Source: Alphaproteobacteria bacterium | GTDB taxonomy: Bacteria > Pseudomonadota > Alphaproteobacteria > Thalassobaculales > Thalassobaculaceae | Assembly (NCBI GenBank): GCA_024742605.1 | Contig: JANSYC010000031.1 | Location: forward strand, 1 to 48,455 | Length of the DNA: 48,455 bases | Direction: 5' to 3' | Shown here: in pieces, positions 1-48,455 of the stretch | Position numbering within the stretch: the first letter of the stretch is position 1 | Layout: every line of letters starts with the position of its first letter | The notes under the pieces: generated by a model | Database searches by the model: none | What the model was told of the DNA's origin: nothing | The model's input: the letters and a program-made list of their open reading frames with translations, nothing else | Program-made: the position numbers and the translations under genes

Positions 1-2
1 CC

Positions 3-476
3 CTCGACGTGGTCGCAATGGGACTCTACGGCAAGATCGGATGGCTCGGTCGGATCACCGGCAAGCACAAGCAGACCGCTCTGGAACAGCTCGATCGTGT
101 CGGTCTGGCGGAGTTCGCCGACCGCCAGATCGGCCGCCTGTCGGGGGGACAGCAGCAGCGGGTCTTCCTGGCCCGCGCGCTGGCCCAGGACGCCCAGGTC
201 TATCTGATGGACGAACCGTTCTCCGGCGTCGATGCCGCCACCGAACGGGCCATCCTGGCGACCCTCGAAGATCTGCAGAAGGCCGGGCGCACGGTGATCG
301 TGGTCCATCATGATCTCGACACGGTGGCGGAGTATTTCGACCATGCTCTGGTGTTGAACGTCAGGAAGATCGGCGACGGTGCGGTCACCGACGCGCTCTC
401 GCCCGACATCCTGCGGCAAGCCTACGGCGGCCGCCTCGCGACGGCCCACCTTCCCGACCTCGCCCGCGCCGGCTGA
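3..476 (+). CDS. Metal (Mn/Zn/Fe) ABC transporter ATP-binding protein, 5' partial
   Basis: This is the C-terminal part of an ABC ATPase; the reading frame is open from the window edge, so Walker A lies outside. The signature motif LSGGQQQR is at about residue 46 of the visible part, followed by the Walker B stretch YLMDEPFSGVDA and the switch histidine in VVHHDL. The subunit energises import of a divalent metal by two membrane permeases. Two different permease genes follow at once (8 nt gap, then an ATGA overlap), which is the SitBCD/MntABC arrangement. The periplasmic binding protein is not seen and is presumably upstream. Manganese, zinc and iron cannot be told apart from the ATPase. Family confidence is high, substrate confidence low. 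Confidence 0.93.
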   Translation, partial: LDVVAMGLYGKIGWLGRITGKHKQTALEQLDRVGLAEFADRQIGRLSGGQQQRVFLARALAQDAQVYLMDEPFSGVDAATERAILATLEDLQKAGRTVIVVHHDLDTVAEYFDHALVLNVRKIGDGAVTDALSPDILRQAYGGRLATAHLPDLARAG

Positions 477-484
477 GCCGGGCG

Positions 485-1450
485 GTGGAGAACCTTCTAG
501 ACATCCTGCTGTTCGGCGGCGGCTACAACACCCGGCTGGTGATGGTCGGAGCGGCCCTTCTCGGGGCGGCCGGCGGCATGGTCGGCAGCTTCGCGCTGCT
601 GCGGAAGCGGGCATTGATCTCGGACGCCATCAGCCATGCGACATTGCCCGGTGTCGCCATCGGATTTCTCGTTGCATTCTGGTTGACCGGGTCCGGTCGG
701 AATCTGCCCATCATCATCATGGGTGCCGCTCTCAGCGGAGCGCTGGGCGTGTTATCGGTGCAGTGGATCAAGGACAACACCCGGCTCGCGGAGGACAGCG
801 CCATCGGCACCGTCCTGAGTGGGTTTTTCGCCGTTGGCATTGTCCTGCTGTCCTGGCTGCAAGGCCTGGAGATGGGTGGACGCGCCGGACTGCAGGGCTT
901 TCTGCTGGGCGCGGTCGCAACCATGACGGTGGCGGAGGCCGAACTGATCGCCGGGGTCGCATTTGCGATCGTCCTCATCAGCCTGCTGCTGTTCAAGGAA
1001 TTCAAGCTGGTCTGCTTCGATCCGGACTATGCCGTCTCGATCGGACGGCCGGTGCGTTTTCTAGACCTGGCGATGATGGGCTTGCTGCTGATCCTGGTGT
1101 CCATCGGGCTGAAGGCGGTTGGCCTGATCCTGGTGATCGCGATCGTGATCATCCCGCCGGCCGCGGCGCGCTTCTGGACAGAGCGGCTGTCCGTGATGGT
1201 GGCGATCGCAATCGGCATGGGCGCGGTCAGTGCTTATATCGGCGCAGGTCTGTCGGCTGCGGCCGCCGATCTGCCGACAGGGGCGGTCATCGTGCTGGTG
1301 CAAGGGGCGATGTTCGCGGTCAGCCTGCTGGTCGCCCCGAACCGGGGTGCGATCGCCGCATTGCTCCGCACCCGATCCGACCGTCGCGCCTATGCCGCAG
1401 GCACCCTCGCCGCGCCCGAGATGCCCGACCTCCGGGGGACGGCCGAATGA
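485..1450 (+). CDS. Metal ABC transporter permease (SitC-type)
   Basis: An integral membrane permease of the ABC-3 family (ZnuB/SitC/MntB), 321 aa, a usual length. The protein is a run of hydrophobic helices; the stretch KRALISDAISHATLPGVA near residue 40 is the conserved early motif of the family, and LLLFKEFKLVCFDPDYA (about residue 165-180) is the cytoplasmic coupling region that docks on the ATPase. The GTG start lies 8 nt after the ATPase stop, so translation is probably coupled. The hydrophilic alanine- and arginine-rich tail after residue 295 looks like a cytoplasmic extension. It should form a heterodimeric channel with the next gene. Confidence 0.93.
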   Translation: MENLLDILLFGGGYNTRLVMVGAALLGAAGGMVGSFALLRKRALISDAISHATLPGVAIGFLVAFWLTGSGRNLPIIIMGAALSGALGVLSVQWIKDNTRLAEDSAIGTVLSGFFAVGIVLLSWLQGLEMGGRAGLQGFLLGAVATMTVAEAELIAGVAFAIVLISLLLFKEFKLVCFDPDYAVSIGRPVRFLDLAMMGLLLILVSIGLKAVGLILVIAIVIIPPAAARFWTERLSVMVAIAIGMGAVSAYIGAGLSAAAADLPTGAVIVLVQGAMFAVSLLVAPNRGAIAALLRTRSDRRAYAAGTLAAPEMPDLRGTAE

Positions 1451-2418
1451 TCTCCGTTCAGGAGTTCCTATTGATCGACGCACCAGCGATGGCGACCGGA
1501 GCGTTCGCCGCGCTCGCCTGCGCCCTGGTCGGAAATTTTCTGGTGCTGCGCAAACAGGCCTTGATCGGCGACGCGATGAGCCATGTGGTGCTGCCCGGCA
1601 TCGTAGTCGCGTTCTGGGTGACCGGCGTGATCTCGGCCGTACCGATGCTCTTGGGCGCGCTGGTGGCTGCCCTGGTGGCCGCCGGCCTGATCGAGGCCAT
1701 CCGCAGGCTCGGCCAGATGGAGCCTGGCGCCGCGATGGGCGTGGTCTTCACCGTCATGTTCGCGATAGGTGTGGTTCTGCTGGAACGCTCCGGTGGACGC
1801 GACGTGCACCTGGATGTGCAGCATGCCCTCTACGGAAATCTGGAGGGCACCTTGTGGACGGGGGCTGCCGGCTGGGGCTCTCTGGTCGATCCGGTAGCGC
1901 TCGCGGACCTGCCCCGTCAGTTGGTGACGCTTGCCGTGATCACAGCGCTCATCGGGGTGCTGATCGTCCTGTTCTTCAAGGAACTGCGGCTTGTGACCTT
2001 CGACCCGGCACTCGCCACCGCCCTCGGCTTTCCAGCCCATTGGGTCAATCTGGCGATGACGGTGGTGACCGCCGCGGCGGCGGTCGCAGCCTTCGAGGCG
2101 GTGGGATCGATTCTGGTGATCGCCATGTTCATCTGCCCGCCCGCCACCGCCCGTATGCTGACCGACCGGCTGACCACCCAGGTCTGGCTCTCCGCCCTGT
2201 TCGCGGTCGGTGCCGGAATCCTGGGCTACCTGCTGGCGGCGTTCGGACTGGGTTGGGTCGGGATAGACGCCTCGCTCAACGCCGCCGGGATGATCGCGGT
2301 AGTCGCAGCCTTGGGCCAGGTCCTGGCGATGCTGTTCGCCCCCCGGCACGGCGTCATTGCCCGCAGGCGCGCGATTCGGCGTTCGGCGGATGGGCCTGCC
2401 GCTCAGCCCCTCGCCTGA
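1447..2418 (+). CDS. Metal ABC transporter permease (SitD-type)
   Basis: A second ABC-3 family permease of 323 aa, paralogous to its neighbour. The motif KQALIGDAMSHVVLPGIV appears near residue 38, and a coupling region FFKELRLVTFDPALA near residue 178. The ATG overlaps the previous stop as ATGA, which fixes this start even though the frame is open for a long way upstream. Two non-identical permeases with one ATPase is typical of Sit-type Mn/Fe importers rather than ZnuBC, where one permease forms a homodimer; this is family knowledge, not proof of substrate. The 3' end overlaps the convergent IscU-like gene by 16 bp, so no terminator fits between them. Confidence 0.92.
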   Translation: MISVQEFLLIDAPAMATGAFAALACALVGNFLVLRKQALIGDAMSHVVLPGIVVAFWVTGVISAVPMLLGALVAALVAAGLIEAIRRLGQMEPGAAMGVVFTVMFAIGVVLLERSGGRDVHLDVQHALYGNLEGTLWTGAAGWGSLVDPVALADLPRQLVTLAVITALIGVLIVLFFKELRLVTFDPALATALGFPAHWVNLAMTVVTAAAAVAAFEAVGSILVIAMFICPPATARMLTDRLTTQVWLSALFAVGAGILGYLLAAFGLGWVGIDASLNAAGMIAVVAALGQVLAMLFAPRHGVIARRRAIRRSADGPAAQPLA

Positions 2419-2834
2419 AGGCCTTTCTCGAAGGCGCGGAAGGTCAGCAGGATCGAGGCGTGGCGGTTCCTGAAGGCGCGTGCCGGCTCCAGGGCCTTGA
2501 GGTCCGCGAACCGGCCCGTCGGGGGTGGTCCGGCCCGCTTCAGCATCGCCTCCAACGCGCGCCCAGCCTCCCGAACCTCGTCAACTTTCGCCCCCACGAT
2601 CGCCGCGCCGACCACCGACGCGGACGCGGAGCCGAGCGCGCAGGCGTCCACAATCTGGCCGTAATCGGCAACCACACCATCTTCGATCCGCACGCTGATC
2701 TCGGCGGAAGAGCCACAGGCCCGGCTGTGGGCGCGTGCTGTGAAACTCGGATCGGCGACGACGTGGCCTTGCCGCGCGATCGGGTCCGCCAGCGCCAAAA
2801 GCCGATCCTGGTAGACCTCGTCCAGCACGGTCAT
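2403..2834 (-). CDS. IscU/SufU-like iron-sulfur cluster scaffold protein
   Basis: A 143-aa protein of the IscU/NifU N-terminal fold. Visible ligands are Cys40 in HSRACGSS and Cys65 in IVDACALGSASAS. The third IscU cysteine, expected near the C-terminal helix, is replaced: the region reads RNRHASILLTF. This two-cysteine form is, as far as I know, common in alphaproteobacterial proteins annotated as Fe-S scaffold proteins, so it may bind clusters differently or act as a carrier. It lies 14 nt downstream of sufE on the same strand, which supports a role in sulfur transfer or cluster building. It is not a classic isc operon: no iscS, hscA or fdx is present. Confidence 0.85.
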   Translation of the reverse strand: MTVLDEVYQDRLLALADPIARQGHVVADPSFTARAHSRACGSSAEISVRIEDGVVADYGQIVDACALGSASASVVGAAIVGAKVDEVREAGRALEAMLKRAGPPPTGRFADLKALEPARAFRNRHASILLTFRAFEKGLQARG

Positions 2835-2848
2835 CGCGGCTAACCCTT

Positions 2849-3304
2849 TCAGCCGGCGGCAGCTTCCAATTCGGCCTGCGCCCGACCTTTGATCGCGCCC
2901 AGCATCGCGGACAACCCGTTCTTCCGGGTCGGCGAGAGATGGCTGTCCAGGCCGATCTGGGCGATGAAATCCGGTTCGGTCTCAACGATCTCACCCGGCG
3001 TCCGGTCAGAATAGACCCGCAACAGTACCGCGATAATTCCGGAGACGATGGCCGCGTCGCTGATCGCGTGGAAATGCAGCCGGTCGCCGCGTTTCTCGCC
3101 GGCCAACCATACTTGGCTTTGACAGCCTTTCAGCTTGAACTCATCCCGCCGATAGGCGTCCGGCAGCTCCGGAAGCTTGCGGCCCAGATCGATGAGATAG
3201 CTGTAGCGGTCGTCCCAGTCGTCGAAAAAACCGAACTCGTCGATCAGTTCCTCCTGAGCCTCTTCCGGGGTGGCGGTCGCGGGTTCCAAACTGTCGGTCG
3301 TCAT
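2849..3304 (-). CDS. sufE: SufE family cysteine desulfuration protein
   Basis: SufE takes persulfide sulfur from the cysteine desulfurase SufS and passes it to the SufBCD scaffold. The 151-aa protein carries the hallmark KLKGCQSQVWL with acceptor Cys61, preceded by the helical FGFFDDWDDRYSYLIDLGRKLPELP region typical of the family. I chose the ATG at 3304 because GGAGGG lies just upstream and the residues before it have no family similarity, although the frame stays open to 3451. The gene is followed by the IscU-like gene 14 nt downstream, likely one transcript. No sufS or sufBCD is in the window. Confidence 0.93.
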   Translation of the reverse strand: MTTDSLEPATATPEEAQEELIDEFGFFDDWDDRYSYLIDLGRKLPELPDAYRRDEFKLKGCQSQVWLAGEKRGDRLHFHAISDAAIVSGIIAVLLRVYSDRTPGEIVETEPDFIAQIGLDSHLSPTRKNGLSAMLGAIKGRAQAELEAAAG

Positions 3305-3371
3305 GCAAGTCCCTCCATCCTCCGAACATGGGTTCCGACGGCCACCCTGTCCAGCCTTTGACCGGCCGCCC

Positions 3372-4508
3372 TCAATCCATCCGCCCGCGCGCCGCCACCG
3401 GCCAGACCGCTTCCACGACGCCGGTCTCCAACCCGCCGCGCACGCCCACATACCAGTCGTGCAGATTGACCGTCGGGTCGACGTGGCCGGGGATCAGCCA
3501 GACCCGGTCTCCGAGCCCCAGCCGGGCGGCTCCGGCGCCAAGCGAAAGCTTCCCGTGTTCATCCGAAGCTCCGACGTAGTGTACATCGGGCAACAGCCAC
3601 ACACTCGGCAGGCCGCTGTCGATGGCGGATGCCTTGTGCCCGGCATCCAGCACGGCGAGGCCGGGGGCCGCCGCGCTCATCACGGTCGAGGCCACGAACA
3701 GCGCGTGCTCGAACTCACCCCGTTCCGCGCCCTCGGTATCGAGATTCTGAGCGTAATCCGCATCCATGAAACAGTAGGAGCCGGGCTGAAGCTCGTTCCA
3801 GAGCCCGTGCGCCGTTTCGAACCGGAAACTGCCGGTGCCCGCCCCACCGACGGTCCGGCAGCTCAACCCCACCGCCGACAGGGACTCCATCGCCGCACGG
3901 ACCCGGTCACCGGCATTCGCGATCGCCTGGCGCCGCTCTCCGTGGCCACGAATATGCTGGGCCGAGCCGTGATAGGCCTGCAGACCGTCGAAAATCAGAT
4001 GCTCCGCCGCCTCGATCCGTTGGGCAAGTGCCACAGCCGCCTCAGCGGTCGGCACCCCGCAGCGGGCGGCGCCCACATCGATCTCGACGAGCACGTGCAG
4101 AACCACCCCCGCCGTGCGGGCCGCATGGGCATAGCCGTCAACCTGGTCGGGATGATCGGCGCAGACCCCGATCCGCGCCCGGCGCGCCAGAGCCGCCAGC
4201 CGTGCGCATTTTGCCGTCCCGACGATCTGGTTCGAGACCAACACGTCGGTCACGCCGCCCGCCACCAGCACTTCGGCCTCGCCGACCTTCTGACAGCATT
4301 GCCCGACGGCACCCCGCTCGATCTGCAGGCGGGCGACGATCGGCGATTTGTGGGTCTTGGCGTGCGGACGGATCCGAATCCCGGTCTCGCGCCCGAAAGC
4401 CGCCATCCTGTCCAGGTTGCGTTCGAACGCGTCCAGGTCGATCACCAGGGCCGGGGTATCGATCGATACGGCGGGCTCTCCCACGCGGGCGGGCGGCGGC
4501 TGGGTCAT
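3372..4508 (-). CDS. DSD1-family PLP enzyme (D-threonine aldolase / D-serine dehydratase-like)
   Basis: A fold-type III (alanine racemase-like) PLP enzyme of 378 aa. The N-terminal barrel has the PLP lysine in RPHAKTHKS (Lys51 by family position), and the C-terminal domain has the metal site PGHVDPTVNLHD with His342 and Asp344. Characterised D-threonine aldolases use a His-X-Asp pair for Mn, whereas vertebrate D-serine dehydratase uses His-X-Cys with zinc, so this sequence looks more like the aldolase/hydroxyaspartate branch; that is inference. It would cleave or dehydrate D-beta-hydroxy amino acids in the cytosol. The gene stands alone, divergent from lemA across 120 bp. Confidence 0.82.
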   Translation of the reverse strand: MTQPPPARVGEPAVSIDTPALVIDLDAFERNLDRMAAFGRETGIRIRPHAKTHKSPIVARLQIERGAVGQCCQKVGEAEVLVAGGVTDVLVSNQIVGTAKCARLAALARRARIGVCADHPDQVDGYAHAARTAGVVLHVLVEIDVGAARCGVPTAEAAVALAQRIEAAEHLIFDGLQAYHGSAQHIRGHGERRQAIANAGDRVRAAMESLSAVGLSCRTVGGAGTGSFRFETAHGLWNELQPGSYCFMDADYAQNLDTEGAERGEFEHALFVASTVMSAAAPGLAVLDAGHKASAIDSGLPSVWLLPDVHYVGASDEHGKLSLGAGAARLGLGDRVWLIPGHVDPTVNLHDWYVGVRGGLETGVVEAVWPVAARGRMD

Positions 4509-4628
4509 CTGATCGTGCTCCTGGCGACGGGTGGGGCGATGGCTGTTTGGGCGGTGACTATATCGCCTCGGTCTGTCAGCATAAGCCCCGATTTGAGAAT
4601 TCGGGCCCGGGACAAGGAGATCTTCGGT

Positions 4629-5201
4629 TTGGAAGTCATTCTGGGCATCGTCGTGATCGTCGGCATTGTGGGATACGGCTGGTATGTCAGCCTTATCAAA
4701 CGGCGGAATCAGGCCCTCGAAGCGCTGTCATCGATCGACGTGCAACTGCGTCAGCGGTTCGACCTGATTCCGAACGTGCTGAAACTGGCGCAGAAGTATA
4801 TGGATCATGAGCGCGGGCTGCTCTCCGAGATCACCGAGCTGCGCAATACGGTCCAACGCCCCTACGACCGAGAGCAACGGGATGAGGTCGCCCGGCATCT
4901 GGACGCCGCGCGCGCGCTCGAAAGCGGGATGGGCCGGATTTTCGCCCTGGCGGAGAACTATCCCGACCTGAAAGCGGACAGCACGATCGTGCGCGCCCAG
5001 GAAACCTATGAGGAGGTCGAGGGCCAGATCTCCGCCGCCCGCAGATTCTACAATGCGGCGGTGGGCGATCTGAACAACGCGGTCCAGATCTTCCCGGGCA
5101 ACCTGATCGCCGGGTGGGCGAATGTGCAGGCCATGCCGTTCTACGAGGTGGACGATCCCGATATCCGCAAGCCGATCTCGGTCGACGACGTGATGCGCTG
5201 A
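4629..5201 (+). CDS. LemA family protein
   Basis: A 190-aa LemA protein: one N-terminal membrane helix (VILGIVVIVGIVGYGWYVSL) followed by a long helical bundle starting with the family motif LSSIDVQLRQRFDLIPNVLK. The frame is open far upstream, but TTG at 4629 has AAGGAG nine bases before it and places the helix right at the N terminus, so I take this start. The biochemical role of LemA proteins is not known. The stop overlaps the start of the DUF3137 gene (TGATG), so the two are almost certainly co-translated, a pairing seen in other bacteria and suggesting a shared envelope function. Confidence 0.87.
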   Translation: MEVILGIVVIVGIVGYGWYVSLIKRRNQALEALSSIDVQLRQRFDLIPNVLKLAQKYMDHERGLLSEITELRNTVQRPYDREQRDEVARHLDAARALESGMGRIFALAENYPDLKADSTIVRAQETYEEVEGQISAARRFYNAAVGDLNNAVQIFPGNLIAGWANVQAMPFYEVDDPDIRKPISVDDVMR

Positions 5202-6139
5202 TGGGCAAGTCAATATCGGACCGGAATCGGATCTGGCAAAAACTGCAACCCGAAATTCAGACGATTGAAGCCGAACGGCAGCGCCGGCGCCCCTTGGGAA
5301 TCGCTTGGATCATCGGCGGCTTGGCAGCTCTGGTCGTCGCACTCTGGACCGGCCTCCAAATCGAGGACGGCCCCTGGCGGATTGGCAGCATCGCGCTCGG
5401 CTTCGGGGGCGTGATGGCGCAATTGATCGGGTTCGGGCAGTTGAACCTGCACGGCAGCCGGTTCGAGCTCCTGGTCCGCAACGCCGTGTTCGAAAATGCC
5501 GGTCTTACCTTCAAGAAAACGGTAAAGGACTATCCTACCGAACGGTTCAGGACCCTCGGCTTGGCCCCCGACTATGACGAAGGGCGGTTCCGCGATCAGG
5601 TGGCCGGCCAGATCTTCGGCATCTCTATCCAGATGTGCCAGGCGGAACTGGTCAAGCGCATCTCCAAGCGCAACAGCAAGACGCTCTTCAAAGGGATTCT
5701 GCTGGCCTCGAGCTTTCCCGAACCGATCCTCTCCAGAACGACCGTTTTTCCGGATCCGACCAAGACCGGGTACGCGCCGAACCTGAACGCCCTGCCTGGC
5801 GAACCGGTGCAGATCGGCTCCTCAGGAGCCGCAGACCTATATGAGGTCTATTCGAGCGATCCGGTCGAGGCCAACCACCTCCTGACGGCGTCCTTCATGG
5901 ACCGGCTGATGGACATCCAGAAAAAGCTCCAGGCCCGTGATGACGGTGCAATTGTCTGCCTGGGTCTGGCGGACCAAACCCTGCTGCTGGCGGTCCTGGG
6001 GAACAAGCCCTGGTTCGAGCCTCCCAAAGGACGGCCTCGGCTGGACGACCCGAGCATCGTCGATGGCTATCTCTCGGATCTGGCGCGTCTGCAGGCTCTG
6101 GTCCGCCTGCTGATTCTGGACGATCGGACAAAGCCGTGA
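5201..6139 (+). CDS. DUF3137 domain membrane protein
   Basis: A 312-aa protein with two hydrophobic segments close to the N terminus (about residues 28-48 and 57-78), then a soluble domain of about 230 residues. The overall design and the motif TVFPDPTKTGY fit DUF3137, for which no function is established. The start is set by the TGATG overlap with lemA. Both partners have their soluble part after the N-terminal helix or helices, so they may form one inner-membrane complex; this is inference. No catalytic motif is recognisable. Confidence 0.78.
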   Translation: MGKSISDRNRIWQKLQPEIQTIEAERQRRRPLGIAWIIGGLAALVVALWTGLQIEDGPWRIGSIALGFGGVMAQLIGFGQLNLHGSRFELLVRNAVFENAGLTFKKTVKDYPTERFRTLGLAPDYDEGRFRDQVAGQIFGISIQMCQAELVKRISKRNSKTLFKGILLASSFPEPILSRTTVFPDPTKTGYAPNLNALPGEPVQIGSSGAADLYEVYSSDPVEANHLLTASFMDRLMDIQKKLQARDDGAIVCLGLADQTLLLAVLGNKPWFEPPKGRPRLDDPSIVDGYLSDLARLQALVRLLILDDRTKP

Positions 6140-6212
6140 CTCTGGATCGACCGGCACAGGTAGACTACGTACTCTCGGCGAACTCCAACCGGCAACATTT
6201 AGGGCCCAGGCT

Positions 6213-7022
6213 TTGAACGAAACAACCCACAAGACGGTTGAACTCCGGTATCAGTCCATCCCACCCTTTCGATTGGCCTATGAGACAGAGGACGAGATCG
6301 TCCAGGAGATCAAACGGTTCGGAGCCTATGATCGCTACGTTCTGGACATGATGCTGAGCCCAGGATTTCAAAGGCGTATCGGGCCGGTTCGGACGGTCTT
6401 GGATATCGGCGCCAATATCGGCACCTATGCCGTCGCCTTCGGCAAGCTGCTGGGCCCGAAGGGCAAAGTGATCGCGGTCGAAGGCAATGCGGAAACGGCC
6501 CGCATCCTGACACACAATGCGCGGGTCAACGGTCTGACGAATATCGAGGTCGTGCAGGCGGTGTTGGCTGGTACGAGTTTCGCGATAGAGGAAGTTCGTA
6601 GCGATGGTTCCAGCCAGTCGGAATTCCGGCGCAATGTGGACGCCACTGGAGACCTCCGGGCGACCACGATCGACGAGCTCTGCGCCCCGCTCACAGACCT
6701 GCAATTCATAAAGATAGATGTGAACGGCGCGGATTTCGAGATTCTGAACGGCGGATACGCGACTGTAAAACGGTTCCGGCCCTCCATTCTAATCGAGTTT
6801 TCACCAGCCATGATCGATCCCAGGGATTTCTCGCAAACCCTGGATATTCTGGAGGAGCAATCCTACCACCTGTCTTTTTTCAGGGGGCATTCGGTCGGGG
6901 CGCTCGAGCCGATGAACCATGCCATGCTGAAGGAGACCTACGAGTTCTGGCATGGTCTCGGGGTTTCGTCTTGGATGAACCTGTTCTTCACGCCCCGTCG
7001 AAACCGAAAACCAGCCGCCTGA
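6213..7022 (+). CDS. FkbM family methyltransferase
   Basis: A 269-aa SAM-dependent methyltransferase. The SAM-binding motif I is VLDIGANIGTYAVAFG near residue 62, followed by an acidic VIAVEGN and the FkbM-type region FIKIDVNGADFEILNG near residue 170. FkbM enzymes usually O-methylate sugars or polyketides, so a glycan target is plausible, and a Pse sugar cluster lies 8.5 kb away, though nothing links them directly. The TTG start has a weak AGGG upstream; an ATG further in (near 6351) would cut into the conserved region's lead helix. Downstream sequence to the comF start holds nothing notable. Confidence 0.87.
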   Translation: MNETTHKTVELRYQSIPPFRLAYETEDEIVQEIKRFGAYDRYVLDMMLSPGFQRRIGPVRTVLDIGANIGTYAVAFGKLLGPKGKVIAVEGNAETARILTHNARVNGLTNIEVVQAVLAGTSFAIEEVRSDGSSQSEFRRNVDATGDLRATTIDELCAPLTDLQFIKIDVNGADFEILNGGYATVKRFRPSILIEFSPAMIDPRDFSQTLDILEEQSYHLSFFRGHSVGALEPMNHAMLKETYEFWHGLGVSSWMNLFFTPRRNRKPAA

Positions 7023-7100
7023 ATTCAGCCCACCGGCCTCCTTAGCCATTTTATGGCCAAAGACTGTTTCGAGACGTGTGAACCTGGACCGAAGGTGCCG

Positions 7101-7841
7101 ATGTCCAGCCGGATTCGGTCTCTTCTTCTGGGTACTGGAACGCGTGTGCTCGATGCGGTCCTGCCCCCCCTGTGCCTTGCTTGCAGGAAAGTGGTCGGCC
7201 GACCTGGCAGTCTGTGCATCGGTTGTTGGACCCGGCTGGTGTTCATCTCCGAGCCCAAATGCGAAATCTGCGGCGCACCCTTTGAGACCGCACCGCCCGG
7301 CGCGTCGATCTGCGGCTCCTGTCATGCCGCGCCCCCGCTTTGGACAAAGGCGCGCGCCGCCGTGCTCTACGACGATGCCAGCCGACCGCTGATCCTGGGC
7401 TTCAAGCATGGCGATCGGTTACATGCCGCACCGCTGTTCGTCGGCTGGCTGCGACTGGCCGGAGCCGAGATCCTAGAGACGGCGGATGTCCTGACGCCCG
7501 TGCCGCTGCACCCGCACCGGCTGATCGCCCGACGCTACAACCAGTGTGCGGTCTTGGCCCGAGGCCTGGCCACGCTGACCGGGCACAGAGTATCGGATCG
7601 CGCCCTCAGGCGCACCAAATCGACACCAAGCCAGGGACGGATGACCGCAAATCAGCGGGCGCGCAATGTGGCGGGCGCGTTCATCGTCGACCCGAAGCGC
7701 AGGCACGAGATCGCGGATCTGAACATCGTGCTCATCGACGACGTCCGCACCTCGGGGGCGACGGTCAACGCCTGCACCAGAGCCTTGATCCGTGCCGGAG
7801 CGCGAACGGTGTCTGTTCTCACGATTGCGCGCGTTTCCTAG
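7101..7841 (+). CDS. ComF family protein (double zinc ribbon, phosphoribosyltransferase fold)
   Basis: A ComF-type protein of 246 aa from the start chosen here. The N-terminal double zinc ribbon shows four CXXC pairs (CLAC, CIGC, CEIC, CGSC). The C-terminal phosphoribosyltransferase-like domain has the PRPP loop IVLIDDVRTSGATVNA. ComF is needed for DNA uptake in competent bacteria, but in alphaproteobacteria the homologues' role is unsettled. GAAGG five bases before the ATG at 7101 favours this start over the in-frame ATG at 7053. The gene is followed after 80 bp by glutaredoxin and then the nitrilase, an arrangement commonly seen in alphaproteobacterial genomes. Confidence 0.87.
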   Translation: MSSRIRSLLLGTGTRVLDAVLPPLCLACRKVVGRPGSLCIGCWTRLVFISEPKCEICGAPFETAPPGASICGSCHAAPPLWTKARAAVLYDDASRPLILGFKHGDRLHAAPLFVGWLRLAGAEILETADVLTPVPLHPHRLIARRYNQCAVLARGLATLTGHRVSDRALRRTKSTPSQGRMTANQRARNVAGAFIVDPKRRHEIADLNIVLIDDVRTSGATVNACTRALIRAGARTVSVLTIARVS

Positions 7842-7921
7842 GCGTACGCTTCACAATACTCCGGGTGCACTCCACCTTATGACAGCCTATAGTGCTGGAA
7901 GTGCGGATGGAGGGGATCGAG

Positions 7922-8185
7922 ATGGCGAAAGTCGAAATTTACACAACCATGTTCTGCCCGTTTTGCTTTCGCGCCAAGGCGCTGCTGAAGGAGAAGGGCG
8001 TCGAGTTCACAGAGTACGATGTCGGGGGCTCGGGCGACGATCGCCAGAAGATGCGGGAGCGGGCCGATGGCCGGCATACGGTTCCGCAGATCTTCATCAA
8101 TGACCAAGGAATCGGCGGGTCGGACGAGCTTGCAGCCCTGAACGGCTCCGGTAAGCTCGACTCACTGCTTGCCGCCGCCGGCTAG
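7922..8185 (+). CDS. grxC: Glutaredoxin 3
   Basis: An 87-aa dithiol glutaredoxin with the active site CPFC (usual form CPYC), the TVP cis-proline motif in HTVPQIFIN, and the glutathione-binding GGSDEL. It reduces protein disulfides and mixed glutathione disulfides in the cytosol. The ATG at 7922 is chosen because GGAGGGG lies just upstream; earlier in-frame starts are unsupported. The next gene starts 25 bp later with its own good ribosome site, so the two are likely co-transcribed. The Phe in place of Tyr in the active site is a mild variation also known in other glutaredoxins. Confidence 0.93.
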   Translation: MAKVEIYTTMFCPFCFRAKALLKEKGVEFTEYDVGGSGDDRQKMRERADGRHTVPQIFINDQGIGGSDELAALNGSGKLDSLLAAAG

Positions 8186-8210
8186 CCACGCTCGTTCCCG
8201 GGAGGTTTCC

Positions 8211-9068
8211 ATGTCCAAGTTCACCGTCGCCAACGTGCAAACCAACTCCAAACGCGACCCGCAGGACAATATCCGCGAGGTGTCCGCGCTGATCCGGGAG
8301 GCCAAGGCAAAAGGCGCGGACCTGATCGTCACGCCCGAGGTGGTCGGCATGATCGAGCCGAAGCGGGAGCTGGGGCTCGCCAAAGCCAAGCCAGAAGAAA
8401 CCCACGAAGTTCTGGCCGCCTTCCGCGCGCTTGCTGCGGAGCTTGGGGTTTGGCTGTTGATCGGGTCGATCTCGATCAAGGTGGCCGCGGACAAGATGGC
8501 GAACCGCCAGTTTCTGATCGATGATGGCGGCAATATTGTCGCCCGGTATTCCAAGATCCACATGTTCGACGTGCAGGTCGGCGACGGCCAGACCTACCGG
8601 GAGAGCAATACCTATCGCGCCGGTGAGGAAGCGGTGGTGGTTGAGACCCCCTGGTGCAAGCTGGGCCTGTCGATCTGCTACGACATTCGCTTTCCCTATC
8701 TCTACCGCGATCTCGCCAAGGCCGGGGCCGAAGTAATAGTCACGCCGGCCGCCTTCACGAAGGTCACAGGTCAGGCCCACTGGCATGTCCTGCAGCGGGC
8801 CCGGGCGATCGAGAACGGCGTGTTCATCGTCACCGCCGCCCAGACAGGCGAGCATGCCGAGGGCCGGAAAACCTACGGCCACTCCCTGGTGGTCGATCCA
8901 TGGGGCCGGGTGCTGTCCGATGCCGGCGAGGAGGTCGGGGTGACCCTGGCCGAGATCGACCTGTCGGAAGTCGAAAAGGCCCGGGCCAAGGTTCCGTCCC
9001 TGACCCACGATCGCAGCTATGACGGCCCGAACCTGGTCAGCCAGGAACTGCGGAAAGCGGGCGAATAG
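8211..9068 (+). CDS. Carbon-nitrogen hydrolase, Nit1/Nit2-type (probable deaminated glutathione or omega amidase)
   Basis: A nitrilase-superfamily amidase of 285 aa. The catalytic triad is in place: Glu43 in TPEVVGM, Lys115 in YSKIHMFD and Cys156 in LSICYDIRFP. Length and motifs match the Nit1/Nit2 branch, which clears deaminated glutathione or hydrolyses alpha-keto amides. The position right after grxC, a glutathione-linked gene, fits the deaminated-glutathione role; that is an inference from context. The ATG at 8211 follows GGAGG by five bases. It ends 4 bp from the convergent Usp gene. Confidence 0.9.
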   Translation: MSKFTVANVQTNSKRDPQDNIREVSALIREAKAKGADLIVTPEVVGMIEPKRELGLAKAKPEETHEVLAAFRALAAELGVWLLIGSISIKVAADKMANRQFLIDDGGNIVARYSKIHMFDVQVGDGQTYRESNTYRAGEEAVVVETPWCKLGLSICYDIRFPYLYRDLAKAGAEVIVTPAAFTKVTGQAHWHVLQRARAIENGVFIVTAAQTGEHAEGRKTYGHSLVVDPWGRVLSDAGEEVGVTLAEIDLSEVEKARAKVPSLTHDRSYDGPNLVSQELRKAGE

Positions 9069-9072
9069 CCGT

Positions 9073-9927
9073 CTATCGGAAAAGGATGATCGGGATCAGA
9101 CAGCTCCGGATCATCTCGCTCGTGGTGGACCCGATGATCAGCGTCCGCATGCGGGAATGCCCGTAGGCCCCCATGGCCAGCAGATCGATCCCGTCGCTTT
9201 CCACCTTGGCCGCGATCACCTTGTCGGCCTGGCCGGGGCGAATATCGGCAGTCACCGTAAACCCGCCGCCACGCAGTAGAGATTCAGCCCGCTCCAGTTT
9301 CTTGCGGGCTTCCTCCGTATCCTGCCCGACCGATAGGATATGGCACTCGAGCCCGGCAAACATGGGGTCGCGCGCGATGTGATCGACGGCCTTGAGGGCA
9401 CTGGTGCCGCCGTCGAACGCGATCAGGAACCGATTGATCGGCTTGAAGGCGCGGGAGGAGACCAGCACCGGGAGATGGCTCGAACGGACGACCCGTTCCA
9501 GATTCGAGCCGAGATGCATCTTCGCGAAATCAGCCGCCTCGCCGCGTTTGCCGATGACCAGAAGATCGGCTTCGCCCTCGAACTCCAGAACCGTCTCGAC
9601 CAGATCGCCGTAGCGCAGCTTCGAGGTCACCTCGGAGACGCCGTCCTCCACGAGAAAGCTCTTGGCCTCCTCTAAAATCAGACGGCCCCGCTTCTGCGCC
9701 AGCTTGGATTTCTGTTCATCGAGCTCCGCCAGTTCGGCCAGCAGGGTGTCCCGGGTACCAACCGACAGATTACCGCTGCGATTCACCGGCGCGCTGGATC
9801 CGTCCCGACGCCCGAGAACATGGATGATGTCCACGTCCGCTTGCGTCCGTCCCGCCGCCCAAGCCGCGTGATCGCAGACCGAGTGCGAATAGACCGAACC
9901 GTCAATCATTGCCAAGATCTTGGTCAC
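9073..9927 (-). CDS. Universal stress protein, tandem UspA domains
   Basis: A 284-aa protein with two UspA domains (about residues 1-145 and 150-284). Both keep the nucleotide-binding pattern G-X2-G-X9-G-S/T: GKRGEAADFAKMHLGSN in the first and GAYGHSRMRTLIIGSTT in the second. The GTG start at 9927 is preceded by GAGGGAGA. It lies 35 bp after the SulP transporter on the same strand and is probably its operon partner; in several bacteria Usp domains are found fused to or beside SulP-type anion transporters, which suggests it modulates transport in response to nucleotide state (inference). Confidence 0.9.
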   Translation of the reverse strand: MTKILAMIDGSVYSHSVCDHAAWAAGRTQADVDIIHVLGRRDGSSAPVNRSGNLSVGTRDTLLAELAELDEQKSKLAQKRGRLILEEAKSFLVEDGVSEVTSKLRYGDLVETVLEFEGEADLLVIGKRGEAADFAKMHLGSNLERVVRSSHLPVLVSSRAFKPINRFLIAFDGGTSALKAVDHIARDPMFAGLECHILSVGQDTEEARKKLERAESLLRGGGFTVTADIRPGQADKVIAAKVESDGIDLLAMGAYGHSRMRTLIIGSTTSEMIRSCLIPIILFR

Positions 9928-9962
9928 GTCTCGTCTCCCTCTCGACGCCGGTGAGCCGGCGT

Positions 9963-11450
9963 TCAGTGCCCGATCAACCGTTCCATGGAACCAGGCTTGT
10001 CGTGGATCGCCAGGCGGTCGACGATCGTCTCGCTCGCCTCGTTCAGGCCGACCAGATCGACCTCAGCGCCTTCACGACGGAATTTCAAGACCACCGTGTC
10101 CAACGCCGCCACACTGGAGATATCCCAGATATGGGCACGGGACACGTCGATCGTGACCTTGCTCAGAGCCTCCTTGAAGTCGAACGCGGCCAGGAAATCA
10201 TCAACGGAGGCGAAGAAGACCTGTCCTTCGACCCGATAGGTCCGCCACTCGCCGTTGTCCGAGAGGGTCGAAGTGACCCGGAAGATCTGGGCAATTTTCC
10301 AGGCGAAGAAGATCCCGGACAGGAGCACGCCCACCAGAACGCCGATCGCCAGATTGTGGGTGGCCACCACGACGACGACCGTCGCCAGCATCACGACCGA
10401 GGAGCTGCGCGGATGGACCCGAAGATCTGCGATCGACTGCCAGCTGAAGGTTCCGATCGACACCATGATCATGATGGCAACCAGGGCCGCCATCGGAATC
10501 TGCCTGACCCACTCTCCGACCACCACGCAGGCGATCAGGAGAAAGACCCCCGCGGAGAACGTCGAAAGCCGACCACGCCCGCCCGACTTCACGTTGATGA
10601 CCGACTGGCCGATCATCGCACAGCCGGCCATGCCGCCGATGAAGCCGGTCGAGAAGTTCGCCACGCCCTGCCCGATGCATTCCCGGTTCTTGTTGCTGCC
10701 GGTGTCGGTCAACTCGTCGACGATCGACGCGGTCATCAGGGATTCCAGCAGACCCACGACCGCGATGCCCGCCGAGTACGGCAGGATGATCATCAGGGTC
10801 TCCAGGGTGAGCGGGACGTCCGGCAGCAGGAAGATCGGCAGCGTGTCCGGCAGCTGTCCCATGTCCTCGACCGTCCGAAGATCGAAGCCGAAGAAGAGCG
10901 ATACCGCCGTAAGGACGACGATGCAGATCAACGGCGAGGGAACGGCAGTGGTCAGCCTCGGCAGCAGGTAGATGATCGCCAGGCCGCCGGCGACCATGAC
11001 GTAGGTCAGCCAGGGAACGCCGATCAGCTCGGGCAGCTGGGCCATGAAAATAAGAATGGCCAGCGCGTTCACGAATCCCGTCATCACTGATTTCGAGACG
11101 AAGCGCATCACGTAGCCGAGCTTGAGCACGCCGGCGATGACCTGGAGAACCCCGGCCAGCACGGTCGCGGCGAGCAAATACTCAAGCCCGTGGTCGCGGA
11201 CCAACGTCACCATCAGAACGGCTGTCGCAGCGGTGGCGGCGGAGATCATGCCCGGTCGGCCACCGACGATAGCCGTGATCACTGCGATGGAGAACGACGC
11301 GTAGAGACCGACCTTCGGGTCCACGCCCGCGATGATCGAGAACGCGATCGCCTCCGGAATCAAGGCAAGGGCGACAACGATTCCGGCAAGAAGATCATTC
11401 TTGGTGTTGCCGAACCACTCGGCGCGGAGGGTGTCGATCGAGACTCTCAT
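9963..11450 (-). CDS. SulP family anion transporter with STAS domain
   Basis: A 495-aa SLC26/SulP transporter. The membrane part (to about residue 385) has the family segments [22 protein letters not shown] and [27 protein letters not shown]; the C-terminal STAS domain contains [24 protein letters not shown]. The substrate could be sulfate, bicarbonate or a dicarboxylate and cannot be read from sequence. ATG at 11450 has GGAG upstream; the frame is open to 11513 but that stretch is unlike the family. The 265-bp upstream region carries two inverted repeats listed separately. The Usp gene follows. Confidence 0.9.
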
Positions 11451-11559
11451 GACGTCAGGCTCCGTTCCGGTCGGGACGAATTCAAAACCAAGCCCCGTAC
11501 CGCGGATCCGCACGTTCCGCCGGTAGCTTCAGCGAAGATTGTCCCGGGAGGCCGCGCCA

Positions 11560-11585
11560 GAGTGATCCGGGGAAATTGATCACTC
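11560..11585. repeat. Perfect 8-bp inverted repeat upstream of the SulP gene
   Basis: GAGTGATC, a 10-base spacer, then GATCACTC. It sits 110 bp before the SulP start codon, in the position expected for an operator or upstream activator site. The A/T-rich spacer and dyad fit a dimeric regulator. The binding protein is unknown. Confidence 0.5.
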
Positions 11586-11610
11586 AAAGAAACCGACGGC
11601 CAATATCATT

Positions 11611-11622
11611 TCGCAAGTGCGA
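11611..11622. repeat. Short inverted repeat TCGCA-AG-TGCGA
   Basis: A 5-bp dyad with a 2-base centre, 26 bases further upstream of SulP than the longer inverted repeat. Two dyads in one upstream region suggest regulation, but a 5-bp dyad alone could be chance. Confidence 0.3.
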
Positions 11623-11715
11623 GATAACACGGGCTCTTCCGGTTGTCACGTCTTTGCCAGACTCCGCCGCGAAATCCCGGTCGACATGGGTCGTCCCGGG
11701 AATCGCTCCGGCAGT

Positions 11716-12693
11716 TCAGCAGCCCGAGACGCAGGTGCCGTCACCGTCAAAGGACATCGTCCGGCCGCTCAAGGCGAGATGAGCCGGAACCGACAGGGCC
11801 TTGATGAAGGTGTCGGTCTTGGTCCCGGCGATAACCTTTCCGTCCTTGGTCGCCGGCTCGTTGGCGTGGGACGGGATCACCGATACCGGCTTGATCAGAT
11901 CATTGATCACATAAGCGGCTTCGGTCGGCCCGGTCGTGTAGGTGTCCCCGATGTTCATGACAACCAGTTCGGTACCGTATTGGTCGCCGACGACCGTCTT
12001 CTGTTCCGCTGTGACCCCGGTGTCGCCTGACAGATAGGCCACCAGGCCATTGCTGAAGGTGAGGACATAACCGGTCGGGGGGCCGGCATAGGCAGTCAGC
12101 CCGGATGCGCTGAGCAGATCGCCGAGCTCACCGTGGATGAACGCGCCGCTGATTCCATTGGAATGTACCGCCGGAACCGTGGTTACCATTACACCACCGA
12201 CCTTGCGAGAACCGCCGAAACGAACCAGCTGAGACTTCTTAGGATCGCCGCCGAGCGCCTTCAGCTTGCCGGCAAAAAATCTTGGCATCTCACTGCCGGT
12301 CACGATGAGCGCGTCCTTCGCCAAAGCGATGTTGACGCTATTGGTGTTCGGGACGACCGCGACCGAAACATCGACCTGGCCGCACGCTCCCGCGTTCACC
12401 GCTGGAATATGCCTGTCACCAACATGATCGCCGTGCATGTGGCTGACCAGGACAGCATCGATCTTGCCAAGGCGCGGGTCCTCGGCTCCCGCGACCGTGC
12501 GGCCCGCATCGTAGAGAAGCCGGGTGCCGTCCGGGTCCTCAAACACCATGGCCCGGTCAAACTGGCAGAATTCGCCGTCGTGGCTGCCGAGCGGCGTGAT
12601 CTTGACCTGGTTTGCCTGGGCCGCACCGATGCCTACCGTTGCCGCAAGGGTTCCACCTGCGATTAGCGCGAGTGCGTTTTTCATGAGTCTCAT
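11716..12693 (-). CDS. Exported metallo-beta-lactamase-fold hydrolase
   Basis: A 325-aa protein with a Sec signal peptide (MRLMKNALALIAGGTLAATV, then AQA with probable cleavage near residue 27). The metal motif SHMHGDHVGD and later SGDTGVT and IPSHANEP fit the metallo-beta-lactamase fold, UlaG-like branch, acting in the periplasm. The substrate is unknown; the exported location is unusual for that branch. Two C-terminal cysteines (GTCVSGC) could form a disulfide. The ATG at 12693 has GGGAGG upstream; the longer open frame to 12798 lacks support. It is divergent from the RTX gene over a 241-bp region. Whether it is a true hydrolase or a binding protein is open. Confidence 0.82.
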   Translation of the reverse strand: MRLMKNALALIAGGTLAATVGIGAAQANQVKITPLGSHDGEFCQFDRAMVFEDPDGTRLLYDAGRTVAGAEDPRLGKIDAVLVSHMHGDHVGDRHIPAVNAGACGQVDVSVAVVPNTNSVNIALAKDALIVTGSEMPRFFAGKLKALGGDPKKSQLVRFGGSRKVGGVMVTTVPAVHSNGISGAFIHGELGDLLSASGLTAYAGPPTGYVLTFSNGLVAYLSGDTGVTAEQKTVVGDQYGTELVVMNIGDTYTTGPTEAAYVINDLIKPVSVIPSHANEPATKDGKVIAGTKTDTFIKALSVPAHLALSGRTMSFDGDGTCVSGC

Positions 12694-12871
12694 TGTGCGT
12701 TCCTCCCAAAATCTTTTCCTATCCGCTGACACCCGATATGACCCGTCAGCCGGATAGGGCAAGCGCGCGATCGAAATCCGAGCCGCCACGACACGCATAC
12801 GGAGATCGCGAAGACTGTGCTTGCCTGCATGAACTTTCGCTCAAATTGTCAACATCTCGACCCGATCTTGT

Positions 12872-12900
12872 TTGACCAGATTAATGTAAGTCTATATCCT
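12872..12900 (+). promoter_or_regulatory. Putative sigma70-type promoter of the RTX gene
   Basis: TTGACC at 12872-12877 and TATCCT at 12895-12900 are separated by 17 bp. The predicted start of transcription leaves about 28 bases of leader before the ATG at 12935. The surrounding sequence is more A/T-rich than the genes. Confidence 0.5.
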
Positions 12901-12934
12901 CTTGATAAATACTGATTCGTTGGGGGCTGGGCAG

Positions 12935-13915
12935 ATGGGGATTCTCACAGCGTATGATGGACTGGGCCGCGGCCTGGACATGTCCGGCGACCAGGGTGGC
13001 GTGGGGTACGTGGTTTCGAACCCGACAGGCGCCGACTATTCCGTCAGCTTTTTCAGTGTGGTTAACGAGACGACGGTTTCCTATTCGGTAACGGGGCTGG
13101 AAGGTGTTTCCTTCGTGAACCTGATCGGTTTGGTCGACCTTACGACCAACGACATACTCATCTACGATTTCGAATACCTGAACGCCGGCTTTGAAACGAT
13201 TGCGACCTGGCAGTCCGCGAACATCTACGCGAACCTGACTGATGATTTTTCCACCGGCGCATACCACACCAGCTTCCTGAATGCAGATTCGATCGTCGGG
13301 AATTCCTACGACGACACAATCCAGTCCGGCGAAAACCGGGATACGATCTTCGGTGGCTTGGGCAACGATCTGCTTTCCGGCGGGAACGCCGCCGATCTGA
13401 TCTATGGCAACAAGGATCTGGACACGATCTTCGGCGGCGCCGGGAATGACACCTTGTTTGGCGGCCAGAACAGCCTTGGCGATTCGACGAACGAAGGAAC
13501 GATCCTGCGCGAGGGAATCGAATATCTTTACGGCGATGCCGGCGATGACGTGATCTACGGAAACTACGGCTCGGACCAGCTTTTCGGTGGGACCGGAAAC
13601 GACAAACTCTACGGTGGTCAGGACGACGATACGCTCATCGGAAATTCCGGCAACGATACCTTGTATGGAAATCGCGGCGATGACCTGATGATCGGTGGCG
13701 ACGGCGCAGACACCTTCATGCTGATCGGCTTGGGTGCCAATAAGATCAGCGACTTCACAGGCTTGGGTGGAGATCTGATCGACGCAGCCGACCCGACCGC
13801 CGTGGAGATCACCCAGACGTCGGACGGCTACACTCTGCTCACCGTGAGCGACGACCTCAGCATTGAGCTGGTCGGCGTGAACGTGGCCGATTTCAAGAGT
13901 GAATGGCTGATCTGA
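12935..13915 (+). CDS. RTX-type calcium-binding repeat protein, probable type I secretion substrate
   Basis: About 326 aa. The first 110 residues are a beta-rich domain with no motif I recognise. Roughly residues 122-258 hold about ten glycine/aspartate nonapeptides of the form GGXGNDXLX (for example GGLGNDLLS, GGAGNDTLF, GGTGNDKLY), which fold as a calcium-binding beta-roll. The C-terminal 60 residues (ADTFMLIGLGANKISDF onward) resemble the uncleaved secretion signal of type I substrates. There is no signal peptide. The ATG at 12935 follows a G-rich stretch; a TTG at 12902 has no ribosome site. No type I secretion genes are nearby. Function outside the cell is unknown. Confidence 0.85.
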   Translation: MGILTAYDGLGRGLDMSGDQGGVGYVVSNPTGADYSVSFFSVVNETTVSYSVTGLEGVSFVNLIGLVDLTTNDILIYDFEYLNAGFETIATWQSANIYANLTDDFSTGAYHTSFLNADSIVGNSYDDTIQSGENRDTIFGGLGNDLLSGGNAADLIYGNKDLDTIFGGAGNDTLFGGQNSLGDSTNEGTILREGIEYLYGDAGDDVIYGNYGSDQLFGGTGNDKLYGGQDDDTLIGNSGNDTLYGNRGDDLMIGGDGADTFMLIGLGANKISDFTGLGGDLIDAADPTAVEITQTSDGYTLLTVSDDLSIELVGVNVADFKSEWLI

Positions 13916-13957
13916 ACCGATAGAACGAGCACTCGAGCGCTCCAACTTCGTCCGGAC

Positions 13958-13992
13958 AGAAAAGACGCCCGGAGAACGCGTCACCGAGCGTC
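13958..13992 (-). terminator. Rho-independent terminator of the peroxiredoxin gene
   Basis: On the minus strand a 9-bp stem (GACGCTCGG pairing with CCGGGCGTC, one G-U) with an 11-base loop is followed by TTTT. It lies 28-62 bases past the peroxiredoxin stop. On the plus strand the stem lacks a T tract, so it serves mainly the minus-strand gene. Confidence 0.65.
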
Positions 13993-14019
13993 GAAAACTG
14001 TTTCGTGTGAGAGAATGAT

Positions 14020-14568
14020 CTAGGCGGCCTGCTTGGCTTCCAGCAAATCGTCCAGCTTGGCCAGAAGGGTCTGCGGCGACGATTCTCCATAAGGATCCGT
14101 CTCGCAATTGTCGGAAAAGCCGGGCTCTTCAAACCAACCCTTGACCACCCCGTCATCAACATAGGCCGCATAGCGCCACGAGCGCAGACCGAAGCCAAGG
14201 TTATCCTTGCTCACCAGCATGCCCATCTTGCGGGTAAACTCAGCGCTGCCATCCGGGATCACTTTGATATTGCTGATATTTTGGGTTTTGGCCCAAGCGT
14301 TCATGACGAATGCGTCGTTCACAGAGATGCAATAGATCTCGTCGACGCCCTTCGACCGGAAATCCTCAGCCAGTTTCTCGAAGTCCGGCAGCTGGTAGGT
14401 CGAGCAGGTCGGGGTGAATGCGCCCGGAAGCGAGAACAGAACGACCTTTTTGCCCTCGAACAGGTCGTCGGTGGTCACATCCTGCCACCGGAACGGGTTC
14501 GGGCCCTCAATCGTCTCGTCACGAACACGGGTTTTGAAGGTCACGGCAGGAACTTTGCGGTTGATCAT
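14020..14568 (-). CDS. Peroxiredoxin (Prx5/AhpC-TSA type)
   Basis: A 182-aa peroxiredoxin of the Prx5 subfamily. The peroxidatic cysteine is Cys55 in PGAFTPTCS, with the family helix TYQLPDFEKLAEDFRSKGVDEI after it and the arginine-bearing FTRKMGMLV later. A further cysteine, Cys155 in SDNCETDPYGESSP, may act as resolving residue. It reduces hydrogen peroxide and organic peroxides, probably with glutathione/glutaredoxin or thioredoxin. ATG at 14568 has GAGGG upstream. The gene stands alone between the RTX gene (convergent) and the Pse island, with its own terminator. Confidence 0.92.
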   Translation of the reverse strand: MINRKVPAVTFKTRVRDETIEGPNPFRWQDVTTDDLFEGKKVVLFSLPGAFTPTCSTYQLPDFEKLAEDFRSKGVDEIYCISVNDAFVMNAWAKTQNISNIKVIPDGSAEFTRKMGMLVSKDNLGFGLRSWRYAAYVDDGVVKGWFEEPGFSDNCETDPYGESSPQTLLAKLDDLLEAKQAA

Positions 14569-14747
14569 TTTGGCCCTCTTCGACTGGTGAAATGGCGGAA
14601 ACACGGAAACACCGGTACCTGCTCCCTTGAACCATTCCAAATATGATGCAGTGCGCAATTTCAAGCCTCAGGCGCCGCAGAGCAAGAAAAATTTTCCGCA
14701 CCTGCGAACACTCACATTCTAAATACAAGATCAGTAAATTAGATCGG

Positions 14748-16568
14748 CTATTCGGGAGCCCAAGCGTCGAGCCATTCGCGCAATGCAGCACGCGTTCTAT
14801 CCACCGCCTCATCCCAAGGGTCAAGCAACGGCTTAGGGAAGCCGCGCAGAGTGGGGAAACCTGGAAACCGGTCCAAGCCCAGATTTAGGAAGATCGGATG
14901 ATTGTACAGCATCCAGATTGGCCGGCCGGTCCCGCAGGCGATCCAGACCAGGGTGCTTGATGGCGCGATGATCAGATCAAGCTGCGAGACCAGAGCGGTC
15001 ACACCTTCCAGATCGTCTGTCGTATCGAGGTCCTCAAGGACCTCGACCGCATGGCCGCTCTCCTTCAGTTCATCCTGCCAACCCTTGCCGTATTGGAGGG
15101 CTATGAACTTCGCCCCTGGTTCCCTGAGCAGGGGACGGATACCCGACAGGCCTGGATAATGCGGTCGCCGAAACGGTGTCATCTTCATGCTCTGCCAGGC
15201 AACGCCGATCTTCGGGCCTGGGCCCAATCGGTCCAACCAAGCCCGCATCTCCGCAACACGCACGGGATCCGGTCGCAGCCAAGCATGCGCGCCCTCATCG
15301 GCTTCGGCAACGGAGCGATGATACTGAGCGAACAGCCGACCTGCCTCGGCGAACGTATCGGGACGACGGTAGGCGGGAATCCAATCATACTTCTGTATGG
15401 GACGTCCGTTCAGCTTGCCGCGCCTATACGGATGTACCCAGGCCTTCGGGAACGACCGCTGGAACAGCGAAACCACCCTCGCATCACATTCCAGGATCAC
15501 CTCCCGTGCCGCGCGCACCGCTTCCTGCAGGTGCGAGGTGAACAGCACCTCGTCCCCCACGCCCTGTTCCGCGCAAACCAAGAGGCGCTTTCCCCGAAGG
15601 TCGGTACCGTCCCAACGCGCCGGCAGCCCGACCCGAAGAACCGCGTCCCCTTTCCGGTATATGAAATCGTATTCCGACCAGCCGTCTTTCATTTCGCCAT
15701 TGGCCAGAAGGTGGATTCCACGCCGAAACCGGAGATGCGGATCGGTGTTCCGGTCTACTGGGACCAGCCCTGAAAGCCGCGCGGCGGCTCCCGCATCCCC
15801 TCGCACCATGGCGACTTCCGCCCGTCCCGAGTGGGCTGCCAAATGAGTTGGTTGCAGCATGATCGCGCGTTTGAACAAGTGGTCGGCATCCAGGAACTGC
15901 TGCCGACCGAGATGCCAGTATCCTAGAAATGACAGTGCGTCTGCCCGATCCGGTCCCAAACAGACCGCCTTCGAGAGGTCCCGGTTCGCAAGGCGGGACA
16001 GCGTTTCGTCCTCCGCCCCCGCGTGGACCGCACCTCTCTTCGTCCAGGCTTCGACGTGCCCTCTGTCGATCATCAGCGCCTGGGTGTAGGCGCGGGTCGC
16101 CGGCTCAGCGGCGCCGATCGTGCGCCAGGCATTTCCGATGACAACTGCGTTCTCGACGACCCACGGGTGCAGGATCATCGCTTTTCGTGCGGACCCAATG
16201 GCCAGATCGGCGCGGCCGGTGAGTGTCTGAATTCGGGCAATATTCTGGAGCGCTTCGATATGCGACGGGTCGAGCCGCACCGCCTCTTGGAAGGCGTCCA
16301 ACGCCTCGGACAGCTGCATCCGGTCGCGCAGTATCAAACCGAGGTTGTTCAGAAAGATCGCACTGTCCGGCCGCAGACCAATTGCGGCCCGGACCAGATC
16401 CACGCTTCGTTCCGACCGGCCCGCCTGATGCAGCGCCACGCCTAGGAGATGCAGCGTGTCCGGCGATCTCGGATCGGCGTGCAGGGCTTTTTGATAGAGC
16501 GCCAACGCCTGTCCGAGCTTGCCTTGCTGATGCAGGGCAAGCGCCTGCGAGAGATACGAATCGGACAT
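14748..16568 (-). CDS. TPR repeat protein with glycosyltransferase-like C-terminal domain
   Basis: A 606-aa protein. Residues about 5-240 are tandem tetratricopeptide repeats (for example ALALYQKALHADPRSPDTLHLLG and LDAFQEAVRLDPSHIEALQNIA). From about 300 the sequence matches the GT-B-like domain often fused to TPRs: LRGKRLLVCAEQGVGDEVLF, then PKIGVAWQS and LIIAPSSTLVWIACGTGRPIW, the nucleotide-sugar-binding region. It starts 4 bp after the PseI stop on the same strand, so it is probably co-transcribed and may transfer a Pse-type sugar to a protein such as flagellin; that is inference. The sugar and acceptor are not shown by the sequence. Confidence 0.85.
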   Translation of the reverse strand: MSDSYLSQALALHQQGKLGQALALYQKALHADPRSPDTLHLLGVALHQAGRSERSVDLVRAAIGLRPDSAIFLNNLGLILRDRMQLSEALDAFQEAVRLDPSHIEALQNIARIQTLTGRADLAIGSARKAMILHPWVVENAVVIGNAWRTIGAAEPATRAYTQALMIDRGHVEAWTKRGAVHAGAEDETLSRLANRDLSKAVCLGPDRADALSFLGYWHLGRQQFLDADHLFKRAIMLQPTHLAAHSGRAEVAMVRGDAGAAARLSGLVPVDRNTDPHLRFRRGIHLLANGEMKDGWSEYDFIYRKGDAVLRVGLPARWDGTDLRGKRLLVCAEQGVGDEVLFTSHLQEAVRAAREVILECDARVVSLFQRSFPKAWVHPYRRGKLNGRPIQKYDWIPAYRRPDTFAEAGRLFAQYHRSVAEADEGAHAWLRPDPVRVAEMRAWLDRLGPGPKIGVAWQSMKMTPFRRPHYPGLSGIRPLLREPGAKFIALQYGKGWQDELKESGHAVEVLEDLDTTDDLEGVTALVSQLDLIIAPSSTLVWIACGTGRPIWMLYNHPIFLNLGLDRFPGFPTLRGFPKPLLDPWDEAVDRTRAALREWLDAWAPE

Positions 16569-16572
16569 CGGG

Positions 16573-17679
16573 TCAGCCAACCGTCTTCGGTGCGCCGGTC
16601 CCACCCTCAATCATGTCCTCGGCGAGCGCTTCGCCTCGATGCAACGCCCGCGTCGCCCGGCGTCCAAGGACAACATCCAGATACTTTGGGGCCAATCCCT
16701 TCGACGGACGGATCGAGCGCACGGTCTCGGGCGTGAAGACCTCGCCCGCCGCCATATCGGCAACCACATAAAGTGAACGCCGGAACTTGAGCCCGGATTC
16801 CTCGGATTTGGTTGGCCGAAAGGCCGGTGCGCCGACCGACAGATAGGCCGTCTTCACATCCCGCACCAGACGCGCGAGTTCAGCCGGCTCAAGTGAAAAC
16901 GCGCTGTCGACTCCGCCGTCGGACCGCGCCAGGGTGACGTGCTTTTCAATGACACTCGCGCCCAGCCCGACGGCGATCGTCGCGATGGTTGTGTCCATGG
17001 TGTGATCCGACAGACCGATCGGTATACCCAGCCGGCGTTTCAGCTCACCGATGGTCGCCAGATTGGTCTCTTCCGGCGGTGCCGGATAGGCGCTGACACA
17101 ATGCAGCACAACGAGCTGCGTGCCGCCGGCATCCCGGGCCGCCGCGACCGCCTCCTCGATTTCCTCAAGCGAAGCCATTCCCGTCGAGATGATCAGCGGC
17201 TTGCCCGTGGAGGCCGCCAAGCGGATCAGCGGGATGTCGACGATCTCCTGCGACGCGATCTTGTAGGCCGGTGCGCCAAGATCCTCCAGCAGATCGATCG
17301 CCGTCGGATCGAACGGTGAGGAGAACACGGTGATGCCGATCTCACGCGCCTTCTCGAAGATCGGGCCGTGCCAGTCCCAAGGTGTATGGGCCTCCTCGTA
17401 GAGTTCGAAAAGCCGTCGTCCATCCCACAATCCGCCCTGCACCCGGAAGTCGGGCCCGTCGTGATCGATCGTGATGGTATCCGCGCGATAGGTCTGCAGC
17501 TTCACGGCGTCGGCACCGGCCGCCCTGGCCATCTCCAGGATCCGGAATGCGCGCTCAATCCGGCCATTGTGGTTGCCGGACATTTCGGCAATCACGTAGG
17601 GCGGATGAGATTGGCCGATTGATCGGCCCGCGATCGCTATACTGGACAGGTCTGGTTCAGGCACACTGATATCGGACAT
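16573..17679 (-). CDS. pseI: Pseudaminic acid synthase
   Basis: PseI condenses 2,4-diacetamido-2,4,6-trideoxy-L-altrose with phosphoenolpyruvate to give pseudaminic acid. The 368-aa protein has the NeuB-family barrel with PPYVIAEMSGNHNG, FSSPFDPTAIDLLEDL, YKIASQEIVDIPLI and GLSDHTMDT, and a C-terminal SAF (antifreeze-like) domain from about residue 305. The SGNHNG and KIASQEIVD wording is closer to PseI than to sialic acid synthase NeuB. The ATG at 17679 shares two bases with the divergent pseG ATG (CATG). The TPR glycosyltransferase-like gene follows by 4 bp. Confidence 0.9.
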   Translation of the reverse strand: MSDISVPEPDLSSIAIAGRSIGQSHPPYVIAEMSGNHNGRIERAFRILEMARAAGADAVKLQTYRADTITIDHDGPDFRVQGGLWDGRRLFELYEEAHTPWDWHGPIFEKAREIGITVFSSPFDPTAIDLLEDLGAPAYKIASQEIVDIPLIRLAASTGKPLIISTGMASLEEIEEAVAAARDAGGTQLVVLHCVSAYPAPPEETNLATIGELKRRLGIPIGLSDHTMDTTIATIAVGLGASVIEKHVTLARSDGGVDSAFSLEPAELARLVRDVKTAYLSVGAPAFRPTKSEESGLKFRRSLYVVADMAAGEVFTPETVRSIRPSKGLAPKYLDVVLGRRATRALHRGEALAEDMIEGGTGAPKTVG

Positions 17680-18769
17680 GACGGCGACAGGACCCCGGCC
17701 ATTGCACTCGGACGACAGTACAACCGCCGGCCCACCACTGGAAGCGGATCGACGGCACGGCTTCGAGGGCCGCCACTTGGTGGTACGCGCCGACGCGGGC
17801 GCGGAACTGGGACTCGGCCATGCCATGCGATGCCTGGCGCTCGCACAAGGCTGGATCGACGCCGGCGGCACCGCCGTCCTGATCAGTCAGGATCCGCCGC
17901 CGCCGGTCGCGACCCGATGGGTCGCCGAGGGTGCGACGGTGATGTCTCCTGCCCAGTACCAGTCCATCTCCGCGCAGCCGGCCGATTGCATGGTCGTCGA
18001 CGGCCCGCATTTGACCGCGGATACCGTTGGTCCCGGCGCGCCGTCGATCCTGATGATCGATGACGACGGGGGCCGGGATCGATACGATTGCGACCTGCTG
18101 CTCAATCAGAACCCGAGCGCCGAACCAGCGCTCTACGCCGGCAAGACCGATGCACGCCTGCTGTTGGGAACCGACCATGCCCTGCTGCGCCGGGATATCC
18201 GAGAATGGCGGGATTGGCAGCGGCCGATTGCGCCGGTCGCGACGTCCCTGCTGATCACCTTTGGCGGCAGCGATCCGGGATGCCATACCGAACGCGGCCT
18301 GAAAGCCCTTGCGCTCTTGCCAGAGGATCTGAAGATTGCCGTCCGTGTGTTGGTCGGCGGCGGCAATCCGCGCCTTGCCGAATTGCGGGAACCGGCAGCA
18401 CATCTGTCCGGGGTCGAGATCATCCATGACGCCCGGGATGTGGGCGCACTGATCCGGCGAAGTGACATGGTGCTGTCAGCCGCGGGGTCGACCCTGTGGG
18501 AATTGGCTATGCTAGCGACACCGATGCTGATCGGTTCTGCGGTACCGGTCGAGCGCGGACCGGCCCAGGCCTTGGCCGCCCGAGGCGGGGCAATGAATCT
18601 GGGACCGCTCGAACAGGTCTCGCCGGAGACACTGGCCGCCTCTGTGGCCGAACTGGCTCGAGATCAGGGACGGCGGAGAGCGCTCTCCGAGGCGGCCCGC
18701 GCGGTGGTTGACGGACAAGGCGTCGACCGGGTGCTGGGCGCCATGGCGGACCGGTTAGGGCGCACTTGA
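17678..18769 (+). CDS. pseG: UDP-2,4-diacetamido-2,4,6-trideoxy-beta-L-altropyranose hydrolase
   Basis: PseG removes UDP to give the sugar used by PseI. The family start motif is RADAGAELGLGHAMRCLALAQ, followed by GT-B-like sequence including LITFGGSDPGCHTERGLKAL and MVLSAAGSTLWELAMLATPM. With the ATG at 17678 the protein is 363 aa and has about 35 extra N-terminal residues without family character. TTG at 17777 or GTG at 17780, with GAGGG seven to ten bases upstream, would give the usual PseG N terminus and free the pseI promoter region; I cannot decide from sequence alone. The SpsF-type gene follows after 54 bp. Confidence 0.88.
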   Translation: MTATGPRPLHSDDSTTAGPPLEADRRHGFEGRHLVVRADAGAELGLGHAMRCLALAQGWIDAGGTAVLISQDPPPPVATRWVAEGATVMSPAQYQSISAQPADCMVVDGPHLTADTVGPGAPSILMIDDDGGRDRYDCDLLLNQNPSAEPALYAGKTDARLLLGTDHALLRRDIREWRDWQRPIAPVATSLLITFGGSDPGCHTERGLKALALLPEDLKIAVRVLVGGGNPRLAELREPAAHLSGVEIIHDARDVGALIRRSDMVLSAAGSTLWELAMLATPMLIGSAVPVERGPAQALAARGGAMNLGPLEQVSPETLAASVAELARDQGRRRALSEAARAVVDGQGVDRVLGAMADRLGRT

Positions 18770-18823
18770 CCTGCCGCGCCCGAGAAGGCCAGCTATCCGT
18801 CGCTACCAGGAGGAACGTCCCCG

Positions 18824-19627
18824 GTGTCAGTCGTCGCCGTCATTCAAGCCCGCATGACCTCGACCCGCCTGCCAGGCAAGGTGCTGATGGAGGTGCTGGG
18901 CAAGCCCATGCTTGGCTACCAGATCGAGCGGGTGACGCGGGCGAAGCGGCTGGACCGTGTTGTCATAGCCACGACCACCAACGCGACCGACGACCCGATC
19001 GCCGCCTTCGCACGTCAAGCCGGCATCGGACTTCACCGAGGGTCTGAGCAAGACGTGCTGGGCCGGGTGGCCGAAGCCGCGCGGACCAGCCTGCCCACCG
19101 GCGTACCGAAAACCATCGTCCGCCTGACCGGCGACTGCCCCCTCATAGACCCGGGCCTGATCGATGTCGTCGTCGCATGCCTGACGGACAGCGTCCCCCC
19201 TGTCGACTACGCCAGCAATGCCATTCCCCGGAGTTGGCCGATCGGACTGGATGTGGAAGCGATGACCTTCGAGGCGCTGATGCAGGCCGATCTGGAAGCC
19301 ACAGATCCCTATGACCGTGAACACGTGACGCCGTTCCTGTACCGGCAACCGAACCGGTTCCGGCTCGGCCACGTTCCGAGTCCGGAGCCGCTGGCGCAGC
19401 ACCGCTGGACCTTGGACGAGAGGTCGGATTTCGAACTGCTTTCCGCAATTCTGACCGCGCTCTATCCGAGCAAACCCGATTTCGGATACCGGGATGTGCT
19501 GGACCTTCTGGCGGACCGTCCTGATCTGGCCCGGCTGAACGCCGGCGTGGCGCAGAAGACCCGGCGGTTCGAGGACATCGTCAACAAGGCGCTCGCGCAG
19601 GATAGCGACGCCACGGGTCCCGGCTGA
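18824..19627 (+). CDS. SpsF-type cytidylyltransferase (probable CMP-pseudaminic acid synthase)
   Basis: A 267-aa nucleotidyltransferase of the CTP_transf_3/SpsF type. The nucleotide-binding start is VVAVIQARMTSTRLPGKVL; the metal aspartate lies in RLTGDCPLIDP, and the C terminus has YDREHVTPFLY and HRWTLDERSDFELL, typical of SpsF. By position between pseG and the Pse-associated methylase it probably does the PseF step, making CMP-Pse, although true PseF enzymes are NeuA-like in sequence. The GTG at 18824 follows AGGAGG by ten bases. An alternative role in another nucleotide-sugar path cannot be ruled out. Confidence 0.82.
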   Translation: MSVVAVIQARMTSTRLPGKVLMEVLGKPMLGYQIERVTRAKRLDRVVIATTTNATDDPIAAFARQAGIGLHRGSEQDVLGRVAEAARTSLPTGVPKTIVRLTGDCPLIDPGLIDVVVACLTDSVPPVDYASNAIPRSWPIGLDVEAMTFEALMQADLEATDPYDREHVTPFLYRQPNRFRLGHVPSPEPLAQHRWTLDERSDFELLSAILTALYPSKPDFGYRDVLDLLADRPDLARLNAGVAQKTRRFEDIVNKALAQDSDATGPG

Positions 19628-19703
19628 GACTCCACCGGTTTACGGGCGGGTCGAATTCGCGGACACTTTCGCACCAGCATCCCCAGATGAGTGAGCGGCC
19701 CGC

Positions 19704-20330
19704 ATGTCCGAGACCTATAAGACCGAGCAAGAGGCCTTCTGGAGCGGCGATTTCGGGGACGCCTATGTGGAGCGCAATACCGGCGACGCTCTGGTCGCCG
19801 GTCGCACCCACCTGCTCTCGAATGTCCTGCGTCAAGCCGGTCCGGTCCGCTCTGTCGTCGAGTTCGGCCCGAACCTGGGCCTCAACATGGTGGCGTTGAA
19901 GAGGCTGTTGCCTTCGGCGAGCCGGACGGCTATCGAGATCAACGCCCGCGCTGTCGAAGTCCTGCGCCGGGATCCGGACATCACCGTCCACCACGGCTCG
20001 ATCCTGGATCCGTTCATCGGGACTCCGCACGATCTGGTGTTCACCTGCGGGGTTCTGATCCACATCGCACCGGACGCCCTCCCGGTCGTCTACGACCGCA
20101 TGTACGCGGCCTCGAACCGCCTCATCGCGGTGATCGAGTATTACAATCCCAGCCCCGTGGAGATTCCGTACCGCGGCCATCAGGACCGTCTTTTCAAGCG
20201 GGACTTCGCCGGCGATCTGCTGGACCGTTTCTCGGACCTGAGGCTGGTCGATTATGGCTTCCAGTACCACCGGGACCCGAATTTCCCAGTCGACGATCTG
20301 ACCTGGTTTCTTCTGGAGAAATCAGCCTAA
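19704..20330 (+). CDS. Pseudaminic acid biosynthesis-associated methylase
   Basis: A 208-aa SAM-dependent methyltransferase. It opens with [19 protein letters not shown], the hallmark of the family named for its presence in Pse clusters (TIGR03587), then the SAM-binding [20 protein letters not shown] and the loop [15 protein letters not shown]. The target is not known in the family; a methylated Pse derivative is one possibility. It is the last gene of the plus-strand Pse unit and overlaps the convergent upp gene by 9 bp. The ATG at 19704 has a weak ribosome site. Confidence 0.87.
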
Positions 20331-20975
20331 CGTGCCGAACAGCCGGTCGCCCGCATCGCCCAGTCCTGGAACGATATAGGCGTTCTGGTTCAACCGGTCG
20401 TCGAGGGCCGCGACCCAGATCCGGCTCTCCGGATGGGCTTCGGAATAGGTCCGAACGCCTTCGGGGGCAGCAACCAGACCGACAAAGCGAATTCGGGTAT
20501 CGGGAACGCCCCGCCGGTTCAGAATCGTCGCGGCATAGGCGGCGGAGCCGCCGGTCGCCAGCATCGGGTCGATCAACAGGAAGGTCCGTTCCTGCGGGTC
20601 CGGCAAACGGACGACGTATTCCACCGGCTGATGGGTTTCCTCATCCCGATAAAGTCCGATATGGCCCTCGTAAGCCGTCGGCAGCAACTCCCGCATCCCA
20701 TCGACCATACCAAGCCCGGCCCGCAGAATCCCCACCAGGACCAGCCGGTCGTCGACCAGCACCGGCGCGTCCATTTCGGTCACCGGCGTTTCGATCCGTC
20801 GGGTGGTCATCGCCAGATCCCGCGTGACCTCGTAGCCCATCAGCAAGGTGATCTGCTTCAGCAGCCGGCGGAACACCGAACTGGAGGTGTCCCGGTCGCG
20901 CATCAGGGTCAGTTTGTGCTGGACCAGAGGGTGATCCACGACGGTAAGAGACGGGAACTCCGGGTGGGACAACAT
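20322..20975 (-). CDS. upp: Uracil phosphoribosyltransferase
   Basis: Upp joins uracil and PRPP to make UMP in pyrimidine salvage. The 217-aa protein has the N-terminal [16 protein letters not shown], the central [17 protein letters not shown], the PRPP loop [13 protein letters not shown] and the C-terminal uracil-binding [12 protein letters not shown], all as in the family and at the usual length. ATG at 20975. It is a single gene; the 256-bp region upstream holds the rpmB terminator but I could not pick a convincing promoter. Its 3' end overlaps the Pse methylase gene. Confidence 0.96.
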
Positions 20976-21173
20976 CGGGCCAGCCTTTCTGCGATTGCTC
21001 GATCACACCGGTTCGGCACCCAGCGAATCAGCGTCTTATCCATCAGACAGACGGGGAATCGCAACACATTCGGAGTGCCAAAGCGATTCCGAATGGCGAT
21101 CTGGGTCGCCCCCCGGAGAGTTTTCCGCCGATACGGAATCAGTTTCAAGGACGCCCGAACCGATCTCCGAACA

Positions 21174-21202
21174 CGAAAACGCCCACCAAGACGGTGGGCG
21201 CT
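21174..21202 (-). terminator. Rho-independent terminator of rpmB
   Basis: CGCCCACC (21180-21187) and GGTGGGCG (21193-21200) form an 8-bp GC-rich stem with a 5-base loop. On the minus strand the stem is followed by TTTT (21176-21179). It begins 31 bases after the rpmB stop, in the right orientation. Confidence 0.85.
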
Positions 21203-21231
21203 CGACGTCGATTTCTCAGGGAACCGGCAAA

Positions 21232-21531
21232 TCAGGCTGCAGCCTGCTCCCGGCCCGAGACCTTCTCAATCCGCTTGCGAAGACGACGGCCTTCGGCCGA
21301 CAGCTTCGACGGACGCTCGCCCAGAATATAGGCGTCCAGGCCACCGTTGTGCTCGATCGTGCGGATCGTGCTAGTCGCCAGCCGCAACCGGACCATCTGT
21401 CCGAGCGCGTCGGACAGCATCGCGGTATCCTGAAGGTTCGGCAGATAGCGCCGACGGGTCTTGTTGTTGGCATGGCTGACGTTGTTGCCGGTCATCACGC
21501 CCTTGCCGCTGAGATCACAGCGTCGCGCCAT
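21232..21531 (-). CDS. rpmB: 50S ribosomal protein L28
   Basis: A 99-aa L28 with the conserved start [20 protein letters not shown], then [13 protein letters not shown] and the C-terminal [15 protein letters not shown] and LRKRIEK. The first zinc-type cysteine is present (RRCDLSG). The true start is the ATG at 21531, which has GAGGAG upstream; the open frame extends far 5' but only as a shadow. The gene is monocistronic, with two promoter-like elements upstream and a strong terminator downstream. Confidence 0.97.
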
Positions 21532-21596
21532 AAGTCTGCTCCTCGATCGTGAAGTGCAGCTCCCAGATCCCGTCACGGGACAAGGGCGCACCCCCA

Positions 21597-21624
21597 TGTA
21601 TAACGATATACGAACCTGCGTCAC
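21597..21624 (-). promoter_or_regulatory. Proximal promoter of rpmB (P2)
   Basis: On the minus strand GTGACG (21624-21619) and TATACA (21602-21597) are 16 bp apart. It shares the TGACGCAGG and CGTATATC words with the distal promoter, as if the element had been duplicated. It lies about 66 bp before the rpmB ATG. Confidence 0.5.
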
Positions 21625-21655
21625 GCTTACGCGCGGCAAACCGCAAGAGCGGGCG

Positions 21656-21684
21656 GATATACGGGATGCACGGCCCTGCGTCAA
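21656..21684 (-). promoter_or_regulatory. Distal promoter of rpmB (P1)
   Basis: On the minus strand TTGACG (21684-21679) and TATATC (21661-21656) are exactly 17 bp apart, a near-consensus housekeeping promoter. It points at rpmB, about 125 bp from the start codon. Confidence 0.65.
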
Positions 21685-21796
21685 GCTTCGGAACACCCCA
21701 AATCGTGTGTGACGAGGGTGAAGCCGTCCGCACTTGCCCGTAAGACGGCCCAGGGTTAGAGGCTTCGATGATATGGGATATGAGAAGAGGTGTGAA

Positions 21797-22294
21797 ATGG
21801 CTCTCAAACCTTCGGCACAGAAAGTCCAGGACTGGCTCGCTGCAAGGGGCGCCGATTGTCGGGTGCGCGAGATGCCAGCGACCACCCGGACCTCCGAAGA
21901 GGCGGCTGCGGCCTGCGGGTGCCAGGTGGCACAGATCGGGAAATCCATGGTTTTTCGGATCAAGGACACCGACACCCCCGTCCTGGTGATTGCAAGCGGT
22001 ATCAACCGGGTCGACGAAAAGGCGGTGGCCGAAGTCCTGGCTGCGCAAGACGGTGGAAAGGTCAAACTCGTCCGCGCGGACGCCGATTTCGTGCGCACCA
22101 CGTCCGGCTACGCGATCGGTGGAGTTCCTCCGGTCGCGCACACCCATCCTCCATTGACCCTGATCGACCGGGATCTGCTGAGCTTTGAGACAGTTTGGTG
22201 CGCTGCGGGCACCCCGAATGCGGTCTTCGCGGTATCACCCACGGACCTCGTCACGTTAAGCGGCGGGTCCGTCGCCGATATCAAAAAACAATAG
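21797..22294 (+). CDS. YbaK/EbsC family aminoacyl-tRNA deacylase
   Basis: A 165-aa protein of the YbaK/ProX fold, which clears mischarged tRNA. The conserved lysine is in [10 protein letters not shown], followed by [16 protein letters not shown], and the [12 protein letters not shown] loop forms the pocket that binds the tRNA CCA end and aminoacyl group. The exact mischarged tRNA (Cys-tRNAPro or another) cannot be assigned. The ATG at 21797 has AGAGG upstream. It is divergent from rpmB and converges on the Lrp-type gene with only 12 bp between the stops. Confidence 0.9.
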
Positions 22295-22306
22295 AACGGA
22301 CGAGGG

Positions 22307-22822
22307 TCACCCGGCCTCTTCAAATGCCATCGGCGGCAACTGCGGGCCGCTGGTCCGGACGCTTGGTCCCGCCATGACCATCTTCGCCTTGACCGGAGAC
22401 GACAGCACGATTGAGGTGGTTGTCTCGCCATATTTTCGAAGTTGCGAGATCACATGCTCAAGATGGACCATCGAGGACACGATCACCTTGATCATGTAAC
22501 TGTCCTGGCCGGTGACATGATGGCATTCCAGGACCTCGGCCAAGGTATGGGCGACCGTCGCGATCCTGCTGTGATGTTCACCGGTCGTTTTCAGGTGCAC
22601 GAAGGCGGTAGTGGGATATCCAAGCTTTGATGGCTCGACGAGCGCGCGGTAACCGGTGATAATGCCAGCATCTTCCATGCGTCGAACTCGTTCGGCCACC
22701 GCGGGGGAAGAGAGCCCCACCCGGCGCCCGAGCTCGCTGAATGACAGTCGAGCGTCCTCCTGCAAAACCCTCAAGAGCTGCCACCCAACCTTGTCGAGCA
22801 GCGCATCGAAATCGGAAACCAT
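22307..22822 (-). CDS. Lrp/AsnC family transcriptional regulator
   Basis: A 171-aa regulator. The N-terminal helix-turn-helix reads LLRVLQEDARLSFSELGRRVGLSSPAVAERVRRMEDAGIITGY; the C-terminal half is the RAM/AsnC ligand-binding domain with HVTGQDSYMIKVIV. The last 25 residues after the domain are an extra tail. Such proteins sense amino acids and often control a neighbouring transporter or enzyme, but neither flanking gene is an obvious target. ATG at 22822 is preferred over a TTG at 22852 because GGTGAG lies upstream. The 5' region is unusually A/T-rich. Confidence 0.92.
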   Translation of the reverse strand: MVSDFDALLDKVGWQLLRVLQEDARLSFSELGRRVGLSSPAVAERVRRMEDAGIITGYRALVEPSKLGYPTTAFVHLKTTGEHHSRIATVAHTLAEVLECHHVTGQDSYMIKVIVSSMVHLEHVISQLRKYGETTTSIVLSSPVKAKMVMAGPSVRTSGPQLPPMAFEEAG

Positions 22823-22990
22823 TTTCTCAATCTCACCGTAATTTTTGAACAATTAGGTCGACTTTACCAACATACTTGCGACAAAACAAGACGCTCAACT
22901 TAAAATGATGACATTCTAATTTTAGCAATTTTTCTGACAATCCATCCCTCATGGCGGGTAATTTCGAAATACAATTGCACTCTCGGTAGC

Positions 22991-23054
22991 GTCATGCCAT
23001 CGTGTTTAGATTGCATGACCTAGTATGTCTGGGCCATTCCCAGTCCCGTCATGC
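22991..23054. repeat. GTCATGC repeat cluster upstream of the RHH gene
   Basis: GTCATGC occurs at 22991-22997 and 23048-23054 and in inverted form (GCATGAC) at 23013-23019. The first two form a dyad with a 15-base spacer. The cluster lies 35-98 bases before the RHH protein start, where an autoregulatory operator would be expected. The protein that binds is not known. Confidence 0.4.
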
Positions 23055-23088
23055 TGTAAACAGTTGAGACAGTTTGGGAAGACCGCCC

Positions 23089-23454
23089 GTGCCCAAAGAG
23101 AAGAGCCAGAACAGGCAAAGAAAGAATGTGATGTTGGGCAATCGACGCACCAGCGTCAGTCTCGAAGATCAGGTCTGGGATGGACTGACAGAAGTCTGTC
23201 GGCGCGAGGAAATCAGCGTCGACGAGCTTTGCACGAAGGTTGAACGCCTGCGCGTCGGATCCTCGATGTCGTCCGCCTTACGGGTCTTCCTGATGACCTA
23301 TTTCCGAATGTTGATGGAGAATCTGGAAGCCCCGGCGGTTGCGACGCAATCAGGGCTCTCCGAACAGAGGGCACCGTTCTCCAGTGCACTGGAGGCGGCG
23401 CTCGGGCGGTTCCAACACGAACAAGAAGTGGCGCTCTCACGGAGCAATCAGTAG
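23089..23454 (+). CDS. Ribbon-helix-helix domain protein
   Basis: A small protein of about 121 aa. Residues about 17-60, GNRRTSVSLEDQVWDGLTEVCRREEISVDELC, match the ribbon-helix-helix domain PF13467 found mainly in alphaproteobacteria: a beta strand (RRTSVSLE) and two helices. It is probably a DNA-binding regulator; the function of the family is unknown. The C-terminal 50 residues have no recognised motif. GTG at 23089 follows GGGAAGA by six bases; TTG at 23074 and ATG at 23131 are other options. Repeats in the upstream region may be its own operator. Confidence 0.8.
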   Translation: MPKEKSQNRQRKNVMLGNRRTSVSLEDQVWDGLTEVCRREEISVDELCTKVERLRVGSSMSSALRVFLMTYFRMLMENLEAPAVATQSGLSEQRAPFSSALEAALGRFQHEQEVALSRSNQ

Positions 23455-23494
23455 GATCCGACCCTGCCGCAAATAACCCGACGGGTCCAAAGGC

Positions 23495-24391
23495 CTACCA
23501 TTCCAGCCGCGTAGCAACCCAACTCGGCGACGACCCCGCGGATTGTGCGAAGGCTTCTAAGGACGTTTTGTCCAAGACCCCATCCGGTCCCAATAGAATG
23601 TCCGCATCGATCCCATCGGCCAGGAGCAGCGAGTCAAGACCGACGGCCGCAGCCCCCTTGACGTCGGTCGCCACGTTGTCTCCAACCATTAATACCCTGG
23701 ACAGATCTACCGTTCCGGCGGCCGCTAGGCCCAGAGACTCCACGGCGCGATCAAAGACCGGCCGATGCGGCTTGCCGTGGTACACCACCCGGCCCCCCAG
23801 ATCCTCGTAGGCCGCCGCCAAAGCACCGGCGCAGACATTCTTGCTGCCTTTATCGACCACGTGAATGTCGGGATTCGCGCAGACCATGACCAGTCCACGG
23901 GCCGCCCCGGCCATCAAGCGGTCCCGATAGTCCTCGACCGTATTGTCGGCGGCGTCGGGAGCAGCGTTCAAAATCCAATCCGCTTGCGACAGCGGCGCCC
24001 CGTCGCGAAATCCCGTCCCCGGCAGAAGCTCCGCGGCCCGATCCGCCCCGAACGCATGGCATAGCGGTCCGAGAGCGGCATGATCCGCATCGGCGCGCTC
24101 GCGCAAGGCCCGACGGGTCTCGCTGCCGGAGGTGACGATGGCGCGATACAGGCCCGGCGGGATACCGAGCGGGTCCAGACGAGCGGCGACAGTCTCGGTC
24201 AAGCGTGGGGCGTTTGACAGAACCACCACCGGCTTGCCCAAAGCGGCGAGCCGTTCCAGGACTGTCCGGGCCCCGTCGAAGACCGGCCCGCCGCCGTACA
24301 GCGTCCCCCACACGTCGAAGATGAAACCGTCATATCGAGACGCCAATGTTTCGAAAGACTCCTCGCGGCGCCAGAACTCGGACGACGTCAT
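23495..24391 (-). CDS. HAD superfamily IIA hydrolase (TIGR01459 type)
   Basis: A 298-aa HAD hydrolase with a subfamily IIA cap. Motif I is FDVWGTLYGGG, with Asp26 as the nucleophile; motif II is VVVLSNAPR, motif III the lysine of YHGKPHRPVF, motif IV VLMVGDNVATDVKGA. The usual acid/base Asp two residues after the nucleophile is Trp (DVWG), which is normal in this alphaproteobacterial subfamily. The substrate is unknown, probably a sugar or nucleotide phosphate. Its start overlaps the stop of the EAL gene (ATGA), so the two are translated together. Confidence 0.88.
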   Translation of the reverse strand: MTSSEFWRREESFETLASRYDGFIFDVWGTLYGGGPVFDGARTVLERLAALGKPVVVLSNAPRLTETVAARLDPLGIPPGLYRAIVTSGSETRRALRERADADHAALGPLCHAFGADRAAELLPGTGFRDGAPLSQADWILNAAPDAADNTVEDYRDRLMAGAARGLVMVCANPDIHVVDKGSKNVCAGALAAAYEDLGGRVVYHGKPHRPVFDRAVESLGLAAAGTVDLSRVLMVGDNVATDVKGAAAVGLDSLLLADGIDADILLGPDGVLDKTSLEAFAQSAGSSPSWVATRLEW

Positions 24392-25560
24392 CGGCGTCCA
24401 CCGGTCGGGCGGGGTTCGCCGAACAGGTAGCCCTGACCGAAATCCACCCGTAGATCCAGCAGATCCAGCAACATGTCCTCGCTTTCAATCTTCTCGACGA
24501 TCAGATCCATTGCGTGCCGGTCCAAGGCCCCCTTGAAGGCCCGCATGTCCAGAAAGGGGTCGTCGCCCCGGGCCATCTCATGCAGCAGATGGGCATTAAC
24601 CTTGATATAGCGGAATCCCTGGCTGGCAAGATCATCGAGATTGAGATTCAAGTCGCTGACCTGGTCCATCGAGAATTTGTAGCCATAGCCTTGCAACCGC
24701 TTGAGATTCATCCGCGTCACATAATCTTCCGACGAGACGCTCGCCTGGTCGAACTCGAAGATCAGCTCTTCACAAAGGTCCCGATTCGCGGCCATGAAAT
24801 CGATGAATTCCTGAAAGAAATCGGTGTCCGTGAGGGACGCGTTCGAGATGTTGCAGAAAAAGCCGACATCCAGATGATCCTTCCGCGCCCGCCGGACCAA
24901 CTGCACGCAGCGGACAAGCAGGAGATTGTCGATCGCCGCCACCAGCCCGGCTTGCTCCGCGACCGGCAAATACTGTTCCGGAGTGATCACCCCATCACCG
25001 TCGGCGCGGATCCGCGAGAAGCATTCGTAGAACCGGCGTTTGCGCTGCGGCAGACTGACCACCGGCTGGAGGAACAGCTCGACCTTCTCCTCGCGCAATG
25101 CCCCTTCGATCGCTTCCAGCAGCTCCGCCCCATCCATGGAGACGACGCGAGTCGGCGCTTTCTTGCCTTGCTGGCGGTCGGATGAGGGCAGTGCGGCCAC
25201 CTCGACTTTGCCGCCCCCGTCGCTTTGCACGGCCGCATCCTTCTTCTCTGAGAATTGTCTGAGCAGGCCGTGCAAGACCTTGAGTTCCGACGACAGACGC
25301 TCGGCGTCCGGCATGTCATTCAGGCGATCGAGCATGCCGTCGATCAGAACCCGCTGATCCTCGAGATCCCGGCGGTTGTCTTCCAACTCCCGACCAAGGT
25401 CCTTAAGCCGTCGTTCAAGCCAGCGCACGCGACGACGATTGGCAATCCCGAAATGGACCCCGAGGGCGACCCCGAAGACCACAGGGCCGATTACCATCGC
25501 TGAGGCGGACCCGTACCAATCAGCCGCAATCGCCAAAGCTGCGGCGGCGGCAGAATACAT
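24388..25560 (-). CDS. Degenerate EAL domain membrane protein
   Basis: A 390-aa protein with an N-terminal membrane region, a coiled-coil-like charged stretch (about residues 40-110) and an EAL domain (about 145-385). Catalytic motifs are altered: the EAL signature reads ECF (Glu179), and the DDFG motif reads DQVS (Asp299-Gln300), though YIKVNAH and VEKIES remain. Loss of the paired aspartates argues against c-di-GMP hydrolysis and for a sensor or binding role. The ATG at 25560 falls inside a hydrophobic helix, so the true N terminus is probably upstream. It follows pyrD and overlaps the HAD gene. Confidence 0.83.
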   Translation of the reverse strand: MYSAAAAALAIAADWYGSASAMVIGPVVFGVALGVHFGIANRRRVRWLERRLKDLGRELEDNRRDLEDQRVLIDGMLDRLNDMPDAERLSSELKVLHGLLRQFSEKKDAAVQSDGGGKVEVAALPSSDRQQGKKAPTRVVSMDGAELLEAIEGALREEKVELFLQPVVSLPQRKRRFYECFSRIRADGDGVITPEQYLPVAEQAGLVAAIDNLLLVRCVQLVRRARKDHLDVGFFCNISNASLTDTDFFQEFIDFMAANRDLCEELIFEFDQASVSSEDYVTRMNLKRLQGYGYKFSMDQVSDLNLNLDDLASQGFRYIKVNAHLLHEMARGDDPFLDMRAFKGALDRHAMDLIVEKIESEDMLLDLLDLRVDFGQGYLFGEPRPTGGRR

Positions 25561-25631
25561 CAGCGCGATGATCAGGTGGATGAAGATCGTTCCGTCTCCT
25601 CTGCCATGTTCGAGCGCCTGAAGTCCGCCCC

Positions 25632-26693
25632 CTACCCGCCCGAATCGAGCCCGACCGCATCCTCAACCCTGGCCAGACCATCGGCTTGCAGCAATCGCGC
25701 CAATTCTTGCCGGATCTGCCGAAAAAGACCCGGGCCCTTATACACCAAGGCCGTGTAGACCTGCACCAGATTGGCTCCGGCCCGAATCTTTGCGTAAGCC
25801 GTTGCCCCGTTCCGTACCCCGCCAGCCCCCACCAGCACCAGCCGCCCCTGTGACAGCCGATAGGCCTGCGCCAGAAGCGCCGTGGACCTGTCGAATACAG
25901 GCGGCCCCGACAGCCCGCCCGCCTCGGACCGGTTGGGCGATCTCAGGGTTTCCGGCCTGGCGATCGTGGTATTCGAGATGATCAGGCCGTCCACCTTCAA
26001 ATCGATACAGGCGGCAACGATGGTCTCCAGTTGTCCATCGGCCAGGTCTGGCGCGATCTTGACCAAAATCGGCGGCGGATTGTCCGGCACCACTTCGTCC
26101 CGCGCGGCCCGCGCTCCGGTGATCAGGCGCCCCAGGGGTCCCGCCGCCTGCAGATCCCGCAGCCCCGGCGTATTGGGTGAGGAGATATTGATCGTGATGT
26201 AATCCGCGACCGGTGCCAGGCGGCGCACGCCGGTCGCATAGTCCGCCTCCGGATCCGCGGCGTCCTTGTTCGCGCCCACGTTGACGCCGACCACGCCCTG
26301 CGTGCGGTCCCGACCGGCCAACCGTCCGGCACCGGCCTCCATACCGTCATTGTTGAAGCCATAACGGTTGATCACCGCCTGATCCTCGACCAGACGGAAC
26401 ACACGCGGTTTCGCGTTTCCGGTCTGCGGGCGCGGGGTAAGCGTTCCGACCTCGACCGCTCCGGCGCCAATCCTCAGCAATCCGCCCCAGCATTCCGCAC
26501 TCTTGTCGAACCCGGCAGCCAAACAGACCGGATGGGGAAATTTCAGCCCCATAAGTCTCTGGGACAGCGCCGGAGGCACGGCACCGGTCTCACGCGGCCC
26601 GAAGCCGCTGGACAGGGCCTTCACGGTCAGGCGATGCGCCGTTTCCGGGTCGAGCAGCCGGATCGCCGGCATCGCGTAATCGATCAAGGACAT
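25632..26693 (-). CDS. pyrD: Dihydroorotate dehydrogenase (quinone), class 2
   Basis: PyrD oxidises dihydroorotate to orotate, passing electrons through FMN to quinone at the inner membrane. The 353-aa protein has the class 2 N-terminal helical extension (MPAIRLLDPETAHRLTVKAL), the FMN-binding VGTLTPRPQTGNAKPR, the active-site serine in INISSPNTPGLRDLQ, and the C-terminal VGAGGVRNGATAYAKIRAGA. Length is standard. It is upstream of the EAL and HAD genes on the same strand, with about 70 bp between its stop and the EAL frame's first ATG. Confidence 0.96.
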   Translation of the reverse strand: MSLIDYAMPAIRLLDPETAHRLTVKALSSGFGPRETGAVPPALSQRLMGLKFPHPVCLAAGFDKSAECWGGLLRIGAGAVEVGTLTPRPQTGNAKPRVFRLVEDQAVINRYGFNNDGMEAGAGRLAGRDRTQGVVGVNVGANKDAADPEADYATGVRRLAPVADYITINISSPNTPGLRDLQAAGPLGRLITGARAARDEVVPDNPPPILVKIAPDLADGQLETIVAACIDLKVDGLIISNTTIARPETLRSPNRSEAGGLSGPPVFDRSTALLAQAYRLSQGRLVLVGAGGVRNGATAYAKIRAGANLVQVYTALVYKGPGLFRQIRQELARLLQADGLARVEDAVGLDSGG

Positions 26694-26786
26694 AGGGCTT
26701 GCAGACCCGGAAACTGGGGGGCGGATACAACAGGTTGGGACCCTACAGGTGTCACCACACTGCGGGCAAGCGATCTCCCGGGCCGA

Positions 26787-28160
26787 TCACTTGGCCGGCA
26801 GCGCATCCCGGGCCGCCTGCGCCGCCGCCGCAAGCGCGGGCCTGTCGGCCTCACTCCGAGCGAGCTCCGTGGCCTGCGCAACGAAAGCGTCGATCTCCCG
26901 AAGCAGGATGACCACCCCCGCATGCCCGCTGGGAACAGCTCGGGCAATCCGAGCGCATCCATCCAGCACCCTCAAAGCCGCTGTCGTGTTGTCACAGGCA
27001 ATGCGTCGGAGGTTCGGCAACACCAAAGCCACAAGCCCCTCCGCCGAGGCCGAACAGGTCTGAACTCTCACGATACCGGTTGCCGTCCGACCGTTCTCGT
27101 CGTCCACGAAAACCATCGGCTCCAGACCCACATCGAACGCAAGGCGCAGGCTGCCGGTCAGATGGTCGATACAGGTGAGTGCGGTGTATATGTCGTTGAC
27201 GCCAGGCGATAGCGCCCGTGCGGCCACCTCCATCAGAAGATGTAGGTTGAAAAGGGGATCATCTGTATCGGTGCGGGTCGCGTTTATGACCAAACATCGG
27301 GCCGCGGCACGCACCACAGCCGTCTCCGTGATGCTGCCGCCAGCATGGAGGCGCAGAGCGACATCGCGAGGCCCCGCATAATCGCCCGGCGCCACGAGCA
27401 TTTCGATCCGAAGATCATGCCGCCGCGCGAGGTCGGCCAGCGACAGGTATTGGATCAATTCGACATATCCGCCGGTTCCAGTCGACACATCGGTGACCAC
27501 GGTCCGGTCGTCCGGCGGCGCATGCGCGCGTTCCGCCGCCATGGTGCCGCCGCAGACGGCGCGGGCCTGCTTGGCCATCGCCGACAGGCCCGCATCGAGA
27601 GAATGGGCCAATTCCGAACTGGCCTGGTCGATTTGCAGCGAGCGCGCAAGATTGTGGAAGGCGTAGGTCAGCCATGCGACGCAGGACAGGGCGAATACCA
27701 AGGCAAGCGTAATGGACAGGCGGGGAACACTGTCTGCCGCCGCACTGGAGCCGACGTCCGAAAGCACCATGATCGTGAAGGCGAAGGTTCCCGAGAACAA
27801 ACCCATGGTCACCTGGGTCACCCGGTTCCGCATGTAGCGGTCGACCAAGCGCGGCCCCAAGTTACCCGCTGCCACGGTCAAGGCGACCACCGTCAACGAG
27901 AACACCAGGCTGACCACCGTGACCGTTGCTCCCGCCAGGGTCGAGAGAAGCTGCCGGGCCGTCTCAACGCCGATTGAAAATGGCGGCCCCAATGAAGCGA
28001 CCGCATCAGAGGCCCCCGCGTGATCCAACCACACACTGAAAATGGCGAGGACACATCCAAACGTGATCAAACAGCCCGGCAAGAACCAGAAGCTGACGTT
28101 CAGCCGGTGGACTGCTCTTACAATCCATGTCGACCGCTGGACGTCCCCCTGCGACGCCAC
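26787..28160 (-). CDS. DUF2254 membrane protein
   Basis: A 457-aa protein. About four transmembrane helices lie in residues 20-170 (FLPGCLITFGCVLAIFSVW, and STLAGATVTVVSLVFSLTVVA among them), followed by a soluble C-terminal domain of about 280 residues with the motif SPGVNDIYTALTCIDHL, which marks DUF2254. The function of the family is unknown; the layout suggests a channel or sensor. GTG at 28160 begins only 5 bp after the stop of a small lipoprotein gene, without a good ribosome site of its own, so translation is likely coupled. PyrD follows 93 bp downstream. Confidence 0.85.
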   Translation of the reverse strand: MASQGDVQRSTWIVRAVHRLNVSFWFLPGCLITFGCVLAIFSVWLDHAGASDAVASLGPPFSIGVETARQLLSTLAGATVTVVSLVFSLTVVALTVAAGNLGPRLVDRYMRNRVTQVTMGLFSGTFAFTIMVLSDVGSSAAADSVPRLSITLALVFALSCVAWLTYAFHNLARSLQIDQASSELAHSLDAGLSAMAKQARAVCGGTMAAERAHAPPDDRTVVTDVSTGTGGYVELIQYLSLADLARRHDLRIEMLVAPGDYAGPRDVALRLHAGGSITETAVVRAAARCLVINATRTDTDDPLFNLHLLMEVAARALSPGVNDIYTALTCIDHLTGSLRLAFDVGLEPMVFVDDENGRTATGIVRVQTCSASAEGLVALVLPNLRRIACDNTTAALRVLDGCARIARAVPSGHAGVVILLREIDAFVAQATELARSEADRPALAAAAQAARDALPAK

Positions 28161-28165
28161 CTGGG

Positions 28166-28345
28166 TCAGTCCGCTGCGTCCTCAACCGCCCGCTTGGTGT
28201 CCTGCACGGCCTCGTCGACCGCTTCGCCAGCCTTTTCGGCGGGGCCCTGCTCTTCGCATCCGGCCAGCATCATCGGCACGCCCAGGGCCGCGGCCAACAT
28301 TGCGACACGGATCGGATTGCTGATTTCGGTGCTCAAAATCGACAT
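28166..28345 (-). CDS. Small lipoprotein, 59 aa
   Basis: ATG at 28345 with GAAAGG nine bases upstream opens a 59-codon gene. Residues 14-26 form a hydrophobic segment ending in a lipobox, LAGC, so Cys27 should be lipidated. The mature part (EEQGPAEKAGEAVDEAVQDT and a short end) is a charged alanine-rich helix like the entericidin-type or other short envelope lipoproteins. It sits directly before the DUF2254 gene, 5 bp away. I infer an envelope partner of DUF2254, but no function is known. Confidence 0.75.
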   Translation of the reverse strand: MSILSTEISNPIRVAMLAAALGVPMMLAGCEEQGPAEKAGEAVDEAVQDTKRAVEDAAD

Positions 28346-28473
28346 CTTGGGTCGCCTTTCATTGGTATATTAGGTCTCCGGTACTTTGGGACTGACTTCG
28401 AGATATCAACCTATGCCAACGGTTTGGCCCATGCCGGGAGACCACCAAAGACCGGCCAGACAGCGTCAACGGA

Positions 28474-28502
28474 TTGGCACGAGCGGCCTGCGGGGCTATG
28501 GT
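28474..28502 (+). promoter_or_regulatory. Putative promoter of the branched-chain aminotransferase gene
   Basis: TTGGCA at 28474-28479 and TATGGT at 28497-28502, 17 bp apart, 34 bases before the ATG at 28537. It is a good match in spacing and fair in sequence. Confidence 0.5.
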
Positions 28503-28536
28503 CAACCGTCCTGTTTTTTGATGCTCCGGGAGCAAG

Positions 28537-29391
28537 ATGATGAGCGAAGCGCCCAAGGTGGTCACCTATGTGGACCAGACCGGATGGACCGACGGCAACC
28601 CGATGGTCCTCGGTCCGATGACCCAATCCACCTGGCTGGGATCCTTGATCTTCGACGGCGCACGGGCTTTTGAAGGCACGATTCCAGATATAGATTTGCA
28701 CGCCAAACGGGCGTGTGACAGCGCCCGAAAGATGATGCTGGAGCCGAAAATCCGACCCGAGGAGATTCAGGAGCTTGTCACCGAAGGCGTGGCGAAGTTC
28801 GACGGTTCCAAAGCCCTTTATATCAAGCCGATGTTCTGGGCCGACGGCGGTTGGATCTATCCGGACCCCTCCACCACGCGTTTTCTGCTGAGCATCTACG
28901 AATCGCCCCTGCCCGACGCTGGCGGGTTCTCGGCCAACATTTCCTCCAAGCGCCGGCCGGCGCCGGATCAGGCGCCGACCGATGCCAAGGCGGCAGCGCT
29001 CTATGCCAATGCCGGGCGGGCTCTGAAAGAGGCCAATGACGCGGGGTTCGACAACTGCGTGGTTCTGGATCCGATCGGCAATGTGGCCGAGTTCGCCACC
29101 GCCAACCTGTTCTTGGCCAAGGATGGTGCGGTTCACACGCCAGTCCCCAACGGCACATTTCTGAACGGCATCACCCGTCAGCGGGTGATCAACCTGTTCG
29201 AGAAGGCTGGGGTGACGGTCCACCAGCGCTCGGTCTCGGTCGGGGATCTGCGGGACGCCGACGAGATCTTCTCGAGCGGAAATCACGGCAAGGTGCAGCC
29301 GGTCAACCGATTCGAGGACCGCGACCTGCAACCGGGTCCGTTCTTCGCACAGGCCCGCAAGATGTATTGGGATTTCGCCCACGGCGCCTGA
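28537..29391 (+). CDS. Branched-chain amino acid aminotransferase (fold type IV)
   Basis: A 284-aa PLP enzyme of the IlvE family, moving amino groups between branched-chain amino acids and 2-oxoglutarate. The catalytic lysine is Lys151 in APTDAKAAALYANAGRAL; IGNVAEFATANLFLAKDGAVHTP is the cofactor-phosphate region and NGITRQRVI follows. It starts with two adjacent ATG codons (28537 and 28540) after GGGAG. The canonical SEGAGENLF is AEFATANLF here, a variant of the branch. D-amino acid or aminodeoxychorismate lyase relatives exist in this fold, so the substrate is likely but not certain. Confidence 0.88.
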   Translation: MMSEAPKVVTYVDQTGWTDGNPMVLGPMTQSTWLGSLIFDGARAFEGTIPDIDLHAKRACDSARKMMLEPKIRPEEIQELVTEGVAKFDGSKALYIKPMFWADGGWIYPDPSTTRFLLSIYESPLPDAGGFSANISSKRRPAPDQAPTDAKAAALYANAGRALKEANDAGFDNCVVLDPIGNVAEFATANLFLAKDGAVHTPVPNGTFLNGITRQRVINLFEKAGVTVHQRSVSVGDLRDADEIFSSGNHGKVQPVNRFEDRDLQPGPFFAQARKMYWDFAHGA

Positions 29392-29418
29392 CCGCCCCAA
29401 ACCGACCGGACCCCCACC

Positions 29419-30099
29419 ATGACCTTTTCCATTCTTGGACTGTGCCGCCGCACGGGCCGCTACGGCGTGGCGCTGGCTACCTCTTCGATCGGTGCCGGGG
29501 CGCGATGTCCGTTTGTGAAGCCAGGTGTCGGTGTCGTGGTGACCCAGGCCCGGACCGATCCCAGGCTCGGTCCGATCGGCATAGACCTGATGGAGAATGG
29601 CCTCGATGCGCCGACCGTGGTGAAACAGGTCAACCAGGCCATGCCGGACATGGAATGGCGTCAGTTCGCGGCGCTGGACCCCAACGGCGGCGCCGCCTTT
29701 CACAGTGGCACCAGCGTCGGCCAGCCCGCCGATGGCATGGTGCTCCAGGACGGGGTCGTCGTCGGCAATTGGGTGACAGCGGAATCGGTCATTGCGGCAA
29801 TGGCCGCAGGCTTCGAGCTGAACCCCGGCGACGACCTGGCCGATAGGCTGCTGCAGTCGATCGAAGCCGGCCTTGAGGAAGGCGGCGAGAAGGACCCGCT
29901 GCAATCTGCCGCCCTGATCGTCGTGGACCCCAAAGTTCCCTTTCCGGTGATCGATCTGCGTGTCGATCTGTCCGACACGCCGATCGCGGATTTGCGGGTG
30001 GCCTGGGAACGCTGGGCCCCCTTGGCGGACGGATATGTGCAGCGCGCGCTCGACCCCGGCGCCGCCCCCGACACCCGCACCCTGGAGGGCCATGCATGA
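29419..30099 (+). CDS. DUF1028 protein (Ntn-hydrolase-like)
   Basis: A 226-aa DUF1028 protein. It begins TFSILGLCRRTGRYGVALATSS, the family start, with ARCPFVKPGVGVVVTQA next and GWVTAESVI-like sequence (NWVTAESVIAAM) in the middle. The family is predicted to have an Ntn-hydrolase fold; its substrate is unknown, and some members occur with peptidases or amidases. ATG at 29419, 27 bp after the aminotransferase stop, and the stop overlaps the next lipoprotein gene as ATGA, so three genes probably form one operon. Confidence 0.87.
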   Translation: MTFSILGLCRRTGRYGVALATSSIGAGARCPFVKPGVGVVVTQARTDPRLGPIGIDLMENGLDAPTVVKQVNQAMPDMEWRQFAALDPNGGAAFHSGTSVGQPADGMVLQDGVVVGNWVTAESVIAAMAAGFELNPGDDLADRLLQSIEAGLEEGGEKDPLQSAALIVVDPKVPFPVIDLRVDLSDTPIADLRVAWERWAPLADGYVQRALDPGAAPDTRTLEGHA

Positions 30100-30410
30100 G
30101 CTCGCTTCTTCGAACCGGGTCGCTGCTGGCCATGCTGCTGCTTGCGGGCTGTGCCGGATACTCCGCCGCCCGTGACATGTCCCCGGAAGAGATCGCCGCG
30201 AAATCCGACGAATGGGTCTGCGACCGCCTCCGGACCTTCGCCTACAAGGGCCGGCTGCCCGACGCCTGGGCCGATGCCTCCGCCCTGCGTGGGCTCGACA
30301 GCTGTGTGATCGAGGGGGTCAAACGCCGGAGTCAGGACGATGCCGCGGACAAGAAACGCCCGTTGAGCTGCAATCTGTCCGGCAGCGTGCCCCCGCCGGA
30401 ATGCTGGTGA
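30096..30410 (+). CDS. Small cysteine-containing lipoprotein
   Basis: A 104-aa protein with a lipoprotein signal, MSSLLRTGSLLAMLLLAGC, so Cys19 should be lipidated. The mature part has a helical start (SPEEIAAKSDEWVCDRLRTF) and three more cysteines (Cys42, Cys70, Cys92, plus Cys103 near the end) that may form disulfides in the periplasm. I do not recognise the family. It overlaps the DUF1028 gene by 4 bp and converges on the cyclase gene, with 20 bp between. Confidence 0.75.
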   Translation: MSSLLRTGSLLAMLLLAGCAGYSAARDMSPEEIAAKSDEWVCDRLRTFAYKGRLPDAWADASALRGLDSCVIEGVKRRSQDDAADKKRPLSCNLSGSVPPPECW

Positions 30411-30430
30411 AACAGCCATACTGACGGCTT

Positions 30431-31618
30431 CTAAGGACGGGGCTTCACCGCATAGAGCGTGACCGCCTGCGCAATACCGCGCAACGGGTATGCGCCGACC
30501 GGGGTCAGACGGGTGTCATCGCAAGCGGTGGCCACCGCCTCGGACGCGAGGATCGGGTGCCCCAGTTCTCCACACAGCGCCTCGATCCGGCTGGTTATAT
30601 TGACGGCAGGACCGATCACCGTGAACGCCTGCCGCCCGGCTGCCCCGACATTCCCGTAGCGCACGGTGCCCATGTGTAGCGCGATATCGAGCGGCAAGGC
30701 GTGCGGGTCCCGGTCCTTCAAGGCGGCGACCGCAGTCACCGCCTCGACTGCGGCATCGACCGCCGCAGCGCATCGGGCACCCGCGTCGCCGTCAATTTCG
30801 AACGCGGCCAATACCCCATCGCCCAGGAACGCCAGAACTTCGCCACCACGCCGATCGATCGGGGGCAGCATCGCCTCGAAATGCCGATCCAGCAGGGCCG
30901 TCAACTGGTCTCCGGGCAGCCGGTCGCTGGCTGCCGTGAAGCCGGCCAGATCGGCGATCAGGATTACCGCCTCGATCGCCACATCGTCGCCCGGCTGAAT
31001 TGCGCCCTCCAGCACCCGGGGCCCGGCGCGTGCGCCCACGTAGGCCTCCAACAGATTCCGCGCAATCTGGCGCTGAACGCCGGGCAGTACGGCCGCGGCG
31101 ACAAGGCGGGCGATTCCGTCGAGGACCGCGATGTCGTCCTCGTGAAACCCGCCCTCTGCCTTCGAGATCCAGCGGACGATCAGGCCGTCCGGATTGGCGG
31201 GAACCCGTTTGCCGAAAACCATCAGATGGGCGAGATAGTCGGTCACCCCGTCGGCCCGCAGGTCCTGAAAAACCGGGAACTCGTTGGCGACACCGGGGTC
31301 TGCGATCCGGCGGCGCATGCGGAGCTGGCCCTTCGACATCATGTGAAACAGAGGGCTGCGCCGCCATTCCTCCGATTGCTGCTGCCGGTGACCGAAGACG
31401 TCTCCGATGGTCGTTCCTCCGGGCTGCCAGGTCACGCCGATGGCGTCGATCGCCGGATGCAAAGTGCGGGAGGTCAGACGGATATTGTCCAGCGGCATTC
31501 CCGATGACGCGAGGGTTTCCCCAACCTCAGACACCACCTGCTCCATCTCCGCCCGTTCCAGGGCCAGATCGAGCAGCCGTTCCTTCAGACTCTCCAGCAC
31601 TGCCGCCGCAATGGACAC
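30431..31618 (-). CDS. Class III adenylate/guanylate cyclase domain protein
   Basis: A 395-aa soluble cyclase. The C-terminal catalytic domain (about residues 205-390) holds the metal aspartates in LIADLAGFTAASDR and FLGDGVLAAF, and the transition-state Asn and Arg in PAVNITSRIEAL. The N-terminal 190 residues (with FPVFQDLRADGVTDYLAHLMV and FHEDDIAVLDGIARLVAAAV) look like a sensory region related to GAF-type linkers. Substrate preference (ATP or GTP) cannot be read with confidence. It is divergent from the helicase gene across 68 bp and convergent with the lipoprotein gene. Confidence 0.88.
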   Translation of the reverse strand: MSIAAAVLESLKERLLDLALERAEMEQVVSEVGETLASSGMPLDNIRLTSRTLHPAIDAIGVTWQPGGTTIGDVFGHRQQQSEEWRRSPLFHMMSKGQLRMRRRIADPGVANEFPVFQDLRADGVTDYLAHLMVFGKRVPANPDGLIVRWISKAEGGFHEDDIAVLDGIARLVAAAVLPGVQRQIARNLLEAYVGARAGPRVLEGAIQPGDDVAIEAVILIADLAGFTAASDRLPGDQLTALLDRHFEAMLPPIDRRGGEVLAFLGDGVLAAFEIDGDAGARCAAAVDAAVEAVTAVAALKDRDPHALPLDIALHMGTVRYGNVGAAGRQAFTVIGPAVNITSRIEALCGELGHPILASEAVATACDDTRLTPVGAYPLRGIAQAVTLYAVKPRP

Positions 31619-31686
31619 TGGTCAAACTCCATTTTTCGCCACGGTTCCGACTATGCCGTACCGGCGCACACTGTTAAACCGCAGCC

Positions 31687-34443
31687 ATGCGTTCTCCGGT
31701 CGCCGATCAGCTCACTGACCTCCCTGCCCTGCACGCCACGCCTGCGGGCGCGTTCTGGCGTTCGTCGAGCGGATCTGTCGAAACCCTGTCCTTCGATCAG
31801 GCGGCCTTGCGCGGACATGACACGCCGCCGGTGGTCTGCCATGCCCGGGCGGTCGCACGACGCCTGGGCCTGGAGTCGCTCGACGCCTACGACCTGCTGG
31901 AGCTGTTCGCGTTTGTACGTCCCGCTCAGTTTTGTCTGCCGACCCCGCGCGGTCTGGCGCAGGCCATGGCCCTTCCGATGCCCGAAACGCCAGCCGAGAT
32001 GGCCGACTGCCTGATCCCGGTCGCGGACGCGCTCTTGGCCGAGTTGGGCGAGCGGGAGGCCTTAGAGGGCCGGGATCGTTGGGCCCGTTCCATCGCCCGG
32101 GCGATGTTTGACGGCGGCTGGCGCTGGGGCCGTTTGGTCCTGCTGGCCTTGGGAGAGCCCGATCCCGGACAGCCGGCACCGATCAAGGCATCCGGCCTCG
32201 AAATCTGGCGCGACCTGGCGGAGTTCTCGGAACACGCCCCCTTGCCGCCCGCCGGGCAGGAACCGGTCAGCGGGGAAGAGGCCCGGCTGCATCTGGCCCG
32301 CGCGCTGGGCGAGAATTCGGAGGTCCGCCTGACCCAGGCCGATTATGCAGACCTGGTCTCCGGGGCGTTTCAGCCGCCGCAGCGGGACGAGCACCCCCAT
32401 GTGGTTCTGGCGGAGGCCGGAACCGGCGTCGGCAAGACCATGGGGTATCTGGCCCCGGCATCTCTGTGGGCCGACAAGAACGAGGGGGCCGTCTGGGTCT
32501 CCACCTATACCCGGAACCTTCAGACCCAGATCGACGGAGAACTGGACCGGCTGTTCCCGGACCCGGTCGCGAAGTCACTGAAGGTGGTGGTCCGCAAGGG
32601 ACGGGAAAACTATCTGTGCCTTCTCAATCTGGAGGACGCGACCCGCGCCCTGCCCGGAATGCCTCGGCATGCGACCGCGATCGGCCTGATGGCCCGCTGG
32701 GCCCGTGCCACCCGAGACGGCGATCTGCAGGGCGGAGACTTTCCCGCCTGGCTGACAGATCTGCTGGGCAGGGGGCGCACGCAGGGTCTGGCCGACCGGC
32801 GCGGGGAGTGCATCTATTCCGCCTGCCCGCACTACCATAAATGCTTCATCGAGCGATCGGTCCGCCGGGCGAAGCGGGCGCGGGTCGTGGTCGCGAACCA
32901 TGCCCTGGTGATGATCCAGGCTGCTTTGGGAGGAATCGACGACGCCACCGTGCCGACGCGCTACGTGTTCGACGAGGGCCACCACGTGTTCGACGCCGCA
33001 GACAGCGCGTTTTCGGCGAACCTGTCGGCCCTGGAGACAGTGGAGCTTCGGCGCTGGATTCTGGGCACCGAGACCCGACGCGGGCGGGCGCGCGGTCTCC
33101 GGAGACGGGTCGAAGAGCTGATCGCCGACGATATGCCCTCCCTGGAAGCGTTGGAGGAGATCGAAAACGCCGCCGCCGCTCTGCCAGGCGAAGGCTGGGG
33201 CAACCGGATTTCCGACGAGGCGCCACGCGGCGCGACCGAAGCCTTTCTGACCCTGGTCCGCCGGCAGATCTACGCCCGCGTTCCCGATCCACGCACGCCC
33301 TACGGGCTCGAATGCGACGCCAAACCGCCGGTCGACGGCATGTTGGAAGCGGCCACCGACTTGGACTTGGCGCTCAAGCGCATGCTGGATCCGATGAACG
33401 ACCTGCGCAAAAAGCTCATGGCCAAACTGGACGATGACGCGGAGGACCTGGAATCCCAGAGCCGCCAGCGGATTGAAGCGGTTGCCCGCTCCCTGAACCG
33501 TCGCGGCGAGGCCACGATTGGCGGCTGGCGCGCGATGCTGAAAAGCCTGCACGACGCCACGCCGGTGGAATTCGTCGACTGGATGGCGATCGAACGGATT
33601 GACGGCCGGGACATGGATGTGGGGCTTCATCGGCATTGGATCGACCCCACCACGCCGTTCGTGGAAACCGTCGTGAAACCGGCCCACGGGCTGGTCGTCA
33701 CCTCGGCAACCTTGCGGGACGGGTCCGGCGATGCCGAGCAGGACTGGGCGGCGGCCGAGACCCGGACCGGCGCAACCCATCTCCTGTCTCCAGCGATCCG
33801 CGCCGAGGTATCCTCTCCCTTCGACTATCCGCGCATGACCCGGGTGTTCATCGTCAACGATGTGCGGAAAGACGATCTTGATCAGGTGGCCGCGGCCTAT
33901 CGGGCCCTGTTCCTGGCATCACATGGCGGCGCGTTGGGTCTGTTCACCGCAATCAGCAGGCTGCGCGCCGTGCACGGCCGGATCGCAGCACCGCTGGATG
34001 CGGCGGGTCTGCCGCTCTACGCCCAACACGTGGACGGAATGAACCTTTCCACTCTGATCGATATTTTCCGGGCGGAACAGGAGGCCTGTCTGCTGGGGAC
34101 CGACGCGGTCAGAGACGGGGTCGATGTGCCGGGCGATTCGCTGCGGCTGATCGTGTTCGATCGGGTGCCCTGGCCGCGTCCGGACATCCTCTACCGGGCG
34201 CGGCGCGCGGCATTCGGTGGGGCCGCGTATACCGACATGCTGACCCGCCTGCGGCTGAAGCAGGCTTTCGGACGGCTGATCCGACGGGCCAGTGACCACG
34301 GCGTTTTCGTGCTGCTCGACCCGATGATGCCGACCCGGCTGTTGGGCGCTTTCCCCGAGGGCGTGCCGGTCACGCGCTGCGGATTGGCCGAGGCGGTCGC
34401 GGAGACGACCGCTTTCCTGTCGGATCGACGCGCCCGAAGTTGA
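31687..34443 (+). CDS. DinG-like ATP-dependent DNA helicase with Fe-S cluster
   Basis: A 918-aa superfamily 2 helicase of the XPD/DinG group. The first 230 residues are an extension of unknown role (not a visible exonuclease). Walker A is AEAGTGVGKT at about 242-251; four cysteines, Cys311, Cys375, Cys380 and Cys386, are spaced as in the Fe-S domain; the DEAH-type box is DEGHH at 429-433; motif VI is QAFGRLIRR near 860. It would unwind DNA 5' to 3', possibly at R-loops or damaged forks. ATG at 31687; no close operon partner, and transcription is divergent from the cyclase. Confidence 0.9.
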   Translation: MRSPVADQLTDLPALHATPAGAFWRSSSGSVETLSFDQAALRGHDTPPVVCHARAVARRLGLESLDAYDLLELFAFVRPAQFCLPTPRGLAQAMALPMPETPAEMADCLIPVADALLAELGEREALEGRDRWARSIARAMFDGGWRWGRLVLLALGEPDPGQPAPIKASGLEIWRDLAEFSEHAPLPPAGQEPVSGEEARLHLARALGENSEVRLTQADYADLVSGAFQPPQRDEHPHVVLAEAGTGVGKTMGYLAPASLWADKNEGAVWVSTYTRNLQTQIDGELDRLFPDPVAKSLKVVVRKGRENYLCLLNLEDATRALPGMPRHATAIGLMARWARATRDGDLQGGDFPAWLTDLLGRGRTQGLADRRGECIYSACPHYHKCFIERSVRRAKRARVVVANHALVMIQAALGGIDDATVPTRYVFDEGHHVFDAADSAFSANLSALETVELRRWILGTETRRGRARGLRRRVEELIADDMPSLEALEEIENAAAALPGEGWGNRISDEAPRGATEAFLTLVRRQIYARVPDPRTPYGLECDAKPPVDGMLEAATDLDLALKRMLDPMNDLRKKLMAKLDDDAEDLESQSRQRIEAVARSLNRRGEATIGGWRAMLKSLHDATPVEFVDWMAIERIDGRDMDVGLHRHWIDPTTPFVETVVKPAHGLVVTSATLRDGSGDAEQDWAAAETRTGATHLLSPAIRAEVSSPFDYPRMTRVFIVNDVRKDDLDQVAAAYRALFLASHGGALGLFTAISRLRAVHGRIAAPLDAAGLPLYAQHVDGMNLSTLIDIFRAEQEACLLGTDAVRDGVDVPGDSLRLIVFDRVPWPRPDILYRARRAAFGGAAYTDMLTRLRLKQAFGRLIRRASDHGVFVLLDPMMPTRLLGAFPEGVPVTRCGLAEAVAETTAFLSDRRARS

Positions 34444-34449
34444 CATAAT

Positions 34450-34480
34450 TAAACCCGCCCAACAGAAGTGAAGGGCGGGC
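34450..34480 (-). terminator. Terminator of the YdcH-like gene
   Basis: CCCGCCC (34454-34460) pairs with GGGCGGG (34473-34479), 7 bp with a 12-base loop. On the minus strand the stem is followed by TTTAATT. It lies 57 bases past the YdcH-like stop and 7 bases after the helicase stop, so it may also stop plus-strand transcription. Confidence 0.7.
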
Positions 34481-34536
34481 TCGCGACCGGCGGATTCGCC
34501 GGCATTCTGGATCTGAAGACGCGTGATTCAGTGGAA

Positions 34537-34704
34537 TCAGCTGGTCTCCAGGCGGACGATCTCGTCCTTGATGGCCAGTTTCTGGCGCTTGATATCAAGG
34601 AGAACGTTTTCATCCGGCGCAGGCCGTGAAAGCTCCTTTGATAAGGTGGTGTCGAGACTGGAATGGCGATCCTTTAGGGAGTCGATTCGAGCAACTCGAG
34701 ACAT
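34537..34704 (-). CDS. YdcH/DUF465 family protein, 55 aa
   Basis: A 55-aa coiled-coil-like protein starting MSRVARIDSLKDRHSSLD and ending with LLDIKRQKLAIKDEIVRLE, the DUF465 pattern (a helical hairpin with KRQKLAIKDEI). The role of the family is unknown. The ATG at 34704 is set by a near-perfect AAAGGAGG seven or so bases upstream, the strongest ribosome site in the window. It has its own terminator and an A/T-rich upstream region, so it is probably a highly translated single gene. Confidence 0.9.
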   Translation of the reverse strand: MSRVARIDSLKDRHSSLDTTLSKELSRPAPDENVLLDIKRQKLAIKDEIVRLETS

Positions 34705-34796
34705 AGACGCACCTCCTTTGCTTTGGGGGCGACCCGGTAAAAATCGCCCGGTCTTAAAATCGTACTCTCAGGATATGGGTACGTCGAGCGGCGCAT

Positions 34797-34821
34797 TCAA
34801 AAACTTTCACTCATTTGAAAG
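34797..34821 (-). terminator. Terminator of the amidase/DUF2848 unit
   Basis: On the minus strand CTTTCA, a six-base loop and TGAAAG are followed by TTTTT. The stem is short and A/T-rich, but position (28 bases after the amidase stop) and the T run fit a rho-independent terminator. Confidence 0.5.
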
Positions 34822-34849
34822 AAATATAACTTCAAATCTTCACCTTCCC

Positions 34850-36217
34850 TTAATGCATTCGAAAAACCGCCTCGACAGCTGCGGAAATCGCCAGGACCTC
34901 GTCATCCGCACCATGCTCACCCATGAGCATCAATCCGACGGGCGCAGACCCCGGAGCATGCAGCGGCACAGTAGCGGCGCAGCGATCGAGAAAATTGCCG
35001 ACCGATGGATTGCGCAGCATGGCCTGATTGGCCTCGCCGAATGCGTCATCGGACGCAACCAGTTCCGAAATCGGCGGCGCCACACGCGGCACGGTTGGCA
35101 TCAGCACGGCGTCGAAGGCCGAACTGACGGCAGCACAGGATTTCTGGATCTCGGCCCGAGCGCGCAGCAGATCATAATAGTCCGAGCCGGACTGTTCGGA
35201 GGCACGCCGAATTCGGGCAATCACCCTTGGGTCGAAACCGTCCGGGTCCCGCTCCACATGCCGCCGATGCAACGCACTGCATTCGACAGCGGTGAATCCG
35301 CCCTTCGCGTTCGCCTCCGGGATGCGGGACAGTTCGGTGAAGGGCAGGTCGACGATCTTGGCGCCGGCCTGCGACAGCCGGCTCAGGGCAGCCGCGAACC
35401 CGGCGGCGACGGTGTCATCCAGTCCGTCCATCACCAGAGTTCCGGGGACGGCAAAGCGCAGGCCGACCACCGAGCGGACCGGAAGCCGCCGGACCGGTGC
35501 CCCGGACATCACCTGATGCAGCAGCGCGCAGCAGGCAATGGTCGGCGCCAGCGGACCGATCGAATCGAGCGAACTGGACAGCGCGAACGCACCCTCGAGC
35601 GGCACCCGGCTCTGCGTCGGCTTGAACCCGGCGATCCCGCACAGGGCCGCCGGGATCCGCACCGATCCGCCGGTGTCCGAGCCGATCCCCGCCACCGCCA
35701 TCCCGTCGGTCACGCTGATCACCGCGCCCGAGGACGAGCCGCCGGGAATTCGGCCGGTCGTCCGATCCCACGGATTGGCCGGCGTGCCGAAATGCGGATT
35801 GATGCCGATCCCGGAATAGGCGAATTCGGTCATATTGGTCCGGCCGGTGATCACCGCCCCTGCCGCGCGCAGGCGGGCGACGATCGGCGCATCGGCCGCA
35901 GCCGGCGGATCGACCTCGGCCACCCGAGAGCCCGCCGTCGTCACCTGCCCCGCCACATCGAACAGATCCTTGACCGAGACCGGCAGTCCCTCAAGCGGAC
36001 GCGCGGGTATCCCGGCCACACGCAGCCGGTCGCTCGCCTCGGCCTCGGCGCGCGCCGTTTCAGCAAACAGCTTCAGGTACACCCGCCTGCCCTCGCCTGC
36101 CGGGTCTTGGGCGCGCCCGTGCGCGGTCTCCAGCAGGTCAACGGCACGGGTTTTACCGGATTCGAGCGCGGCTGTGAGATCGAACAGCGGAGCCAAAGGT
36201 GCGAAAGTCTCACTCAT
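34850..36217 (-). CDS. Amidase signature family hydrolase
   Basis: A 455-aa amidase. The Ser-cisSer-Lys triad is visible: Lys83 in LPVSVKDLFDV, the cis-serine in PGGSSSGA (161-163), and the nucleophile Ser185 in SDTGGSVRIPAALCG. It hydrolyses an amide of unknown identity in the cytosol. It starts two bases after the DUF2848 stop (TGATTATG), so the two are one unit; this pair recurs in proteobacteria and suggests a shared catabolic task. It is not GatA: there is no gatB or gatC nearby and the sequence is of the general amidase type. Confidence 0.9.
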   Translation of the reverse strand: MSETFAPLAPLFDLTAALESGKTRAVDLLETAHGRAQDPAGEGRRVYLKLFAETARAEAEASDRLRVAGIPARPLEGLPVSVKDLFDVAGQVTTAGSRVAEVDPPAAADAPIVARLRAAGAVITGRTNMTEFAYSGIGINPHFGTPANPWDRTTGRIPGGSSSGAVISVTDGMAVAGIGSDTGGSVRIPAALCGIAGFKPTQSRVPLEGAFALSSSLDSIGPLAPTIACCALLHQVMSGAPVRRLPVRSVVGLRFAVPGTLVMDGLDDTVAAGFAAALSRLSQAGAKIVDLPFTELSRIPEANAKGGFTAVECSALHRRHVERDPDGFDPRVIARIRRASEQSGSDYYDLLRARAEIQKSCAAVSSAFDAVLMPTVPRVAPPISELVASDDAFGEANQAMLRNPSVGNFLDRCAATVPLHAPGSAPVGLMLMGEHGADDEVLAISAAVEAVFRMH

Positions 36218-36219
36218 AA

Positions 36220-36891
36220 TCAGTTCACCACCGGCAGGGTTTCTATGTCATAGGCATGGTCGATCGCGGTCGCGGTCTTGGGATCGGACAACCGCATGGC
36301 AAACCGGTCCGCCGGACGTATCCCGCCGATCACCGGGACCGTTCCGCACAGCATGACGGTTCCCGGCGGCAGGCCGCCATAGCCGTCCACCAGCTCCATC
36401 AGCGGTCGAATCATGGCAAGCGTGCCGGTCTGATACACCACTTCGGCGCCGTCGATCATCACCCGCGCTTCCAAGGTCAGCTCGTCCAGACGGTCGATCA
36501 CCTCGTCCAGCTTCCAGGCGTCGCGTGCCAGTACCTTCGGGCACATCTGCTTGGACACTGGGATCGAATAGGCTTCGACCTTCCGATCGGTGTGATCGGA
36601 GCCGACGGTCAACCAGATCCCATCGTCAGCGGAGATCAGCACCGGTTCGACCTCGCCCGAACTCTGATCGCCAAGGACCTGCACACGATAGGCCTGCGTG
36701 ACCACACCGGCGGCGGCCCGGTAGTAGAGGGGCACATGGCTCGGCCCCGGGATGCCCAGGGCCGCCAGTTCCTCGATATGATGATCCAAAGCCGCCTTGT
36801 CGCGCCCGGTCCAGCCGGCGACCACGCAATCCCGCACCGTCAGATCCAACGGTCGGCCATGATTGGTCTGGAAATTCAGAACAACGGTCAT
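36220..36891 (-). CDS. DUF2848 protein
   Basis: A 223-aa protein of the DUF2848 family. It begins with LNFQTNHGRPLDLTVRDCVVAGWTGRD and contains ISADDGIWLTVGSDHTDR and PPGTVMLCGTVPVIGGIRPADRF, which recalls the fumarylacetoacetate hydrolase fold. No function is proven; the partner amidase suggests degradation of an amide or related compound. The gene lies 50 bp downstream of ccmI on the same strand without an obvious terminator, so read-through from the ccm operon is possible. Confidence 0.83.
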   Translation of the reverse strand: MTVVLNFQTNHGRPLDLTVRDCVVAGWTGRDKAALDHHIEELAALGIPGPSHVPLYYRAAAGVVTQAYRVQVLGDQSSGEVEPVLISADDGIWLTVGSDHTDRKVEAYSIPVSKQMCPKVLARDAWKLDEVIDRLDELTLEARVMIDGAEVVYQTGTLAMIRPLMELVDGYGGLPPGTVMLCGTVPVIGGIRPADRFAMRLSDPKTATAIDHAYDIETLPVVN

Positions 36892-36941
36892 GAAGGAGCT
36901 CCTGCGGAATGATCGGACGTGGACGATAGCCGTCCGAACCG

Positions 36942-38372
36942 CTATCCGTCGAGCGCCTCAATCCGCCGTTCCACCGCCGCCCTCACGGGACTGTCCGCCG
37001 GCAGGTCATCGAGCAGACGGGTCCAGAGGGCCCGCGCCTCGTCGGAATCACCGCCGCGGTCGGCGATCAGCCCGCCGAAGAACAGTCCCTCCGGGTTGGT
37101 CGGATCGATCGTCCGAATACGCTCGATCGCCTGAATGAATTCAGCCGGCATGTCGCGTTCGCTGGTTCCGGGTGGGAACAGGGCATGGGCGTAGTCAAGC
37201 TGCGCTTCCACGCTCTCCGGAGCCCGTTTGGCCGCCTCGCCAAAGGCCTCGATCGCCTTCGCCGGTTGATCCAGCACCTGATAGGACCGCCCCAGGCGTC
37301 GCCAGCCGTCAACATCGTTGGGGTCTTCTTCCAGACGGGCGGCGAGACCCGAGACCATGCCCTGGATCATCTCCAGGCGATCCTCGGGCGCCATGCGGGA
37401 GGCGACTTCCATGTCCTCCGCACTGGGTCCGCGCTGCTCCTGCTGCTCGGCTGTGCGCACGGCACTGCGGGCGGCAGCGGCGGATCGCCGATCCGTCAAA
37501 TCGACGCCGATCTCGTCCGCCGCTTCGTCGATGCGCCGGCTCAACAATTGTTGCCAAGGAGCGTCGGCGGGCGAGTCCGCCTCAAGGTCGATCCACCACG
37601 CCAGCGCCGCCTCGATATTTCCCGCCTGTCGTTCCGCCAACCCGAGGTAAAACCGGGCGCGGGGCTCCGCCGACATGAGATCAACCGCCTGCTGGAATGC
37701 CTCTTTGGCTTCCGGCGGCACCAGGCCGTCATTTGCCTGTACCATCGCCTCGCCCAGGGACGACCAAGACGCCGCATCGGCCGTCGGCAGGCGGGTCGCT
37801 TTCCGGAAGGCATCGACTGCGGAGGCCGACTTGTCCAGCATCTGATAGGTCCGTCCCAGCAGCATCCAGCCGCCCAGGTCCGTGGGCTCGTCTTCCAGGC
37901 GTCCCGCCAGTTGCTTCGCCATGTCCTCAAGCCCGCGCCGCCGGTCATCGGCGGTATCGGTGCGGGTCCGTTCGGCCGCACGATCCGCCAACGGAAAATC
38001 GGGCAACCCCGGAGTCCCTAAGACCGCGTAGAGGCCCAGCGTCGCAACCGGGACCAGGAAGATAAGGATTGTCGAGGTCACGAACCGGCGCCGACGTCCG
38101 CGTTCAACCGAGGCCTCATCATCGGGCACGGCGGACCGCGAGCCGGCTTCCGTCAGAATCCGCCGTTCGATCTCAATACGGGCCGCCTCGGCCTGGATCT
38201 CATCGATCCGGCCGCCCTGACGGTCCCGCTCCAACTCGGCCATCTGATCGCGGAGAACGGTAAGCCCGTGATCCTGCCGATCACCGCTTTCCACGCGCCG
38301 ACGCACCAGCGGCGCCAGCAAGGCCAAGACCGCGGCCAGCAGCAGAACTCCCGCTATCGCCCAGAAAATCAC
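36942..38372 (-). CDS. ccmI: Cytochrome c biogenesis protein CcmI
   Basis: CcmI (CycH) holds apocytochrome c for heme ligation. The 476-aa protein has two N-terminal membrane helices (IFWAIAGVLLLAAVLALLAPLV and a second near residue 95, FVTSTILIFLVPVATLGLYAVLG) with a leucine-zipper-like charged loop between, then a periplasmic TPR domain (for example GGWMLLGRTYQMLDKSASAVDAF and DGWRRLGRSYQVLDQPAKAIEAF). ATG at 38372 overlaps the ccmH stop as ATGA. It closes the ccm operon; DUF2848 follows. Confidence 0.93.
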   Translation of the reverse strand: MIFWAIAGVLLLAAVLALLAPLVRRRVESGDRQDHGLTVLRDQMAELERDRQGGRIDEIQAEAARIEIERRILTEAGSRSAVPDDEASVERGRRRRFVTSTILIFLVPVATLGLYAVLGTPGLPDFPLADRAAERTRTDTADDRRRGLEDMAKQLAGRLEDEPTDLGGWMLLGRTYQMLDKSASAVDAFRKATRLPTADAASWSSLGEAMVQANDGLVPPEAKEAFQQAVDLMSAEPRARFYLGLAERQAGNIEAALAWWIDLEADSPADAPWQQLLSRRIDEAADEIGVDLTDRRSAAAARSAVRTAEQQEQRGPSAEDMEVASRMAPEDRLEMIQGMVSGLAARLEEDPNDVDGWRRLGRSYQVLDQPAKAIEAFGEAAKRAPESVEAQLDYAHALFPPGTSERDMPAEFIQAIERIRTIDPTNPEGLFFGGLIADRGGDSDEARALWTRLLDDLPADSPVRAAVERRIEALDG

Positions 38373-38863
38373 GTTTCTTTTCCTTCATCCGCCGCCCCGT
38401 CGAGCAGCGCTTTCACCCGCGCATGTTCTTCTGCCGTCAGCGGCTGCGTAACTTCGGGACGGCGGCGACGCCAGGCGAACACCGCCAAGGCCAGACCACC
38501 GACGACCAGCAGAGCGCCAGGGCCGTACCAGAGAAGGTAGGTGCTCTCGGTGGTCGGCGGCTCCAACAGCACGAACGGGCCGTACCGGTCCACCAGGTAA
38601 TCGAGGATCTGCTGATCGCTGTCGCCCGCGACAAGCCGTTCCCGTACCAAAATGCGAAGGTCGGCTGCAAGCTCGGCGTTGCTGTCGTCGATGGATTGGT
38701 TCTGACACACCAGACAACGGATATGGGCCGACAATCCCCGTGCCCGGCTTTCCAGAGCCGGATCTTCCAGCATCTCATCCGGCTGCACCGCGAAAACGGG
38801 AGCCAAAGCGCCCGACCCGGTCAGGCAGATCACGAGCACCAGAAGGGGCAGGAACCGTCTCAT
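38369..38863 (-). CDS. ccmH: Cytochrome c maturation protein CcmH
   Basis: CcmH is a membrane thiol protein that reduces apocytochrome CXXCH. It is 164 aa with a signal sequence, the redox pair Cys50-Cys53 in HIRCLVCQNQSIDDSNAELA, and one C-terminal helix (YLLWYGPGALLVVGGLALAVFAW). It lacks the TPR half found in E. coli CcmH, that function being in the separate CcmI. It overlaps ccmG and ccmI at each end by 4 bp. Confidence 0.95.
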   Translation of the reverse strand: MRRFLPLLVLVICLTGSGALAPVFAVQPDEMLEDPALESRARGLSAHIRCLVCQNQSIDDSNAELAADLRILVRERLVAGDSDQQILDYLVDRYGPFVLLEPPTTESTYLLWYGPGALLVVGGLALAVFAWRRRRPEVTQPLTAEEHARVKALLDGAADEGKET

Positions 38864-39399
38864 CCGGCGATCTCACGCATCAGAGGGATCAACTGTTCCT
38901 CGACGACCGATCGGGTCAGTTCCCCCACATGGCGGTAGCGAATCCGTCCCTGGCCATCAATCACGTAGGTTTCCGGCACGCCGTAGACGCCAAGGTCGAT
39001 TCCGACACGCCCATTGCGATCCACGGCGATCCGCTTGTAGGGGTTTCCCAGTGTTTTGAGGAAATCCCGGGTGGCCTTCGGCTCATCCTTGTAGGCAAGC
39101 CCGTAGACGGTGATCGCACCATCATCGACCAGCCGCCGCATCAACGGGATCTCGGCTCGGCACGGCGCACACCAGGACGCGAAGACGTTCAGCAGGACCG
39201 GTGCGCCGGTCGCAAGTTCTGTCGAGGTTACGGACCCGTCCCCCTCTTCCAGCGACGGCAGATCAAATGCCGGGACAGGCTTGTCGAGGAGTGCGGACGG
39301 CAGAACCTGAGGATTGTGTCCAGCCAGAATCGGATAGCCAAGCCAGCCGATCAGAAACAGGGCACCCAGCAGGGGTAACAGGAAAAACAGCCGCCTCAT
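38860..39399 (-). CDS. ccmG: Thiol:disulfide interchange protein CcmG (DsbE)
   Basis: A 179-aa membrane-anchored thioredoxin-fold protein with the active site Cys77-Cys80 in ASWCAPCRAEIP and the cis-proline region GVPETYVIDGQGRIRY. It passes electrons to CcmH in the periplasm. The N-terminal helix (LFFLLPLLGALFLIGWLGY) is the anchor. ATG at 39399 is 45 bp after the ccmF stop, and the stop overlaps ccmH by 4 bp. Confidence 0.95.
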   Translation of the reverse strand: MRRLFFLLPLLGALFLIGWLGYPILAGHNPQVLPSALLDKPVPAFDLPSLEEGDGSVTSTELATGAPVLLNVFASWCAPCRAEIPLMRRLVDDGAITVYGLAYKDEPKATRDFLKTLGNPYKRIAVDRNGRVGIDLGVYGVPETYVIDGQGRIRYRHVGELTRSVVEEQLIPLMREIAG

Positions 39400-39444
39400 G
39401 CCGGCGTCACCGCGTGGAACGCGCCACCGGGTCCGCGAAACGGA

Positions 39445-41433
39445 TCAATCATCTCCGGCGTCCATTCCGGCATGGGCGGGCGTCCACGCCTCGGCCCTGC
39501 GCTTTCCGGGTGCGCCGACCCGCAGGCGCCGGTCCGCTAAGGAAACCAGACCGCCGAGGGTCATCAACCCGCAGCCGATCCAGATCCAAAGCACCAGCGG
39601 CTTGACGTAGATTCGGATTGTGGAGCGCCCGTTATCCGCCTTCTCGCCGAGCACCGCGTAGATGTCGCCCCAGGCGCGCGGACGGATGGCCGCCTCGGTG
39701 GTCGATGTCTGCTCGACCGGATAGACCCGGCGCTCGGACTCCATCACCTCGCCATCCTCCAGCTTGAAGATGCCGACCTCCGCCACGTAGTTCGGGCCCT
39801 GCCGATGCTCGACACCCTCGAACACCAGTTCACGTCCCGCAATCTCGATTTTGTCGCCAGGATCCACATACCGAACGACTTCGCTCGAGAAAAAGGTCTC
39901 GCCCACCGCCCCAAGGATGAACACCGCCATCCCCAAATGCGCCAGGCTCATGCCGTAGGCGGCGCGGGGCAGGCCGGCGGCGCGGGAGGCGGATTGTCCA
40001 AACGGAATGCGGAACAGCTTGATCCGATCCGCCCATTCGACCAGCACGGACACCGCCAGCCAGACCGCCAAGGACAGCCCGAGGATCGCGCCGACCGGCG
40101 CGCCCAGCAGCACGAGTGCCACCACCGCCATTCCCGCGGTCGCGAGATAGGACGGCCACAACTTGATCAGGGCAGCCTTCAGATTGGCGCGTTTCCAGGC
40201 CAGCAGCGGACCGATCCCGAGGGCCAATATCGCCGGTATCATGATAGGCACCACCGTCGCCTCGAAATAGGGCGGACCGACCGACACTTTTTCGCCGGTC
40301 ATGCTTTCCAGCGCCAGCGGATAGAGCGTGCCGATCAGCACCGTCGCCGCCGCCGTCGACATGATCAGGTTGTTCAGGACCAGCCCGCCTTCACGGCTGA
40401 CCGGCCGGAACATGCCGCCGGATTCCATCTTCGGTGCACGCCAGGCGAACAGGATGAAGGACCCGACGATCGCCACCGCCAGGAGCCCGAGAATGAAGAG
40501 ACCGCGATCCGGATCGACCGCGAAGGCATGGACACTGGTCAGAACGCCCGAGCGCACCAGGAAGGTTCCAAGCAGACTCATCGCGAAGGCGACCAGCGCC
40601 AGGAAGACCGTCCAGCTTTTCAGTGCACCGCGCTTTTCGACCACGATCGCCGAATGCAGCAGCGCCGTCGCCGCCAGCCAGGGCATGAAGCTCGCGTTCT
40701 CGACCGGATCCCAGAACCACCAGCCGCCCCAGCCGAGTTCGTAATAGGCCCAGCCGGACCCGAGTGCGATCCCTGCGGTCAGGGCGCACCACGCCGCCAG
40801 GGTCCACGGCCGGACCCAGCGGGCCCAGGCCGGATCGACCCGGCCCTCCAGCAAGGCCGCAACAGCGAAGGAAAACGTGGTCGAGAGTCCGACATAGCCG
40901 AGATAGAGCATCGGCGGATGCAACGCCAAGCCGATATCCTGCAACAGCGGGTTCAACCCATTGCCGTCCAGCGGCGGATTGGGAATCCGCTCGAACGGAT
41001 TGGAGGTGAACAGGATGAAGGCCAGGAAGCCTACGCCGATCAGCCCCTGCACCGCCAGCGTCCGGGCCCGGAGATCCAGCGGAAGATTGCGTCCGAAGGC
41101 CGCCACCGCCGCGCCGAACAATGCCAGGATCAGCACCCATAGAAGCATCGAGCCTTCATGGTTCGCCCAGACGCCACTGATCTTGTAGATCAGCGGCTTC
41201 GAGGAATGCGAGTTCATGGCCACGTTCACGACCGAGAAATCGGAGACCAGATAAGCCTGGGTCAAAGCAGCGAACGAGATCCCGATCGCCAGAAACTGGA
41301 CCATCGCCGCCGGCCGTGCGATCGCCATGAGCCGCGGGTCCGCGACCGCAGCACCGTAAAGCGGGATCAGCGTTTGCACCAAGGCCACCACCAACGCTGC
41401 GATCAGGGCCAGATGTCCGAGTTCTGCGATCAT
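39445..41433 (-). CDS. ccmF: Heme lyase CcmF
   Basis: CcmF takes heme from CcmE and attaches it to apocytochrome c. The 662-aa membrane protein has the WWD domain GWGGWWFWDPVENASFMPWL with flanking conserved histidines, and about 14-15 helices. The start is the ATG at 41433, which overlaps the ccmE stop (ATGA) and has AGGAAGG upstream; the frame is open to 41478 but the earlier residues are not family-like. The next gene is ccmG. Confidence 0.96.
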   Translation of the reverse strand: MIAELGHLALIAALVVALVQTLIPLYGAAVADPRLMAIARPAAMVQFLAIGISFAALTQAYLVSDFSVVNVAMNSHSSKPLIYKISGVWANHEGSMLLWVLILALFGAAVAAFGRNLPLDLRARTLAVQGLIGVGFLAFILFTSNPFERIPNPPLDGNGLNPLLQDIGLALHPPMLYLGYVGLSTTFSFAVAALLEGRVDPAWARWVRPWTLAAWCALTAGIALGSGWAYYELGWGGWWFWDPVENASFMPWLAATALLHSAIVVEKRGALKSWTVFLALVAFAMSLLGTFLVRSGVLTSVHAFAVDPDRGLFILGLLAVAIVGSFILFAWRAPKMESGGMFRPVSREGGLVLNNLIMSTAAATVLIGTLYPLALESMTGEKVSVGPPYFEATVVPIMIPAILALGIGPLLAWKRANLKAALIKLWPSYLATAGMAVVALVLLGAPVGAILGLSLAVWLAVSVLVEWADRIKLFRIPFGQSASRAAGLPRAAYGMSLAHLGMAVFILGAVGETFFSSEVVRYVDPGDKIEIAGRELVFEGVEHRQGPNYVAEVGIFKLEDGEVMESERRVYPVEQTSTTEAAIRPRAWGDIYAVLGEKADNGRSTIRIYVKPLVLWIWIGCGLMTLGGLVSLADRRLRVGAPGKRRAEAWTPAHAGMDAGDD

Positions 41434-41927
41434 GAACCGGGGACCTTCCTGGTTGCGCCCTCTGCCCCGTCCTGCCAATGCCCCTGCTCCTTCAGGGCCT
41501 TGGCGACTTCAGGGGGCATATAGGTCTCGTCATGCTTGGCCAGCACCTCGTCCGCCTTGAAGGTCTCTCCGACCAAGGCGCCCTGTGCCACCACGCCCTG
41601 GCCCTCCCGGAACAGATCCGGAAGGATCCCCACATAAACGACCGGCAAGGTCGCTCCGCCATCGGTCACCCGAAACCGGATCTCGCCCTCACCCGGTCCG
41701 GTGCTGACGGAGCCGTCTTCGACCAGGCCGCCGATCCGGATACGGCGGTCGGGGTCTGTCGGTTTAACCGCCAGGTCCGAAGGGCTGTAGAAGAACACCA
41801 CGCTGTCCTCGAACGCGGTCATGACCAGCGCGACAGCCAATCCCAGGAAGCCAAGTCCGCAACCGATCAGAATCAACCGCTTGGATTTTCGGGTCATCTT
41901 CGGTTTCTGGCGGGGTTTCTGTGTCAT
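41430..41927 (-). CDS. ccmE: Heme chaperone CcmE
   Basis: CcmE carries heme across the periplasm, bound covalently to a histidine. The 165-aa protein has an N-terminal anchor (LILIGCGLGFLGLAVALVMTAF), the beta-barrel, and the heme site His132 with Tyr136 in LAKHDETYMPPE. It overlaps ccmD and ccmF by 4 bp each. The pattern HXXXY is the usual bacterial form; archaeal CXXXY is not seen. Confidence 0.97.
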   Translation of the reverse strand: MTQKPRQKPKMTRKSKRLILIGCGLGFLGLAVALVMTAFEDSVVFFYSPSDLAVKPTDPDRRIRIGGLVEDGSVSTGPGEGEIRFRVTDGGATLPVVYVGILPDLFREGQGVVAQGALVGETFKADEVLAKHDETYMPPEVAKALKEQGHWQDGAEGATRKVPGS

Positions 41928-42115
41928 GCCGGATCCTCATTGGCCACGTCGCGCCGTCTCGGGTCGGCCCCGAGCCCGCGCAGCCGTTCCACCTCCGCTT
42001 CCCGGATCCGCATGGTCCGCCACGCCGAGACCAGTAACGCGATCAAGACCAGCGCTGCGAATCCGTACGACGGCCAGATATAGGCCCCGTATCCGCCCAT
42101 AGCGAACCAGTCCAC
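41924..42115 (-). CDS. ccmD: Heme exporter protein CcmD
   Basis: A 63-aa single-helix membrane protein, with the family start FAMGGYGAYIWPSYGFAAL and a positively charged cytoplasmic tail. CcmD helps release heme-loaded CcmE from CcmABC. GTG at 42115 has GGAGG nine bases upstream. A 143-bp gap separates it from ccmC, large for this operon, and this gap holds direct repeats. It overlaps ccmE by 4 bp. Confidence 0.92.
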   Translation of the reverse strand: MDWFAMGGYGAYIWPSYGFAALVLIALLVSAWRTMRIREAEVERLRGLGADPRRRDVANEDPA

Positions 42116-42142
42116 TCCCGTCGTCCTCCCGAAGCGATCGAC

Positions 42143-42172
42143 CGCGGTTGCCCCGATAGGCTTCGCGGTTGC
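42143..42172. repeat. 9-bp direct repeat in the ccmC-ccmD gap
   Basis: CGCGGTTGC occurs at 42143-42151 and 42164-42172, 21 bp apart, i.e. two helical turns. It lies 28-57 bases before the ccmD start. The spacing on one DNA face fits a regulator site or a secondary promoter region. It may also be chance in GC-rich DNA. Confidence 0.35.
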
Positions 42173-42258
42173 GTTTTGTTGTTGACGATCAGACTACGCA
42201 AGCTGGGGAGCCAGGCCAAGCCTGCCAAGCGGAAAGGTTGTCGCAGGCCTCCGACCCG

Positions 42259-42978
42259 TCAGGTCTCCTGCACCGCCAAACGCAGCTGACGCAGGCGCCG
42301 GGCGGCAAGAAGCGAACGAATCCGCAGGATCATCAACACCCCGAACAGCGCAAAATAGGCCCCCGCCATGATCATCAAGGGCGTCATCATCTCACCCGCG
42401 ATCTTGGGTCCATCCATCCGGAGTACGCTCGCCGGCTGATGCAAGGTGTTCCACCAATCCACGGAGAACTTGATGATCGGCAGATTGACCACCCCGACGA
42501 GAGCCAAAACCGCCCCGGCCCGGCTACCGCGGTCGCTGTCGTCGAAGGCATTCACCAGCGCCATATGACCGAGATACAGAAAAAACAGGATCAGCACCGA
42601 GGTCAGACGCGCGTCCCAGACCCACCACGTCCCCCACATCGGCTGCCCCCAGAGCGCGCCGGTCACAAGCGCGATCGCGGTGAAGCCCGCCCCGATCGGC
42701 GAGGCCGCGCGCGCCGCCAGGTCGGCCAAGGGATGGCGCCAAACCAGAAAGGTGAAACTCGCGATCGCCAGCGCGGTATAACCAGACAGCGCGGCCCAGG
42801 CCGCCGGAACGTGAACGTACATGATGCGGACCGTCTCGCCCTGCTGGTAGTCCGCCGGCGAGATCACCAGAGCCTGATACAGGCCGACCCCGAAGAGGAT
42901 CACGGTCAACCCGCCCAGCCAGGGGAGAACCGCGTTGGCGAGGCGGAGAAATCGGGTCGGATTGGCGAAGCGATGCAT
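42259..42978 (-). CDS. ccmC: Heme ABC transporter permease CcmC
   Basis: CcmC binds heme at the outer face of the membrane and loads it on CcmE. The 239-aa protein has six helices and the tryptophan-rich motif MWGTWWVWDARLTS near residue 120, with external histidines (for example MYVHVPAAWAAL). Start ATG at 42978. It lies 62 bp after ccmB and is followed by a 143-bp gap before ccmD. Confidence 0.96.
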   Translation of the reverse strand: MHRFANPTRFLRLANAVLPWLGGLTVILFGVGLYQALVISPADYQQGETVRIMYVHVPAAWAALSGYTALAIASFTFLVWRHPLADLAARAASPIGAGFTAIALVTGALWGQPMWGTWWVWDARLTSVLILFFLYLGHMALVNAFDDSDRGSRAGAVLALVGVVNLPIIKFSVDWWNTLHQPASVLRMDGPKIAGEMMTPLMIMAGAYFALFGVLMILRIRSLLAARRLRQLRLAVQET

Positions 42979-43040
42979 GGGCGCGTCCTTTCACGTCCCT
43001 CGGTATGCCGCAAGCCACGACCACGCTCAAGTGGGTGACG

Positions 43041-43706
43041 CTATTCGAGGGCCTGGCGAAGCGCCGCACCCGCCGCCAGCGGGGCCAGGGGAATCGCCGC
43101 CGCCAGCATGGCGGACAGCATCAGCAGATGGACCCTGATCGGCAATCCGTTGGCCGCCGCGTCGATCGCCAAGGTGCCGAAGATCAGAACCGGGATGGTC
43201 AGCGGCAGCACGATCAGGGCGACCAGCACGCCGGCGCGCCGCGCACCCACCACCAACGCCGCGCCGACCGTGCCGAACAGGCTGACGATCGGGGTGCCCA
43301 GAACGAAGCCCAGAATGAGCGCCCCATAGGCCTCGGTGTTCAGATTCAGGGTGATCGCCAGCAACGGGGCCAGGACGATCATCGGCAGCCCGGTGGTCAG
43401 CCAATGCGCCAGGGCCTTGGCCAGGGCCACCACGGCGAGGGGCAAGCCAGACAACGCCAACTGGTCGAGCCCGCCATCCTCCGCGTCCTGTTGAAACAAT
43501 CGGTCGAAGGACAGCATGGCCGCCAGCAACGCGGTCACCCAAAGCACGGCGGGCGCGATCTCGGCGAGTTGGCCCGGCGTCGGGCCGAGCCCGAGCGGGA
43601 ACAGAACCACGACCACCACGAAGAAAGAGACGGTCATCGCGAGATCCGCGCCCTGGCGGCGCGCAAGCGTCAGATCACGGGACATGATCGCCCAGAACCG
43701 GCCCAT
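43041..43706 (-). CDS. ccmB: Heme exporter protein CcmB
   Basis: CcmB is the second membrane subunit of the CcmAB(C) ABC complex that drives release of CcmE-heme. It is 221 aa, six helices, starting MGRFWAIMSRDLTLARRQGAD, with the FDRLFQQDAEDGGLDQLALSG region that contacts CcmA. The ATG at 43706 overlaps the ccmA stop by one base (TGATG), which fixes the start despite an open frame to 43763. Confidence 0.95.
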   Translation of the reverse strand: MGRFWAIMSRDLTLARRQGADLAMTVSFFVVVVVLFPLGLGPTPGQLAEIAPAVLWVTALLAAMLSFDRLFQQDAEDGGLDQLALSGLPLAVVALAKALAHWLTTGLPMIVLAPLLAITLNLNTEAYGALILGFVLGTPIVSLFGTVGAALVVGARRAGVLVALIVLPLTIPVLIFGTLAIDAAANGLPIRVHLLMLSAMLAAAIPLAPLAAGAALRQALE

Positions 43707-44404
43707 CACGCGACCCCCCAGCCGTCGCCGAGATCGGACAGGGACGCGGTCTTGCGGGCGCATGTTGCCGGATCGAGATCGGTCACCCGTGCCCCGAGGT
43801 CAAGGGCGGTGTGGGTTGCCGCGACAACCATGCCGCCGACGGCAAGATGTGCGGCAATCGCCCCTTCCAGGGCCGTGACAGAGGCTGTGTCCAGACCAAC
43901 CGTCGGCTCGTCCAGCAACCACAGGGGCGCGTCCGAGGCCAAGACCCCAGCAAGAGCCGTGCGGCGGCGCTGTCCCGAAGACAGCCAGCCTGCCGGAAGA
44001 TCGATCAGGGACGTGATGTTGAGGCTCTCGAATGCTCGCGCCAAGGCCGCAGTCCGCGTCGATCCCTCGATGCCGCGCAGACGCAACTGAAACGCCGTGT
44101 TTTCGCCAGCCGACAAGGTCGACTTGAGGCTGTCGGAATGCCCAAGAAACGCCAGCCGCCGAGCATGGCCCTCGGGATCTTCCCGGACCGGGGCCCGGCC
44201 CCACCGCAGCTCACCGCCGGTGGGCCTCAGCAGCCCGGCCATGACACGGATCAAGCTGCTTTTGCCGCTTCCGTTCGGGCCAGCCAGACGAAGGGCTGTC
44301 CCCGCTGAGACGGAAAACGACAGACCGGCGAAGACCGCACGTCCGCCGCGCACGACGGCGAGATCGTCGCCTGCAAAGGGTCCTGACTCGAATGAACGCT
44401 CCAT
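43706..44404 (-). CDS. ccmA: Heme exporter ATP-binding protein CcmA
   Basis: A 232-aa ABC ATPase: Walker A GPNGSGKSSL near residue 40, signature LSSGQRRRTAL near 138, and Walker B LWLLDEPTVGLD. With CcmB and CcmC it uses ATP to free heme-loaded CcmE. It is the first gene of the nine-gene ccm operon. The ATG at 44404 has GAGG a few bases upstream; a TATAGA box lies close to the start, so the leader may be very short, but no clear -35 element was found. Confidence 0.95.
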   Translation of the reverse strand: MERSFESGPFAGDDLAVVRGGRAVFAGLSFSVSAGTALRLAGPNGSGKSSLIRVMAGLLRPTGGELRWGRAPVREDPEGHARRLAFLGHSDSLKSTLSAGENTAFQLRLRGIEGSTRTAALARAFESLNITSLIDLPAGWLSSGQRRRTALAGVLASDAPLWLLDEPTVGLDTASVTALEGAIAAHLAVGGMVVAATHTALDLGARVTDLDPATCARKTASLSDLGDGWGVA

Positions 44405-44777
44405 GCCGCCTCTATATCCGAGGCGGCGGGCGCGGGCGAGGCCGGAAAACCGTGTCTGTTAAAAAGGGAAGTTAGAAGCGGCGCCGCCTGCGGGGGGGAG
44501 GGGAGGTACGGCGCCGCTTCCGTTCGGCGGTTTCCCGCCGGGCTAAAGAGCTGGCACGCTCCCGCCATGGTCAAGAGATGGGTACATTCGTGCGCAATTT
44601 CGAGTCTTTTGGGCGACTGCGACACCCGGTCACATTAGAGCGGTTCTTACCTCCAGAAACTCCTAGAGTCCCAATGGTTCCCGGATCGAAACAGGCTATT
44701 CGCAACATGATCCGAGCGGCTTGCTTGGCGCGTGCAGCCACGTGGTCTAACGTGCGTCGTCTTGGGAGGACAATGAA
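44405..44777. other. 373-bp divergent intergenic region between ccmA and the CoA-transferase gene
   Basis: This is the longest gap in the window. It holds a 12-bp perfect inverted repeat (44475-44520), a second small hairpin (44525-44540, CGGCGG/CCGCCG) and, near the CoA-transferase gene, a weak promoter-like pair TTGGCG (44725) and TAACGT (44748) 17 bp apart. The open frame at 44578-44808 has no family character and I do not call it a gene. I see no tRNA or known riboswitch. Confidence 0.6.
44475..44520. repeat. 12-bp perfect inverted repeat with G-rich loop
   Basis: GAAGCGGCGCCG (44475-44486) and CGGCGCCGCTTC (44509-44520) pair perfectly around a 22-base loop rich in G (GCGGGGGGGAGGGGAGG). 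It lies 71 bases upstream of the ccmA start. On the minus strand a TTTTT run follows about ten bases after the stem, too far for a standard terminator. It may be an RNA structure in the ccm leader or a protein site. Confidence 0.5.
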
Positions 44778-45974
44778 ATGGCGTTTCAACCCGCATCCGA
44801 CGCTCTGAAGCATATTACCGTGCTGGATCTGACCCGTGTGCGATCCGGGCCGACCTGCGTCCGTCAGCTCGCCGACTGGGGTGCCAACGTTCTGAAGGTC
44901 GAGATGCCGGAGGCGATGGAAGCCGGCAATCAGATGGGCGGCAAGCGCCATGGCTCCGACTTTCAGAACCTGCACCGCAACAAGCGCTCCGTGACCCTGA
45001 ATCTGAAGGACCCGGAGGGTGTGGCGGTTCTGAAGCGGCTGGCCGAGAAGGCCGATGTGGTGGTCGAGAATTTTCGTCCCGATGTGAAGACCCGGCTGGG
45101 GATCGACTACGAGGCCCTGTCGGCGGTCAATCCGGGCATCGTCTACGCCTCGATCTCCGGGTTCGGCCAGGACGGCCCCTATGCCAAGCGTCCGGGGTTC
45201 GATCAGATCGCGCAAGGCATGGGCGGCCTGATGTCGATCACCGGACTGCCCGGGCAGGGTCCGGTGCGCGCCGGCATTCCGCTGGCCGATCTGACCGCCG
45301 GTCTGTTCGCCGCCCTCGGCATCATGGTGGCGCTGCTGGAGCGAACCCAGTCAGGCAAGGGCCAATGGCTCCACACGTCCCTGCTCCAGGCGCAGGCCTT
45401 CATGCTCGATTTCCAGGGTGCCCGCTGGACCATGGACGGGGACGTCCCGCAGCAGGCCGGCAACAATCACCCGACCAGCATCCCGACCGGTGTGTTCAAG
45501 ACCTCGGACGGCCATATCAACATCGCGGTGTCCGGCAACGTCATGTGGAAGCGGTTCTGCCAATCCATCGGGCGCGAAGATCTGATCGAGCATCCGAGCT
45601 ACGCAACCGGTGAGGCCCGCTCGAAGAACCGGAATGATTTGAACGCCATCATCGAGGAGGCGACCAAGACCCGGAGTTCCGAGGATTGGGTGAGCCTGTT
45701 CAACGAGAACGGCGTGCCCAGCGGGCCGATCAATACGATCGACAAGACGTTCCAGGATCCGCAGATGCAGCATCTGGGGATGGCGCGCACGGTCCATTCG
45801 CCCAATGTCGGTCGCGACATCACCCTGGTCGGCCAGCCCGTCACGCTGAGCCGCACCCCTAGCGACATCGTCCGACACCCGCCGGATACCGGCGAGAACA
45901 GCGACGAGATCCTGACCGAATTCGGCTACACCGCGGACGAGATATCCGATCTGCGCGGCCGCGGCGTGGTCTAG
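44778..45974 (+). CDS. CaiB/BaiF (class III) CoA-transferase
   Basis: A 398-aa class III CoA-transferase that moves CoA between carboxylic acids. The family start ITVLDLTRVRSGPTCVRQLADWGANVLKVE appears in altered form, and the catalytic aspartate is Asp171 in IPLADLTAGLFA. It also has GFGQDGPYAKRPGFDQIAQ and the C-terminal GVPSGPINTI. The ATG at 44778 has GGGAGG upstream. The usual GP in LxGPxxxxLLAD is RSGPTCVRQLAD here. A crotonase-family gene follows 59 bp later, so the pair may handle one acyl-CoA route; the acid is unknown. Confidence 0.92.
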   Translation: MAFQPASDALKHITVLDLTRVRSGPTCVRQLADWGANVLKVEMPEAMEAGNQMGGKRHGSDFQNLHRNKRSVTLNLKDPEGVAVLKRLAEKADVVVENFRPDVKTRLGIDYEALSAVNPGIVYASISGFGQDGPYAKRPGFDQIAQGMGGLMSITGLPGQGPVRAGIPLADLTAGLFAALGIMVALLERTQSGKGQWLHTSLLQAQAFMLDFQGARWTMDGDVPQQAGNNHPTSIPTGVFKTSDGHINIAVSGNVMWKRFCQSIGREDLIEHPSYATGEARSKNRNDLNAIIEEATKTRSSEDWVSLFNENGVPSGPINTIDKTFQDPQMQHLGMARTVHSPNVGRDITLVGQPVTLSRTPSDIVRHPPDTGENSDEILTEFGYTADEISDLRGRGVV

Positions 45975-46033
45975 ATCGACCTCTTGCACCCCAATCGGGC
46001 ATCGAATCCTCAAACTCCGGAGACCTTGAGCTT

Positions 46034-46846
46034 ATGGCTATCGAAGACATTTCCCCCGCCGCCGATCAACCGGTGATCATCGAGAAGCGCGGCATGGTCG
46101 GCGTCGTCACCTTCAACAACCCGGCCAAGCACAATGCCATGTCGCTGGACATGTGGGTTGGCGCCCGCGAGGCGATCGCCACTTTCTCCGACGATGACGA
46201 CATCCGCTGCGTCGTGCTGACCGGAGCCGGTGACAAGGCCTTCGTGGCCGGCGCGGATATCTCGAAATTCGAGAAAGAGCGCTCCTCGGTCGACCATATC
46301 GAGGTGTACAATCAGGCGGTCTCGGATTTCCACGACACCGTGCAGGGCCTGACCAAGCCGACCATCGGCCGGATCAACGGCTACTGCATCGGCGGCGGTC
46401 TGGCGATCGCGCTCGATTGCGACATCCGGATCGCGTCCGACGACAGTCGGTTCGCGGTGCCCGCCGCCAAGCTCGGGATCGGCTATGCCTTCGACGGCGT
46501 GCGCCGGCTTTACGACATCGTCGGCCCGCAGTTCGTGGCGGAGATCTTCTACACCGCCCGTCAGTTCGACGCCGAGGAGGCCCGGATCATGGGCTTGGTG
46601 AACCGGGTTGTTCCCAAGGCCGAGCTCGACGATGTGGTCTGGCCGCTGGCCGAGCGGATCGCCGGCAACGCGCCGCTCTCGGTTCAGGCGGTCAAGGCGT
46701 CGCTGATCGAGTTGGCGAAGCCCCAGGGCGACTGGGACCTCTCCAAGCCGGATGTGGCCGTGCGCAAATGCTTCGGCAGCACCGACTACAAGGAAGGCCG
46801 CACCGCCTTCATGGAAAAGCGGAAGCCTAACTTCACCGGGAACTGA
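46034..46846 (+). CDS. Crotonase-family protein (annotated-type enoyl-CoA hydratase, catalytic Glu absent)
   Basis: A 270-aa crotonase-fold protein. The oxyanion-hole sequences are present: FVAGADISKF near residue 70 and NGYCIGGGLAIALDCDIRIAS near 115. The two glutamates of true enoyl-CoA hydratase are missing: Ala124 and Ala144 stand at those places (GGGLAIA, VPAAKLG). The reaction is therefore probably not simple hydration and may be isomerisation, decarboxylation or thioester hydrolysis. It is downstream of the CoA-transferase gene on the same strand. The stop is followed by a long hairpin. Confidence 0.87.
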   Translation: MAIEDISPAADQPVIIEKRGMVGVVTFNNPAKHNAMSLDMWVGAREAIATFSDDDDIRCVVLTGAGDKAFVAGADISKFEKERSSVDHIEVYNQAVSDFHDTVQGLTKPTIGRINGYCIGGGLAIALDCDIRIASDDSRFAVPAAKLGIGYAFDGVRRLYDIVGPQFVAEIFYTARQFDAEEARIMGLVNRVVPKAELDDVVWPLAERIAGNAPLSVQAVKASLIELAKPQGDWDLSKPDVAVRKCFGSTDYKEGRTAFMEKRKPNFTGN

Positions 46847-46856
46847 GCAAATCCGG

Positions 46857-46892
46857 TTGAAGAGCCGGTCAGGAGACGAACCGGCTCTTCAA
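46857..46892. terminator. 13-bp hairpin between the convergent crotonase and membrane-protein genes
   Basis: A perfect 13-bp stem (46857-46869 with 46880-46892) and a 10-base loop start 11 bases after the crotonase stop. The stem includes the last codons and stop of the convergent membrane protein gene. No T run follows on either strand, so it may act with Rho or as a transcript 3' end stabiliser. Confidence 0.45.
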
Positions 46893-47090
46893 GGTCTGAC
46901 CGGTCGCGAGACTCACCAGATGGGCCGCGAACACAATGCACAGAACAACGGCGATGATCTGAACCCAGGTCCAGGAAATCGGGATCAGCGGCGGGTCGAA
47001 ACTGTCCCGCCTGCGGCTTCCGAGCACATGGGCGATCACGGCCAAACCGGCCGAGGTCGCGAACAGGATCAAGGTCAGCGAGAGAGACAC
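46869..47090 (-). CDS. Small two-helix membrane protein
   Basis: A 73-aa protein with two hydrophobic helices (LTLILFATSAGLAVIAHVLG and WVQIIAVVLCIVFAAHLVSL) and a short polar loop between (SRRRDSFDPPLIPI). GTG at 47090 has AGGAG nine bases upstream. I do not recognise a named family; it looks like a conserved hypothetical inner-membrane protein. It is divergent from the amidase gene by 48 bp, and its 3' end lies in the hairpin shared with the crotonase gene. Confidence 0.72.
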   Translation of the reverse strand: MSLSLTLILFATSAGLAVIAHVLGSRRRDSFDPPLIPISWTWVQIIAVVLCIVFAAHLVSLATGQTLKSRFVS

Positions 47091-47138
47091 GGAACGGGGC
47101 TCCTGATCACGGGGCCTTTGGGATCAGAGGAGACATCG

Positions 47139-48455
47139 ATGAGTGCCGCGCCAATTGGGTACGATCCGAAAACCTTCAAGCCCCGAACCTTTCACGACAG
47201 GGTCGCGGGTTTCCAGGCCGGAACCGACGATCCGGTCCGCTATCTCGAGGAATGCCTCGCCGTCATCGATGCGAGAGAGCCGACGGTCCAGGCCTTCGTG
47301 ACCATCAACCGGGACGGCGCCCGCGCCGCCGCCGAAGCCTCGGCCAAACGCTGGAAGGCCGGCGCGCCATTGTCTCCGATCGACGGCATGCCGGTGGGGG
47401 TCAAGGACCTCTACATGACCAAGGATATGCCCACCCAGATGGGCAGCCCGCTCTATGCCGGACGCGAGACCCACGAGGACTCCGCACCGGTCCAGGCCCT
47501 GCGGCTGGCGGGGGCCGTGGTGATCGGCAAAACCGTCACCACGGAGCTCGGGTTCTCCCATCCGGGGCCGACGACCAATCCGTTTGACCCCGCCCGCACT
47601 CCCGGCGGTTCATCCTCCGGGTCCGCGGCCGCGATCGGGGCCGGCATGGTTCCGGCCACGCTCGGCAGCCAGGTTGTCGGCTCCATCATCCGACCCGCTG
47701 GATTCTGCGCCAACACTGCGATCAAGCCGACCCTCAGCGCCCTGAACCGGGGCGAGCGCCAGGGCATGAGCCAGAGCCATCTCGGCGTGCATGCGGGGTG
47801 CGTCGAAGACATGTGGGCCGTGGCCGCGGCGATCGCGAGCTTCGTCGGCGGCGATCCGGGCCACCCCGGCCTCACCGGCCCCGCGGCCCCGCCTGCGCCG
47901 ATCAAGCCGCGCCGGCTGATCGTGCTGGAGACCGAGGGCTGGAACGACACGGGCGACGCCACCAAGTCGGCCTTCCAGGCACGGGTCGACCGGCTCATCG
48001 CCGAGGGCATCGAGATCCAGGGTAGAGCCGGCAACGCCGAGATCGACGCGTTCGAGCGCGAGATCGACAACTCGCTTGAGCTCGCCCGCGACATCTGCGG
48101 CTGGGAGATGCGATGGACCCTGCGGAATCTGGCGGAGAAAGACCTGTCGAAGATGTCCGACAGCCTGCGTGCCCGGCTGGAGCTGGCCGAGGGCATGCGG
48201 GTCGAGGACTACCGCGCGGCCCTTATGAAACGCGAGGGGATGCGGGCCCGCTTCCGGCGTCTCGCCGAGACCGCCGACGGTTTCATTACCCTGTCCTCGA
48301 CCGGCCCGGCTCCGCTGATGGCCGATCCGAACAACACCAAGGGCGAGCCCGGCATCACCCACACCACCGGCCTGCCCGCCTACAACGCCTGGACCAGTGC
48401 GGTGGGTTGCCCGGCGGTAACCGTGCCGCTGTTGACGGTCGATGGCATGCCGGTC
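47139..48455 (+). CDS. Amidase signature family protein, 3' partial
   Basis: The first 439 residues of an amidase, open to the window end. The catalytic Lys89 is in PVGVKDLYMT and the cis-serine in PGGSSSGSAAA; the nucleophile region reads LGSQVVGSIIRPAG rather than the usual TDTGGSIRIPA, keeping the serine (Ser182) and the arginine. That variant occurs in one branch of the family. The ATG at 47139 has GAGGAG upstream. The middle, about residues 245-420, is divergent. Substrate unknown; the neighbouring CoA-transferase and crotonase genes may be part of the same degradative region. Confidence 0.9.
   Translation, partial: MSAAPIGYDPKTFKPRTFHDRVAGFQAGTDDPVRYLEECLAVIDAREPTVQAFVTINRDGARAAAEASAKRWKAGAPLSPIDGMPVGVKDLYMTKDMPTQMGSPLYAGRETHEDSAPVQALRLAGAVVIGKTVTTELGFSHPGPTTNPFDPARTPGGSSSGSAAAIGAGMVPATLGSQVVGSIIRPAGFCANTAIKPTLSALNRGERQGMSQSHLGVHAGCVEDMWAVAAAIASFVGGDPGHPGLTGPAAPPAPIKPRRLIVLETEGWNDTGDATKSAFQARVDRLIAEGIEIQGRAGNAEIDAFEREIDNSLELARDICGWEMRWTLRNLAEKDLSKMSDSLRARLELAEGMRVEDYRAALMKREGMRARFRRLAETADGFITLSSTGPAPLMADPNNTKGEPGITHTTGLPAYNAWTSAVGCPAVTVPLLTVDGMPV

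Follow-up and report, generated by a model that had tools for sequence, protein, structure and literature searches.

In Helicobacter pylori, the small RNA (sRNA) RepG is described as pairing with a G-repeat in the tlpB leader through the C/U-rich loop of its terminator hairpin (PMC8295292). AbcR2 of Sinorhizobium meliloti is reported to be about 114 nt long, with two anti-Shine-Dalgarno (aSD) motifs and an RpoH1 promoter (PMC8844928), and the published RpoH1 consensus is CTTGAA-N15-16-CCTATAT (PMC8844928, PMC4843759). The CcsR RNAs are described with an RpoHI/RpoHII promoter (PMC10253847) and the ar14 RNAs with CCUCCUCCC in three hairpins (PMC10746234). According to its description, GsrN of Caulobacter is driven by SigT/EcfG, pairs with G-rich mRNA through a C-rich 5' loop and activates katG (PMC5869019).

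The locus studied here lies in the gap 44405-44777 of the window (the whole stretch of DNA analysed, 48,455 nt), between a CoA-transferase family III gene on the plus strand and ccmA-ccmB-ccmC on the minus strand. A hairpin in this gap is, with moderate confidence, read as the 3' end of an independent minus-strand candidate sRNA, probably with an RpoH-type promoter and acting in trans through its terminator loop. The features are as follows.

43706-44404, minus strand: ccmA, the downstream neighbour, outside the RNA gene (TIGR01189, 189.1 bits, cut-off 131.6)
44411-44416, minus strand: TATAGA, the putative ccmA -10 box, at 6 nt from the ATG
44461-44568, minus strand: putative sRNA gene spanning about 105 nt (family homologues, promoter-like element, hairpins; predicted ends, within several nt)
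44461-44473, minus strand: interrupted U-rich tail UAACUUCCCUUUUU, as read from the sequence
44474-44521, minus strand: terminator-like hairpin SL3, which holds the 12-bp inverted repeat (arms 100% complementary; pair changes on both sides)
44487-44508, minus strand: C-rich loop UACCUCCCCUCCCCCCCGCAGG, proposed seed (CCUCCCC in 18 of 18 loci; mostly unpaired)
44525-44540, minus strand: hairpin SL2, CGGCGG-GAAA-CCGCCG (C-G here, U-A in the sister species)
44541-44566, minus strand: hairpin SL1, from the fold (in the homologous SL1 of L044 and L045, one pair changed on both sides)
44576-44604, minus strand: promoter-like element CTCGAAA-N15-CCCATCT of the RpoH type (homologous element in 18 of 18 loci)
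44778-45974, plus strand: CoA-transferase family III (CaiB/BaiF-type), the divergent neighbour (PF02515, 396.7 bits)

The perfect inverted repeat and hairpin SL3

The perfect 12-bp inverted repeat named in the original prediction was found: its arms, GAAGCGGCGCCG (44475-44486) and CGGCGCCGCTTC (44509-44520), are 100% complementary around a 22-nt loop. The loop had been given as G7-A-G4-A-GG, which is correct on the plus strand though it omits the flanking loop bases (CCTGCGGGGGGGAGGGGAGGTA in full). Perfect 12-bp repeats with loops of 3-40 nt occurred twice in the 48-kb window (44475-44520 and 46857-46892), against an expected mean of 0.1 per dinucleotide shuffle of the whole window (20 shuffles). 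When only the 373-bp gap 44405-44777 was shuffled, such a repeat arose in 1 of 2000 cases. The repeat at 44475-44520 is therefore real and not due to chance. The second one lies directly after the enoyl-CoA hydratase gene (46034-46846) and is probably its ordinary terminator.

The segment 44470-44525 folded at -27.8 kcal/mol on the minus strand (z -4.2, matched by 0 of 200 shuffles) and at -30.3 kcal/mol on the plus strand (z -2.2, matched by 4 of 200). The hairpin was absent from the output of a generic terminator scan of the window, in which loop size is limited to 3-8 nt. Because the 3' arm enters UUCUUU or CCUUUU in most relatives, the hairpin is terminator-like and the RNA appears to be read from the C-rich strand, contrary to the earlier impression that it does not look like a normal terminator. 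One point against this reading is that the U-tract of the candidate terminator is interrupted in this genome.

The apparent transcription of the C-rich strand also weakens the G-quadruplex suggested for the plus strand. A DNA-level element there, whether a G-quadruplex or a protein site serving as barrier or operator, is very improbable. The G7-A-G4-A-GG run is present and each arm contains the palindrome GCGGCGCCGC, but this palindrome is lost in four g12 loci (GCGGCATCGC) in which the RNA pairing is kept, and L051 is without the long runs.

Conservation of the candidate RNA and its promoter-like element

The comparison started from the ccmA loci of relatives, where the same hairpin precedes ccmA on the ccm-sense strand. 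From 10 loci, a covariance model was built for this hairpin and run on 36 genomes of the same family (in the NCBI taxonomy, Nisaea stands within Thalassobaculaceae). One strong copy per genome (E <= 1.9e-7) was obtained in 18 of the 36. A nineteenth match, in G011, was weak (E 1.9e-4) and its loop lacks CCUCCC; the other 17 genomes, which include genera g7, g8, g9 and g10 and two 1.5-Mb genomes, gave nothing at E <= 0.001. One of these 17, G006 (locus L017), keeps the promoter and the upstream hairpins, whereas its terminator hairpin lacks the 3' arm; deletion or decay, or else an assembly error, may account for this.

Among 385 genomes of the class, there were only 3 strong matches, all from the same family. 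Matches outside the family were all weak (best E 6.2e-5) and were rejected as homologues, their sequences being mostly ordinary terminators. A pattern scan of an 84,980-species collection gave 95 matches, and the promoter regular expression, which does not take the CCTATAT form of three Nisaea records, was met in 6, all assigned to this family. Neither the window segment nor ten homologous loci matched Rfam 15 at the gathering score; RF00510 at 44493-44566 on the plus strand (20.1 bits, cut-off 45) was taken as chance. In the literature searched, no paper combined 'Nisaea' and 'sRNA'.

In relatives the candidate RNA would be about 100-145 nt long, and the homologous SL3 is its last hairpin on the minus, ccm-sense strand. 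Folds placed two further hairpins upstream of SL3, or three in Nisaea-type loci; the predicted fold of the four g12 loci is different and includes an enclosing helix, and the upstream hairpins vary between genera. The original prediction had proposed comparing this gap in relatives for covariation in the stem, and that comparison found the stem kept, with few compensatory changes. In the SL3 alignment of 10 loci, 98.3% of 120 cells were paired, versus at most 73.3% in slid versions, and 2 of the 12 pairs changed on both sides; the covariation score was reached by 1 of 500 shuffles and the count of both-side changes by 69 of 500. For the Nisaea-type RNA, a both-side change affected one of 33 pairs (42 of 500 shuffles attained the score), and three pairs changed in this way between L044 and L045. 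Hence, compensatory changes in the stems appear few but present, and the covariation is thin.

Similar ATG frames in this genome and its sister could suggest an mRNA for a small protein that is read through the hairpin region. Such an mRNA is extremely improbable. No ATG occurs in 6 of the 18 RNAs, and in three others any ATG falls within the final few nt; the remaining frames differ. Given the six RNAs without ATG, a small protein was rejected as the shared function.

All 18 loci carry CTCGA or CTCGC followed by CCCATAT, CCTATAT or a near form, with a spacer of 16 counted from CTCGAA (15 in L043). Seventeen of them lie within 3 mismatches of the RpoH1 consensus, compared with 3.4% of 991 random stretches of the window. 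The element of this genome has 3 mismatches to CTTGAA-N16-CCTATAT, five Nisaea-type loci and L047 have 1, and L050 has 4, which 16% of random stretches also attain. Every one of the 18 loci has C as its third -35 base, where the consensus has T. As the 18 loci are orthologues, these promoter counts are not independent and come close to one observation. No site in this genome other than this element matches CTYGAAA-N15-CCCATNT exactly. Allowing a single mismatch adds 11 sites, and the reversed pattern, used as a control, gave 1 site.

Heat-shock genes were inspected as controls. In nine of the 18 RNA-bearing genomes, 11 of 26 stretches upstream of hsp20 were within 3 mismatches of the RpoH1 consensus, and none of nine clpB upstream stretches (180 nt) was. 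Twelve groES upstream regions, less L100, which proved to be coding sequence, showed repeats behind TTGACA-like -35 boxes. We take these repeats to be CIRCE-like; groES was therefore uninformative on RpoH and was dropped as a control. G000 has three Cpn10 genes, of which the two examined (L091, L095) carry such CIRCE-like repeats. The RpoH assignment thus rests on hsp20 and the consensus, and the element is likely to be an RpoH-type promoter.

With its own conserved promoter-like element and its upstream hairpins, the locus differs from what would be expected of a plain terminator, be it of a short stress transcript or of readthrough between the divergent units, which would leave the RNA functionless. 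The stem GCGGCGCC is indeed frequent in ordinary terminators, both in other alphaproteobacteria and elsewhere. But no annotated gene ends at the hairpin, and CCUCCCC is retained in its long loop in all 18 loci. We regard a plain terminator as unlikely.

Position relative to ccmA

The original prediction had also suggested an RNA element on the minus transcript that controls ccm expression. Its first half stands, as a minus-strand RNA structure is kept in relatives with some compensatory changes; the ccm control does not. A ccm operon leader would require the minus transcript to pass the hairpin into ccmA, so that the fold controls ccm, for example by attenuation. In its favour, ccmA is the next, co-oriented gene in 16 of 18 genomes (10 identified by ccmA search, L046 by Pfam and five by eye). 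However, the other two genomes break the invariable association with ccmA that a shared transcript would demand: there the downstream gene is YgjP-like (L045) or a thiolase (L050), and the CoA-transferase gene is still divergent. In three g3 genomes, enoyl-CoA hydratase takes the divergent position. Directly downstream of the RNA, L050 carries a palindromic repeat, CGTCATCCTGAGG...CCTCAGGATGACG.

Promoter-like boxes between the hairpin and ccmA were seen by eye in 15 of the 16 ccmA-linked loci and likewise speak against a leader. In g1, g3, g5 and g12 the box is TATAGA, upstream of the ccmA ATG at a distance of exactly 6 nt in 10 of 10 loci; in the Nisaea-type loci it is TTGAGG-N16-CTAT, present in 5 of 5 (both by eye). 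No such box was seen by eye in the sixteenth locus, L044, and a strict sigma-70 scan of the hairpin-ccmA stretch reported nothing. Given these boxes, ccmA probably has a transcription start of its own, and in g1, g3, g5 and g12 it would be nearly leaderless. Taken with the two genomes without ccmA, the boxes therefore predict a ccmA start downstream of 44475, which the original prediction had named as evidence against itself. Hence SL3 probably does not act as a switch for the cytochrome-assembly (ccm) genes, and a ccm leader is quite improbable. A separate hairpin, GCCGCCTC/GAGGCGGC at 44406-44430, adjoins the ccmA start and overlaps TATAGA; in g3 relatives this stretch is not a hairpin.

The C-rich loop and comparison with known small RNAs

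The loop of SL3 is C-rich and of varying length, and it contains CCUCCCC, an anti-Shine-Dalgarno sequence, in all 18 loci. The best CCUCCCC copy had an unpaired probability of at least 0.80 in 17 loci and of 0.61 in L037. In the RNA of this genome the mean for the best copy was 0.92; the CCU of the first CCUCCCC pairs with AGG beside the 3' arm, and that copy averaged 0.63. By computation, the Shine-Dalgarno complement expected of a trans-acting aSD RNA is thus present in 18 of 18 loci and mostly unpaired. Because CCUCCCC stays invariant while the length of the loop changes, the proposed seed lends itself to direct testing.

Sites of the form GGGGAGG-N3-9-ATG numbered 64, 73, 63 and 105 in four genomes; the reversed pattern, as a control, gave 18, 12, 11 and 23. 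The loop thus has dozens of ribosome-binding sites as potential pairing partners. None of the neighbours examined as targets stood out. The caiB Shine-Dalgarno GGGAGGA complements CCUCCC in g1 and g12 and fits poorly in L033, L050 and the g3 loci; caiB was rejected as a target, with a pairing energy in the window of -17.5 kcal/mol, outside the best 5% of random stretches (-19.5).

In the mechanism that we favour for the candidate sRNA, its own promoter of the RpoH (heat-shock sigma) type would drive the RNA from about 44568 to 44461. Two hairpins would be followed by SL3 as the 3' terminator hairpin, and the unpaired C-rich terminator loop (core CCUCCCC) would pair with GGGGAGG and GGGAGG ribosome-binding sites. 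Under stress, such pairing would lower translation of the bound mRNAs. From the sequence we infer transcription, RpoH dependence, the position of the 3' end and mRNA binding. Conservation in one family, the fixed spacing of the promoter-like element, the hairpins with their few compensatory changes, the invariant accessible seed and the independence from ccmA in two genomes were computed.

A broader idea is put forward tentatively, and we would sooner doubt it than accept it: an undescribed Thalassobaculaceae-type sRNA family acting as a heat-shock-sigma-driven global translation damper, with one copy, one loop and dozens of GGGGAGG sites. If this is true, a single C-tract loop does the job of the multi-loop cuckoo RNAs of other alphaproteobacteria. 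If transcribed, the RNA would represent an sRNA family whose window segment and ten loci find no Rfam 15 match at the gathering score.

Like ar14/NfeR1 and CcsR, the cuckoo RNAs, as they are described (PMC10746234, PMC7143759, PMC10253847), the candidate has a C-rich aSD motif in a hairpin loop; unlike the published ar14 and CcsR RNAs, it has the motif in one loop and one copy per genome. The stems of ar14 are described as variable, whereas the terminator stem of the candidate is well conserved. A DUF1127 gene is described alongside CcsR; the identified neighbours of the candidate are CoA-transferase, enoyl-CoA hydratase, ccmA, YgjP-like and thiolase genes.

Membership in ar14 or CcsR was rejected, since CCUCCUCCC occurs in 0 of 18 candidate RNAs and no Rfam score exceeded the gathering cut-off (65.3 for RF02791, 58.8 for RF02344). 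The CcsR1 score was 15.4 bits in the window; of ten RNA-bearing loci, three gave matches, of 21.4 bits or less. The CcsR1 search of 36 genomes gave 0 above the cut-off and 7 at E <= 0.01; only the G044 match (25.6 bits) overlaps the candidate RNA, and the weak matches L233-L238 were judged unrelated by eye. In the loci searched, the ar14 model matched only L064, which is not one of the candidate RNAs. This locus (1501-1553; G128, a distant alphaproteobacterium) has the terminator loop CUCCCCCUCCCCCC on a different stem and scored 25.8 bits for ar14 (cut-off 58.8).

With AbcR2, as published, the candidate shares an alphaproteobacterial origin, an aSD motif and an RpoH1-type promoter (predicted here), but AbcR2 is described with two aSD motifs and its hairpins differ. 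The described GsrN likewise combines a stress-sigma promoter (predicted for the candidate) with a C-rich loop directed at G-rich mRNA; it differs in being under the general stress sigma (SigT/EcfG), in carrying its C-tract in the 5' loop and in activating katG. As in the account of RepG, the proposed pairing site lies in the terminator loop and is aimed at G-rich mRNA. RepG, however, comes from an unrelated phylum and has the tlpB leader G-repeat as its target. The best explanation is that the candidate would work like RepG and the alphaproteobacterial aSD RNAs (AbcR2, NfeR1/ar14, CcsR), and it is a conserved small RNA gene candidate. If transcribed, it would place the RepG-like C-rich terminator-loop design in alphaproteobacteria under a stress-type promoter.
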